41,751 bases of DNA from a virus. The number at the start of each line of letters is the position of its first letter. Position 1 is the stretch's first letter. A program made the position numbers and the translations under genes. The stretch is taken from the IMG/VR virus record IMGVR_UViG_3300036398_003360, positions 1 to 41,751 of that record. The stretch is one strand, 5' to 3'. Below are positions 1 through 41,751 of the stretch, piece by piece. A model generated the notes under the pieces. The model had not been told where the DNA came from and made no database searches. It worked only from the letters and a program-made list of their open reading frames with translations.

Positions 1-3000
1 GTATAACCTGCCGCAGCAAACCAAGGGAAAGCAATATTATCAGTTAAAGCTAAGTTTCTACAAACCTCAGCAGTTGGTGGTATATAGATTTGTGTATTGT
101 TAACAGTATCTCTTGTTAATACCCAAGGATAGTAAGTTGCCGTGTAGTTAGAATCTATACCCGCAGTTTCTAAGTTATCAACAGCTTCTTGTGGATAAAT
201 AACATCAGTTTGTTCACCCGTTGTTGGTACTAACATATTGTAGTCAGGTGTTGTTGTGATGTAAATTGAGTCAGCTCTATCAAATTCTATCATTTCTATT
301 GCTGCTTCTACAAGGTTACTATTGTTTACATAATCAATACCTGTTGTTACGAATACATTTATATTAACCGCTTCAGGATTTTGGAATGTTTGTTGACCTA
401 ACAAGTAAGCGTAATAGTCAGTATTAGCATAATCTTGAGTTGTATTCCCAACTGTTATTGTTTTGAATGCACCCCATCCTGTTGCTGTTGGATATCTGAA
501 CGATGGACATGCACCTCTTAAATAACCACTTCTACCCAAAATAAAGTTATCGGCATTAGTTCTACGTTCTCTGTAGATGTCCCAACCATCGAAACCACCT
601 GAGCACAAGAAACTAAATTTACGTGCAAATATTCTGTAGTAAGGATTTGTTTCATCACTAGGGTCACTTGTGAATGTACCACTACCAACATAAAACTCAG
701 CAGTACCACTTGTAGTAAACGAGTTAGCAATAGTAATACCTGAAGCGTCTTTATCCATATGGAAACCTTTTGTTCTATAAGACCAATCAGCCCCAGTAGT
801 TGCATCACAGATACTTGAACCTGGTAAACGTTTTCCTTTGTAAGTGAAGAAATCAACATCGTAACCAACTGTATCAGAAATACCTAAATATGTTCTTCTA
901 ACATTGTCACCAGCACTTCTTAAAGCATCATCAGCACCTGAAGCTAACCCGAAAGGTGGATTGTATACAACTTCACCAGGGAAATCATATTTAGTTTTGT
1001 AAATTGGGAATGGTGATTTTGCACCAGCATATTCTCTCATATTGTAACCAACGAAACCACAAGGTAAAGCATCGATTGGTGCATCTTCATTAATCTCTAA
1101 CATTACAAATTTGGAGTTCAAAGCATATTCACCATCTTTAGTTCCAATTTTTTTAGCTATGAAATTATTTTCATTAGGATTCATTGAACAATTTGTAAAT
1201 TTCTCTAATACAACAGGATTTGAATCACTATCAAAGAAATCTCTAATTTGAACATCAAAAGTACCATTATTGAATGACATATTTGCCATAGAAATTTTTA
1301 CTTCTGTATTTGCAGCATCCCCATCAGCTATCGTTGTAAATCTGAATAGATTAAATACTTTGTTACCTCTAAGTTCAGAAACAACCCATGGAGAAACTGG
1401 TGATTGGTATCTTTCTAAGTAGAAAGCTATTGAAGTTGCGTCTACCTCTTGTCTTGCATTTGGTAATGCAATCAAGTCACAATTCAAACCTCTAATGTAA
1501 CCTTTTCTATAACCATAGTTTAATAATGATTGGAACCTTTCTTCTACAAACAATGGTGTTGTTGCTCTTGGTTTTGCAAAGTTACTTGAACCGAATACTT
1601 TAGCAATATACTTAGGGTCTGAATTAGTAAATGATGTTTCGAAAGTAAAGTTATCACCATCTTTATTAGTAACATTAAGTGCAAATGTTGAATATGGATT
1701 TTTAGTAACCGCTGAATATGTGCCAGTACAATCCATACTAACGTCAGTTAATCCACTGACCTCATATACGGCACCATTATCTGTACCATAAGTTGCAATA
1801 CCTCTTGAACGTAGTGTTGCTATTACCAAGTCATCATAATCTGTATATGCTGTACCACTATAAATGTATATGTTACCAGTTATACTACCACTATAACAAT
1901 TAGTGATTGTACCTGTTTGAATTGTTCCTGTATTACCTGTTGTACAAACACCACATGGGTCTGTGAAAAGTAAATTAACAGTCCAAGCTGAAGTTGCTGT
2001 CAAATCGTCAGATACTATTGTATATGATTTAGTCAAAGAACTAAAATTATAACCAACTGTTGTTGCCGATTGTACCACACCACCACTTGTTATACCACTT
2101 AATGCTGGGTTAGTACAAGCACTGAAATTAATAGTCATTGCAGTTACGTCAGCTGTAGTTGCTGTGGATGGAAGACAAACATTAATTACATTTGTATTGT
2201 AATTGATTGCACCTGTAACTGTAGTGATAGTTGGAGAACTTACTGAGTAACTATAAAATGATGCACAATTTGATAACGATGATGTTAGTGTTAAACTATT
2301 AACATAATCGTAAAAAGAATAACCCGAATATTGACCATTTCCAATATTATCAAAAGTTGCATAATACCAAGTATCATTAACGGCTGCAGTATAGTCGGCC
2401 AAATCCGAACTAATGTTATCAACACCAAACACATTATTTTGAGAAGTGTACCCTGATAATAATGTATCAATAGTTCCACCTGATACTGTACCAAAATAGT
2501 TTATTGATGTTGCTGATGTTGATGGGGTGTTTAAAATATTGAATAACTGATTTTTTATATCAGAATCAATCGTTGAGGTTGACCCATTAAATAACTCATA
2601 TGTACTATATAAGTCACCCGATAGAAGTGCCGGTATTGATGTTGTGTATGAAATAGAGTTAATACTATTTGTACAACCAGTAAAATTGATTGTATAACTA
2701 CTAACTTTAAATTCAACACATTGTGTAATACAACTTACAGTTGAAGCACTTGAACAATCAAACCCAACAGTTGATTGGTCAACATTAGCAACCGTAGATA
2801 TAGACCAAGAAGGTCCTGCATCATAACCTGATAACCCAAGAATTCTTGTTACGAATAATTGGTTAGATTGTTGTAAGTATGCTTTGGCTACATAAGCGGC
2901 TTCATACTTTGGTATTTGAGTGTTTATAAATTTCTCAGGGGAAGTACCACCGAAATACGTTGTGAATTCGTCAAAGTTTGTAATAAAAATAGGTTCGAAG

Positions 3001-3125
3001 GCTGGACCTTTCAAGGTTTCACCAACAATACCAAGAGTTGTTACGCCCACACTTTGTGACACAAAACTTAAATCGACCTCAGAAGTATAGACACCAGGAG
3101 ATACGAAAACTTTACTGTTTGACAT
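1..3125 (-). CDS. Tail sheath protein (T4 gp18-like), C-terminus outside the window
   Basis: This is the contractile sheath subunit, which polymerises around the tail tube and shortens to drive DNA delivery. The frame is open from ATG 3125 to the window edge (at least 1041 residues; T4 gp18 has about 660). The N-terminus has the family signature: a start near VSPGVYTSEVDLS, then VGVTTLGIVGET and KGPAFEP. The core resumes near nt 1640 with a PKYIAKVFG-type stretch. The visible end carries IAFPWFAAAGY, matching the C-terminal domain of sheath proteins, so little is probably missing. Residues about 115-460 (nt about 2780-1740) are a Ser/Thr/Cys-rich, beta-strand-like insertion absent from the short T4 protein. 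A TATTTAT promoter-like element lies about 26 nt upstream. The gp15- and gp14-like genes upstream on the same strand fit the T4 neck-tail cluster. Confidence 0.92.
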   Translation of the reverse strand, partial: MSNSKVFVSPGVYTSEVDLSFVSQSVGVTTLGIVGETLKGPAFEPIFITNFDEFTTYFGGTSPEKFINTQIPKYEAAYVAKAYLQQSNQLFVTRILGLSGYDAGPSWSISTVANVDQSTVGFDCSSASTVSCITQCVEFKVSSYTINFTGCTNSINSISYTTSIPALLSGDLYSTYELFNGSTSTIDSDIKNQLFNILNTPSTSATSINYFGTVSGGTIDTLLSGYTSQNNVFGVDNISSDLADYTAAVNDTWYYATFDNIGNGQYSGYSFYDYVNSLTLTSSLSNCASFYSYSVSSPTITTVTGAINYNTNVINVCLPSTATTADVTAMTINFSACTNPALSGITSGGVVQSATTVGYNFSSLTKSYTIVSDDLTATSAWTVNLLFTDPCGVCTTGNTGTIQTGTITNCYSGSITGNIYIYSGTAYTDYDDLVIATLRSRGIATYGTDNGAVYEVSGLTDVSMDCTGTYSAVTKNPYSTFALNVTNKDGDNFTFETSFTNSDPKYIAKVFGSSNFAKPRATTPLFVEERFQSLLNYGYRKGYIRGLNCDLIALPNARQEVDATSIAFYLERYQSPVSPWVVSELRGNKVFNLFRFTTIADGDAANTEVKISMANMSFNNGTFDVQIRDFFDSDSNPVVLEKFTNCSMNPNENNFIAKKIGTKDGEYALNSKFVMLEINEDAPIDALPCGFVGYNMREYAGAKSPFPIYKTKYDFPGEVVYNPPFGLASGADDALRSAGDNVRRTYLGISDTVGYDVDFFTYKGKRLPGSSICDATTGADWSYRTKGFHMDKDASGITIANSFTTSGTAEFYVGSGTFTSDPSDETNPYYRIFARKFSFLCSGGFDGWDIYRERRTNADNFILGRSGYLRGACPSFRYPTATGWGAFKTITVGNTTQDYANTDYYAYLLGQQTFQNPEAVNINVFVTTGIDYVNNSNLVEAAIEMIEFDRADSIYITTTPDYNMLVPTTGEQTDVIYPQEAVDNLETAGIDSNYTATYYPWVLTRDTVNNTQIYIPPTAEVCRNLALTDNIAFPWFAAAGY

Positions 3126-3151
3126 TGATAAGGATGTTTAATAATTTATTT

Positions 3152-3163
3152 TATAAATAAATA
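3152..3163 (-). promoter_or_regulatory. Promoter-like TATTTAT element of the sheath gene
   Basis: Two overlapping copies of the recurring octamer lie on the minus strand, 26-31 nt before the sheath ATG. The call rests on the motif's repeated position before gene starts in this window. Confidence 0.5.
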
Positions 3164-3214
3164 TTAGTATCAACCCTAAAAAACTTTACTTCATTATATG
3201 TATTGATAAATTGA

Positions 3215-3241
3215 GTAGAATAAATTCTACCTTTTTTCTAC
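3215..3241. promoter_or_regulatory. Candidate operator: inverted repeat plus an extra half-site
   Basis: GTAGAAT and ATTCTAC arms flank a central AA (3215-3230), and a third half-site, TTCTAC, follows at 3236-3241, directly abutting the start of the small ribbon-helix-helix-like gene. The arrangement fits an autoregulatory operator for a dimeric RHH repressor. That role is inferred from position and symmetry only. Confidence 0.4.
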
Positions 3242-3242
3242 T

Positions 3243-3407
3243 ATGTCTAAAACAGAGAAAAAAATAAAGAATTTGAAGATATCTATTGAGGTACACGATA
3301 TATTAAAAACATATTGTGATAAGAATGGTATAAAAATGTATCGTTTTTTGGAAAGATTGATAGTTGAAAAGTGTAAAGAAAAAAAAGATATATATGGTGA
3401 TTCTTAA
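3243..3407 (+). CDS. Small ribbon-helix-helix-like protein (54 aa)
   Basis: This short ORF starts at ATG 3243 and ends at TAA 3405-3407. It is strongly basic and reads as a short strand (NLKISIEVHDIL) followed by two helices around a turn (CDKNG, then MYRFLERLIVEKC). This is the pattern of MetJ/Arc-type ribbon-helix-helix DNA-binding proteins such as CopG. Such proteins dimerise and insert the paired N-terminal strands into the DNA major groove. The gene sits alone on the plus strand inside a minus-strand structural cluster, and its stop overlaps the stop of the convergent gp15-like gene by 4 nt. The symmetric sequence just upstream may be its operator. The fold is inferred from pattern only, and the target is unknown. 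Confidence 0.6.
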   Translation: MSKTEKKIKNLKISIEVHDILKTYCDKNGIKMYRFLERLIVEKCKEKKDIYGDS

Positions 3408-4441
3408 AGTAAGAAGCCACTCAAAACCATAGAAGATACTTCAGAGACATTTAATCTAACTACTTCAATCCTTACAATATCATTAGTGTTAATTTGTACT
3501 TGTGAAACATTAGTTCCATAATAATCATTATTAATATAAACATCATAGGTATTGACATTAACAATATCTAATATACTAAGATTAGTTGTGTAATTGAATG
3601 TTTGAGATAATGTATCGTTACCCACATTATAAATCAAATTGAAATTATTTGATTGTTCAATAGATTCCATTTTTTTTCTTCTTCTTGTTGTACGAGTATC
3701 AACTTCGGTAACTTGTAAAACTCTACTTACTGCAGGACTTACCTCAAACTCGTTTTCATCAATTAGAAAACCTAACATAGTAAAACTATAACTTTGGATA
3801 TAATATTTTCTTTTGTTCAAATCTAAGACACTTTCATCCGAAATATCACCCATTACAATTGGAATATAATGCCCTTTAATAACTTGATACGCTTGACGAG
3901 ATGCAAATTTCTCCAAAATAATTTTATTAAATTGGTTTAGTTCACGCATTCTATTACAAATTATTTTTACATCAAAAGATATATCCACAGGAACTGGTTG
4001 TGGTATTTTGTAAACATCCATACCCATCCTTTGTCCATCCCACGTTGGAACTTGAGCATAAAAAAATAACCTTCTATTTGGAATATTATATAGTGTTGAT
4101 GGGTTGGTTCCAAATTTGACTTCAGGTTTTCTTACAACTGTTACAAAAGGGGGCTCAACATTTTTATCGATATTTTGTATCTCCCAAGTTTCAACAAACT
4201 GAGTCCAATTTTGTGTTGTAACTAAAATATCAATTGTTGGTATTAATTTTCCATCTACAATAAGTTTCAATTCTTCTTTTACAAAATCTAAAAATCCACC
4301 ATCCAAATCAGCATGTAAAATTGATTTAGGCAAATAAGTTCCATCCTTATTTATCTTTTCTAATAATTCCTCTCTTCTCCCCAAACCTACCTTGGATTCG
4401 GTTAATGGTAAATATTTTTTTATTTTTTTAGGTAGTGGCAT
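3404..4441 (-). CDS. Probable tail sheath stabiliser/completion protein (T4 gp15-like)
   Basis: This is a 345-residue protein, against about 270 for T4 gp15. Known gp15 caps the sheath and tube and joins the tail to the neck. The similarity I see is one of pattern. A central segment near residues 145-245 contains PVPVDISFDVKIIC, then a helical MRELNQFNKIILEKF, then YIPIVMGDI and YYIQSYSFTMLGFLI. This resembles the gp15 core, where a beta-strand region is followed by a long helix and a second beta region. The last 90 residues are Asn/Thr-rich and beta-like, an extension not seen in T4. It lies 2 nt downstream of the gp14-like gene and upstream of the sheath, as expected for a neck-tail block. 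A different neck or connector role is possible. Confidence 0.5.
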   Translation of the reverse strand: MPLPKKIKKYLPLTESKVGLGRREELLEKINKDGTYLPKSILHADLDGGFLDFVKEELKLIVDGKLIPTIDILVTTQNWTQFVETWEIQNIDKNVEPPFVTVVRKPEVKFGTNPSTLYNIPNRRLFFYAQVPTWDGQRMGMDVYKIPQPVPVDISFDVKIICNRMRELNQFNKIILEKFASRQAYQVIKGHYIPIVMGDISDESVLDLNKRKYYIQSYSFTMLGFLIDENEFEVSPAVSRVLQVTEVDTRTTRRRKKMESIEQSNNFNLIYNVGNDTLSQTFNYTTNLSILDIVNVNTYDVYINNDYYGTNVSQVQINTNDIVRIEVVRLNVSEVSSMVLSGFLL

Positions 4442-4443
4442 TT

Positions 4444-4956
4444 TTATAATCCTCTAAATTCATCATCAACAACAGCTGATGCTATTATAGTACGATAGAA
4501 TGGTTTATATCCAGCATATGTATGTTTATTATCTGATATTACCCTTCCATCATCTGTTACTGTATAGAATCTAATTCTATCTTCAGTTTCGTAGTAACCA
4601 ATGTAATCACCAAAACTAACATCAACACCCAATTCATCTAATTGTCTTTGGTATACAGAAACTTTAAGATTACCTGGTTCAGTTTGATTAATTCTACTAT
4701 TTCCATAGTTTTTGTTTTCAGGTTCTGAAATTTGAACTAATCCTTTAAATTCTACTGGTGGTAAAAATTTAACCCCATCCTTTAAAGTTTCGCCATATAC
4801 GTCATCTGTCTTGGTTTTCATCCTATCAATTCGGTATAACACCAATGTAAAATTCATATCACCATGTAACCATTCTGACCCCATATTAATATCAAGGTCA
4901 TAGTCGTTTTGGTCGAAAAACTTACCGAGTCTAGTAATTGGTACTCTATTATTCAT
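4444..4956 (-). CDS. Probable neck protein (T4 gp14-like)
   Basis: This is a 170-residue protein with no signal peptide or membrane segment. T4 gp14 is a neck protein of the head-tail connector. The resemblance is in the arrangement: YGETLKDGVKFLPPVEFKG early, GDYIGYYETEDRIRFYTV in the middle, and an aromatic GYKPFYRTI near the end. These parallel the corresponding gp14 stretches, in which a 'FGEDL...' segment is followed by 'GDLIYFPMDNSLFEI' and 'PFYQLG'. It is followed within 2 nt by the gp15-like gene, so the two are likely co-transcribed. The TATTTATC element lies only 3 nt before the ATG, implying a very short leader or a slightly downstream start. Assignment is moderate; the adjacent gp15-like and sheath genes support it. 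Confidence 0.45.
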   Translation of the reverse strand: MNNRVPITRLGKFFDQNDYDLDINMGSEWLHGDMNFTLVLYRIDRMKTKTDDVYGETLKDGVKFLPPVEFKGLVQISEPENKNYGNSRINQTEPGNLKVSVYQRQLDELGVDVSFGDYIGYYETEDRIRFYTVTDDGRVISDNKHTYAGYKPFYRTIIASAVVDDEFRGL

Positions 4957-4959
4957 ATT

Positions 4960-4967
4960 GATAAATA
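4960..4967 (-). promoter_or_regulatory. Promoter-like TATTTATC element before the gp14-like gene
   Basis: This copy of the recurring octamer sits on the minus strand 3 nt before the ATG at 4956. The spacing is at the short end of the range seen in the window. Confidence 0.4.
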
Positions 4968-5003
4968 TAAACTTATTGACTATTTTTATGTTAAAATACG
5001 ATT

Positions 5004-6770
5004 TTGAATATATCAGGTAACACCTCTAATCTTATTGAATTAAAAGCACTCGACATATTAGATAATTATTCGGGAACAAATAACTATATTCAAAAATTAA
5101 AATACCTAAAGGAATCCAATAAAAAGTTTTACCCCACTCGTTCCCAAGCTGAATATATTATCAACTATCATTCTGTTGAACCAAAGGTTGCAAAGAAGTG
5201 GGTTAATATGGAACCATATTTTGCAAACAAGATTGCTGATGAAAAAAATATGTTATCAGTACCAACTGATATTTGGGTTGAAAAGTTATTGGTTGATAAA
5301 GATAAATCATACCATATTTGGGGTAAATTTAATACTGGTGACACTCTAACAGATATGTGGTTACCTAAGGCAGCATTATTAAAAACCCATAATACAATAG
5401 AAGTTAAAATTGATTATACAAAATATAGTCACAGACCACCACTTGAACACCAAAAAACCGCAATAGAAAAATTGGTGGGTAGTAAAAGATTTATTTTAGC
5501 TGACGATATGGGACTTGGTAAAACGACTAGTACTATAATCGCAGCATTAGAAACTGATATTAAAAAGATTTTAATTATCTGTCCTGCATCCCTTAAGATA
5601 AATTGGGAAAGGGAAATTAAAAACTACACAGATAGAAGTGTATATATTTGTGAAGGTAAAAACTTCTCAACTGAACACGACTTTGTTATTGTAAATTATG
5701 ATATCATTAAAAATTTTTATGATTTAAAAAACAAAGAAAACTCCCCAATCACAAAAGGTAACTTTGATTTGGTTATTATAGACGAAGCTCATTACATATC
5801 CAATCCCCAAGCTCAAAGAACAAAATTAATTAATAGTTTTGTTAAGGATGTTGAATATCTTTGGTTATTAACTGGTACTCCGATGACATCAAGGCCAATC
5901 AACTATTATAATTTATTGAATCTAATTGAAAGTCCTGTTGCTCAAAATTGGATGGCTTATGTTATCCGTTATTGTCAAGGATATCAATTTAAGGCGGGTA
6001 ATAGAAAGGTTTGGAATGTGAATGGGGCGTCAAACTTGGAAGAGTTAAGAGATAGGACATCAAGACAAGTTTTAAGAAGATTAAAAGAGGATGTACTAGA
6101 TTTACCTGAAAAGATTATTACCCCAATCTATCTTAGATTAAAATCTAAAATGTATGAAGAGTTAATGGGTGAGTATTACGAATGGTATAATAAACATCCT
6201 GATGAATCGAGGTCTTTAACAGTTCAGTTTAATAAGTTGATGAAAGTTAGACAAGTAATTGCTGAAGAAAAAATATTGAATACAATTGAGGTTGTTGAAA
6301 ATATTTTGGAACTTGGTAAAAAAGTTATCATATTCACAAACTTTACAGATACTCTACATAAGATTCATTCTCACTTTGGAAAGAAAGCTGTTTATTTGGA
6401 TGGAACTTGCTCAAAGGTTCAAAGACAATACGCTGTTGACCAATTCCAAGATAACGATAAGGTTAAAGTTTTTGTTGGGAACTTACAAGCTGCAGGAGTT
6501 GGTATTACATTAACTGCAGGTGAAGCTGTTGTATTTAATGACTTATCTTTTGTCCCCGCACATCACCAACAAGCTGAGGATAGAGCCTATAGATATGGTC
6601 AAAAGAATTGTGTTTCAGTCTATTATCCATTATTTGATAATACGATTGAAGGTGTTATCTATGATATGTTGATTAATAAAAAGAATGTTATTGATACTGT
6701 TATGGGTGATAATATTGATAGAGCGGAGTTCATTGAGCAAATTATGAACAAGATTAATTCTGTTCGTTAA
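5004..6770 (+). CDS. SNF2-family DNA helicase/translocase
   Basis: This is a superfamily 2 ATPase of the SNF2 class, acting on double-stranded DNA during phage replication, recombination or fork remodelling. Visible motifs are Walker A DDMGLGKT (167-174), DEAH box (260-263), LTGTP motif III (289-293) and motif VI QAEDRAYRYGQ (523-533). An extra N-terminal domain of about 140 residues precedes them. The full length and spacing resemble HepA/SMARCAL1-type phage helicases. The start is unusual: the frame opens after a stop at 4992, and its first conventional start is TTG 5004. The next in-frame ATG is at residue 69, and the region before it reads like real protein. An ATG at 4988 lies in another frame and would join this one if one T were missing from TTTT at 5002-5005. 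Confidence 0.92.
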   Translation: MNISGNTSNLIELKALDILDNYSGTNNYIQKLKYLKESNKKFYPTRSQAEYIINYHSVEPKVAKKWVNMEPYFANKIADEKNMLSVPTDIWVEKLLVDKDKSYHIWGKFNTGDTLTDMWLPKAALLKTHNTIEVKIDYTKYSHRPPLEHQKTAIEKLVGSKRFILADDMGLGKTTSTIIAALETDIKKILIICPASLKINWEREIKNYTDRSVYICEGKNFSTEHDFVIVNYDIIKNFYDLKNKENSPITKGNFDLVIIDEAHYISNPQAQRTKLINSFVKDVEYLWLLTGTPMTSRPINYYNLLNLIESPVAQNWMAYVIRYCQGYQFKAGNRKVWNVNGASNLEELRDRTSRQVLRRLKEDVLDLPEKIITPIYLRLKSKMYEELMGEYYEWYNKHPDESRSLTVQFNKLMKVRQVIAEEKILNTIEVVENILELGKKVIIFTNFTDTLHKIHSHFGKKAVYLDGTCSKVQRQYAVDQFQDNDKVKVFVGNLQAAGVGITLTAGEAVVFNDLSFVPAHHQQAEDRAYRYGQKNCVSVYYPLFDNTIEGVIYDMLINKKNVIDTVMGDNIDRAEFIEQIMNKINSVR

Positions 6771-6781
6771 TATTTATGAGA

Positions 6782-6789
6782 TATTTATA
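6782..6789 (+). promoter_or_regulatory. Promoter-like TATTTATA before the SOD fusion
   Basis: Two copies lie here, TATTTATG at 6771-6778 and TATTTATA at 6782-6789, upstream of ATG 6794. They favour 6794 over the in-frame ATG at 6776, which lies inside the first copy. Confidence 0.45.
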
Positions 6790-6793
6790 TCTT

Positions 6794-9412
6794 ATGGAAA
6801 GAGCAGCAAATTTACTTAAAGAAATAATATTAACTAAAGAAGATATATTATCTGAAGCAAAAAAAATTGGTATTGATAAATTACCATTTGGATATCGTTC
6901 AATTAGTAGTTTCATCGATGGAAAAACGATGGATATACATTACAACAAACATTATAAAGGTTATGTTGATAAATTGAATAAAGCCTTATCTAAAAAGAAC
7001 TATGGTGATGTTGAATTGGAGAACATTATTAAATCCATTTCGAAGTATAATAAAACAATAAGGAATAATGCTGGTGGTGCTTTTAATCATGCTTTATTTT
7101 GGAAAATGTTGTCCCCAAAAAAACAAGAAATACCAACTGAGATAAAAAACAAAATTATTAAAGATTTCGGTTCAATTAATACATTCAAAAAAGAATTCAC
7201 CGAAATAGCAAAGGATAGATTTGGTTCAGGTTGGTGTTGGTTAATATTGACAAAAAACAACAGACTTAAAATTATGTCAACACCCAACCAAGACAATCCA
7301 CTAATGAACATAGTTGATGGGGGTGGATTTCCTATTCTTGGTCTTGATGTATGGGAACACGCATATTATCTCAAATATCAAAACAAAAGAGATGAATATA
7401 TTGAAAATTTTTGGGATGTTGTCAATTGGGAGTTTGTTAATAAATTATATACAGATAAAAAGAAAACTAAGTTAACTGAATCAGTTAAAACTAAAAAATT
7501 AATCAAAGAAGAAGTTGAGGTATTAAACCCAAACGGAAGACTAAATCCTATTTTTGTTCAAACAATATTGAAGAAAGTTTATCCAAAATGTTCTCCTGAA
7601 ATTATTAGGGATTACAATCCTGATACTCGTATTGAATCACCTTGTTATGGTAAAATCCAAACTGAGTTATGTAAAACAAACTATGGTGTTATTGGTGGAA
7701 AATATGCTGTAAGTCAAAGGGGTGGAACTGGTGAATGGTCGGTTGTTAATTGGTTTGATGCTAACACTCGAATTAGTGATAAGATATTAGAGTTTTATGA
7801 AAAATATAATAGTAAAAACTATGATTTGGAAACTTGGTTTAATATTATGGGAAAAACTCTGTTTGGTGATGAGGGAAAGTTTACCAATAGTTTGGCAAAT
7901 ATAGTTTTAAATCCAAAAACAAAAAAAGGAACTTTGGATAGAGGTATTGAAAGGGAAAAAATTGCGATTGAAATATTCAACACTAAAAACAAAAATTCAC
8001 AAATAACACAATTTTGTGATGGTGATACAAGGGACAAGTATAAAGGACAAGATATGTTTGTAACCGAAGATGGTGTAAGTAAATACGTTCAGGTTAAACC
8101 AACTACGGATTTATATGAAACGAGGGACAAACAAGGTAATACTATCTATATCTTCAAAAGTAAAAATGTATATAATACAAATAATATTCAAATTTTTGCA
8201 TTTGTTGATGATAAAAATAACTATATATTTTTTGATTTTAATGAGGTTGATATTGAGGATGGTGGAACACAATCAAAAGAAAGATATTCTTACGTTTTTA
8301 ATTCAAAAAATAAAAAATTCCAATCCCAATTTTTAAAATTAAAAAAAATTAACATTACTGAAAATATGAACTCAACAATAATAATAACTAAAGAACAAGC
8401 TCAAATAATGAATTTTTTAATATCCGAGGACATTAAGATTAATAATAATCAGTTAGATATTAATAGTATCATTAAAAGAGAATTACAAAAGTTAAGACCT
8501 ATTCCCACTGAAATGAATGCGGCTAAAGAAGCAATTAATAATATTGTAACAGCTGAAATAAGTCGTGGTAAGTTAAATTTTAGTAGAACAATTGATTCTT
8601 TATTTAATTTAAACTTATCAACAGTTTCGGACAGAAATAAATATAGGTTCAATAACTACTATTATAGATTTTATAGAAGTAGAACGAGAGGTTTAGATTT
8701 TGAAGGTTTAATTTCCGGTTTAATTGATGGAGATATTTCTGAAGACATTAATTCTCCATATGATTTGATTACAAAAGATGGAAAAAAAATATCTATAAAA
8801 ATAGTAAGAAATTTAAGTGAAAGTCCTGTATTGAAATCAGCAAAAGGAAATATACAAAGTTTTATCGAGAATTATAATGGTTCTGATGAAAACAAACAAA
8901 TGTTGATTACACAAGCAAAAAATGAAAATCTTCTAAGTTTTTTAATAAGTTCGGGTAACAACGATTATATAAATATTGCTGAGGATTTAGTTGATTTCAT
9001 ACTACCTGACATTGATGGATTATTAATCGGTGTTCCCAACGAGAATTTTAACATCGACTTATTTTATTTTGACAGAGAGGGAATTAAATCGTTGGCTTTA
9101 GAACCTGGTAATTTAGGTGCACCAAAAACCAAAGGGTCACAACAGATTAGATTCAAAAAATCAGTTTTCCAAAAAACACCAAGTGAAGGAAATAGATTGG
9201 TTGGAAAAATATATTTCCCAATAATCTCAGAACAAGAATATATTGATTTTTTAGTTGGTAATGAAAAAACAAAAGAAACATTATCATTACTTAATCGTTT
9301 TGGGAGTAAGTACAACATAAGAAACTTAGGTGGTAATATACCACAAGATATTATCCATAGTTTGTCTGACAACGAAAACTTCAAACAAGACATACTTAAT
9401 TTGTTGGATTGA
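6794..9412 (+). CDS. Superoxide dismutase (Mn-type) fused to two nuclease-like domains
   Basis: This is an 872-residue multidomain protein. Residues about 28-222 are a complete Fe/Mn superoxide dismutase, the enzyme that converts superoxide to oxygen and peroxide. Metal ligands are H49, H99, D185 and H189 (DVWEHAYY), with gateway Y57. NNAGG before NHALFW and Q166 in STPNQD point to the Mn type. A Lys/Glu-rich linker with KLTES...KKLIKEEV follows (226-243). Residues about 340-520 look like a PD-(D/E)XK nuclease with a Gln variant: E386/E388, D420 and QVK (433-435). Residues about 595-680 resemble a second, degenerate copy (E637, D657, SIK 667-669). The start is taken at ATG 6794 because of the upstream motif; ATG 6776 would add six residues. 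The SOD call is firm, the nuclease calls are inference, and residues 250-340 are unrecognised. Confidence 0.88.
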   Translation: MERAANLLKEIILTKEDILSEAKKIGIDKLPFGYRSISSFIDGKTMDIHYNKHYKGYVDKLNKALSKKNYGDVELENIIKSISKYNKTIRNNAGGAFNHALFWKMLSPKKQEIPTEIKNKIIKDFGSINTFKKEFTEIAKDRFGSGWCWLILTKNNRLKIMSTPNQDNPLMNIVDGGGFPILGLDVWEHAYYLKYQNKRDEYIENFWDVVNWEFVNKLYTDKKKTKLTESVKTKKLIKEEVEVLNPNGRLNPIFVQTILKKVYPKCSPEIIRDYNPDTRIESPCYGKIQTELCKTNYGVIGGKYAVSQRGGTGEWSVVNWFDANTRISDKILEFYEKYNSKNYDLETWFNIMGKTLFGDEGKFTNSLANIVLNPKTKKGTLDRGIEREKIAIEIFNTKNKNSQITQFCDGDTRDKYKGQDMFVTEDGVSKYVQVKPTTDLYETRDKQGNTIYIFKSKNVYNTNNIQIFAFVDDKNNYIFFDFNEVDIEDGGTQSKERYSYVFNSKNKKFQSQFLKLKKINITENMNSTIIITKEQAQIMNFLISEDIKINNNQLDINSIIKRELQKLRPIPTEMNAAKEAINNIVTAEISRGKLNFSRTIDSLFNLNLSTVSDRNKYRFNNYYYRFYRSRTRGLDFEGLISGLIDGDISEDINSPYDLITKDGKKISIKIVRNLSESPVLKSAKGNIQSFIENYNGSDENKQMLITQAKNENLLSFLISSGNNDYINIAEDLVDFILPDIDGLLIGVPNENFNIDLFYFDREGIKSLALEPGNLGAPKTKGSQQIRFKKSVFQKTPSEGNRLVGKIYFPIISEQEYIDFLVGNEKTKETLSLLNRFGSKYNIRNLGGNIPQDIIHSLSDNENFKQDILNLLD

Positions 9413-9420
9413 TATTTATA
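9413..9420 (+). promoter_or_regulatory. Promoter-like TATTTATA before the gp13-like gene
   Basis: The motif immediately follows the stop of the SOD fusion and lies 14 nt before ATG 9435, separated by an A-rich leader. The same element with almost the same leader occurs on the other strand at 15076-15083. Confidence 0.55.
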
Positions 9421-9434
9421 TATAAAAACTAATT

Positions 9435-10556
9435 ATGTCTATAATTCCTGAACCAGATAGAACCCAACTTTACACTAAATTGAGACATCTTTTAGGTGCA
9501 CCACTAAGGGCTGTGGAATTGGAAGATGAAATGTTAGATTCTTTATTAGAACTATCTATTGAGGATTATGCTCAATACGTACAAGATTGGTTAATTGAAT
9601 CACAATGGACTTCACTATATAACTTAAACTTAGATACTGAATCTTTAACCAAAGCATTCATAACTAAAGATTTAAAGTTCGAGGAAAGATATACTTATGC
9701 TTATTCTAAAATTGTTGGTTTACAAGCAGGTGGAGATTCTGTAATGAAAAAGGACTATATACAACTTGTACCTGGTCAACAAATTTATGAGATACCAGCA
9801 GGTCGTGAATTAAATGAGCTATTATGGTTTACACCATCAGAACTTAATAACTTACTATTTGACCCTTGGACATTTGGTGCTTTGGGTGGTGTTGGTTTAG
9901 GTGGCCCCGCGGGTTATTCTCAAATGGGTTACTCAGGTTCATACTTTATGATGCCAGCATTCGATATGTTATTAAGAATGCAAGAAATTAATATTCAAAG
10001 AAGAATTATTGCAGGTGACTTAACATACAGAGTAACGGCTTTACCTGAAGGTAAAAAAGCAATCCATTTAATGCAAACACCAGGTGGTAAATTTGACTTC
10101 GGTAATGCAACTTTAATGAGAGGTAAAGTTTGGTATTGGTATTATGAAGTTGATGGTGCAGACAGAGATGATTGTTTAAAGAAAAATCCTGATATAATTA
10201 GATTACCATCTGATGTTCCACTAGAAAAGATTAGTTGGATTGATTTAAATAATCCTGCCCAAATATGGGTTCGTAAATGGTTTTTTGCTTATGCTAAAGA
10301 GGCCTTGTCTAGAGTTAGAGGTAAGTTTAGTGGTGCACTCAAAACACCTGATGCCGAACTTACATTAGAATATCAAACTTTACAAACTGAAGCTAAGGAC
10401 GAAAAAGACAAATTGAGAGAGGAATTAATTGGTGCTGAAGGTAAATTAACAAGATTAAAACCTGAAAAGGTTATGGAAAGAGAAGCATTAATAGCTGAAA
10501 ACTTAAATAAAGTAAAAAAACTTACTGCTTTACCAAGACAAATTTATGTAATTTAA
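9435..10556 (+). CDS. Probable neck/head-completion protein (T4 gp13-like)
   Basis: This is a 373-residue soluble protein. T4 gp13 is a neck protein added to the filled head to make the tail attachment site. The visible resemblance is an N-terminal helical region of the form LRHLLGAPLRAVELEDEMLD, followed by a conserved beta stretch DYIQLVPGQQIYEIPAG that is typical of phage neck and connector proteins. A Gly-rich, hydrophobic loop lies around residues 150-175. The C-terminal 70 residues are charged and helical, rich in Glu and Lys, likely a coiled coil. The adjacent helicase and SOD genes separate it from the gp14/gp15/sheath block, which lies on the opposite strand. The exact gp13 assignment is moderate; a structural virion role is likely. 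Confidence 0.5.
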   Translation: MSIIPEPDRTQLYTKLRHLLGAPLRAVELEDEMLDSLLELSIEDYAQYVQDWLIESQWTSLYNLNLDTESLTKAFITKDLKFEERYTYAYSKIVGLQAGGDSVMKKDYIQLVPGQQIYEIPAGRELNELLWFTPSELNNLLFDPWTFGALGGVGLGGPAGYSQMGYSGSYFMMPAFDMLLRMQEINIQRRIIAGDLTYRVTALPEGKKAIHLMQTPGGKFDFGNATLMRGKVWYWYYEVDGADRDDCLKKNPDIIRLPSDVPLEKISWIDLNNPAQIWVRKWFFAYAKEALSRVRGKFSGALKTPDAELTLEYQTLQTEAKDEKDKLREELIGAEGKLTRLKPEKVMEREALIAENLNKVKKLTALPRQIYVI

Positions 10557-10564
10557 TTATAATT

Positions 10565-10924
10565 ATGACAACAATAAATTCAGAACTAGTCAGAAAACAA
10601 TTCGGGGAAGTGTCAAAAACAATTCGTTATGGTCAATCAGTTTCGACCAAAATCAAAAAGGTAGTTAATACCCCAACCTATACAACAAATGGGGAATATC
10701 TTTTAGTTGTAAAAGATGTCGATAATTGTACAATTACTTTAGATGGTTATACAACAGAATCCATTAAAATAAAAGTTCTTACAAAAACAAATATTGTACC
10801 CAAATATTCTTTAATTGATGACCAATATGAGGAAATCGAAATTGATAATGGGGCTTGTGTAGAATTAGAATATGTTGAGGGTAATTGGTACATAATATCC
10901 TCCGATGGTATGAAGTTAGAATAA
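10565..10924 (+). CDS. Small beta-rich protein, probably virion-associated
   Basis: This is a 119-residue protein of unknown function. The first 35 residues are basic and polar. The rest alternates hydrophobic and polar residues in short strands (GEYLLVVKDV, SIKIKVLTKTNI, ACVELEYVEGNWYIIS), suggesting a compact beta-sandwich. The ending GNWYIISSDGMKL resembles a domain I have seen in environmental phage structural proteins, but I cannot name it. It starts 8 nt after the gp13-like gene and is closed by a terminator, so the two form one unit. There is no signal peptide or membrane segment. Confidence 0.65.
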   Translation: MTTINSELVRKQFGEVSKTIRYGQSVSTKIKKVVNTPTYTTNGEYLLVVKDVDNCTITLDGYTTESIKIKVLTKTNIVPKYSLIDDQYEEIEIDNGACVELEYVEGNWYIISSDGMKLE

Positions 10925-10930
10925 AAACTA

Positions 10931-10960
10931 AACCCCACCTTTAAGGATGGGGGTTTTTAT
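10931..10960 (+). terminator. Rho-independent terminator
   Basis: A CCCCA/TGGGG stem extended by CCTT/AAGG pairing is followed by TTTTT, 6 nt after the stop of the 119-residue gene. Confidence 0.8.
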
Positions 10961-10968
10961 TATTAACA

Positions 10969-10976
10969 TATTTATC
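10969..10976 (+). promoter_or_regulatory. Promoter-like TATTTATC
   Basis: This copy lies between the terminator and ATG 10990, with 13 nt of A-rich leader. The order terminator, motif, gene supports a role in transcription start. Confidence 0.55.
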
Positions 10977-10989
10977 AAATAAAAAGATT

Positions 10990-11268
10990 ATGAAAAAAGT
11001 AGTAAAAATAACAGAAAAAGATTTATCAAAACTAACTAAGAAAGTTGTTACTGAACTTGAACGAGTTTATGGTCATTCAGAAATAGACAAATTGTACTCA
11101 AGACTTGGTGATGATGAAGATGTACAATTGGATGATTCATCGGGTGAGTTGTCAGGTAAAATAACAAAAAAGGTTGATATCGTTATAGATTTGCTTGAAC
11201 AAGGTATCAGAAAAAAAGATTGGGTTAAAGTATCCCGAGCATTATCGTACTTAGAGACAAAGTTTTAA
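10990..11268 (+). CDS. Small charged protein with an N-terminal ITEKDL-type motif
   Basis: This is a 92-residue protein of unknown function. It begins MKKVVKITEKDLSKLTKKVV, a short amphipathic segment of a kind that recurs at the ends of several proteins in this window. An acidic stretch follows (GDDEDVQLDDSSGE), then a C-terminal helical region (VDIVIDLLEQGIRKKDWVKV). It has its own promoter-like element and terminator, so it is a single-gene unit. A head-internal or capsid-targeted protein is one idea, based only on the N-terminal motif. There is no enzyme signature. Confidence 0.65.
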   Translation: MKKVVKITEKDLSKLTKKVVTELERVYGHSEIDKLYSRLGDDEDVQLDDSSGELSGKITKKVDIVIDLLEQGIRKKDWVKVSRALSYLETKF

Positions 11269-11269
11269 T

Positions 11270-11305
11270 AAAAAAAATCCCCACCTATTAAGAGTGGGGT
11301 TTTTT
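11270..11305. terminator. Bidirectional terminator
   Basis: A CCCCAC/GTGGGG stem is flanked by an A-run on the left and a T-run on the right. It can serve both the plus-strand 92-residue gene and the convergent lipoprotein gene, which ends at 11307. Confidence 0.8.
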
Positions 11306-11306
11306 G

Positions 11307-11477
11307 TTACTTCATTACATAAGTGTTTTGTTGTGTTGGTGTCTTTTCACCCAAGTTTCTATTTCCATACCAACTACCATTTCCTGTACATTTTTTTCTT
11401 TTTTTGTAAACTGGATTACCACAAGATGTTAACCCAATCGTTAAAATTACTAAAATTAAAAAGATAAGTTTTTTCAT
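11307..11477 (-). CDS. Small phage lipoprotein (56 aa)
   Basis: This short ORF encodes a type II signal peptide: MKK, a hydrophobic core LIFLILVILTIG, then lipobox LTSC with the lipidated cysteine at residue 19. The mature part is only 38 residues, basic (YKKRKKC) and then Gly/Asn-rich. The protein should be lipid-anchored on the outer face of the host inner membrane or in the outer membrane. No acidic residues follow the Cys, so a Bacteroidota surface-export signal is not apparent. Small phage lipoproteins often block superinfection, as T5 Llp does, and that is the favoured inference. It lies just after the polymerase stop, has its own TATTTATA element and ends at a shared terminator. Confidence 0.75.
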   Translation of the reverse strand: MKKLIFLILVILTIGLTSCGNPVYKKRKKCTGNGSWYGNRNLGEKTPTQQNTYVMK

Positions 11478-11487
11478 AAGTTTTTTT

Positions 11488-11495
11488 TATAAATA
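11488..11495 (-). promoter_or_regulatory. Promoter-like TATTTATA of the lipoprotein gene
   Basis: On the minus strand it sits 10 nt before ATG 11477 and 2 nt after the polymerase stop codon. Confidence 0.5.
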
Positions 11496-11497
11496 GT

Positions 11498-14215
11498 TTA
11501 ATCAATATATTGTTCCCATCCTTCTTCAGCCAAATCGTAAATATAGTTGGGGTCAATTCCTCTTTTGTTCCAATACTCTATTTCTTTTGGTTCTAAATCT
11601 AACAAATCCTCTTTGATTCTATCTTGGTCTTTTTCTTCAAATGGTACTCCATTAATTAGTTCACATTGTTGTTGTGTATAGAATTGTCTTTTCTCAGGGT
11701 TATCAATAATTAAAGTATCTCTAACTTCTTGTTTGAATACAACTAATAAAGGTTCAATACGATTATTGAAAGTTGTTATTGCTCTTGCTACATTATAATC
11801 ACCCAACATATCAGGATTATTCTCAATGTCATTTGGATTTAACATATAACAATTTAATACCACTTCATCTTTCTTCTTTTGAACATCTCCGTGACTTGCT
11901 TTGACACCATTATTAACATAATAAATCACCTCACCAAGATTCACCTTTAGATTGTGTTTAATAGCCAGTTCCATATGCGCCATTCTAGACATGGCACCAC
12001 CTGATTTGGTTGTTTGTTTTGACCTCTCAATATAATCCTTAATACTCAACTTAACTTTTGCTCTTTGTGCAATTTTAAGAAGGGGGATTTCTTTGTTATA
12101 GATTTTAGTTAAGTATTCATAATACCATTCAACAAACTTCTGTCCCTCACCTTCCAATAATAATCTAATTGCTTTATCCAAATATTCCTCAATGTATAAT
12201 GGAAGTTTTTTGGATTTGATTGAGTTACCAGTCAATTTGATTTTACCATTATGTTCCATCGTTGCATAATTCTTACGAGCAAGATTAATACAAGATTTCC
12301 AAGTTCCATCACAATCTAATGCCATTTCACCCTTCATAAAGGTGTCGTTGAACTCAGCAACATCAGCATCATAACCTTTATATTCTTTTCCTTTCTTAAC
12401 TTTCCAATTAAGACCTTTACCAATATAAACTCTATCATCAACACCACCTTCAGGTAATGAGAAGTTCATACCATCCGTATCACATACCAACGCAGTATAA
12501 CCCCTCTTCATAAAGAACTTTAACATTTGACGAAGATATTGTCTTCCTGTACAAGTAATCTGTTCACCCATATACATATCACCCCAAGCAAACACTTGTG
12601 GAGCTGATAAAGCACCAAACATTGAGTTGATAAAAATCTTAATGGGTAATTGTTTTCTATCGTAGGACAATGATTTTTTCTTATCCTTGTCATACCATTC
12701 AGCTGCTAAGTTCTTGTATTTGATACGAGCACTTCTAAAATAAGACAACATACCTTTCATAGCCCCCATAATATCACAATCAGGGAAAACATCGTGTACT
12801 AATTGAATAGATGGATAAAGAGATGAGTAGTCAAGTTTTAATACATCCTTCGAATAACCCACTCTTAACAATCTTGATAATCCACCAACAAAATCTTTCT
12901 TTTGTTCTTTTTGGGGGATGGCCAATTTATACTTATAAGACCAAGCCATCATAAGCATCTTCCACAAAGTGGCTGTCCCCATGGTGGAAACTCTTTCATA
13001 TGTTGTTGGAATCATCGATGCCAACATAAATGTTCCTTGATTAAACTCATCATCCACCTTCAAGGTTTCTTCCAAGTCATCATCCAAGTATCGTTCAACA
13101 ATATTATCACCAGTTGTTTTGATATAGATACCAGGATATTTTTTATCCAAGTCGTTGTATTCAGGTTTGTCGGCCTTTTTGTATTTACCATTCTTAACAT
13201 TTAACCAATACTCTTCTTTCTTGGCGTACATTGAACCGATATCAGTATGTCCAATATAAACTCGGTCTTCAGCTTCAGCATTGATGTATTGGGTAATATA
13301 TTTAAGACCAGCGGATTTGATGTTTGAGTTGATTGCTTGTGCTCTTCTAACGGAGTGTAGAATATCAATAACATTATATCCCCACATTCCAATCTGTGTA
13401 TATTCCTCAACTTCATTAGCAAGTTTTAACATACCCTTGGTTTGTTTCATATTATATTCTGGATGTAAAGTTTTGCATATCTTTTTGATATCCAAATGTA
13501 GAGCTTTACATCTTTCCATAATCCAATACCAGTCGAAGTTGAATGAATTGTATCCACCAATGATTGATGGTTTAACTTCATCTATTGTTCTAAAGAACTC
13601 AACAATACCAGCTCGTTCTTGGTCTTCATTGGCACATTCGATTACTTTTTGTAGTCCTTTATTTGTTTTGATTCCAATCATAAAGATTCGACCATCTTTA
13701 GGTTCTAAAGAGGTCGTTTCTAAGTCGAATCCTAATCTTGTAATGTCATTGTATTCTTCATAACCCTTAAACAATCTTTTTTCCTTTTGGATAAGGTATT
13801 GTTCTACTGGTGATGGTATAAGGAAGTATTCTTTAGTATTATCTCCATATGGGTCAATTCCTCCTTCTTTGAAGAATTGCATTAAACTTCTATATCCTTT
13901 TAAAGATTTAACCAAAAACTTTAGACCTTTTTCTAATCGTTCATTTCCACCAGTATCCAATTTCTCAATTAGGATTCCGTGTTTGGTCATTGCTTCTTTT
14001 TGAAGTCCTTTGGATGATTTGTAAAAGTTAAGTCCGTGGAGGTCACCAACCCAAGCAAATGGGGTGAATGTATCTTTTCTAATTTCTTTCCCTTTTCCAG
14101 GGATTTCTTTGATTTTGAAAATGTTTTCTGTTGCCCAATCATATTCTATGGCAACGATGTGCTCTTCGGGGTCGTTTCCGTTTAAGAAACTTTCGATTTC
14201 TTCAGGTGTAATCAT
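11498..14215 (-). CDS. Family B DNA polymerase (T4 gp43-like)
   Basis: This is the replicative DNA polymerase with proofreading, 905 residues (T4 gp43 has 898). Exonuclease motifs are Exo I D164/E166 in GFDLETTSL, Exo II N223 and D228 in GYNSFNFDW, and Exo III Y376-x3-D380. Polymerase motif A is DYSSLYPS (462-469), motif B runs from K526 to G534 (KIFINSMFG) and motif C is CDTDG with D579/D581. All key residues are present, so both activities should work. It is the only large gene in its unit, preceded by a TATTTATA element at 14277 and a leader holding a 6-bp hairpin, described separately. The start at ATG 14215 is the first in frame and gives the expected N-terminus. Confidence 0.97.
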   Translation of the reverse strand: MITPEEIESFLNGNDPEEHIVAIEYDWATENIFKIKEIPGKGKEIRKDTFTPFAWVGDLHGLNFYKSSKGLQKEAMTKHGILIEKLDTGGNERLEKGLKFLVKSLKGYRSLMQFFKEGGIDPYGDNTKEYFLIPSPVEQYLIQKEKRLFKGYEEYNDITRLGFDLETTSLEPKDGRIFMIGIKTNKGLQKVIECANEDQERAGIVEFFRTIDEVKPSIIGGYNSFNFDWYWIMERCKALHLDIKKICKTLHPEYNMKQTKGMLKLANEVEEYTQIGMWGYNVIDILHSVRRAQAINSNIKSAGLKYITQYINAEAEDRVYIGHTDIGSMYAKKEEYWLNVKNGKYKKADKPEYNDLDKKYPGIYIKTTGDNIVERYLDDDLEETLKVDDEFNQGTFMLASMIPTTYERVSTMGTATLWKMLMMAWSYKYKLAIPQKEQKKDFVGGLSRLLRVGYSKDVLKLDYSSLYPSIQLVHDVFPDCDIMGAMKGMLSYFRSARIKYKNLAAEWYDKDKKKSLSYDRKQLPIKIFINSMFGALSAPQVFAWGDMYMGEQITCTGRQYLRQMLKFFMKRGYTALVCDTDGMNFSLPEGGVDDRVYIGKGLNWKVKKGKEYKGYDADVAEFNDTFMKGEMALDCDGTWKSCINLARKNYATMEHNGKIKLTGNSIKSKKLPLYIEEYLDKAIRLLLEGEGQKFVEWYYEYLTKIYNKEIPLLKIAQRAKVKLSIKDYIERSKQTTKSGGAMSRMAHMELAIKHNLKVNLGEVIYYVNNGVKASHGDVQKKKDEVVLNCYMLNPNDIENNPDMLGDYNVARAITTFNNRIEPLLVVFKQEVRDTLIIDNPEKRQFYTQQQCELINGVPFEEKDQDRIKEDLLDLEPKEIEYWNKRGIDPNYIYDLAEEGWEQYID

Positions 14216-14246
14216 TATTATATTTTTATAAGTTCAGTATATTAGC

Positions 14247-14263
14247 TGTCATACTGGATGACA
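14247..14263 (-). promoter_or_regulatory. Leader hairpin upstream of the DNA polymerase gene
   Basis: TGTCAT and ATGACA arms around a 5-nt loop form a perfect 6-bp hairpin, 31 nt before the polymerase ATG and 13 nt after the promoter-like motif. A 12-codon ORF (ATG at 14264-14266 region, reading MSSSMTANILNL) overlaps it. T4 and RB69 gp43 repress their own translation by binding a leader hairpin, so an analogous operator is plausible. Confidence 0.4.
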
Positions 14264-14276
14264 TTTACCTTGTCCT

Positions 14277-14284
14277 TATAAATA
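14277..14284 (-). promoter_or_regulatory. Promoter-like TATTTATA of the polymerase unit
   Basis: It lies on the minus strand about 60 nt before the polymerase ATG and 12 nt before the small leader ORF, in the gap after the baseplate-like gene. Confidence 0.5.
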
Positions 14285-14310
14285 TAAAATGAAGAACTAA
14301 TTAAGTCAAA

Positions 14311-15063
14311 TTACAAATCAGGAAAAATACTATTAGTGGTTATGTCGAAAGTGTAGGAAATAGGATAAGTTACAGCTAAATTAGTGAATACTGATGTACC
14401 ATCTAAATCCGTATAATCATCACCAGTTATAACTTGAGCATATCCTATTGTTGTACCTGAATTAATTGTTATTGCTGATGTAATTGTAATACCTGTACCA
14501 GTTATTTGACCTAATGTATTTGTGAAAGTTAAATCTAATTGATTGTTTAATTGTTGTGATGAAGTTATAACATAATCAACATTTACTGAACCTGATGTTA
14601 CAATACTTGTTAAATTAAGATTAATTGTTAGTCCAGTTGCAGGGCCATTTATACAACAAGGAAACTCTGATACATAACAACTATCATATTCCAAATCATC
14701 AGCAATATAAGATTCTTGTACATTAATATATAACTTTTCTCTAATAGGTAAAATTAATACACCATCAGAACTTCTTAACATAAATTGACCCTCGAATCTT
14801 CCTACTCTATTTGTGTCTCTATTTTGAAATTGATAGTATAAATAATATTCAGGGTCAGCATTAGGGTCAACATTTGTTTTTTCAACAAATCCCGCAGGTC
14901 TCGATGTAATCTTTGGAACACCAGTCTCCACATCCATCATTGAAAAGAATAATGCCGATTCTTCGATTAACGACATAAAATTATCATAATCCAATCTGCC
15001 ATTCTTCACCACCTGAAGCTTAAGGAGGGGTAGGGTTGCGTTCTTTTTAATAAAGAATTCCAT
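14311..15063 (-). CDS. Putative baseplate or fibre protein (BppU-like N-terminus)
   Basis: This is a 250-residue protein. The first 60 residues (FFIKKNATLPLLKLQVVKNG, then SALFFSMMD) resemble the N-terminal domain of baseplate upper proteins and similar fibre-attachment domains, where a polar, beta-rich segment ends in an 'FxMxD' stretch. Residues about 150-250 are Thr/Ser/Ile-rich and beta-like, as in immunoglobulin-like decorations. Two cysteines sit together (FPCCIN, about residue 134). The gene is monocistronic, with its own promoter-like element at 15076 and the polymerase leader downstream. Virion location is likely; the precise role is unknown. Confidence 0.5.
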   Translation of the reverse strand: MEFFIKKNATLPLLKLQVVKNGRLDYDNFMSLIEESALFFSMMDVETGVPKITSRPAGFVEKTNVDPNADPEYYLYYQFQNRDTNRVGRFEGQFMLRSSDGVLILPIREKLYINVQESYIADDLEYDSCYVSEFPCCINGPATGLTINLNLTSIVTSGSVNVDYVITSSQQLNNQLDLTFTNTLGQITGTGITITSAITINSGTTIGYAQVITGDDYTDLDGTSVFTNLAVTYPISYTFDITTNSIFPDL

Positions 15064-15075
15064 TTAGTTTTTATA

Positions 15076-15083
15076 TATAAATA
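15076..15083 (-). promoter_or_regulatory. Promoter-like TATTTATA (minus strand of a divergent pair)
   Basis: It lies 12 nt before ATG 15063. The stretch TATTTATATATAAAAACTAA is also found before the gp13-like gene at 9413, which strengthens the case for a promoter. Confidence 0.6.
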
Positions 15084-15096
15084 CTCTTTTGTATGG

Positions 15097-15104
15097 TATT
15101 TATA
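15097..15104 (+). promoter_or_regulatory. Promoter-like TATTTATA (plus strand of a divergent pair)
   Basis: It lies 5 nt before ATG 15110 and 13 nt from its minus-strand partner at 15076-15083. Confidence 0.5.
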
Positions 15105-15109
15105 TTTGT

Positions 15110-15688
15110 ATGGAAAAATTGATAAGAAAAATATTATTTGAGGAATTTTACCCTAAAAAAATCTATGTGAAAGAAATTTCCATAAATGAATTAAATCATC
15201 TCATTTTATTAAATGAAGGGTCAACAACACTAAAATGTAATGATGGTCTATTTAATTATGCTAAAAAAATAATAGAGAGTTATTACGATGAATTAAAAAG
15301 TTACAAATATAAAAGAAGTAGATTTACTGTTGAACAAACTGACCATTATTGTAGTAGATATAGAAGAAAGGACGAACCAGAAAACAAAAATAACCCTGAT
15401 ATATACAATCCTTTTACCACCGAAGGTGTCGATTTAGTTTTTAAATCAATACCCTCAATTTATGATACGATTGTTAATAATAATTGGGATAACAAGAAAG
15501 AACTTTGTTTTACTATCAAAACAGATTCTATAACCAAGAATGGGAAAATAGTACCATATACAGTCGCATTCGTTGTCCATAAGAATATCTTTGAAAGTAA
15601 AAGATATAGGATAACATTGAAAACTCAAATTAAAGGGGTTGAAATGCGTGATAAAAATTATGAGTATTGCGGTAAATATACAATATAA
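15110..15688 (+). CDS. Unknown phage protein (192 aa)
   Basis: I do not recognise a family. The protein is basic, Lys/Tyr/Asn-rich, without a signal peptide or membrane helix. It opens with a short amphipathic helix MEKLIRKILFEEF, like other N-termini in this window. Residues about 60-95 are rich in Tyr, Arg and Lys, including CSRYRRKDEPENKN. The C-terminal 70 residues alternate like beta strands (LCFTIKTDSIT, YTVAFVVHKNIF, YRITLKTQIKG). ATG 15110 is preferred over the in-frame TTG at 15089, because the promoter-like element lies between them. The gene is a single unit, closed by the hairpin at 15690. Confidence 0.65.
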   Translation: MEKLIRKILFEEFYPKKIYVKEISINELNHLILLNEGSTTLKCNDGLFNYAKKIIESYYDELKSYKYKRSRFTVEQTDHYCSRYRRKDEPENKNNPDIYNPFTTEGVDLVFKSIPSIYDTIVNNNWDNKKELCFTIKTDSITKNGKIVPYTVAFVVHKNIFESKRYRITLKTQIKGVEMRDKNYEYCGKYTI

Positions 15689-15689
15689 A

Positions 15690-15715
15690 AAGGTGAGAAT
15701 AATTCTCACCCTTTT
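15690..15715. terminator. Bidirectional terminator hairpin
   Basis: GGTGAGA and TCTCACC arms with a 5-nt loop are flanked by A5 on the left and CTTTT on the right. It can close both the plus-strand gene ending at 15688 and a minus-strand transcript coming from 15910. Confidence 0.75.
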
Positions 15716-15910
15716 CAAGTTTCCAATTTTCGTACTTTGGAGACACGCTGGTTTGGCTATATACCAGAGAGCCAATAGTCACCATCTTTCGATGTAATCA
15801 AGCTGTCTATCATTTTCGACTATCAGGAGTTGCCCACACACCCTAACTTTAAGGAAAGTCATCAACCAAGACCATTATTCTAACCCTTTATTGTTTTACA
15901 AAGATACAAT
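15716..15910 (-). ncRNA. Candidate structured non-coding RNA
   Basis: This stretch of about 200 nt has no convincing ORF on either strand and looks less AT-rich than its surroundings. On the minus strand it is framed by a TATTTATA element (15916-15923) and a terminator hairpin (15690-15715). Visible pairings are a CATC-GAAA-GATG hairpin with a GNRA loop (15783-15794), enclosed by an ATAGTC/GACTAT stem (15775-15780 with 15818-15823), and a 6-bp TTGGCT/AGCCAA hairpin (15753-15775). Only very short ORFs are present (27 codons or fewer before a stop, by my reading). It begins 24 nt beyond the stop of the glycosyltransferase operon, so a 3'-UTR element is an alternative. I cannot match it to a known RNA family. 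Confidence 0.5.
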
Positions 15911-15915
15911 CTCTT

Positions 15916-15923
15916 TATAAATA
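15916..15923 (-). promoter_or_regulatory. Promoter-like TATTTATA before the candidate RNA
   Basis: This minus-strand copy is not followed by a protein start. It is the only copy noted here that seems to serve a non-coding unit. Confidence 0.45.
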
Positions 15924-15947
15924 TCCAAAACTTTTATTGATTTTTTT

Positions 15948-17621
15948 TTAATTTTCTTTTCTCAATTTTGAATCGTAATGGTCGAACCTATTGTGCTCGG
16001 TGGGGGTTAACAACAATAAACCAGGTTTAATTTTCCCTTTTATTGTTTCTTGGTAACAATACGACATGAGGGTCTGTTCGAATGGGTGAGCCCATTTTGT
16101 TTCCAAATAACATTTATAATTACCTTCTTTACTTAAAACGATTGGCCAATTTGATAGGTAGATTTCTCCACCTACATATGGTACACCTTTATGAGTACTG
16201 ATGAATTCAAACTTTGTTTTAGGTGCATTTGGGTCTAATCCCATCTGTGGAAGTTTTGGATTGTTTGGCCAATGTTTTTGTCTAAAATCTTGGGGTACAT
16301 TGTACCACGCCCACTGTGTTCCATTGTCACCATAAAACTCCGTATAATTTAGTTTAAGAAAATCGAACTTTTCTTTTTGAATAATCTCTAAACTTTTTTG
16401 ATATAAGTTGATTACATATCTATTAAATCCATTTTTACAAGTTTCATTCTTTGGATAGAAAAACATATCATCTTCCCAAAACCAGTAGAAATCTAAATCG
16501 GTATCATTAAAATGTTCGGCAACAAATATCCTACCCCCCATTATGCCAATATTATCTTTCTTTATATGTTCAAATCCATATTGTTCACACAATTCTTTAT
16601 ATCTTGGTGTTGTTGATAAATCTGTTGAGTTATCCAACAAAAACTTTCTTGGTTTGGTTATAAAATCCCTATCATATTCTAACATTGATTTTATTAAGGT
16701 CTCAAATTGTTTTGGTGAGTTGAATGTGATAACATATAAACCCACCTTAGATATATCATTACTTTGATATTTGATTGGTTCAGGTGTTTCATTTAATACT
16801 TCCAATGTGTCGTTCTTCAAATCCTCAAAAAACTTACCCATCAATCCATTACCCTCTATCATTGAATAGTTGATATGTTGGGGATATAGATAAGTCATTA
16901 TTGTGAATATGGATTCTTCAGTGCCCATAAATCCTTTTGATAATGAATCATTAAGTAACATATAATACAATGAGTTCATATCATTGATTCTTTCTTTTTT
17001 TCCACCAAAGAAACCACCCCTTGCAACTCTGTTTGTTTTTGTTTTGGTGTAATTATTCATCGCATTTATTTCAAATCCGTGAATCTCTGTACTTGTTTCA
17101 TAAGGGAAACAAACGAAATGGAATCTATCTACATATTTGGGTAATTTGTCTAATACTTTATCGTGGGTAAAATAACCAGGATGAATTGTGTTTGTAATAC
17201 CAGCATCAATCCAAAACATATAATCTGAGTTAAACTTATCCAATATTCTTGCATCATTTAGTAAGAACATTTTGGACATAACCAAAGGATTATACATTTC
17301 AAGTTTTGCTTGGGTTGAATCTTTTAACCAACCAACTTGATTGTACCAACTTGGGTCTTGCCTAATCTTTTGTATCTTTGGATAGAACTCATTATTAATG
17401 AACCAATCTTTTGGTCTTATTATGAATTGTGTGTTATGTGAATCTCTTCTTTGTTCTACAAATCTTTGTAAGTCGGTATCACCAAATATTATTAAGTTTA
17501 CATCTAATTTGAGTAAACTTTCAAACTTATCTAAATAGTGTTGGTATGTTCTTGACCAACCTTCAGTTAATTGGTCTCTACCTATATCCCATAATCCTGT
17601 TACTAATGTTAAATTATTCAC
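15948..17621 (-). CDS. Two-domain glycosyltransferase-like protein (HtrL/YibB plus GT-A)
   Basis: This is a 557-residue protein. Residues 1-about 280 resemble the HtrL/YibB family of sugar-transfer-associated proteins: LVTGLWDIGRD at the start, NLIIFGDTD, NPLVMSKMF and the signature FWIDAGI (136-142), then GGFFGGKKE and GTEESIF. Residues about 292-557 look like a second, GT-A type transferase: VGLYVITFNSPKQFETLIKS, then FWEDDMFF (381-388) with an acidic EDD that could bind a metal and nucleotide sugar. Both are soluble, and no membrane segment is seen. The gene overlaps the next upstream gene by 8 nt and is the last of four glycosyltransferase-type genes. The donor and acceptor are unknown. 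Confidence 0.75.
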   Translation of the reverse strand: MNNLTLVTGLWDIGRDQLTEGWSRTYQHYLDKFESLLKLDVNLIIFGDTDLQRFVEQRRDSHNTQFIIRPKDWFINNEFYPKIQKIRQDPSWYNQVGWLKDSTQAKLEMYNPLVMSKMFLLNDARILDKFNSDYMFWIDAGITNTIHPGYFTHDKVLDKLPKYVDRFHFVCFPYETSTEIHGFEINAMNNYTKTKTNRVARGGFFGGKKERINDMNSLYYMLLNDSLSKGFMGTEESIFTIMTYLYPQHINYSMIEGNGLMGKFFEDLKNDTLEVLNETPEPIKYQSNDISKVGLYVITFNSPKQFETLIKSMLEYDRDFITKPRKFLLDNSTDLSTTPRYKELCEQYGFEHIKKDNIGIMGGRIFVAEHFNDTDLDFYWFWEDDMFFYPKNETCKNGFNRYVINLYQKSLEIIQKEKFDFLKLNYTEFYGDNGTQWAWYNVPQDFRQKHWPNNPKLPQMGLDPNAPKTKFEFISTHKGVPYVGGEIYLSNWPIVLSKEGNYKCYLETKWAHPFEQTLMSYCYQETIKGKIKPGLLLLTPTEHNRFDHYDSKLRKEN

Positions 17622-18492
17622 CTTTTATATCCTCCAAACTTTTATAAAAACTTTTGTTAATTGTTAAATAATTTGATGGACAATCAGGTGTTAAATTGTT
17701 TTCGTGCCACCAAACATCGAATGAAAATAAATTAAACCATTCTTTATTATTCATAAAGATTGTGGTCATAATTTGTTCCTCAGAATATAGTTTTTTTTCT
17801 TTTTCAGTAACCCACAAGAAAATCCTTTCAAACTCCTCAACAAATTTTTTCATAACTTTTTTTGTTCCACCAAATAAACCACCAATTATATGATACGAAC
17901 TATCGTATTCTATATAATATTCATTGGGTAAAGTATTCGACCAAAAATTTGAGCCAGTATTAGATTTACCAATTACTAAAATCTTGTCCTTCGATTTTTC
18001 AATTAACCTATCTAAAAAGGTGTCATCAAAAAAGTAAGAATTAAAATATCTTTGATAAGTGTTATTGTTCACCAAATACTTGTCGGGAATAATACCACAA
18101 TGACTTAGACCTGCATCTATCCAATAATAGTTGTCGTAACTTAACGTTTCATTGAAAAACCAAAAAAACTTATTGTACTGAATTTCAAAACATCTATCAC
18201 CATTCTTTATCGTATCAATGTCTTTGTACTTCGAAAAAATATGATGATGTTTTGTATCCTTTAGTTTGAAAGGAATGAATTTTAATTTATCTTTTGATAT
18301 TCCATTTTGATTATGAAAAAAATGTTCCAGATTTGACAAATCACTTGGATTTGTATAACAAATAAAATCGGCACTTGTCATTCTCAATAGTGATAACAAG
18401 CTATATTTATAATGTTCTTCTCTACTAGGTCTACCACCAAACTCAGTACCAAATAAGTTATTGTATATACAAGTTAGGAATAATGTTTTCAT
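17614..18492 (-). CDS. HtrL/YibB-like glycan-modification protein
   Basis: This is a 292-residue relative of the N-terminal half of the neighbouring 557-residue protein. Shared features are a start with a hydrophobic strand (MKTLFLTCIYNNLFG), the signature YYWIDAGLSHCG, GGLFGGTKK, and SEEQIMTTIF near the C-terminus. Members of this family occur in lipopolysaccharide and capsule gene clusters and are presumed glycosyltransferases. The two copies here probably arose by duplication or separate acquisition. The gene overlaps the downstream gene by 8 nt and follows the GT25-type gene by 1 nt, so translation is likely coupled. Confidence 0.7.
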   Translation of the reverse strand: MKTLFLTCIYNNLFGTEFGGRPSREEHYKYSLLSLLRMTSADFICYTNPSDLSNLEHFFHNQNGISKDKLKFIPFKLKDTKHHHIFSKYKDIDTIKNGDRCFEIQYNKFFWFFNETLSYDNYYWIDAGLSHCGIIPDKYLVNNNTYQRYFNSYFFDDTFLDRLIEKSKDKILVIGKSNTGSNFWSNTLPNEYYIEYDSSYHIIGGLFGGTKKVMKKFVEEFERIFLWVTEKEKKLYSEEQIMTTIFMNNKEWFNLFSFDVWWHENNLTPDCPSNYLTINKSFYKSLEDIKGE

Positions 18493-18493
18493 A

Positions 18494-19186
18494 TTATGAG
18501 TATTTCAGGTTTTCACAATAATTTATATCGTAATATTGTATATCTAATTTGTTCTTAGTATACAAGTTCCAGTTGTAAGTTATTAAATAATGATTGTTAT
18601 CGGTGGTTTTATTGATATCAGAGAACCCCACTCTTTGAGTTACTAAAGGTAAAGATGGGGCGAAACACTTTAGTTCTTTAAAAATGTCTTCATAATAATA
18701 TTGGTCAATAGCTTTTTGATTTTTTTCATTCCATATTATAGCCATCTGAGCAAACTTCCTATTAATAATATAACAAACAGTATTATAGATTCCCCTATGG
18801 TGTTCTTCTTGTTTTGGTAATTCACTAAGATTTAGTAAATGGTTGGAGAAATTATTAACAGGACAATTTATACTAGGTCCTAAATGAAAATAATCCCAAT
18901 CTACTTCACTCAACTCAAATAGTGATTTTTCCAATTGTTCTTTTACATAAGGCATAAAATAACAATCGTCCTCAAATATCATAATGTATTTCTCATCAGT
19001 AGCTAAGAAGTCCTCTAATATTTTTAAGTGAGAGTAAGCACAACCTAAATAACTACCATAATCAATCGCCTTAAAAATATCATACTCCCAACCAATAAAA
19101 TCCATTTCGTCTTTGAATAACTTTAATCTATCGGGTCTCCTTTCTAAGTTTATTACTATTTTTTTTACCTTACGAATATCAAACAT
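18494..19186 (-). CDS. Glycosyltransferase family 25 (LPS-type)
   Basis: This is a 230-residue enzyme with clear GT25 hallmarks: VINLERRPDRL (11-21), GCAYSHLKILEDF (48-60) and the metal-binding FEDDC (71-75). GT25 enzymes transfer galactose or related sugars onto lipopolysaccharide, or onto hydroxylysine in animals. The family's usual length is 220-260 residues, so this looks complete. It is third in the four-gene operon, 1 nt from both neighbours. Targets could be tail proteins, phage DNA bases or host surface glycans; the sequence does not decide. Confidence 0.88.
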   Translation of the reverse strand: MFDIRKVKKIVINLERRPDRLKLFKDEMDFIGWEYDIFKAIDYGSYLGCAYSHLKILEDFLATDEKYIMIFEDDCYFMPYVKEQLEKSLFELSEVDWDYFHLGPSINCPVNNFSNHLLNLSELPKQEEHHRGIYNTVCYIINRKFAQMAIIWNEKNQKAIDQYYYEDIFKELKCFAPSLPLVTQRVGFSDINKTTDNNHYLITYNWNLYTKNKLDIQYYDINYCENLKYS

Positions 19187-19187
19187 T

Positions 19188-20438
19188 TTACAAATTACCA
19201 GTTAATCTATCACACCACCCTTTTGATTTTGAATGTGGCCATACAACCCAATATGCTGGTTTTTGAATCGTATTAAACTCTCTCCATATCTTACAATATC
19301 CATCAGGGTCTTGCATTACTCTGTTTATTTCATTAATGTCAGCATCTTGTCTAAACATCGTTTCATCTTTTGAGTCGTGGAATGCTACAACCCAAAAATC
19401 ATAATCTTTTTCAGGTACAGATGTAAATCCAACATCAATACAATGTTTGAACACGCTCGCAAAACTATTTAAATAATCTTCCTCTGTCTCAAAATTATAT
19501 GGATTTGGTGGATAGTATTTATCTGTTGTATATTTTTGTACTCCTCTTTTATTAAACTTAATACCTGCGTATTTCTCATAATCTTCTAAAGTTCTTTCAG
19601 TACCAAATCCGTATTTACCAAACTCTTCAGGGTTAAATATTTCACCATCCATACCAAACAATCTTCTATTTCTTGCGTGTGATTTTTCATTCTTCTTAAA
19701 CCAAACCTTATCAACATCCCATTGTTTCGTTCTACCTTTTCTGGTATACTCGTGCCAAATAACAACTCTATGTGGATGGAATAAATCATATCCGTGAGTG
19801 AATGCTCTAACACCAACACTAATTTCTTCTCCGTGGAAATAGTATTCAGGGTCATGTTGAACTTCATTACTAAACTCACCTAATGTAAAACAGAAATGAG
19901 CTGAATAAAATCTTGCGGGAATTGGACTTGTTAGTTCTTGCCATCCTGGTATAACTTCAGGTAAAAAGAATACAGCACCTTCAGGTATAAATCTATCAAA
20001 GGTCATTCTCCAAGGTTCATTCACTCTACCTTCAGGGTCATTATCTGGGTCAAATGAAGATACATAACCAGTTAACAATGGTTTACTGTAACCACTTAAC
20101 TGTAAACTATTAATCATATCAATTAAGGTAACATCCCAATCTTGTTCAAATCTCATATGAGAATCAATCTGTAATGTATATGTTTCACCTGAATATAATT
20201 GTTGCACACTATGTCTTGCCCAACATACACCCAATGATTCCTTATCTAACACATCAATGATTCTAAATCTATCATCATTTCTGTATTCATCTAAATTGAA
20301 ATTATCTTCTTCATTATATTGATTACAAATACCAACCCTCAAGTTCTCAGGATACTTGGCTTTGAAAATCATATCTTGTAAGGTGGGATTAAGTTGGGGG
20401 TCTCTAAAGGCCGCTATTTGTACGAATATAGTTGACAT
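19188..20438 (-). CDS. GlcNAc-transferase family protein
   Basis: This is a 416-residue protein of the 'glycosyltransferase (GlcNAc)' type known from eukaryotic Skp1 modification and many bacterial and phage genomes. Signatures are IFVQIAAFRDPQL near the start, CWARH (72-76) and LQIDSHMRFEQDWD (89-102), with DSH as the metal-binding motif. A charged C-terminal part includes HGEEISVGVRAFTHGYDLF. ATG 20438 is chosen because the longer frame begins with a TTG inside an A/T-rich leader. It is the first gene of the operon, 55 nt after the fibre stop, with no clear TATTTAT motif, so it may be transcribed together with the fibre genes. Confidence 0.85.
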   Translation of the reverse strand: MSTIFVQIAAFRDPQLNPTLQDMIFKAKYPENLRVGICNQYNEEDNFNLDEYRNDDRFRIIDVLDKESLGVCWARHSVQQLYSGETYTLQIDSHMRFEQDWDVTLIDMINSLQLSGYSKPLLTGYVSSFDPDNDPEGRVNEPWRMTFDRFIPEGAVFFLPEVIPGWQELTSPIPARFYSAHFCFTLGEFSNEVQHDPEYYFHGEEISVGVRAFTHGYDLFHPHRVVIWHEYTRKGRTKQWDVDKVWFKKNEKSHARNRRLFGMDGEIFNPEEFGKYGFGTERTLEDYEKYAGIKFNKRGVQKYTTDKYYPPNPYNFETEEDYLNSFASVFKHCIDVGFTSVPEKDYDFWVVAFHDSKDETMFRQDADINEINRVMQDPDGYCKIWREFNTIQKPAYWVVWPHSKSKGWCDRLTGNL

Positions 20439-20493
20439 TGAATTTTTATACAAAAAATATAAAAATTGGATGGAAAGAATAGATTTAATTAAA

Positions 20494-23400
20494 TTATTTA
20501 TTCTTTAAACTCTCAATCTCTTTTTTAAGGTTTTCAATTTCTTCCAATAAATGTTTAATAACAATTCCGTGATATGGTGTTACTTGGTCATAATTCATCG
20601 AAAATTGTGTATCTTTTGGACTTAAAAATCCATCCTCATCTATTGTTTCTTCTAAACCTTCTTTTGGTATTAAACTGATTAGGTGGTCAAATCCCGCCTT
20701 TGACACTTGTTGTGCCGAGTAACCAGCTTTTATATCTTTATCATCACCTTCTTTCCAAGTGTATTTAATTGGTATTAAATTATTCACCAATTTAACTCCT
20801 TCTTCTAAAGTTATTTCACCTTGTATGTCCTTCATTCTCTCATCTGAGAACGCATCTATTTCTTGACCCCAAATACGATTGTTTGCATATAATGAAATGG
20901 ATACTGACTGAGAACCACCTGGGTAAGTACCAGCACCACCCGTGGTCAAAAATCCATAAGCTGCGGCCGTAGTAACAGTTCTACCAGTGTTGATAGTTAC
21001 ATAACCATTCAATGATGTAGTTGCAATAGCAATACCTGAACCTATACTGGCACCAGCAAGTGGTGCTTGAGTTAATAGATTTAATTGTCCACCATTAGTG
21101 TTAATCCACATTGATTGCCCAGCAGACCTACTATGAATGTGAAAATTACCATCATCATAGATTTGGGAGGCATTATTACCAAATTGTAAGTAATTTGATA
21201 CGCCATCACTTGATGATGTCCCTGCAAAATTATCCCCACCAACACTAAGAATTCCATTATCTGACAAGTTTAATGTTTGGAAGGTATATGCACTATTCAA
21301 AAACTCTAAACGACCATTATTGTTAACACGAATTGTTTTGTTTATATTTGTAGCTCCTGCTGCGGTATTTGTAACTCTTATGAAGTCAGTATATCCAGTA
21401 CCCCCAACTGTATTACTACCTGAAACATTAATAAACGCGGTTGTAGAACTACCACTTGTGATTACACTACCTTTACTGCCAGTTATTGTATCACTACTTC
21501 CACTAAATGAAGATGAAGAAGTTGAACCAGTTACACTTAAATTACCATTAATCGTAGCACCAGTAAAGGTGTTAAATAAAACATTGAAAGTACCTCCAGT
21601 ATTATTGGTGAAAGTAATTGTATTATTAGAATAAGTTGCACCAGTTACAAAAACTTCTGTTGGTAGATTCTGATAAGTTGTTGCTGATATTGTATTTGCA
21701 GAAATATTTGTTGAATATAAACTACTTAAATCAGCAATACCATTTTGCCAATCCAAAAGTATATTTGACCCTGAGTCAGTTAAAGTTCTTGAGTTATAGT
21801 TTAACGAAATTACTGAAGATGAATCATATAAATCCTTAGATTCCCAATCTAAACTAGTTCCACCCAAACTATCATATGCTCTTCTTGAATCCCAGCCGAC
21901 TGAGTTTGTATTTGTAGAATCGATTAAACCTTTACTCTCCCAATCGATAGAATTATTACCTAAAGTATCTTTTGCTTTTCTATTTTCCCAATCTATTGAT
22001 ATGTTGTTTCCACTATCGTTAATAGTTCTATTTGACCAATCAACAGACACGACACCTGAAGTATCCATCAATTGTCTATTTGAGTTTTTTATCGTGATTG
22101 TGTTCCCACTATCAACAATAAAGTTATTTCTAATAGTTGTACCTGTTAAACTTGATGTTGTTATTCCTGAATTTCCAATTAATAAATCATTAACATTAAT
22201 TGGTGAACAACCATATAGATTTTCAACATACAAGTCAGTAATACAAGTTGCTGAAGTATTACCAGTAAATGTTGCGGTAGTTCCTAACACAGATTGTGCA
22301 ACAATAATTACTGAAGGAGAATCTGGTCTTGTTGGTGAAGTTAATCCTGATAATGTTGTTAGTTGTACATATTGACTTGGAGCTGAAAAATAAAATTCCA
22401 AATAGTCATTAGGATATAGTTCAAATATGTACGAAACAAATGGGAGTATATATGCGGAGTTAGAAACTAATGTAGTTGTTGATGAACTTCTGTCCACATT
22501 ATTTCCATTTATTTTTGCCCATATTGTAACATCGGTTGCAGTACCACCTTGTGTTTTTTCAATTTGACCCGAATATCCTATACTATAAATTCCATATTGT
22601 GATACCCTAATTTTTGAACCACCTGATATATATATACCATTGGAAATCTCGGTTGTGTTATATGTCCAAACTGTTTCTATATTAGCACCACTAACTGGTT
22701 GGTTAGTTGTATCTGAAAAACTTCCATAAGCTCCAGCACCTGTTAAACCTGTTACAGATGTAAATCCAGTTATAGTAATAGTATTTCCACTATTATCATA
22801 TAACTCTAAAGATTTTGCACCATTATCAAAAGTACCACCAGTTGTATAAACATCAGTAAAACCTGTAATGAATATACTACCACCTGAAGAACTTAAAGTT
22901 AATGTCTCAGTGTTCTTGTCAAAAGTACCACCAGTGATTGTAGCACCCCCACCACCTCCACCTCCAAAACCAGTGATATTTTGAGTGCCCCCAGTTATGT
23001 TTGTTAATGTCAATGTGTTCGTGATAGAATTATAAGAACCACCAGTTATAGCTAAATTAGTTCCGTGATATTTTTTCCATACAGCATTAGCTCGTGTTAC
23101 ACCACCAACCCCATCAATAGTATTTGCTGTCCAACTATTAATGAAAGTTATATTTTCAGGTGAGTTAGCCCTTATGGTCGTACCAAAGTCTGATATTATT
23201 GTTGTACCAGTAGAACCAGTTGCATTGTTCCAAAGGGTTTCGTAGTTATTAATTGAATATTGATAAACTTGGTCAACTTCTTTTACATAAACCAACATAC
23301 CTTGTTTTCTTCTACCCGAAGAAATATTGTCAGGTTGTAAAGTTAATGTATCATAGGAAAATGTTGTACCACTACCTTTTGAAAATGTGATTGGAATACT

Positions 23401-23592
23401 ATTTCCACTAAACTCAATTGGTCCGAATGTGGATGGCGGGATTGTGTAATATAGTTGGTCTAAAGAATATACTTCCATATAACCACCAGTGGACAAAGTT
23501 GAGTAACTAGTCCCAAATGTTTTTGTTCTTTCTAAACTTTGTTGTCCCAATAATTGATTAGGACTTATTGGATTTTTATATGGAAAACTCAT
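20494..23592 (-). CDS. Large tail fibre with C-terminal S74 autoprocessing chaperone
   Basis: This is a 1032-residue fibre. The N-terminal 130 residues probably attach to the baseplate and share an 'RRxxGMxV' block with the fibre gene at 31862. Gly/Thr-rich beta repeats follow. Near residues 506-617 there are seven 16-residue repeats ending DW(E/S/Q/N) (nt 21742-22077). A SATTYQNLP cassette shared with two other fibres lies at nt 21580-21688. The last 120 residues are an intramolecular chaperone of the peptidase S74 type, with catalytic Ser916 and Lys921 in SDERMK. It helps the trimer fold and then cuts itself off. The final 25 residues form a coiled coil. The ATG overlaps the stop of the upstream gene (TAATG). 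Confidence 0.88.
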   Translation of the reverse strand: MSFPYKNPISPNQLLGQQSLERTKTFGTSYSTLSTGGYMEVYSLDQLYYTIPPSTFGPIEFSGNSIPITFSKGSGTTFSYDTLTLQPDNISSGRRKQGMLVYVKEVDQVYQYSINNYETLWNNATGSTGTTIISDFGTTIRANSPENITFINSWTANTIDGVGGVTRANAVWKKYHGTNLAITGGSYNSITNTLTLTNITGGTQNITGFGGGGGGGATITGGTFDKNTETLTLSSSGGSIFITGFTDVYTTGGTFDNGAKSLELYDNSGNTITITGFTSVTGLTGAGAYGSFSDTTNQPVSGANIETVWTYNTTEISNGIYISGGSKIRVSQYGIYSIGYSGQIEKTQGGTATDVTIWAKINGNNVDRSSSTTTLVSNSAYILPFVSYIFELYPNDYLEFYFSAPSQYVQLTTLSGLTSPTRPDSPSVIIVAQSVLGTTATFTGNTSATCITDLYVENLYGCSPINVNDLLIGNSGITTSSLTGTTIRNNFIVDSGNTITIKNSNRQLMDTSGVVSVDWSNRTINDSGNNISIDWENRKAKDTLGNNSIDWESKGLIDSTNTNSVGWDSRRAYDSLGGTSLDWESKDLYDSSSVISLNYNSRTLTDSGSNILLDWQNGIADLSSLYSTNISANTISATTYQNLPTEVFVTGATYSNNTITFTNNTGGTFNVLFNTFTGATINGNLSVTGSTSSSSFSGSSDTITGSKGSVITSGSSTTAFINVSGSNTVGGTGYTDFIRVTNTAAGATNINKTIRVNNNGRLEFLNSAYTFQTLNLSDNGILSVGGDNFAGTSSSDGVSNYLQFGNNASQIYDDGNFHIHSRSAGQSMWINTNGGQLNLLTQAPLAGASIGSGIAIATTSLNGYVTINTGRTVTTAAAYGFLTTGGAGTYPGGSQSVSISLYANNRIWGQEIDAFSDERMKDIQGEITLEEGVKLVNNLIPIKYTWKEGDDKDIKAGYSAQQVSKAGFDHLISLIPKEGLEETIDEDGFLSPKDTQFSMNYDQVTPYHGIVIKHLLEEIENLKKEIESLKNK
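21580..21688 (-). repeat. Shared fibre cassette, copy 1
   Basis: This segment encodes SATTYQNLPTEVFVTGATYS followed by a TFTNNTGGTFNV-type stretch. Close relatives occur at 28541-28649 and 32323-32433 in two other fibre genes. Confidence 0.7.
21742..22077 (-). repeat. Seven tandem 48-bp (16-residue) repeats in the fibre shaft
   Basis: Each unit reads approximately R-x-L-x-D-S-x-G-x-x-S-I-D-W-E-S. The copies are diverged in DNA but keep D at position 5 and W/Y at position 14, typical of a repeating beta shaft. Confidence 0.75.
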
Positions 23593-24845
23593 TAGCCTAC
23601 ACTACCTCCTTTAAAATATATATCTGTCGTTTGATTATCTATTAAGAAATCACCAGCTGGATATGTTGTATATACCCTATAAGTTACTGATGGTATTGTT
23701 GAACCAGTATATGTAAATGTATTTGTTCTAATTGTTGATTCTGTTAACACATTACTAAATACATTCGGATTACCTAAACTTAAATCAATATCTAATTGAG
23801 ATTGATTATTTGTTAAAACAATTGGTATAATCCAAGTGTACCAAGCTTGGTCTAATATTGTATTTTGAAGTATTTCTGTCGTTTCAAAATTGTATGCTAT
23901 TTTTGTATTACCGAAACTATCTACACCACCAGTTGTTTGTGGTACATTGGATGTTATAATCGTTGGTAATTCACCATTTGTCCAACCACTATAATTAACA
24001 TACAAGTTCATCTCAGTATTAAATGTCGTTGCACTTGAACTTGGTTGACTTGTATTACTGAAACCAAAGAATTGTGGAGCTCCATTACCAAACATATAGT
24101 TACCAATACTTGTTGCGGCACTTATTGGTTCAATAAACAAATAAGCAAATGTTGAAGGTAATGGAGATGATGTTGGTGTAACAGATGGTGTAATACTTGG
24201 TGTTACACTTATTGTTGGAGTTATTGTTGGTGTTATAGTTGGTGTTACACTTATTGTAGGTGTTATACTCGGAGTTACTGAAATTGTTGGTGTTACACTT
24301 ATTGTTGGTGTTATACTTGGTGTTACACTTGGGGTTAATGAAATCGTTGGTGTTGGTGTAGGTGTGATTGCAACACAACTATTGTTTACACAAACATCAC
24401 CAATAAAAATATCACATTCAGTCAAAGCAATTGGATTACTACCACAATAATATAATGTTGTACCTGAGTTGATTGGTAATACACTTGTAATTGTTCCATC
24501 ACATTGTGTATAATAAAAAGTTCCACCAGTTGTTCCAGTATTCGTTATTTGAATACATCTACATAAATCAGTTGGTGTCGAACTTGGTGTAGGTGTAATT
24601 GTTGGAGTAGGTGTCGGTGTTACAGGACAACTATATGGTAAAAATGTTTCACATCCGTTACTATCAATAACTTTAATAATTATACTATCCGCAACATCTA
24701 AAGGTGATGGAATATCAAAAGTTGTTGTTGCCGATAATGATGTTGAGCCAGTTAGTGTATAACAATAGATTAATGTTACATCACAAACTATGACTTGATA
24801 TGGGGGTGTCCCAGTTGTTGCTGATATACTTATTTGATGTGGCAT
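23592..24845 (-). CDS. Tail-associated protein with Thr-Pro repeat linker
   Basis: This is a 417-residue protein. An N-terminal beta domain has paired cysteines (DVTLIYCYTLTG, NGCETFLPYSCP). A short [12 protein letters not shown] linker leads to a second Cys-bearing domain. A long linker follows, built of ISVTPTIT and SITPT units (about 65 residues, nt 24168-24367), and then a C-terminal beta domain of about 175 residues. The layout, folded heads joined by stiff Thr-Pro rods, suggests an extended adhesin or spacer on the tail. The stop overlaps the ATG of the large fibre by 1 nt, so the two are translationally coupled. A TATTTATC element sits 4 nt before its ATG. No enzymatic signature is seen. 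Confidence 0.6.
   Translation of the reverse strand: MPHQISISATTGTPPYQVIVCDVTLIYCYTLTGSTSLSATTTFDIPSPLDVADSIIIKVIDSNGCETFLPYSCPVTPTPTPTITPTPSSTPTDLCRCIQITNTGTTGGTFYYTQCDGTITSVLPINSGTTLYYCGSNPIALTECDIFIGDVCVNNSCVAITPTPTPTISLTPSVTPSITPTISVTPTISVTPSITPTISVTPTITPTITPTISVTPSITPSVTPTSSPLPSTFAYLFIEPISAATSIGNYMFGNGAPQFFGFSNTSQPSSSATTFNTEMNLYVNYSGWTNGELPTIITSNVPQTTGGVDSFGNTKIAYNFETTEILQNTILDQAWYTWIIPIVLTNNQSQLDIDLSLGNPNVFSNVLTESTIRTNTFTYTGSTIPSVTYRVYTTYPAGDFLIDNQTTDIYFKGGSVG
24168..24367 (-). repeat. Thr-Pro minisatellite
   Basis: Short tandem units (12-18 bp, variants of GTTGGTGTTACACTTATT on the plus strand) encode S/T-x-T-P repeats. Unit order varies, as expected of slippage or recombination. Confidence 0.75.
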
Positions 24846-24849
24846 ATAG

Positions 24850-24857
24850 GATAAATA
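24850..24857 (-). promoter_or_regulatory. Promoter-like TATTTATC
   Basis: It fills the 12-nt gap between two fibre-region genes, 4 nt before ATG 24845. Confidence 0.4.
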
Positions 24858-25778
24858 TTACCAACAAGTTATTATAACTAAACCATCCCCTCCATTTCCA
24901 CCTCTTCCTCCAGTAGTTCCAGCACCACCACCTCCACCACCTGAACCATACGCACCATTTCCTCCAATACCTCCAGCGGTAGTATTATTAGCGTATCCTC
25001 CAGCACCACCTGTGAAAAACAAATTATATGGCATATTGATTAATTGCTCATTATATGATGAGAATCCGCTATCAGCTTCAGATGGGTTGGTTGGATTACC
25101 TCCGTTTATTGTTGAGACAAATCCTGAACCTGTTACATTCGCACCAACACGAGAAGTTGTTGATACACCAGCTCCACCTGCACCACCTGAAACGATATTA
25201 GTCAAAGATACTGCAGTACCTGATTGATTTTGGTTACCTCCACTTCCCCCTAATTGTCCAGCTATCAAAGATACCAAAAAATTATAACTAAGAAATCCTG
25301 CGGTCTGAAGAAATACTGTACCAGCACTACCTGCGGTAGCATTAGAACTACCGACAGCTCCACCATTACCTGCCCCTGCTGCGGCAGCTCCACTTGCTAA
25401 AATTATATTTGATGTTGTTGTATTTGGTTGTACACTAACATACGATAAAGTACCTACAGTACCATTACCTCCAGCTCCTGCCGTAGGTAACCCACCAGTA
25501 CCCCCCATACCAACTAAAATATAAAGTGTATCAGGAATAGTTGAAAGTGTACCAAAAGCTCGACTTATTGCCGAAGCACCACCACCAGCACCACCTGACC
25601 TAGCACTACCAGCAATACTTGTAGCACCCGCACCACCTCCTCCACCTCCACCGATGACAATCATTTGCATAAACTTACAACCATTCGGTTTTTGCCAAGT
25701 TTGCCAAACAGCCGAACCTATCCCATAGAATGATTGAACATTCTTATCATTATTAGGTAAATTAAAATTATCTATCAT
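24858..25778 (-). CDS. Glycine-rich tail adhesin, copy 3
   Basis: This 306-residue protein is one of three tandem paralogues. All start with a short polar segment, then WQTWQKPxGCKF, a hydrophobic strand and a GGGGGGG run. All end with a GGDGLVII(T)CW-type tail. The interior is dominated by Gly, with Ala, Ser and Asn loops. This resembles glycine-rich phage adhesins such as the T-even gp38 type, in which polyglycine helices carry variable receptor-binding loops. The copies are close in frame and length but differ strongly between conserved ends. It follows copy 2 after 4 nt. Function is inferred from composition and position among fibres. Confidence 0.7.
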   Translation of the reverse strand: MIDNFNLPNNDKNVQSFYGIGSAVWQTWQKPNGCKFMQMIVIGGGGGGGAGATSIAGSARSGGAGGGASAISRAFGTLSTIPDTLYILVGMGGTGGLPTAGAGGNGTVGTLSYVSVQPNTTTSNIILASGAAAAGAGNGGAVGSSNATAGSAGTVFLQTAGFLSYNFLVSLIAGQLGGSGGNQNQSGTAVSLTNIVSGGAGGAGVSTTSRVGANVTGSGFVSTINGGNPTNPSEADSGFSSYNEQLINMPYNLFFTGGAGGYANNTTAGGIGGNGAYGSGGGGGGAGTTGGRGGNGGDGLVIITCW

Positions 25779-25782
25779 ATTA

Positions 25783-26673
25783 TTACCAACAAGTTATTAT
25801 TACTAAACCATCGCCACCTCTACCCCCTCTTCCACCAGTGAGTCCACCCCCTCCACCACCTCCGCCACAACCCCATCCACCATCTCCACCATTACCACCA
25901 GTACCACTTGCATTCGAACCACCACCAGCACCACCTGTAAAAAATAAAGGTGAAGAACTTGATAGTATCGATGAGGGATTAAATTGATTAAATCCCGCAC
26001 CACCATTAAATCCACCAACAGCTCCACCACTTATCGTGGGGATAAACCCTGCTCCAGTTATATTACCACCAACGGCTTGAACATTAGCTGTAGTTAAACC
26101 CCCACCACCTGCACCACCAGTTGTTGGTCTTGATATTGTAATATTTGTTCCTGCTCCAAAAGAACCCCCAACAGAACCATTAACACCACCGATAGAATTA
26201 AAAATACCCATACCCATCAATACACTATTAGCTACGGTATTAGGATTATTACCAGTACCTGCAGCAGCATTTGAATTCCCACCGGTATTATTACTCGAGC
26301 TACTAATAATTAGATGATTTTGGACAAATGTTGTAACATTATTTATTCCAACATAAGTAACAGTTCCCGCAGTACCATTCGATGACGCAGCCCCACCAGC
26401 ACCACCTGGACCTATTAAAATATGTAATCTTTCAGGGACAAAAAAAGCGGGAATTAATAGTGTTGTTAGGGCACTACTACCACCTCCACCACCACCATTT
26501 CTATTAGTTCCGGCAATACCTGTCAATCCACCAGCACCACCAGCACCACCTCCTAATACAAAGAAGTGTATGAATTTACAACCTTTAGGTTTAATCCAAG
26601 TTTCCCAAGGGCCTGTTCTATAAAATACTTGAGTATTATAAGTTGTATCGGCTAAATGAAATAAATCTAACAT
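25783..26673 (-). CDS. Glycine-rich tail adhesin, copy 2
   Basis: A 296-residue paralogue of its two neighbours. It starts MLDLFHLADTTYNTQVFY, with WETWIKPKGCKFIHFFVLGG replacing the WQTWQKP block of the others, and ends GGDGLVIITCW. The middle is Gly-rich with distinct loop sequences (for example SSSNNTGGNSNAAAG). The divergence from copies 1 and 3 lies mostly in the loops, which is where receptor contacts would be expected. Gaps to the neighbours are 1 and 4 nt, so the three are co-expressed. Confidence 0.7.
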   Translation of the reverse strand: MLDLFHLADTTYNTQVFYRTGPWETWIKPKGCKFIHFFVLGGGAGGAGGLTGIAGTNRNGGGGGGSSALTTLLIPAFFVPERLHILIGPGGAGGAASSNGTAGTVTYVGINNVTTFVQNHLIISSSSNNTGGNSNAAAGTGNNPNTVANSVLMGMGIFNSIGGVNGSVGGSFGAGTNITISRPTTGGAGGGGLTTANVQAVGGNITGAGFIPTISGGAVGGFNGGAGFNQFNPSSILSSSSPLFFTGGAGGGSNASGTGGNGGDGGWGCGGGGGGGGLTGGRGGRGGDGLVIITCW

Positions 26674-26674
26674 A

Positions 26675-27574
26675 TTACCAAGATATAATTATTACTAAAC
26701 CATCACCACCTCTTCCACCTGAACCACCAGTAGTCCCAGCACCTCCACCACCACCTCCACAACCGAAAGCTCCATTACCACCATCACCCCCTATACCAGC
26801 ACCATTTGCTCCCCCACCCGAACCACCAGTAAAAATAAAGGCGTTTCTTAAAACATTTGATTTATTTGGAAAAGAACCTGTAAATCCATCAGTTCCTCTA
26901 TTTGTGCCACCCGCTGCTCCACCTGATAATGTAGGAAAAACACCACCTGTATTCACATTACCACCAGTTCCATTTGCGTTTGCGGCACTTGACCCACCTC
27001 CACCAGACCCACCACATAATGGAGAAGTTGGTGCTAAAGCCGTACCATTACCTCCTGCATTAGACCCACCACTTGTACCATTTTGACCTGCACCAAATAA
27101 ATTGACACCTGAATAACCCAAGATTTGATTTGCCGCTGTAGGTGCACCACCAGTACCTCCAAGAGTACCTGCAGCAGCACCTCCACCAGGTGTGGTGGAA
27201 TTACTATATAGTAAAACATTCACACTTGTAGTATCAGGTAAAACTGATACATATGAAATACTACCAGCACTTCCGTTACTATTTGGTGTTCCACCAGCCC
27301 CACCATAACCAACATTGATGTATACAATATCAGGTAGTGTATTAGCCATAAACATACCTTTGTTCATACCCGAAGACCCACCTCCACCACCACCAGTTCT
27401 TCCGACACCAGTACCTGATTGACCTCCACCACCTCCAGCCCCACCACCGATGACGAGCATATATACAAACTTACAACCCCTTGGTTTTTGCCAAGTTTGC
27501 CAAGTACTCGAACCAATAGCGTAAAATATAGCAACACTATTGTCTAAATTGGGGAGGTTATTATAATCAATCAT
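26675..27574 (-). CDS. Glycine-rich tail adhesin, copy 1
   Basis: A 299-residue paralogue, first in the tandem set. It starts MIDYNNLPNLDNSVAIFY, then WQTWQKPRGCKFVYML and GGGAGGGGG, and ends GGDGLVIIISW. The N-terminal block is closer to copy 3 than to copy 2. As in the other copies, the single conserved Cys of GCKF is kept, but the C-terminal CW is SW here. The antisense strand carries a long Pro-rich frame that is an artefact of the Gly-codon bias. Confidence 0.7.
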   Translation of the reverse strand: MIDYNNLPNLDNSVAIFYAIGSSTWQTWQKPRGCKFVYMLVIGGGAGGGGGQSGTGVGRTGGGGGGSSGMNKGMFMANTLPDIVYINVGYGGAGGTPNSNGSAGSISYVSVLPDTTSVNVLLYSNSTTPGGGAAAGTLGGTGGAPTAANQILGYSGVNLFGAGQNGTSGGSNAGGNGTALAPTSPLCGGSGGGGSSAANANGTGGNVNTGGVFPTLSGGAAGGTNRGTDGFTGSFPNKSNVLRNAFIFTGGSGGGANGAGIGGDGGNGAFGCGGGGGGAGTTGGSGGRGGDGLVIIISW

Positions 27575-27584
27575 AAATTATTAT

Positions 27585-27758
27585 TTAAGCCCAAGGTGGA
27601 ATTACATTTGTTTCAACTATAAAGTATCCATAAGGTGAAACTAAATCCAAAGGGTCACCAACCAAACTAAAGAAAGCGGTATTACCAAACTCATCATTTC
27701 TTTGATAAAATTGACCTTCATAACCATAGTTAAACTCACATAGTGCGTATATGTACAT
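27585..27758 (-). CDS. Small unknown protein among fibre genes (57 aa)
   Basis: This short ORF is flanked by the adhesin set and the 139-residue gene, 11 nt from the latter. It is aromatic-rich and acidic: MYIYALCEFNYGYEGQFYQR, then PLDLVSPYGYFIVET and IPPWA. It has no signal peptide. The frame fills the gap neatly and is on the same strand as its neighbours, which supports its reality. The role is unknown; a small tail or assembly component is plausible. Confidence 0.55.
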   Translation of the reverse strand: MYIYALCEFNYGYEGQFYQRNDEFGNTAFFSLVGDPLDLVSPYGYFIVETNVIPPWA

Positions 27759-27769
27759 AATTAATTTTT

Positions 27770-28189
27770 TTAGTAATCACCACCGATTATGGTTGCATCC
27801 CAACCTGCAGCATTAGGTGCCGTACCCAAAGTTACATAAATTACATAATTTGCGGGTAAGGCAAAATTCAAAGGTAATTCATAAGTCGATTGTGCTGCAA
27901 CCTCAGATGCTGCTGTTGTTGGTAATGTTATTTCATCCCATAGATTATTGTTTGTTGCAGTACCGGTTGTTCCACCATTGTTAATCCATACCCTACCTAC
28001 TGTTGCGGCAAGATTTTGACCCAAAGTTCTAAATCTTATTCTCTGAACATAACTTCCGTTAGTTCCACCCGTAAATACAGGATAAATTGTGCCTGATGTT
28101 AAATCTTTTGTGGTATTAGCTGATGTCATTGCATCAGCCCATTGTATTTTTGGTGTTAGTGTAAAAATTGGTGATGTATTTGCTGGCAT
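27770..28189 (-). CDS. Conserved small virion-type protein
   Basis: This is a 139-residue, beta-rich protein. It starts MPANTSPIFTLTPKIQWADA, with a TANTTKDLTSGT-type stretch and a NGSYVQRIRFRTLGQN block. It ends with a hydrophobic ANYVIYVTLGTAPNAAGWDATIIGGDY. I recall similar short proteins in environmental phages close to tail genes, but not a named function. Ala/Thr/Gly-rich composition and position in the fibre block suggest a tail or decoration component. There are no transmembrane segments. Confidence 0.6.
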   Translation of the reverse strand: MPANTSPIFTLTPKIQWADAMTSANTTKDLTSGTIYPVFTGGTNGSYVQRIRFRTLGQNLAATVGRVWINNGGTTGTATNNNLWDEITLPTTAASEVAAQSTYELPLNFALPANYVIYVTLGTAPNAAGWDATIIGGDY

Positions 28190-28201
28190 ATTTTTATATT
28201 T

Positions 28202-30226
28202 TTATATTAATTGATAACTATTTGATATTGCGTAAGTTTTTCCATAATCAAATGTTGATGTTGTTGAACCTGTAAAACTGATATCGAAATTTGGATAAGT
28301 ACCTGTTACAGATATATTTGTACCACCACTTAATGTCACAGTTTGGTCTGGTAATGAATTGGTAATGGTAAAGTTTGGATAAGTCCCACCTGTTGTAATA
28401 CCAGTTCCACCACTTAATGTTATAGTTTGGTCAGGTGCTGTATTAATAATTGTTACATTACCTGATGTTGTATTTGCAGACAGACCTACACCAGTTGTTA
28501 AAGAATTAACGACATTAGTATAACCAGTAAAAAATCCTGATACATTGAATGTACCTCCTGTGTTATTTGTGAATGTTGTTGTACCATTTGAATAAGTTCC
28601 ACCTGTAACAAAAACATCCGTTGGTAAATTCTGATAAGTGGTTGCAGAGATTGTACTTGCGGTTAATCCGTTGTAAATGATAACATCATCATCAATAATT
28701 GTAGTACCACTGATATTAACATCTGCCGTAAAAGTTACACTATTCCCACCAAAAGTTATATCAGTACCATCATCAATAATTTGACTATCAATTAATTCGT
28801 TAACACCATTCCATTTAGCTAAATAATTCGTAACACCAGTACCTGTTAAAGTACCTTGAGTAAGTCCACTTACATTAAATGTTCCACCAGTATTATTTCT
28901 AAATAAAATATCTCCGTTTGAATATGTTCCCCCAGTTACAAATACATCAGTCAAACCTGATAAGTTTGCACCACTACCATAGTAGGTTGTTGCGGTTACA
29001 CCACCATTAATTGTCTGACCAACTGAAAAAATATTATCAACATTTGTGTAAGCATTGTTTGAATATTGTGTTGAAGTTAAGTGAAAATATTCTCCAGCAC
29101 TACCTCCTTGAATTGCATTTAAATCGTTATGTGCGGTAACTTGTGTTGATTGAAATACACTAACGAAAGCACTCTCAACTGAACCAGTTGTTGCACTAAC
29201 TTGTACAATTATTCTTCCTGTTAAGAAGGCATGAGATGTAACTAATTCGGGTAAACTTGGTTCTACTGATAATTGAGCTTCTGCAACACTATCATATTCA
29301 TCATTACCCCAAACTTCATATAAGTGGTCATTCACTTCTTGCCCCCTGAAATACCAATTCACCAAATACTTACCAGCTGTAGCCAAAACCTTATCTGTAC
29401 CATCGTCATAATATTCGTTATTCAGAGTATTAGCAGTTGTTGTATAAACCCAAGTTCCACCACTATGAAAACTTTGAAAAAATATATCATCTTGAGAATT
29501 AAGTTGGGGTAATGCTTGACGATAGACCCCATTCCATGCAACACCTGCAGATAATGTAACGACACCAGTCGAACCACTCAAGCCCAATGAAAATCCTGAT
29601 TCTCTTGCAAATCTATCAGTTGATAAAATTCTATCATTTATCTTATTTGGTAATCCTGCTCCATAGTTATCAAATTCTAAAACATGCACAAAATTACCAC
29701 TTCTGTAGGTTATCATAAATAACACAACATCACTATCGGTGATTACAGAATCATTATCATAAACATAATATCTTGGACTACCTCCATTATATTCAATAAC
29801 CACATAACTTGTGTCTTCATCAAATAAACTTGGTATTCCACCACTTCCAGTTGTCCCACTTGGAACTATATAAACTTTTAATGGTTCAATGAAATTTGAA
29901 TTATTGTATAATGCAACGGTAACTTGAGGTAAAGTTAGAGTTCCATTATTATTATCAGTCCATCCTGTTGCATTTGTTATCAAACCTGCATTATATGGGG
30001 CAGAACCTGAAATAACAATTGTACCACCAGTACTATTATTTAGTGTTAAATTTCCATTTGAAAATGTACCTCCAGTTATTGAAGTACCTGAACCACCAAC
30101 AATTCCAGTTAAGTTACTACCATCACCATATAAAGTTCCACCACTTATTGTCGTTGCCGAAAATAAGGTAATACCAGTTATTGAACCAAAAATTTTTTCT
30201 CCTCTTACATTAGGTGTTGCACTCAT
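28202..30226 (-). CDS. Tail fibre protein
   Basis: This is a 674-residue fibre. The N-terminal 70 residues carry GDGSNLTGI-type repeats that recur in phage fibre shafts. The middle (about 190-390) is a folded domain with aromatic-rich strands (GVAWNGVYRQALPQ, KYLVNWYFRGQE). It is followed by AHNDLNAIQGGSAGEYFHLT, a block frequent in phage tail proteins. The C-terminal third is repetitive (TGGTYSNG...NNTGGTFNVSG) and holds copy 2 of the shared SATTYQNLP cassette. No S74 domain is present, so a separate head or chaperone is expected. A TATTTATA element lies 4 nt before the ATG. Confidence 0.75.
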   Translation of the reverse strand: MSATPNVRGEKIFGSITGITLFSATTISGGTLYGDGSNLTGIVGGSGTSITGGTFSNGNLTLNNSTGGTIVISGSAPYNAGLITNATGWTDNNNGTLTLPQVTVALYNNSNFIEPLKVYIVPSGTTGSGGIPSLFDEDTSYVVIEYNGGSPRYYVYDNDSVITDSDVVLFMITYRSGNFVHVLEFDNYGAGLPNKINDRILSTDRFARESGFSLGLSGSTGVVTLSAGVAWNGVYRQALPQLNSQDDIFFQSFHSGGTWVYTTTANTLNNEYYDDGTDKVLATAGKYLVNWYFRGQEVNDHLYEVWGNDEYDSVAEAQLSVEPSLPELVTSHAFLTGRIIVQVSATTGSVESAFVSVFQSTQVTAHNDLNAIQGGSAGEYFHLTSTQYSNNAYTNVDNIFSVGQTINGGVTATTYYGSGANLSGLTDVFVTGGTYSNGDILFRNNTGGTFNVSGLTQGTLTGTGVTNYLAKWNGVNELIDSQIIDDGTDITFGGNSVTFTADVNISGTTIIDDDVIIYNGLTASTISATTYQNLPTDVFVTGGTYSNGTTTFTNNTGGTFNVSGFFTGYTNVVNSLTTGVGLSANTTSGNVTIINTAPDQTITLSGGTGITTGGTYPNFTITNSLPDQTVTLSGGTNISVTGTYPNFDISFTGSTTSTFDYGKTYAISNSYQLI
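28541..28649 (-). repeat. Shared fibre cassette, copy 2
   Basis: It encodes SATTYQNLPTDVFVTGGTYS followed by TFTNNTGGTFNV. A weaker half-copy (FVTGGTYSNG and NNTGGTFNVSG) lies nearby at about 28870-28960. Confidence 0.7.
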
Positions 30227-30230
30227 ACTT

Positions 30231-30238
30231 TATAAATA
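30231..30238 (-). promoter_or_regulatory. Promoter-like TATTTATA within the fibre block
   Basis: It lies 4 nt before the ATG of the 674-residue fibre and just after the stop of the upstream gene. It suggests an internal transcription start. Confidence 0.45.
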
Positions 30239-30241
30239 TTG

Positions 30242-31024
30242 TTAATTCAAAACTTTACCCGCCCATAGTACAGCATTTGTAACTAATCTTCTTAAATTAG
30301 CACGAGTTGCAATATATGATGGGAAATAAAGGTTAATACCAACTAATCTTGCTGTTCCAACTGTATTAATACCAATTATTGGATATCCTGATGTTGTATA
30401 TGTAGCAATTGTATTTGCACCACTTTGTAAAGTTGTTACCAAATTATTTTGTACTGTACTATTAGTTGTTAAACCAGTCCCCACACCTGTTGTTATTGGA
30501 TGTACTATTGTTACTGTCATATTACCAGTTGAGTCACTACTTTGATTCACAGTACCAACATAAGGTGTTAAGGTAAAATCAAAACCTATTGGCCTAAGAT
30601 TCCAAATAAATGTTCCAACAACTAAATTACCACCACTATCAACATAGTTCCTCAAAGAAGTGTTCAAGGTAACGGCACCAGTTTGTGAAGAGTTGGTGTA
30701 GTACAACACAACATCCCAACTACTTGAACTTAAACCAGTACCACTATAGGTTGTTGAAATTGTTACAGCTGAAATTGTTGGTGTTGGATAACCAAGGGAA
30801 ACAATTTCATTTGAAACTTGTCCTGACACTGTTGATACTTGAGCATCACCTAAAATCAATAACCTTAATGCTGATGTTGCACCACTAGTTGGTGTTGGTG
30901 TAGGTGTAATAGTTAATGTTGGTGTTATAGTTGGAGTAATCGAAGGTGTTGGTGGTACATCAACACCTAACACGACTGGTACTCCACCCAAATCAACAAT
31001 TTTACCTTCGTGTGTAATAATCAT
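30242..31024 (-). CDS. Tail protein with a possible GATase/ThuA-like domain
   Basis: This is a 260-residue protein. An N-terminal 25-residue beta segment is followed by a Thr-Pro linker (TPSITPTITPTLTITPTPT) and a domain of about 205 residues. That domain reads like a Rossmann/flavodoxin-type fold: RLLILGDAQ, SWDVVLYYTNSS, LRNYVDSGGNLVVGTFIWN, then GTARLVGINLYFPSYI and NLRRLVTNAVLWAGK at the end. This pattern resembles class I glutamine-amidotransferase-like and ThuA-like domains, which bind or process sugars in some families. No catalytic Cys-His-Glu triad is visible, so binding rather than catalysis is more likely. The domain guess is tentative. Confidence 0.5.
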   Translation of the reverse strand: MIITHEGKIVDLGGVPVVLGVDVPPTPSITPTITPTLTITPTPTPTSGATSALRLLILGDAQVSTVSGQVSNEIVSLGYPTPTISAVTISTTYSGTGLSSSSWDVVLYYTNSSQTGAVTLNTSLRNYVDSGGNLVVGTFIWNLRPIGFDFTLTPYVGTVNQSSDSTGNMTVTIVHPITTGVGTGLTTNSTVQNNLVTTLQSGANTIATYTTSGYPIIGINTVGTARLVGINLYFPSYIATRANLRRLVTNAVLWAGKVLN

Positions 31025-31025
31025 A

Positions 31026-31862
31026 TTAATAGTTTAATGCTTCTTTTATTCTTATCACAAAGTTTTGAACCACAGTTTGACATTCTCCTGATGTAACTAA
31101 TACCCCATTATTTTTACTTAATAAAGTTTGTATTGATAATATGTTTGATGTCGTTGCACCTGATGTATATAGAAATCCACCACAACCACCCAAATTAACT
31201 GGTTGTGCCGCATAATTAATTGCATTACCAAATACGGAACCCCAATTACTATGTCCCAATAAAATGTATAAATTACAATGTGAAGGGTCTGTGGTGTTAT
31301 ATGTTTCCCTAAAAAATGCGTATGTTGTGAATCCACTTAAAATTGTTCCGTTATAAATTAATCCTGATGCTAATGTACCACCACCATCAGCACCTGAATT
31401 TCCACCGATTTGCCACCCAATAGGTTTTCCTGAATTACTTCTAGTACCTATAATAGTTAAAGGGAGATAGGTTGGGTCTTGAGTTGTGGTATATTGTGTG
31501 TAACCTAATGAAATATAGTAAAAATCAGTGTCAATTATTGTTGTTGCTGAATTTGTATAAGTAATTGCAGATGGATAAGCAGCAAGTGAATAAGCAGCAC
31601 TTCCTGTATAAGAAAGTCCGGTTGATAACCAAGGTGTTGTAATATTTCCTTGGTCAAACATATCACCACCTCCATCTAATATGTAAAATCCAGTACCATC
31701 CAATCTATATGTATAAAAACTTGGATTTCTAAAATCCGACATATAATTACGAAGATAAGTGGCAATTGTATTTAATTGCAAATAGGGTTGGGTAATTACA
31801 CTTTGAAAATTAAGAAACCTATTATTAAAACTTGTAACATTATTTCCATATTTTACAATCAT
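31026..31862 (-). CDS. Unknown tail-region protein (278 aa)
   Basis: This 278-residue protein has no family I recognise. It is polar, Tyr/Thr/Ser/Asn/Gly-rich, with no signal peptide. Notable are FYILDGGGDMFDQGNITTPW (residues about 57-76) and GWQIGGNSGADGGG in the middle. Two cysteines (SHCNLYILLG, GGCGGFLY) lie near the middle, and the C-terminal helix VQNFVIRIKEALNY is charged. It is packed 1 nt from the next gene and shares one base with the previous gene, so it is part of the fibre operon. A receptor-binding or carbohydrate-contact role is possible but not supported by motifs. Confidence 0.6.
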   Translation of the reverse strand: MIVKYGNNVTSFNNRFLNFQSVITQPYLQLNTIATYLRNYMSDFRNPSFYTYRLDGTGFYILDGGGDMFDQGNITTPWLSTGLSYTGSAAYSLAAYPSAITYTNSATTIIDTDFYYISLGYTQYTTTQDPTYLPLTIIGTRSNSGKPIGWQIGGNSGADGGGTLASGLIYNGTILSGFTTYAFFRETYNTTDPSHCNLYILLGHSNWGSVFGNAINYAAQPVNLGGCGGFLYTSGATTSNILSIQTLLSKNNGVLVTSGECQTVVQNFVIRIKEALNY

Positions 31863-32992
31863 TATCCTCTAATAAATCTAATAAAGAGATTATCAGCAAC
31901 TGCTTCAAAAAAATAATTGTTATTGTAATGTTTTTGTCCTTGAAATGTTCCCGTTATAATTGACCCAATGTAATTTCCATTTATATCCCAATTATTTGTG
32001 TCATCTAATAAATTGGCAATAGTTCCACCTGAAGTTATATATGCTGGTATAATATCGGCACTTGCTGAAATAGTACCACCTGAATTAACTTGAACCATTC
32101 TATCTGTTGAACCAGCCAATCCTGATGAAGAAATAGTACCATTCAAAGCGGATGTTCCCGTTACAATTAAATTCCCAGTAATACTTGTATTACCATTTAC
32201 TGTCCAACCTGTGACACTATTAATACTTGCGGTTAGAGTTGAACCACTATTCCTTGATATTGTGAATGTATTATTAGAATATGTAAATCCAGTAACAAAT
32301 GTATCAAAAGAAGAAATACCTGAAACATTGAATGTTCCCCCAGTATTATTTGTAAAAACAATACTTCCACCACTAAATGTACCGCCAGTTACAAAAACAT
32401 CTCGTGGTAAATTTTGATATGTTGTTGCAGATATTGTTGAAGCCGAAATTCCTGCTGTTGAAACAATATTGAATGTTATTGAAGATAATGCACCAGATAA
32501 TGATATTGATGATAAAGTTGCTGTTATGTTGGGTTGATTCTCATTTTGGGAAATGATTAACGATGTTCCACTAAATGTTGCACCAGTCACATATGTATCA
32601 GTCAATCCACTTAAACCACTTCCATCCCCAAAAAAAGTTCCTCCACTTATTGTATTTGCTGTTAGTCCATCCAAAAAAATAGTCGCACCTGACACAGTAC
32701 CACCAGTAAATGTTCCACTACCACCACCTGAATTAAAAATAGACCAATCAGATAATGTATTTGTCCAAGGTGGTAAGTTTAATTTATAATAGGTCGTACC
32801 TCCACCTATACCCACAACCATACCAGCTCTTCTTCTCAAAGTTGGTATGTTATTTAAATCACTTAATAAATCAACATTTCTTAATCCATCAATACCATAT
32901 AAGGGGTCTATCACCGGATATGTATCCGTTGTATCACTCGGAGAAATAAAACCAAAAACCTCAACACCCCCTGATAAACTAAATGAACCCAT
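31862..32992 (-). CDS. Tail fibre/shaft protein
   Basis: This is a 376-residue fibre-type protein. The N-terminal 85 residues end in TLRRRAGMVVGIGG, matching the RRKQGMLVYVKE block of the large S74 fibre. Both therefore probably use the same attachment head. The rest is beta-repeat shaft with GDGSGLSGLTDTYVTGATFS and copy 3 of the SATTYQNLP cassette (nt 32323-32433). The C-terminus (NNYFFEAVADNLFIRFIRG) is short and lacks an S74 domain. Its stop and the next ATG share one base. Confidence 0.72.
   Translation of the reverse strand: MGSFSLSGGVEVFGFISPSDTTDTYPVIDPLYGIDGLRNVDLLSDLNNIPTLRRRAGMVVGIGGGTTYYKLNLPPWTNTLSDWSIFNSGGGSGTFTGGTVSGATIFLDGLTANTISGGTFFGDGSGLSGLTDTYVTGATFSGTSLIISQNENQPNITATLSSISLSGALSSITFNIVSTAGISASTISATTYQNLPRDVFVTGGTFSGGSIVFTNNTGGTFNVSGISSFDTFVTGFTYSNNTFTISRNSGSTLTASINSVTGWTVNGNTSITGNLIVTGTSALNGTISSSGLAGSTDRMVQVNSGGTISASADIIPAYITSGGTIANLLDDTNNWDINGNYIGSIITGTFQGQKHYNNNYFFEAVADNLFIRFIRG
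32323..32433 (-). repeat. Shared fibre cassette, copy 3
   Basis: It encodes SATTYQNLPRDVFVTGGTFS followed by VFTNNTGGTFNVSG. It resembles copies 1 and 2 in both DNA and protein. Confidence 0.7.
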
Positions 32993-33005
32993 TATTATTT
33001 AATTT

Positions 33006-33971
33006 TTAAGGACATAACCACACACTCACACTTGCAACAAATGGGAAGAATGTCCTATATACATTGTATGTTATGCTAAACCCATTAGCGTCTACTATAA
33101 TTATCGTACCTATGTTATTAAATGGTATTAAACTACCTAAACATCCCGCACTACTATCTCTAAACTCACTTGGTTGTGTTAAACCAGTTGGTATTAAAAT
33201 ATATCCATAATCACCACTTGAACCACTTGGCAGTACAACAGCACTATTAACAGGATTACTTGTATAACCACTAGTTAATCCACTCGTTTCACCTGAAGTA
33301 ATTGACGAACCACTGAACTTACCATAATATATTTTTGGTGATTCAGGTCCTAAAGGACTCACTGAAGGTGTTGGTGTCACAGTTGATGTTGGTGTAATCG
33401 TAGGTGTCACCGTTGGTGTTGTAGTAGGTGTAGTCGTTGGTGTCACCGTATTCGTTGGTGTATTAGTCGGTGTTATAGTAGGTGTAACTGTTGGTGTTGC
33501 CGTTGTTGGTGGTGTTTTAGTAGGTGTAGGTGTCGCAGTTGGTGTCTTACTTGGAGTTACACAAGGATTTCTACTTGGTGTAACTGTTGGTGTAACAGAT
33601 ATCGTTGGTGTCGGTGTAAGTGTTTGTGTCGTTGTTGGTGTCGGAGTTGGTACTTTACAAGGGTCATAACTCGGTGTTGGTGTGACAGTAGATGTCGGAG
33701 TTGGAGTTTGAGTCCTTGTAGGTGTAATAGTAGGTGTTGGGGTTGGTGTTGGCCTTGGTACATTCAAAATACTCAAACAATCACCACTCAATGATAAAAT
33801 ACTATAAGTCCCATAAATCTCTTGTGGAGGTGTCAATGTATTTGATGAAAATGTGTAAGGTAGAGTTTGAACCCCCAAGTTAAACACATTAGTAGTCCCT
33901 TGTGGTGTAAACACAATACTTGTTTGTTCCCCACTATAATTTATACTACTAATTGTTATTGATTGACTCAT
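33006..33971 (-). CDS. Tail adhesin/spacer with a long Thr-Pro rod
   Basis: This is a 321-residue protein. The N-terminal 75 residues are a small beta domain. Residues about 72-204 are an uninterrupted Pro/Thr/Ser rod of x-T-P-T units, broken by three CxP-type points ([15 protein letters not shown]), which could crosslink trimers. The C-terminal 115 residues form a beta-rich domain ([13 protein letters not shown] to [18 protein letters not shown]). A similar terminal domain is frequent in environmental phage tail proteins. The rod should be stiff and exposed and would be a ready O-glycosylation target. The gene is 17 nt after the Cys-rich 716-residue gene. Confidence 0.65.
33362..33760 (-). 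repeat. Thr-Pro minisatellite (largest in the window)
   Basis: About 400 bp of GTTGGTGT-type degenerate units (plus strand) encode the Thr-Pro rod. Period is mainly 12 bp with 6-bp offsets, so length change by slippage would usually keep the frame. Confidence 0.75.
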
Positions 33972-33988
33972 ACTATAATTACATATTT

Positions 33989-36139
33989 TTAATTTATTGT
34001 GAATGTGAAATCATCAGGTTCACAAACTATTGTTGAACAATCAGGACAATCAGGATTAAACATTTGAAACTGAGTTTTTAACAAATTGAAGTTATGTTTC
34101 ACTTCTGGTGCTGATAATGGAGTAACATACATTCTCAATTGAGATATTGCCCCCTCAAATGTACCAGCAAAGTTTTGTTCAATTAATATATTTGTATTTA
34201 ACCCACTCAATGTTGTTCCACTTAAATCATTAATTGGAAAACATTCAGGGTCTTGTTGATAAGGACCATCAGGATTACTTAATGATGTAAATGTTAAGTT
34301 CTCCCTCAATCCTTGTGTACCACCACCCCAAGATATATTAAATGGAACACCAACTTGTTTTTCTTTATCAGTGTTCAAAGCTCTAGGTATAATCTCCTCA
34401 AAGTCCTCTATTGTATAAAATATCTTACCATTAACATAAATCTTCAACCTACCTTTTCTATATTTACCCTCTTGTAACCACTTCTCATTCAAGTTAATCA
34501 ACTCAACTTGTAAAGCAGTTTCATTTCTTGTGTATGGTGGAGCAATCAACGATACAGAATTATTTGCCAATCCCTCCAAAAATAACTTTTTAGTTATGTC
34601 ACCCAATCCACCTCTCCAATATAAATCACACTCATCCAAGAAATTATATCTTTCCCAAACAACATCAACCTGAAACCAATGTTCCAAATCCAACCAAGCA
34701 GGATTTACTTGTAAACAAGTTGGATATATCGGTGGTGTACATATTTCTGTTATTGTATAACCAGTTGTATATGTAATACCAGTTGTACAAGTACCCGTAG
34801 TTTCACATCCACCTGTAAATCTTAAAAATCTAATCCCAATACCAGGATTCTTAGGGTCACCACATAATTTTATGGCCAAAGCATTCGACATTGTATCCAA
34901 CAATGGATTCTTCTCGCAAGTGTCCTCAATAGATGTAAACCCTGATGTCGTACAATCATTACAAGACGAACAATCATTACAATTTGTACAAGTAGGTGTA
35001 CAAGTTGTTTGTGGTGGGAAAGGATTACAAGATGGTGTTGGACTTGGTGTTGGTGTAGGTGTCGGAGTTACTGGTATAGTAACATCACAAGTATGTGTTT
35101 GACATTCCCATCCACAAGTTTGACAAGCCAACTCATTACATCCACAACCACAACTAATCTTTGTTTCAGGGTGACCACCACACTTATCACATCCGTAATT
35201 GACATGAGGGTCGTGTACACCATTTACTGAACGAGGGGGATAAACATATATACATCTACTATTTGTAATGTTGTAATTACAACAAGCACAAGTTTGAAGT
35301 TTAGTTAAACCTGATGTTACTCTTGTATAACCTGAATCACAAATAGGACTTCCATCTGCGTGGTGATAGAATTTGTTTTCGGCTCTTGTTCCTATGTAAA
35401 AGAATATATTTTTATTGTTTGGATATATTTCATTTAGGGTTGTTTCACCAGTTGTACCTGAAAACTCATTTGTTAATCTTGGTTTCAAAAGTAATTCAAC
35501 AGCCCATCCCTTGTTCATTCGTTCAGGGAAAATATTGTAGTCGTAACCAAATAACTTATAAAAACCTTGATAAAACCCACCATATAATTCGTGGTATCTT
35601 CCGACATATGGACTTTCCTTACTTACAACTTCATACAAAATATTTTTATCGAAACCTGAAAATCTCAAGTTGGTAGATGTAAATCCTGTAACTTGGTGTA
35701 ACTTCAATCTTCTATCAAAATACAATCTGTTGAATTCTAAATTACTTGGCAATAGACCATCTGTGAAAACAATAGTTTGTGCTGACATACCAGTAACCAA
35801 ACCATTGTCAATTCCTGTCAAACCAATGTCACAAGATGAACCTGACAATTGACAACTTAAAACTTCATTTTTTGGGTTATAGTAGTTTTCAGAAATAAAA
35901 ACATTATTGAAATTATAATTTTTGTACGTCAAAATTAAATTTTGAGTGGATGCCGTACTATTAATATCAAAATAAAAAGGTAATCTGTTACCATATGTTT
36001 GAGCAATCAAATATGGTGAAAAAACAACCTCTTGGTTAAAATTTACTTCATCAGAAGTAAGAGACATATCTTGTGTCTCCAATGATAGCTTCAAAAACCA
36101 ATTTGATGGGTTAAACTGATTTATGTTTTGATATGACAT
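33989..36139 (-). CDS. Large baseplate/tail protein with a Cys-rich insert
   Basis: This is a 716-residue protein, first of the fibre-block operon. N-terminal and C-terminal beta-rich parts have a LamG-like look ([33 protein letters not shown]). They flank an insert at residues about 265-420 with some 22 cysteines in CxxC and CxC clusters ([40 protein letters not shown]). A Thr-Pro stretch ([12 protein letters not shown]) lies inside it. The insert looks like one or more zinc-ribbon or disulfide-knotted modules, unusual for a phage virion protein. A TATTTATT element precedes it, paired with that of the divergent gene at 36193. Its position at the head of the operon fits a platform for the fibres that follow. 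Confidence 0.65.
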
Positions 36140-36149
36140 TCTTTTTTAG

Positions 36150-36178
36150 AATAAATACTTTGATACGAAGTATTTATT
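36150..36178. promoter_or_regulatory. Divergent promoter pair forming an inverted repeat
   Basis: AATAAATACTT and AAGTATTTATT are perfect 11-bp arms around a 7-nt spacer. Each arm contains one TATTTATT motif facing its gene: ATG 36139 is 10 nt away on the minus strand and ATG 36193 is 14 nt away on the plus strand. Confidence 0.6.
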
Positions 36179-36192
36179 AAGAAAAATTACTA

Positions 36193-36993
36193 ATGAACAA
36201 ATTCAGAAAAGAATATTTCAATGACCATTATCACTTCATTATCGAAGGTGATGGGGAAAACTTTTCGTTGACCTATACAACCTACAATTTATTAACTGAA
36301 GACAAAAAACCAACTAAGAAAAAATTTAAAAAAGAAAACTTAAAAAATGTTGTCAGTAAAGTTGAAAAAATAACCAAATCAAGAAAAAAATATTCCAAAA
36401 AAGAAATAGATGAGTTGATTGACACTGATGGTACTTTTTTAAGTTCTAAGATTCCTTTTTTGAATCAGTATCTTACACCTAAAAAAACTATGGACCAAAC
36501 AGTGGTTGCTGCAAGAATATCAAACGACCCAGTTACAAGAGGATATCGTGTTTATTATGGTGAAAGTGAAAATAAAGATGGTGAAGTTATTGACGAAGAA
36601 AATATGTCCGATGCTTTTGGATATGAAGAAACTAAAAATAAGGATTTCAAAGAAACACTTAAAACTTTTAAGAAGATGGGTGTGGAAGACCCTGAAGAAA
36701 GAATTCAAAGAACAAAACAACTAGGTAAAATTCCAAATGTAAAAAAAAGAAAAGGAAAATTAAAACAAAGATTGACCGAAAAAGAAATTGAAGAAGAAAA
36801 GAAAAACAAAATGGTTAAAATGGTCGAAGATATTATAACTAATAAGTTGGGGGGTAGTGATGGTGAAGTTATTGAGAAAGTTGATAGTTTATCTAAAATT
36901 TTAATTAAGAACTTAGAAAGTATCAAAAAATTAGCAAAAAAAGAAGGTATAAGTTTGAATAAACTAATTAATGTTTTGAAAAAAAGTGAATAA
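36193..36993 (+). CDS. Lys/Glu-rich unknown protein (266 aa)
   Basis: I do not recognise a family. The protein is highly charged, with Lys/Glu-rich helices at residues 45-75 and 170-266. A conserved-looking central core is SKIPFLNQYLTPKKTMDQTV, then ARISNDPVTRGYRVYYGES. The C-terminal 60 residues (VEDIITNKLGG, VDSLSKILIKNLESIKKLA) look like a coiled coil. Composition resembles internal core or scaffold proteins of large phages, but nothing specific supports that. It is the first of five co-directional genes and overlaps the next by 8 nt. Confidence 0.65.
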   Translation: MNKFRKEYFNDHYHFIIEGDGENFSLTYTTYNLLTEDKKPTKKKFKKENLKNVVSKVEKITKSRKKYSKKEIDELIDTDGTFLSSKIPFLNQYLTPKKTMDQTVVAARISNDPVTRGYRVYYGESENKDGEVIDEENMSDAFGYEETKNKDFKETLKTFKKMGVEDPEERIQRTKQLGKIPNVKKRKGKLKQRLTEKEIEEEKKNKMVKMVEDIITNKLGGSDGEVIEKVDSLSKILIKNLESIKKLAKKEGISLNKLINVLKKSE

Positions 36994-37456
36994 AGATTTA
37001 TACGGCAAAAAAATAGAATTACCTGAAGACGTTATTGTTTATCTTAAACAATGTAATGATAATGCTATTGGTGCCGATGAAAGTACAGAAGGATTTAGAA
37101 GAAATAGAGAACTCAGAGATACCGGATTTGTAACATATCAACAACTCAAAAGAATGAAGAACTTCTTTGATAATTTTAACGGACATCAGAATGATTTACC
37201 TTTTATTTTAAATGGTGGTCACTATGTTAAAGGTTGGGTAAATAATATGTTGAAATCGATGAGAGATGATATTTCATTAGGAAAAGAAATAAAATCAGTT
37301 GTTTTACCAAATCAATACATACAACCACATCAAAAAAATAATCTCACAACAACTAATAGACCAAGTAAAAGTCATTCAAATACCTTGGAAAAATATAATT
37401 TACAAGTAACTGAAGACCTTAAAAGGATAAATGATTTAATAAAAAAATTAATTTAA
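36986..37456 (+). CDS. Unknown conserved phage protein (156 aa)
   Basis: This is a 156-residue soluble protein starting with GTG 36986, 8 nt inside the previous gene. No ATG lies near, and the N-terminus MNKDLYGKKIELPEDVIVYL looks complete. The middle has GADESTEGFRRNRELRDTGF and QQLKRMKNFFDNFNGHQNDL, with FILNGGHYVKGWVNNMLKSM after it. I recall related proteins in environmental T4-like phages, always without assigned function. The C-terminus is a basic helix. Coupling to its neighbours suggests that they work in one process, probably virion assembly. Confidence 0.65.
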   Translation: MNKDLYGKKIELPEDVIVYLKQCNDNAIGADESTEGFRRNRELRDTGFVTYQQLKRMKNFFDNFNGHQNDLPFILNGGHYVKGWVNNMLKSMRDDISLGKEIKSVVLPNQYIQPHQKNNLTTTNRPSKSHSNTLEKYNLQVTEDLKRINDLIKKLI

Positions 37457-37457
37457 T

Positions 37458-37751
37458 ATGGCTCAAGTAGAACCTTTAAGTTTTGCACAACCTGATAATG
37501 AGTTGTCAAGAATCGCTGAAGCTGAAAGAAAAAAACTTTTTCCCAAAAATGATTATGCAACGAATAATCAATATTCTTCAGTTAATCCAAATGCTTTATC
37601 TGATGGTGACGAAAAAGGTAGAGGTACTGGTAATTTCTTAGATGTTTATAATCAAAACATTGGAACTCGTACTGACATTGTTGAAAGAAAAAATGAAATC
37701 AAAGTGAACGAGTATCAAGTAAACAAACCTTATACAACTCCACCAGCGTAA
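37458..37751 (+). CDS. Small unknown protein (97 aa)
   Basis: This is a 97-residue, polar, Asn/Glu/Tyr-rich protein with no membrane segment. It carries NNQYSSVNPNALSDGDEKGR and FLDVYNQNIGTRTDIVERK in the middle and a Pro-rich C-terminus (NKPYTTPPA). It starts 1 nt after the previous stop, and its own stop overlaps the next ATG (TAATG), indicating coupling. The low complexity and lack of motifs fit an extended structural linker, but the function is unknown. Confidence 0.6.
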   Translation: MAQVEPLSFAQPDNELSRIAEAERKKLFPKNDYATNNQYSSVNPNALSDGDEKGRGTGNFLDVYNQNIGTRTDIVERKNEIKVNEYQVNKPYTTPPA

Positions 37752-38134
37752 TGAAACTTTACAACATAACCAAAAATCTTATTTTAGAAGTAGCTTCTAT
37801 CGAATCCGTAATTAACTCAATTAGAAATAAAAATAGAGTTATTATTTATTATGATGGAGAAGAACCAGGTGGACGTGGTTTAAGAGAAATCGAACCCGTA
37901 TGTTTTGGTTATTCAAAAAAAGGTAATCCAGTTCTTAGAGCTTGGGATTTGGAGGGAGCTTCCCATAGAGGATTCAAAGGAGAAAAACCACTACCAAGTT
38001 GGCGACTTTTTAGATTGGATAGGATTATGTCATTAACACCAACAGGAAATAATTTTGAAACTCCTAGACCCAACTATAATCCAAGTGGAGACAAATCTAT
38101 GAATAGAGTTATAATAAATGCCAAATTTGATTAA
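37751..38134 (+). CDS. Stand-alone WYL-like domain protein
   Basis: This is a 127-residue protein. Residues about 18-100 follow the WYL pattern: SIRNKNRVIIYYDGEE, then REIEPVCFGYSKKGNPVLRA and a final WRLFRLDRIMSL. WYL domains are SH3-like sensors that bind nucleotides or nucleic-acid ends and usually sit in transcription regulators and in CRISPR and DISARM defence proteins. Here there is no DNA-binding HTH, only a short N-terminal helix MKLYNITKNLILEVA and a polar C-terminal tail. It is translationally coupled to the previous gene. The ligand and role are unknown, and the match is by pattern only. Confidence 0.6.
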   Translation: MKLYNITKNLILEVASIESVINSIRNKNRVIIYYDGEEPGGRGLREIEPVCFGYSKKGNPVLRAWDLEGASHRGFKGEKPLPSWRLFRLDRIMSLTPTGNNFETPRPNYNPSGDKSMNRVIINAKFD

Positions 38135-38143
38135 AAATATTAT

Positions 38144-38749
38144 ATGAACGAAAATGATTTAATGAACAAATTAGCTATATCTAAAAAGATTATGGAACGT
38201 CATAATCAGACCCCTAGAAATACAAATGGTGGGGGTAATATGAATTTTGATACTAATGTAAGAGAATTTGACGTACCACAAGCTAAATTCAACATACCTC
38301 AGGAATTTATGGGTGTTAATGAATCTAAACAACAAATACCACAACACACAAATACAAAGGATAGAATTCTATCATCTAAATTACCTGATGAAATTAAAAG
38401 ATTAATGATTGAACATCCAATCAATCAACCAAACAATATGGGTGGTGGGGGTTCAGTTTTAAGTAATGAATTGGTTGAAAAAGCAGCAAGATTAATGAAC
38501 AATGACATTGCTAATAATGTTAATCCATACCAACCAAAAAAAGTTGTACAAGAAACGAAATCACAGAATGTAACATCCAACTTGGATAAAAATGTTCTAA
38601 AAGATTTAATTAGAGAAACTATCGAAGAAGTGTTAGGTGAAAATGGTCTGTTAGTTGAAAGTACAAATAAAACAAATGATATGTTCCAATTTAAAGTTGG
38701 AAGTCACATTTTCGAAGGAAAAGTAACACGTATTAAAAAAGTTAAATAA
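38144..38749 (+). CDS. Unknown structural-type protein (201 aa)
   Basis: This is a 201-residue protein, Asn/Gln-rich and largely disordered in residues 1-130 (NTNGGGNMNF, NNMGGGGSVLS). The C-terminal 55 residues are ordered: LKDLIRETIEEVLGENGLLV followed by a beta-like MFQFKVGSHIFEGKVTRIKK. The DLIRETIEEV segment resembles the amphipathic motif at the start of several other proteins here. Related C-termini occur in environmental phage proteins of unknown role. It is the last gene of the unit and is followed by a terminator. Confidence 0.6.
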   Translation: MNENDLMNKLAISKKIMERHNQTPRNTNGGGNMNFDTNVREFDVPQAKFNIPQEFMGVNESKQQIPQHTNTKDRILSSKLPDEIKRLMIEHPINQPNNMGGGGSVLSNELVEKAARLMNNDIANNVNPYQPKKVVQETKSQNVTSNLDKNVLKDLIRETIEEVLGENGLLVESTNKTNDMFQFKVGSHIFEGKVTRIKKVK

Positions 38750-38773
38750 TTTATTTTTTTCATAATTCTTATT

Positions 38774-38819
38774 CCCCACATCCCCTGAAGAAATTCAAGT
38801 TGTGGGGTTTCGTTTTTTT
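38774..38819 (+). terminator. Rho-independent terminator
   Basis: CCCCACA (38774-38780) and TGTGGGG (38801-38807) arms with a 20-nt loop are followed by TTTCGTTTTTTT. It ends the five-gene unit and precedes the homing endonuclease. Confidence 0.75.
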
Positions 38820-38853
38820 AGAGGGTAATACTTTCCTTTTGACATAACGTTTA

Positions 38854-38861
38854 TATTTATA
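38854..38861 (+). promoter_or_regulatory. Promoter-like TATTTATA of the homing endonuclease gene
   Basis: It lies 20 nt before ATG 38882 with an A/T-only leader, downstream of the terminator. Confidence 0.45.
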
Positions 38862-38881
38862 TAATATAAAATATATTGATT

Positions 38882-39640
38882 ATGGACATTGAAACTGAAA
38901 AATTTATAATAGAGGAATATAAAAAAGGGTTGGGTTCTGTAATGATTTCACGTAAAGTGGGGTTATCTAAACCTACGATATTAGCTGTAATAAAAAAACA
39001 CAAACTAACGAGGTATAAAGATAGATGTAAATGTTTAAAAATAAAAGAAGTTGGTGACAAATTTACATTATCATGGACGTGTAAGATGTGTAAAAACGAA
39101 TTCCAAAAAACCTCGAAAAATAAATCCGTATTGTGTCGTAATTATTACAACTCAATAAAAAAAAGTAGTAATTGTAAATCTTGTAGTTTATTATTACAGA
39201 GAGGTAAAGGAAATCCTTTTTATGGGAAAAAACATAGTAAACAAACACTCGATTTAATTTCCAAAAAAATATCTGAAAATCCACCAAAACAAAGTTGTGT
39301 GTCTAAATTGGAAAAAAAATTGTTGAGTGAAATTAAAAATAGGGGAATAGATGCTAAAGGAACTGTGTCTATTGATAGATTTATATGTGATATTTTTATT
39401 GAAAAATACAATTTAATTATTGAATTTTATGGTGATTATTGGCATTGTAATCCCAAAAAATATAAATCTGATTATTTTCACCCGCACAAAAAAAAGACAG
39501 CAAAAGAAATATGGGACGAGGATAAACTAAGAATTGATTATTTGAAAAAAATGGGTTATAATTTAGAAGTTATCTGGGAACGTGAATTCTCAGATGATAA
39601 AAAATTAAACAAAATTATTAAAAAATATGTCAAAAATTAG
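38882..39640 (+). CDS. Free-standing homing endonuclease (Vsr-like, NUMOD3, Zn-finger)
   Basis: This is a 252-residue DNA endonuclease likely to spread its own gene. Residues 5-40 resemble a helix-turn-helix (GSVMISRKVGLSKPTILAVI). CxxC pairs at 67-70 and 98-101, with C85, suggest a zinc finger. GKGNPFYGKKHSKQTLDLIS (108-127) is a NUMOD3 DNA-binding motif. The C-terminal part is a Vsr-like EDxHD nuclease: RFICDIFI with D170, LIIEFYGDYWH with E181 and H188, IWDEDKLR (210-217), and a final YNLEVIWEREF. ATG 38882 is chosen over TTG 38876. It has its own promoter-like element and overlaps the downstream glycosyltransferase by 14 nt, so it sits between units as an intron-free mobile gene. Confidence 0.88.
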   Translation: MDIETEKFIIEEYKKGLGSVMISRKVGLSKPTILAVIKKHKLTRYKDRCKCLKIKEVGDKFTLSWTCKMCKNEFQKTSKNKSVLCRNYYNSIKKSSNCKSCSLLLQRGKGNPFYGKKHSKQTLDLISKKISENPPKQSCVSKLEKKLLSEIKNRGIDAKGTVSIDRFICDIFIEKYNLIIEFYGDYWHCNPKKYKSDYFHPHKKKTAKEIWDEDKLRIDYLKKMGYNLEVIWEREFSDDKKLNKIIKKYVKN

Positions 39641-40841
39641 AGTTCTAGTAACCCCCTCAGACACGACCGGAGTTGGAAAATTCAGAAGTGTAGACCCCCA
39701 TGTAATGTTACAAAATATGTATCCAGATGACTTCCACGTGGATATTGATTATCAACCTAGAATTAATGATGTAAATTATTGGAAACAATATCAAATTGTT
39801 CATATACATAGGAATATTGGTAATAGTTACGAACATACACCAAGTATTATTAATTTTTTGAAATCAATAGGTATTGTTGTTATTGTAGATTTGGATGATT
39901 ATTGGTTACCAGGAAAGGAGCACCCAATTCATACATTGATTGTACAAGACAAAATCCATGAGAAAATTATGGCAAATTTAAAAGTTGCAAGTTATGTTAC
40001 TACAACTACAAATATCTTTGCTGATGAAATCAAAAAATTAAATAGAAATGTTGTCATTTTCCCAAATGCAATCGACCCAACTGAAAGTCAATTTAAACAA
40101 CCTACTGAGAAATCAGATAGAATAAGAATTGGTTGGTTAGGTGGTTCATCTCACTTACATGACTTGAAATTGTTAGAGGGATTTGTCTCAAAGAATATAT
40201 CTTTGAAGGATAAGGTACAATATGTGTTGTGTGGTTTTGATACAAGAGGTACAATTACTGAAATAAACCAACAAACAGGTGAAAAGAAACAAAGACCAAT
40301 CAACCCTGACGAAACAGTTTGGGCGAGATATGAAGAAATTTTCACGAATAAATATGGTACAATTGATGATAACTACAAACAATTTTTACTTCAGTTTAAA
40401 GAAGAAGAATACCCAAATATAAGTGATTTACCATATAGACGAGTTTGGACTAAACCAATCAATACTTATGCAACTAACTATTCAAAGTTTGATATATCAA
40501 TGGCACCAATCAAAAACCATATATTCAATAGAGTAAAATCTCAACTGAAAGTTATTGAGGCTGGTTTTTATAAAAAAGCATTAATTGCATCTGAAGTAGG
40601 ACCTTATACAATTGACCTCAAACACGCTTTAAGTTTTGGTAATTTTACTGATGGAAATGCTTTGTTAGTTAAGGAAGAAAGAAATCATAGTGATTGGGCA
40701 AAAAATATTAAATTTCTTGTAAATAATCCGAATTTAATCGTAGATTTGGGTGAGAGATTATATGAGTCAGTCAAAGACAAATATGATTTAAGAAATGTTA
40801 CAAGAGATAGAGCTCAATGGTACAAATCACTAATTAAATAA
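39627..40841 (+). CDS. Glycosyltransferase (GT-B fold, GT4-like)
   Basis: This is a 404-residue protein. The N-terminal half (VLVTPSDTTGVGKFRSVDPH, QIVHIHRN, IVVIVDLDDYW, TTTTNIFADEI, VVIFPNAIDP) matches the acceptor-side Rossmann half of GT-B enzymes. The C-terminal half (IRIGWLGGSSHLHDL, YVLCGFD, SQLKVIEAGFYKKALIAS) carries the glycine turn and the 'K...E' region that binds the nucleotide sugar. The length is typical of GT4. The ATG overlaps the end of the homing endonuclease. This is the fifth glycosyltransferase-type gene in the window, on the opposite strand from the other four. The acceptor is unknown. Confidence 0.82.
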   Translation: MSKIRVLVTPSDTTGVGKFRSVDPHVMLQNMYPDDFHVDIDYQPRINDVNYWKQYQIVHIHRNIGNSYEHTPSIINFLKSIGIVVIVDLDDYWLPGKEHPIHTLIVQDKIHEKIMANLKVASYVTTTTNIFADEIKKLNRNVVIFPNAIDPTESQFKQPTEKSDRIRIGWLGGSSHLHDLKLLEGFVSKNISLKDKVQYVLCGFDTRGTITEINQQTGEKKQRPINPDETVWARYEEIFTNKYGTIDDNYKQFLLQFKEEEYPNISDLPYRRVWTKPINTYATNYSKFDISMAPIKNHIFNRVKSQLKVIEAGFYKKALIASEVGPYTIDLKHALSFGNFTDGNALLVKEERNHSDWAKNIKFLVNNPNLIVDLGERLYESVKDKYDLRNVTRDRAQWYKSLIK

Positions 40842-40847
40842 AAATAT

Positions 40848-41561
40848 ATGTTAATCAAACAACCAATTACTAAGATTTTATTTATGGACATTGAAACAGT
40901 TGGGGGTTGTCCCAACTATGATGTGTGTTCTAATTTAAACCCATCTGTGGCTGACCAATTTGACAAATATTTTGATTGGTTCTTGAAAAGGTTTCCTGAA
41001 GATAACGAAATTAAAGAAGACCAAAAAAATATTGTATTTTCAAGTAGAGCTGGTTTAGTTCCTGAATTTGCAAAAATTATTTGTGTTAGTTTTGCATTTG
41101 TTTTAGATGATGGGTCTGTTAGAAAACAAACATTTTCAAATGATAATGAACATCAATTGTTGAAAGATGTTCAAGGTTTATTAAACAAATGTGCAAAGTT
41201 AGATTTTTGGTTGTGTGGACATAATTTGAAAAACTTTGATATCCCAATGTTGGCAAAACGTATGATTATTAATGGATTGATGCCTCCGGCACTTCTTCCA
41301 TCATATGATACAAAACCTTGGGAAATCAAAGCAATTGATACCAAAGAAATTTGGCAATATGGGGCATATTCTTCAATTGGGTCACTCGATTTATTATGTT
41401 CTACTATGGATATACCAACTCCAAAGGATGGTGAGGTAAAAGGTGATAAAGTTCACTCAGAATATTGGGAAAAACAAAACATCAAGGGTATTAGTGAATA
41501 TTGTGAAAAAGATGTTGATGTCTTAATTCAAATAATTAAAAAGTTAAAAGAACTCAGATAA
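40848..41561 (+). CDS. DnaQ-like 3'-5' exonuclease (PolB-type exonuclease)
   Basis: This is a 237-residue exonuclease of the DEDDy class. Exo I is D14/E16 in LFMDIETVGG, Exo II is GHNLKNFDIPML with N126 and D131, and Exo III is Y218-x3-D222 (EYCEKDVDV). The best family fit is the 'predicted 3'-5' exonuclease related to PolB exonuclease domain', often found alone in phages and bacteria. It would trim or proofread single-stranded ends during DNA replication or repair, next to a polymerase that has its own intact proofreading domain. It is 6 nt after the glycosyltransferase, and its stop overlaps the next ATG. Confidence 0.85.
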   Translation: MLIKQPITKILFMDIETVGGCPNYDVCSNLNPSVADQFDKYFDWFLKRFPEDNEIKEDQKNIVFSSRAGLVPEFAKIICVSFAFVLDDGSVRKQTFSNDNEHQLLKDVQGLLNKCAKLDFWLCGHNLKNFDIPMLAKRMIINGLMPPALLPSYDTKPWEIKAIDTKEIWQYGAYSSIGSLDLLCSTMDIPTPKDGEVKGDKVHSEYWEKQNIKGISEYCEKDVDVLIQIIKKLKELR

Positions 41562-41751
41562 TGCAAGGAAATATGAAAGATTTGTTTAAACAAGTCGATG
41601 ATTTACAAAATTATTTAAAAGGAAAGGAAGATGAAATAGATTACAATATTATCTATGAAACTTATGGAGTTGACATTAAACAACTAGAACAAGAAATGTT
41701 GAATTATGTCCCCAAACAAATACTTGGTTACACTAAACTTAATCCCGATGC
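41561..41751 (+). CDS. Partial gene at the window edge, function undetermined
   Basis: ATG 41561 overlaps the exonuclease stop (TAATG), and the frame is open to the window end (63 codons). The start is acidic and helical (MQGNMKDLFKQVDDLQNYLK, then DEIDYNIIYETYGVDIKQ). The last visible residues, GYTKLNPDA, vaguely resemble the beginning of a dUTPase core, which often reads K-x-x-P-x-A. That is too little to name it. Confidence 0.55.
   Translation, partial: MQGNMKDLFKQVDDLQNYLKGKEDEIDYNIIYETYGVDIKQLEQEMLNYVPKQILGYTKLNPD

Follow-up and report, generated by a model that had tools for sequence, protein, structure and literature searches.

Head-packaged and multi-domain proteins in phages

The described systems closest to the protein reported here are the internal head proteins of phage T4 and the polyvalent proteins of phages. 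In T4, capsid targeting sequences are described as short propeptides at the N-terminus that gp21, with its L/I-X-E specificity, removes, and the phage is described as packaging and delivering capsid-targeting fusions, including those of EcoRI and staphylococcal nuclease (PMC9026906, PMC9958956, PMC5694885). A folded T4 internal protein may, according to one of these sources, pass the portal of ~30 Å (PMC9026906). Polyvalent proteins are multi-domain phage proteins with unrelated activities and predicted injection, zincin-like peptidases are common in the class, and the word “superoxide” has 0 occurrences in the main text of their description (Iyer et al., 2017; PMC5512222).

Fe/Mn superoxide dismutases (SODs) are also found in large phages as free-standing genes, for example in Vibrio phage 2.275.O and the Pseudomonas phages PA5oct and Callisto. 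Unlike the fusion described below, these are single-domain proteins (182-189 aa, 29-30% identical) in non-virion contexts, with the Vibrio phage SOD adjoining ribosomal-protein-like and topoisomerase genes and the Callisto SOD adjoining clp genes. Cu,Zn-SODs are an enzyme class unrelated to the Fe/Mn SODs. Giant eukaryotic viruses have SOD among their listed virion proteins, and the structure cited for it is a Cu,Zn-SOD (PMC9405923); in contrast to the SOD of our locus, this packaged enzyme belongs to other viruses with other hosts.

The protein that we describe shares features with the first two of these systems. Like the T4 internal head proteins (IPI-IPIII and Alt) it begins with a short N-terminal tag with L/I-X-E sites, and as in T4 the carrier virus has an S77 protease, a Gp23 capsid and a T4 portal; unlike them, it joins several enzyme modules in one chain, SOD included, has motifs at every border and is a putative head protein. 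Its combination of unrelated activities is reminiscent of polyvalent proteins and many of its relatives have an HExxH domain, whereas the copy studied here lacks a peptidase domain, and cutting is proposed to fall to the separate prohead protease of the phage. The fusion thus appears to fit both descriptions, with an N-terminal propeptide that ends in L/I-X-E (E10 and E21), as in T4-type internal proteins, and with at least two disparate activities predicted in one phage polypeptide (SOD plus two nuclease-like modules), as in polyvalent proteins.

A superoxide dismutase fusion in a phage genome

The window, i.e., the whole stretch of DNA analysed, is a virus record of 41,751 bases in which the fusion gene occupies 6794..9412 (+ strand) as a single uninterrupted frame of 872 aa plus stop. 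An in-frame ATG at 6776 would add 6 residues to the protein, and one relative (L011) has an upstream ATG; the start at 6794 is likelier, albeit unproven, because relatives such as L009 and L013 begin at the equivalent position. The same 872 aa recur, identical, in five further IMG/VR records (L001-L005), and a full-length relative (L009) is 82% identical to the window protein, which rules out an assembly chimera or a frameshift. One of these records, G001 (locus L003), is a contig of 194,498 bases encoding the identical 872-aa protein, and the genes flanking the fusion, where compared, lie at a constant offset of 80,034 bases between the window and G001. The two are the same virus. PADLOC returned no match. 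The original prediction had read the frame as an SOD joined to two nuclease-like domains, and this reading holds, with the 872 codons, conservation, families and predicted folds all in agreement.

The Fe/Mn SOD domain spans residues 28-222 (6875..7459, + strand) and matches the Pfam families Sod_Fe_C (5e-40; 136 bits vs. a cut-off of 20.9) and Sod_Fe_N (1.2e-19; 71 bits vs. 27). The NCBIfam model SOD[Mn] matches the window at 2.8e-60 with 204 bits, under its curated cut-off of 363, the closest solved chain is 6gsc (1.6e-62), and PHROGs gave no match on the SOD part of the fusion. In an alignment of the non-redundant fusion SODs, H49, H53, Y57, G95, H99, Q166, D185, and H189 are identical in 30/30, and we take these eight, by E. 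coli MnSOD, to be metal-ligand, gateway and Mn-type positions. All of the metal ligands (H49/H99/D185/H189), the Tyr57 and the Mn-type Gly/Gln initially recognized in the window are thereby kept in all 30 of these SODs. The presence of the fusion and of an intact SOD active site is certain or nearly so, and with dN/dS values of 0.03-0.07 in four pairs the enzyme looks to be under selection to work.

In a tree with 80 bacterial SODs kept from 281 found, which are mostly from Bacteroidota and 44-55% identical, the fusion SODs form one clade (support 99/99), separate from the bacterial SODs and near those of Bacteroidota, and the Vibrio phage and Callisto SODs fall outside it. The bacterial SOD ORFs measure 201-310 aa and therefore have no room for modules of the kinds that follow the phage domain.

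The nuclease-like modules

Two modules, termed X and Y, follow the SOD and neither matches a Pfam family (residues 244-521 and 550-872 searched). Module X comprises residues 244-521 (7523..8356, + strand), with a PD-(D/E)XK part at ~7910-8332 in which E388, D420, Q433, and K435 are invariant in 17/17 aligned X sequences; the earlier proposal of a PD-(D/E)XK-like site at D420 and QVK 433-435 is borne out by this conservation. Its predicted structure (pLDDT 82) resembles PD-(D/E)XK enzymes in the C-half, to which these structural matches are confined. Foldseek gave no match below E 0.001 and placed the model near the homing endonuclease I-Ssp6803I (probability 0.99, E 0.018) and Hjc resolvases (0.94, E 0.042), while VIA returned SPARDA (Z 8.5, rmsd 3.8, 120 aligned), I-Ssp6803I (Z 8.0, rmsd 3.1, 105 aligned) and Hjc (Z 7.7, rmsd 3.7, 110 aligned). 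These scores are modest, yet consistent with the invariant residues. A PDB profile search with the X sequence found no match, and a match of the N-half to a molybdopterin oxidoreductase (NCBIfam, 2.2e-04) was rejected as chance, at 19 bits vs. a cut-off of 985. X is a probable PD-(D/E)XK nuclease, and its dN/dS values are 0.09-0.24 (three pairs).

Compared with viral models, X matches UniProt A0A6J5L953 (E 2.9e-06, 282 columns), an entry that bears the title “superoxide dismutase [uncultured Caudovirales phage].” Because the X fold matches this phage protein of 501 aa, fusions of that length probably also have an X-like domain; the length is that of fusions such as L038, and from the model match, the title and the length we infer that A0A6J5L953 is the same kind of fusion.

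Module Y comprises residues 550-872 (8441..9409, + strand) and has a restriction-enzyme-like predicted fold (pLDDT 89), so that the folds expected of both modules are returned by prediction. Its model resembles the type II restriction enzymes Eco15I (Foldseek probability 1.00, E 0.033), 3ndh (0.96, E 0.019), NhoI, HinP1I, and PvuII, and the first 33 of the 50 VIA matches listed are restriction enzymes throughout, at modest scores (Z 8.3, rmsd 5.7, 141 aligned; Z 8.1, rmsd 4.1, 162 aligned). With the Y sequence, PDB profile searches gave chance-level matches only and PHROGs a single one (0.048). The site consists of E637, D657, and S-I-K 667-669, of which E637, D657, and K669 are invariant in 27/27 aligned Y sequences, and dN/dS is 0.05-0.17 (two pairs). 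Two positions ahead of K669, the residue is Ser in 21/27, including the window and all 20 fused copies, and Glu (E-Q-K) in 6 of 7 aligned stand-alone Y sequences. A complete (D/E/Q)xK active site is absent from the window Y, which has S-x-K instead, and because of this Ser the term “degenerate” was rightly chosen for D657 and SIK 667-669 from the outset. We would not call the window Y an active nuclease; judging by their residues, stand-alone Y proteins may be active.

Motifs at the module borders

The modules are separated by short stretches in which [LI]xE motifs occur in pairs, ahead of the SOD, at the SOD/X border and at the X/Y border. The N-terminal tag (residues 1-21; 6794..6856, + strand) has them at E10 and E21, with a predicted cut after E21, linker 1 (residues 223-243; 7460..7522, + strand) at E229 and E239, and linker 2 (residues 521-548; 8354..8437, + strand) at E523 and E545. 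At the start of linker 2, residues 278-288 of the X model (521-531 of the window protein) have a pLDDT under 50. The motif is short, and linkers rich in Lys/Glu/Leu favor it. None occurs within the window SOD, but since further copies lie within X (E333, E442) and Y (E650, E676, E730, E813), the choice of cut site would have to depend on folding.

Across the family the motif is enriched on both sides of the SOD in comparison with 2000 composition shuffles. Ahead of the domain there are 3.0 per 34-aa stretch vs. 1.41 +/- 0.17 in shuffles (n = 28 of 30, leaving out L025, in which the SOD-start pattern was not found, and L034, whose ORF as read begins at the SOD), and behind it, at linker 1, 1.93 per 28 aa vs. 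0.56 +/- 0.12 (n = 29 of 30, leaving out L074, whose ORF ends there), with 0.145 per 28 aa inside the SOD. A chance origin of the linker motifs is ruled out by these shuffles, 0/2000 of which reached the observed means (highest 2.07 before and 0.93 after the SOD). At the site adjoining the SOD, P3 is L/I and P1 is E in 28/28 sequences, P2 is variable and P1' is A in 6 and M in 22 of the 28. Four pairs provided eight dN/dS comparisons for the tag or linker, and one pair provided a further comparison for linker 2; three of these gave 0.41-0.77, two were saturated and two had no changes, and because the pair L057/L075 is low (tag 0.17, linker 1 0.07), the linkers are best described as often, not always, fast-changing.

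A single long tag (MKKIIRLTESDL...) common to the linkers and to the N-termini of other genes held promise by eye and was rejected when an HMM built from 18 N-termini of other genes in these genomes gave no real support. Its best score was 1.9 bits on the window protein, inside the SOD and without picking out the linkers, 4.2 bits on 114 fusions (at linker 2 of L011) and 7.9 bits on Flavobacterium phage immuto (149 of 160 kb searched). Our claim is limited to the short [LI]xE because the long tag lacked this support on the fusions.

Architectures and module exchange

The family was assembled from 76 loci, which represent the best 80 of 200 relatives, and from a Y scan of 57 loci, 56 of which were read. 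This gave 114 complete SOD-bearing ORFs, with the window and twice-fetched contigs included, which reduce to 67 distinct sequences and 30 non-redundant fusions at the 85% identity level; the same fusion is thus found in relatives. The original prediction had known of no described protein that joins these domains, and this stands insofar as no phage SOD fusion was found in the open-access literature (listed PMC titles and abstract starts), but the fusion is widespread in metagenome viruses. It is not unique to this phage, given the size of the family and the 501-aa protein with an X-like fold already databased as a superoxide dismutase.

Assigned by motif patterns, the architectures are SOD-X-Y, SOD-X-X', Zn-SOD-X, Zn-SOD-Y, and Zn-SOD. 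“Zn” denotes the HExxH domain, in which H78-E79-W80-x-H82 and E102-D-E-A-N106 are invariant in 15/15 sequences; it is under every Pfam cut-off (M76 at E 0.059), and no obvious tag stands ahead of it in the Zn-containing relatives. Among 40 distinct ORFs of the Y scan there are 27 complete and 4 cut Zn-SOD-Y, 2 SOD-X-Y of the window kind and 7 stand-alone Y, and in the X scan (best 80 of 90; 60 distinct ORFs) Zn-SOD-X accounts for 38 complete and 4 cut ORFs, SOD-X for 13 complete and 3 cut ones, and stand-alone X for 2.

Breaks in homology fall at the linkers, where modules are swapped, doubled or lost. For example, L001 and L057 (878-aa numbering) correspond through residue 248 and again from 561 onward, L057 lacking X, L001 and L006 are alike through to linker 2 and different beyond, L013 and L014 have two X copies, and L074 ends directly after the SOD. 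Additionally, the distinct stand-alone X (two) and Y (seven) each open with an [LI]xE-type motif. The start of the stand-alone X L305, MKYIFTESQLDILKNKILINE-DFTAKNFP, lines up by eye with the fused ...KTLKENVNVKKILTE-KVNQNSFP of L021, and the other stand-alone X (L332) starts with MMKFLDSLKEIILE. Likewise, the start ...MIAESILNE of the stand-alone Y L155 lines up by eye with the fused ...NESYLKVLLE of L160, and the remaining six have starts such as MKKIIKEN. The fused linkers are thus counterparts of the N-termini of single-module genes.

Head genes and host

The carrier is a freshwater T4-like phage. G001 encodes a Gp23-type capsid (1.9e-73), an S77 prohead protease (Peptidase_S77, 1.2e-22) and a T4-type portal (1.2e-77). 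The protease is present in 7/12 records searched, including this 194-kb record with the identical protein, and was not found in the other 5/12, the window included, all five of which are possibly fragments. Among ORFs of 200 aa or more, [LIF]xE[ASTN] occurs in the first 110 residues of 10/12 ORFs in the head-gene block of G001 vs. 30/104 elsewhere, and of 7/11 vs. 41/119 in G008, although a single motif near an N-terminus proves little because this loose form is present in about a third of non-head ORFs. When a stricter form, [LI]xEA, is counted over the first 70 residues, the numbers are 4/12 vs. 2/104 in G001 and 3/11 vs. 6/119 in G008. The portal and terminase of both genomes have no [LIF]xE[ASTN] in their first 110 residues.

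By capsid, Microcystis phage Mel-JY01 (43%) and Flavobacterium phage immuto (41%) come nearest among cultured phages, with 53% of the query covered in both cases, and both are absent from the 30 records of the SOD search. The capsid protein, protease and a core-region protein of immuto have [LIV]xE near the N-terminus. In the passages covered, a paper on Baltic Flavobacterium phages refers neither to immuto nor to mass spectrometry (PMC7077304). The host of the fusion-bearing phage is probably a member of the Bacteroidota.

A proposed capsid cargo polyprotein

Taken together with the T4 analogy, these sequence features make it reasonably likely, in our judgment, that the fusion protein is a capsid cargo polyprotein that is targeted to the prohead, is cut into parts and leaves the head together with the DNA. 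Entry into the prohead core would be the task of the N-terminal tag, and perhaps of every internal tag, and the T4-type prohead protease of the phage would then cut after [L/I]-x-E at the three borders. The products would be a normal-sized Mn/Fe SOD (~22 kDa), the nuclease module X and the nuclease-like module Y, each small enough for the portal and tail tube, through which they would leave the head with the DNA; our own reasoning that the 100-kDa chain is cut into parts draws on the portal width of ~30 Å. As infection begins, the ejected SOD may clear superoxide and the nuclease modules may target DNA of the host or of competitors, or else defense. A role of the SOD in shielding early enzymes or the genome on entry from superoxide is speculative, as is an attack of X on host or rival DNA; the original ideas of the SOD as a protector of DNA or of the nuclease are likewise speculative. 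A virion-packaged protein or an injected nuclease had already been suggested for this locus, and both ideas are now better supported because motifs of the T4-type protease mark the places where modules meet and the virus has T4-type protease, capsid and portal genes; even so, we infer targeting, cleavage, packaging, ejection and the cellular role alike.

The capsid cargo reading has to be weighed against three others. It is rather unlikely, though worth serious consideration, that the protein is an intact multifunctional enzyme of the infected cell that is never packaged and whose linkers are flexible spacers. The non-virion neighborhoods of the free-standing SODs of the Vibrio phage and of Callisto would suit such an enzyme, as would the failure of the window linkers to match the tag HMM and the upstream neighbor of the fusion, a DNA helicase gene (5004..6770, + strand; phrog_62, 1.1e-113). 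However, an intact enzyme leaves unexplained why L/I and E are conserved at the SOD border in 28/28 sequences, why modules are swapped there and why the same motif stands at the start of stand-alone X and Y genes.

The downstream neighbor (9435..10556, + strand) matches the head-tail adaptor Ad2 (phrog_211, 1.3e-09), as might be expected if the fusion were a structural component of the neck or tail, built on recruited SOD and nuclease folds that serve as scaffolds. We regard this as highly improbable, since conservation of the SOD active site in 30/30 and of the X site in 17/17 sequences is unexpected for a pure scaffold and the third modules of the close relatives L001 and L006 are unlike. 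Less probable still is the repeated invasion of the 3' end of a phage SOD gene by selfish or homing-type nucleases, which the Foldseek and VIA resemblance of X to I-Ssp6803I and the variation of C-terminal modules between close relatives would fit, but not the in-frame fusions with retained [LI]xE linkers, the dN/dS of both nuclease modules well below 1, or the joining of the HExxH domain at the 5' side too.

Implications for phage effector delivery

Building on the capsid cargo reading, we tentatively propose, as an idea that may well prove wrong, that the protein is a modular self-packaging effector polyprotein, in which the tag would be at once a capsid address, a protease site and a joint for fusing, swapping and duplicating effectors. 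A single gene would thereby fill the head with SOD and nucleases, joined in relatives by a metallopeptidase, as a set ready for cutting. What is new in this proposal is SOD as a cargo domain and border protease motifs that double as recombination joints; among the open-access papers searched, the terms “polyvalent proteins” and “superoxide dismutase” occur together in a single one, where the second term is confined to the title of a reference (PMC11654794).

If true, phage effectors can be delivered in the manner of a viral polyprotein that the capsid protease processes, and the motif at the borders would offer a simple sequence rule with which to find other head-packaged effectors among the unknown genes of T4-like phages. 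It would likewise provide an example of a phage SOD that is injected, so that superoxide would be of importance from the very start of infection and a limit set by oxidative stress on early infection would become testable.

Variation among the fusion modules

The N-terminal half of module X (window 7523-7909, + strand), the middle part of the superoxide dismutase (SOD) fusion protein, is rich in invariant residues, with three Cys, two GG pairs, WS, N, D, and N retained in 17/17 sequences, and the fold searches covered only the C-terminal half of this module. In the fusion relatives L006 and L011, a different third module takes the place of module Y (L006:7606-8730 and the corresponding stretch in L011). 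No Pfam match was found for the L006 module, and both third modules contain FEVKMM, a motif that is possibly another PD-(D/E)XK site. In a related virus, a stand-alone gene of 127 aa (G008:225315-225698, - strand) encodes a relative of the HExxH domain carried by the Zn-SOD fusions (38% identity), on which no obvious tag was seen.

A long tag in varied positions

A gene set in these viruses has a common N-terminal tag, MKKIIRLTESDLxxIIKRVIxE, modeled from 18 seeds taken from ORFs of four records. The set includes a small protein encoded in the window (10990-11268, + strand; start MKKVVKITEKDLSKLTKKVVTE). The tag also lies mid-protein (residues 312-337, 17.7 bits) in an acidic 532-aa protein, maybe another fused cargo protein, that the same virus encodes in its 194-kb record (L085:6525-8123, - strand). 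A 370-aa protein of a related virus (G007:69129-70241, + strand, inside L118; start MKIEEIIKNVLKEATGDSTGSRGSF) carries another complete copy of the tag at the C-terminal end (26.1 bits). A gene for comparison lies at 153405-154343 of the 194-kb record (G001). The G007 protein may be processed at both ends, as is reported for T4 Alt (PMC9026906). The long tag may represent another, second class of tags that target proteins to the head.
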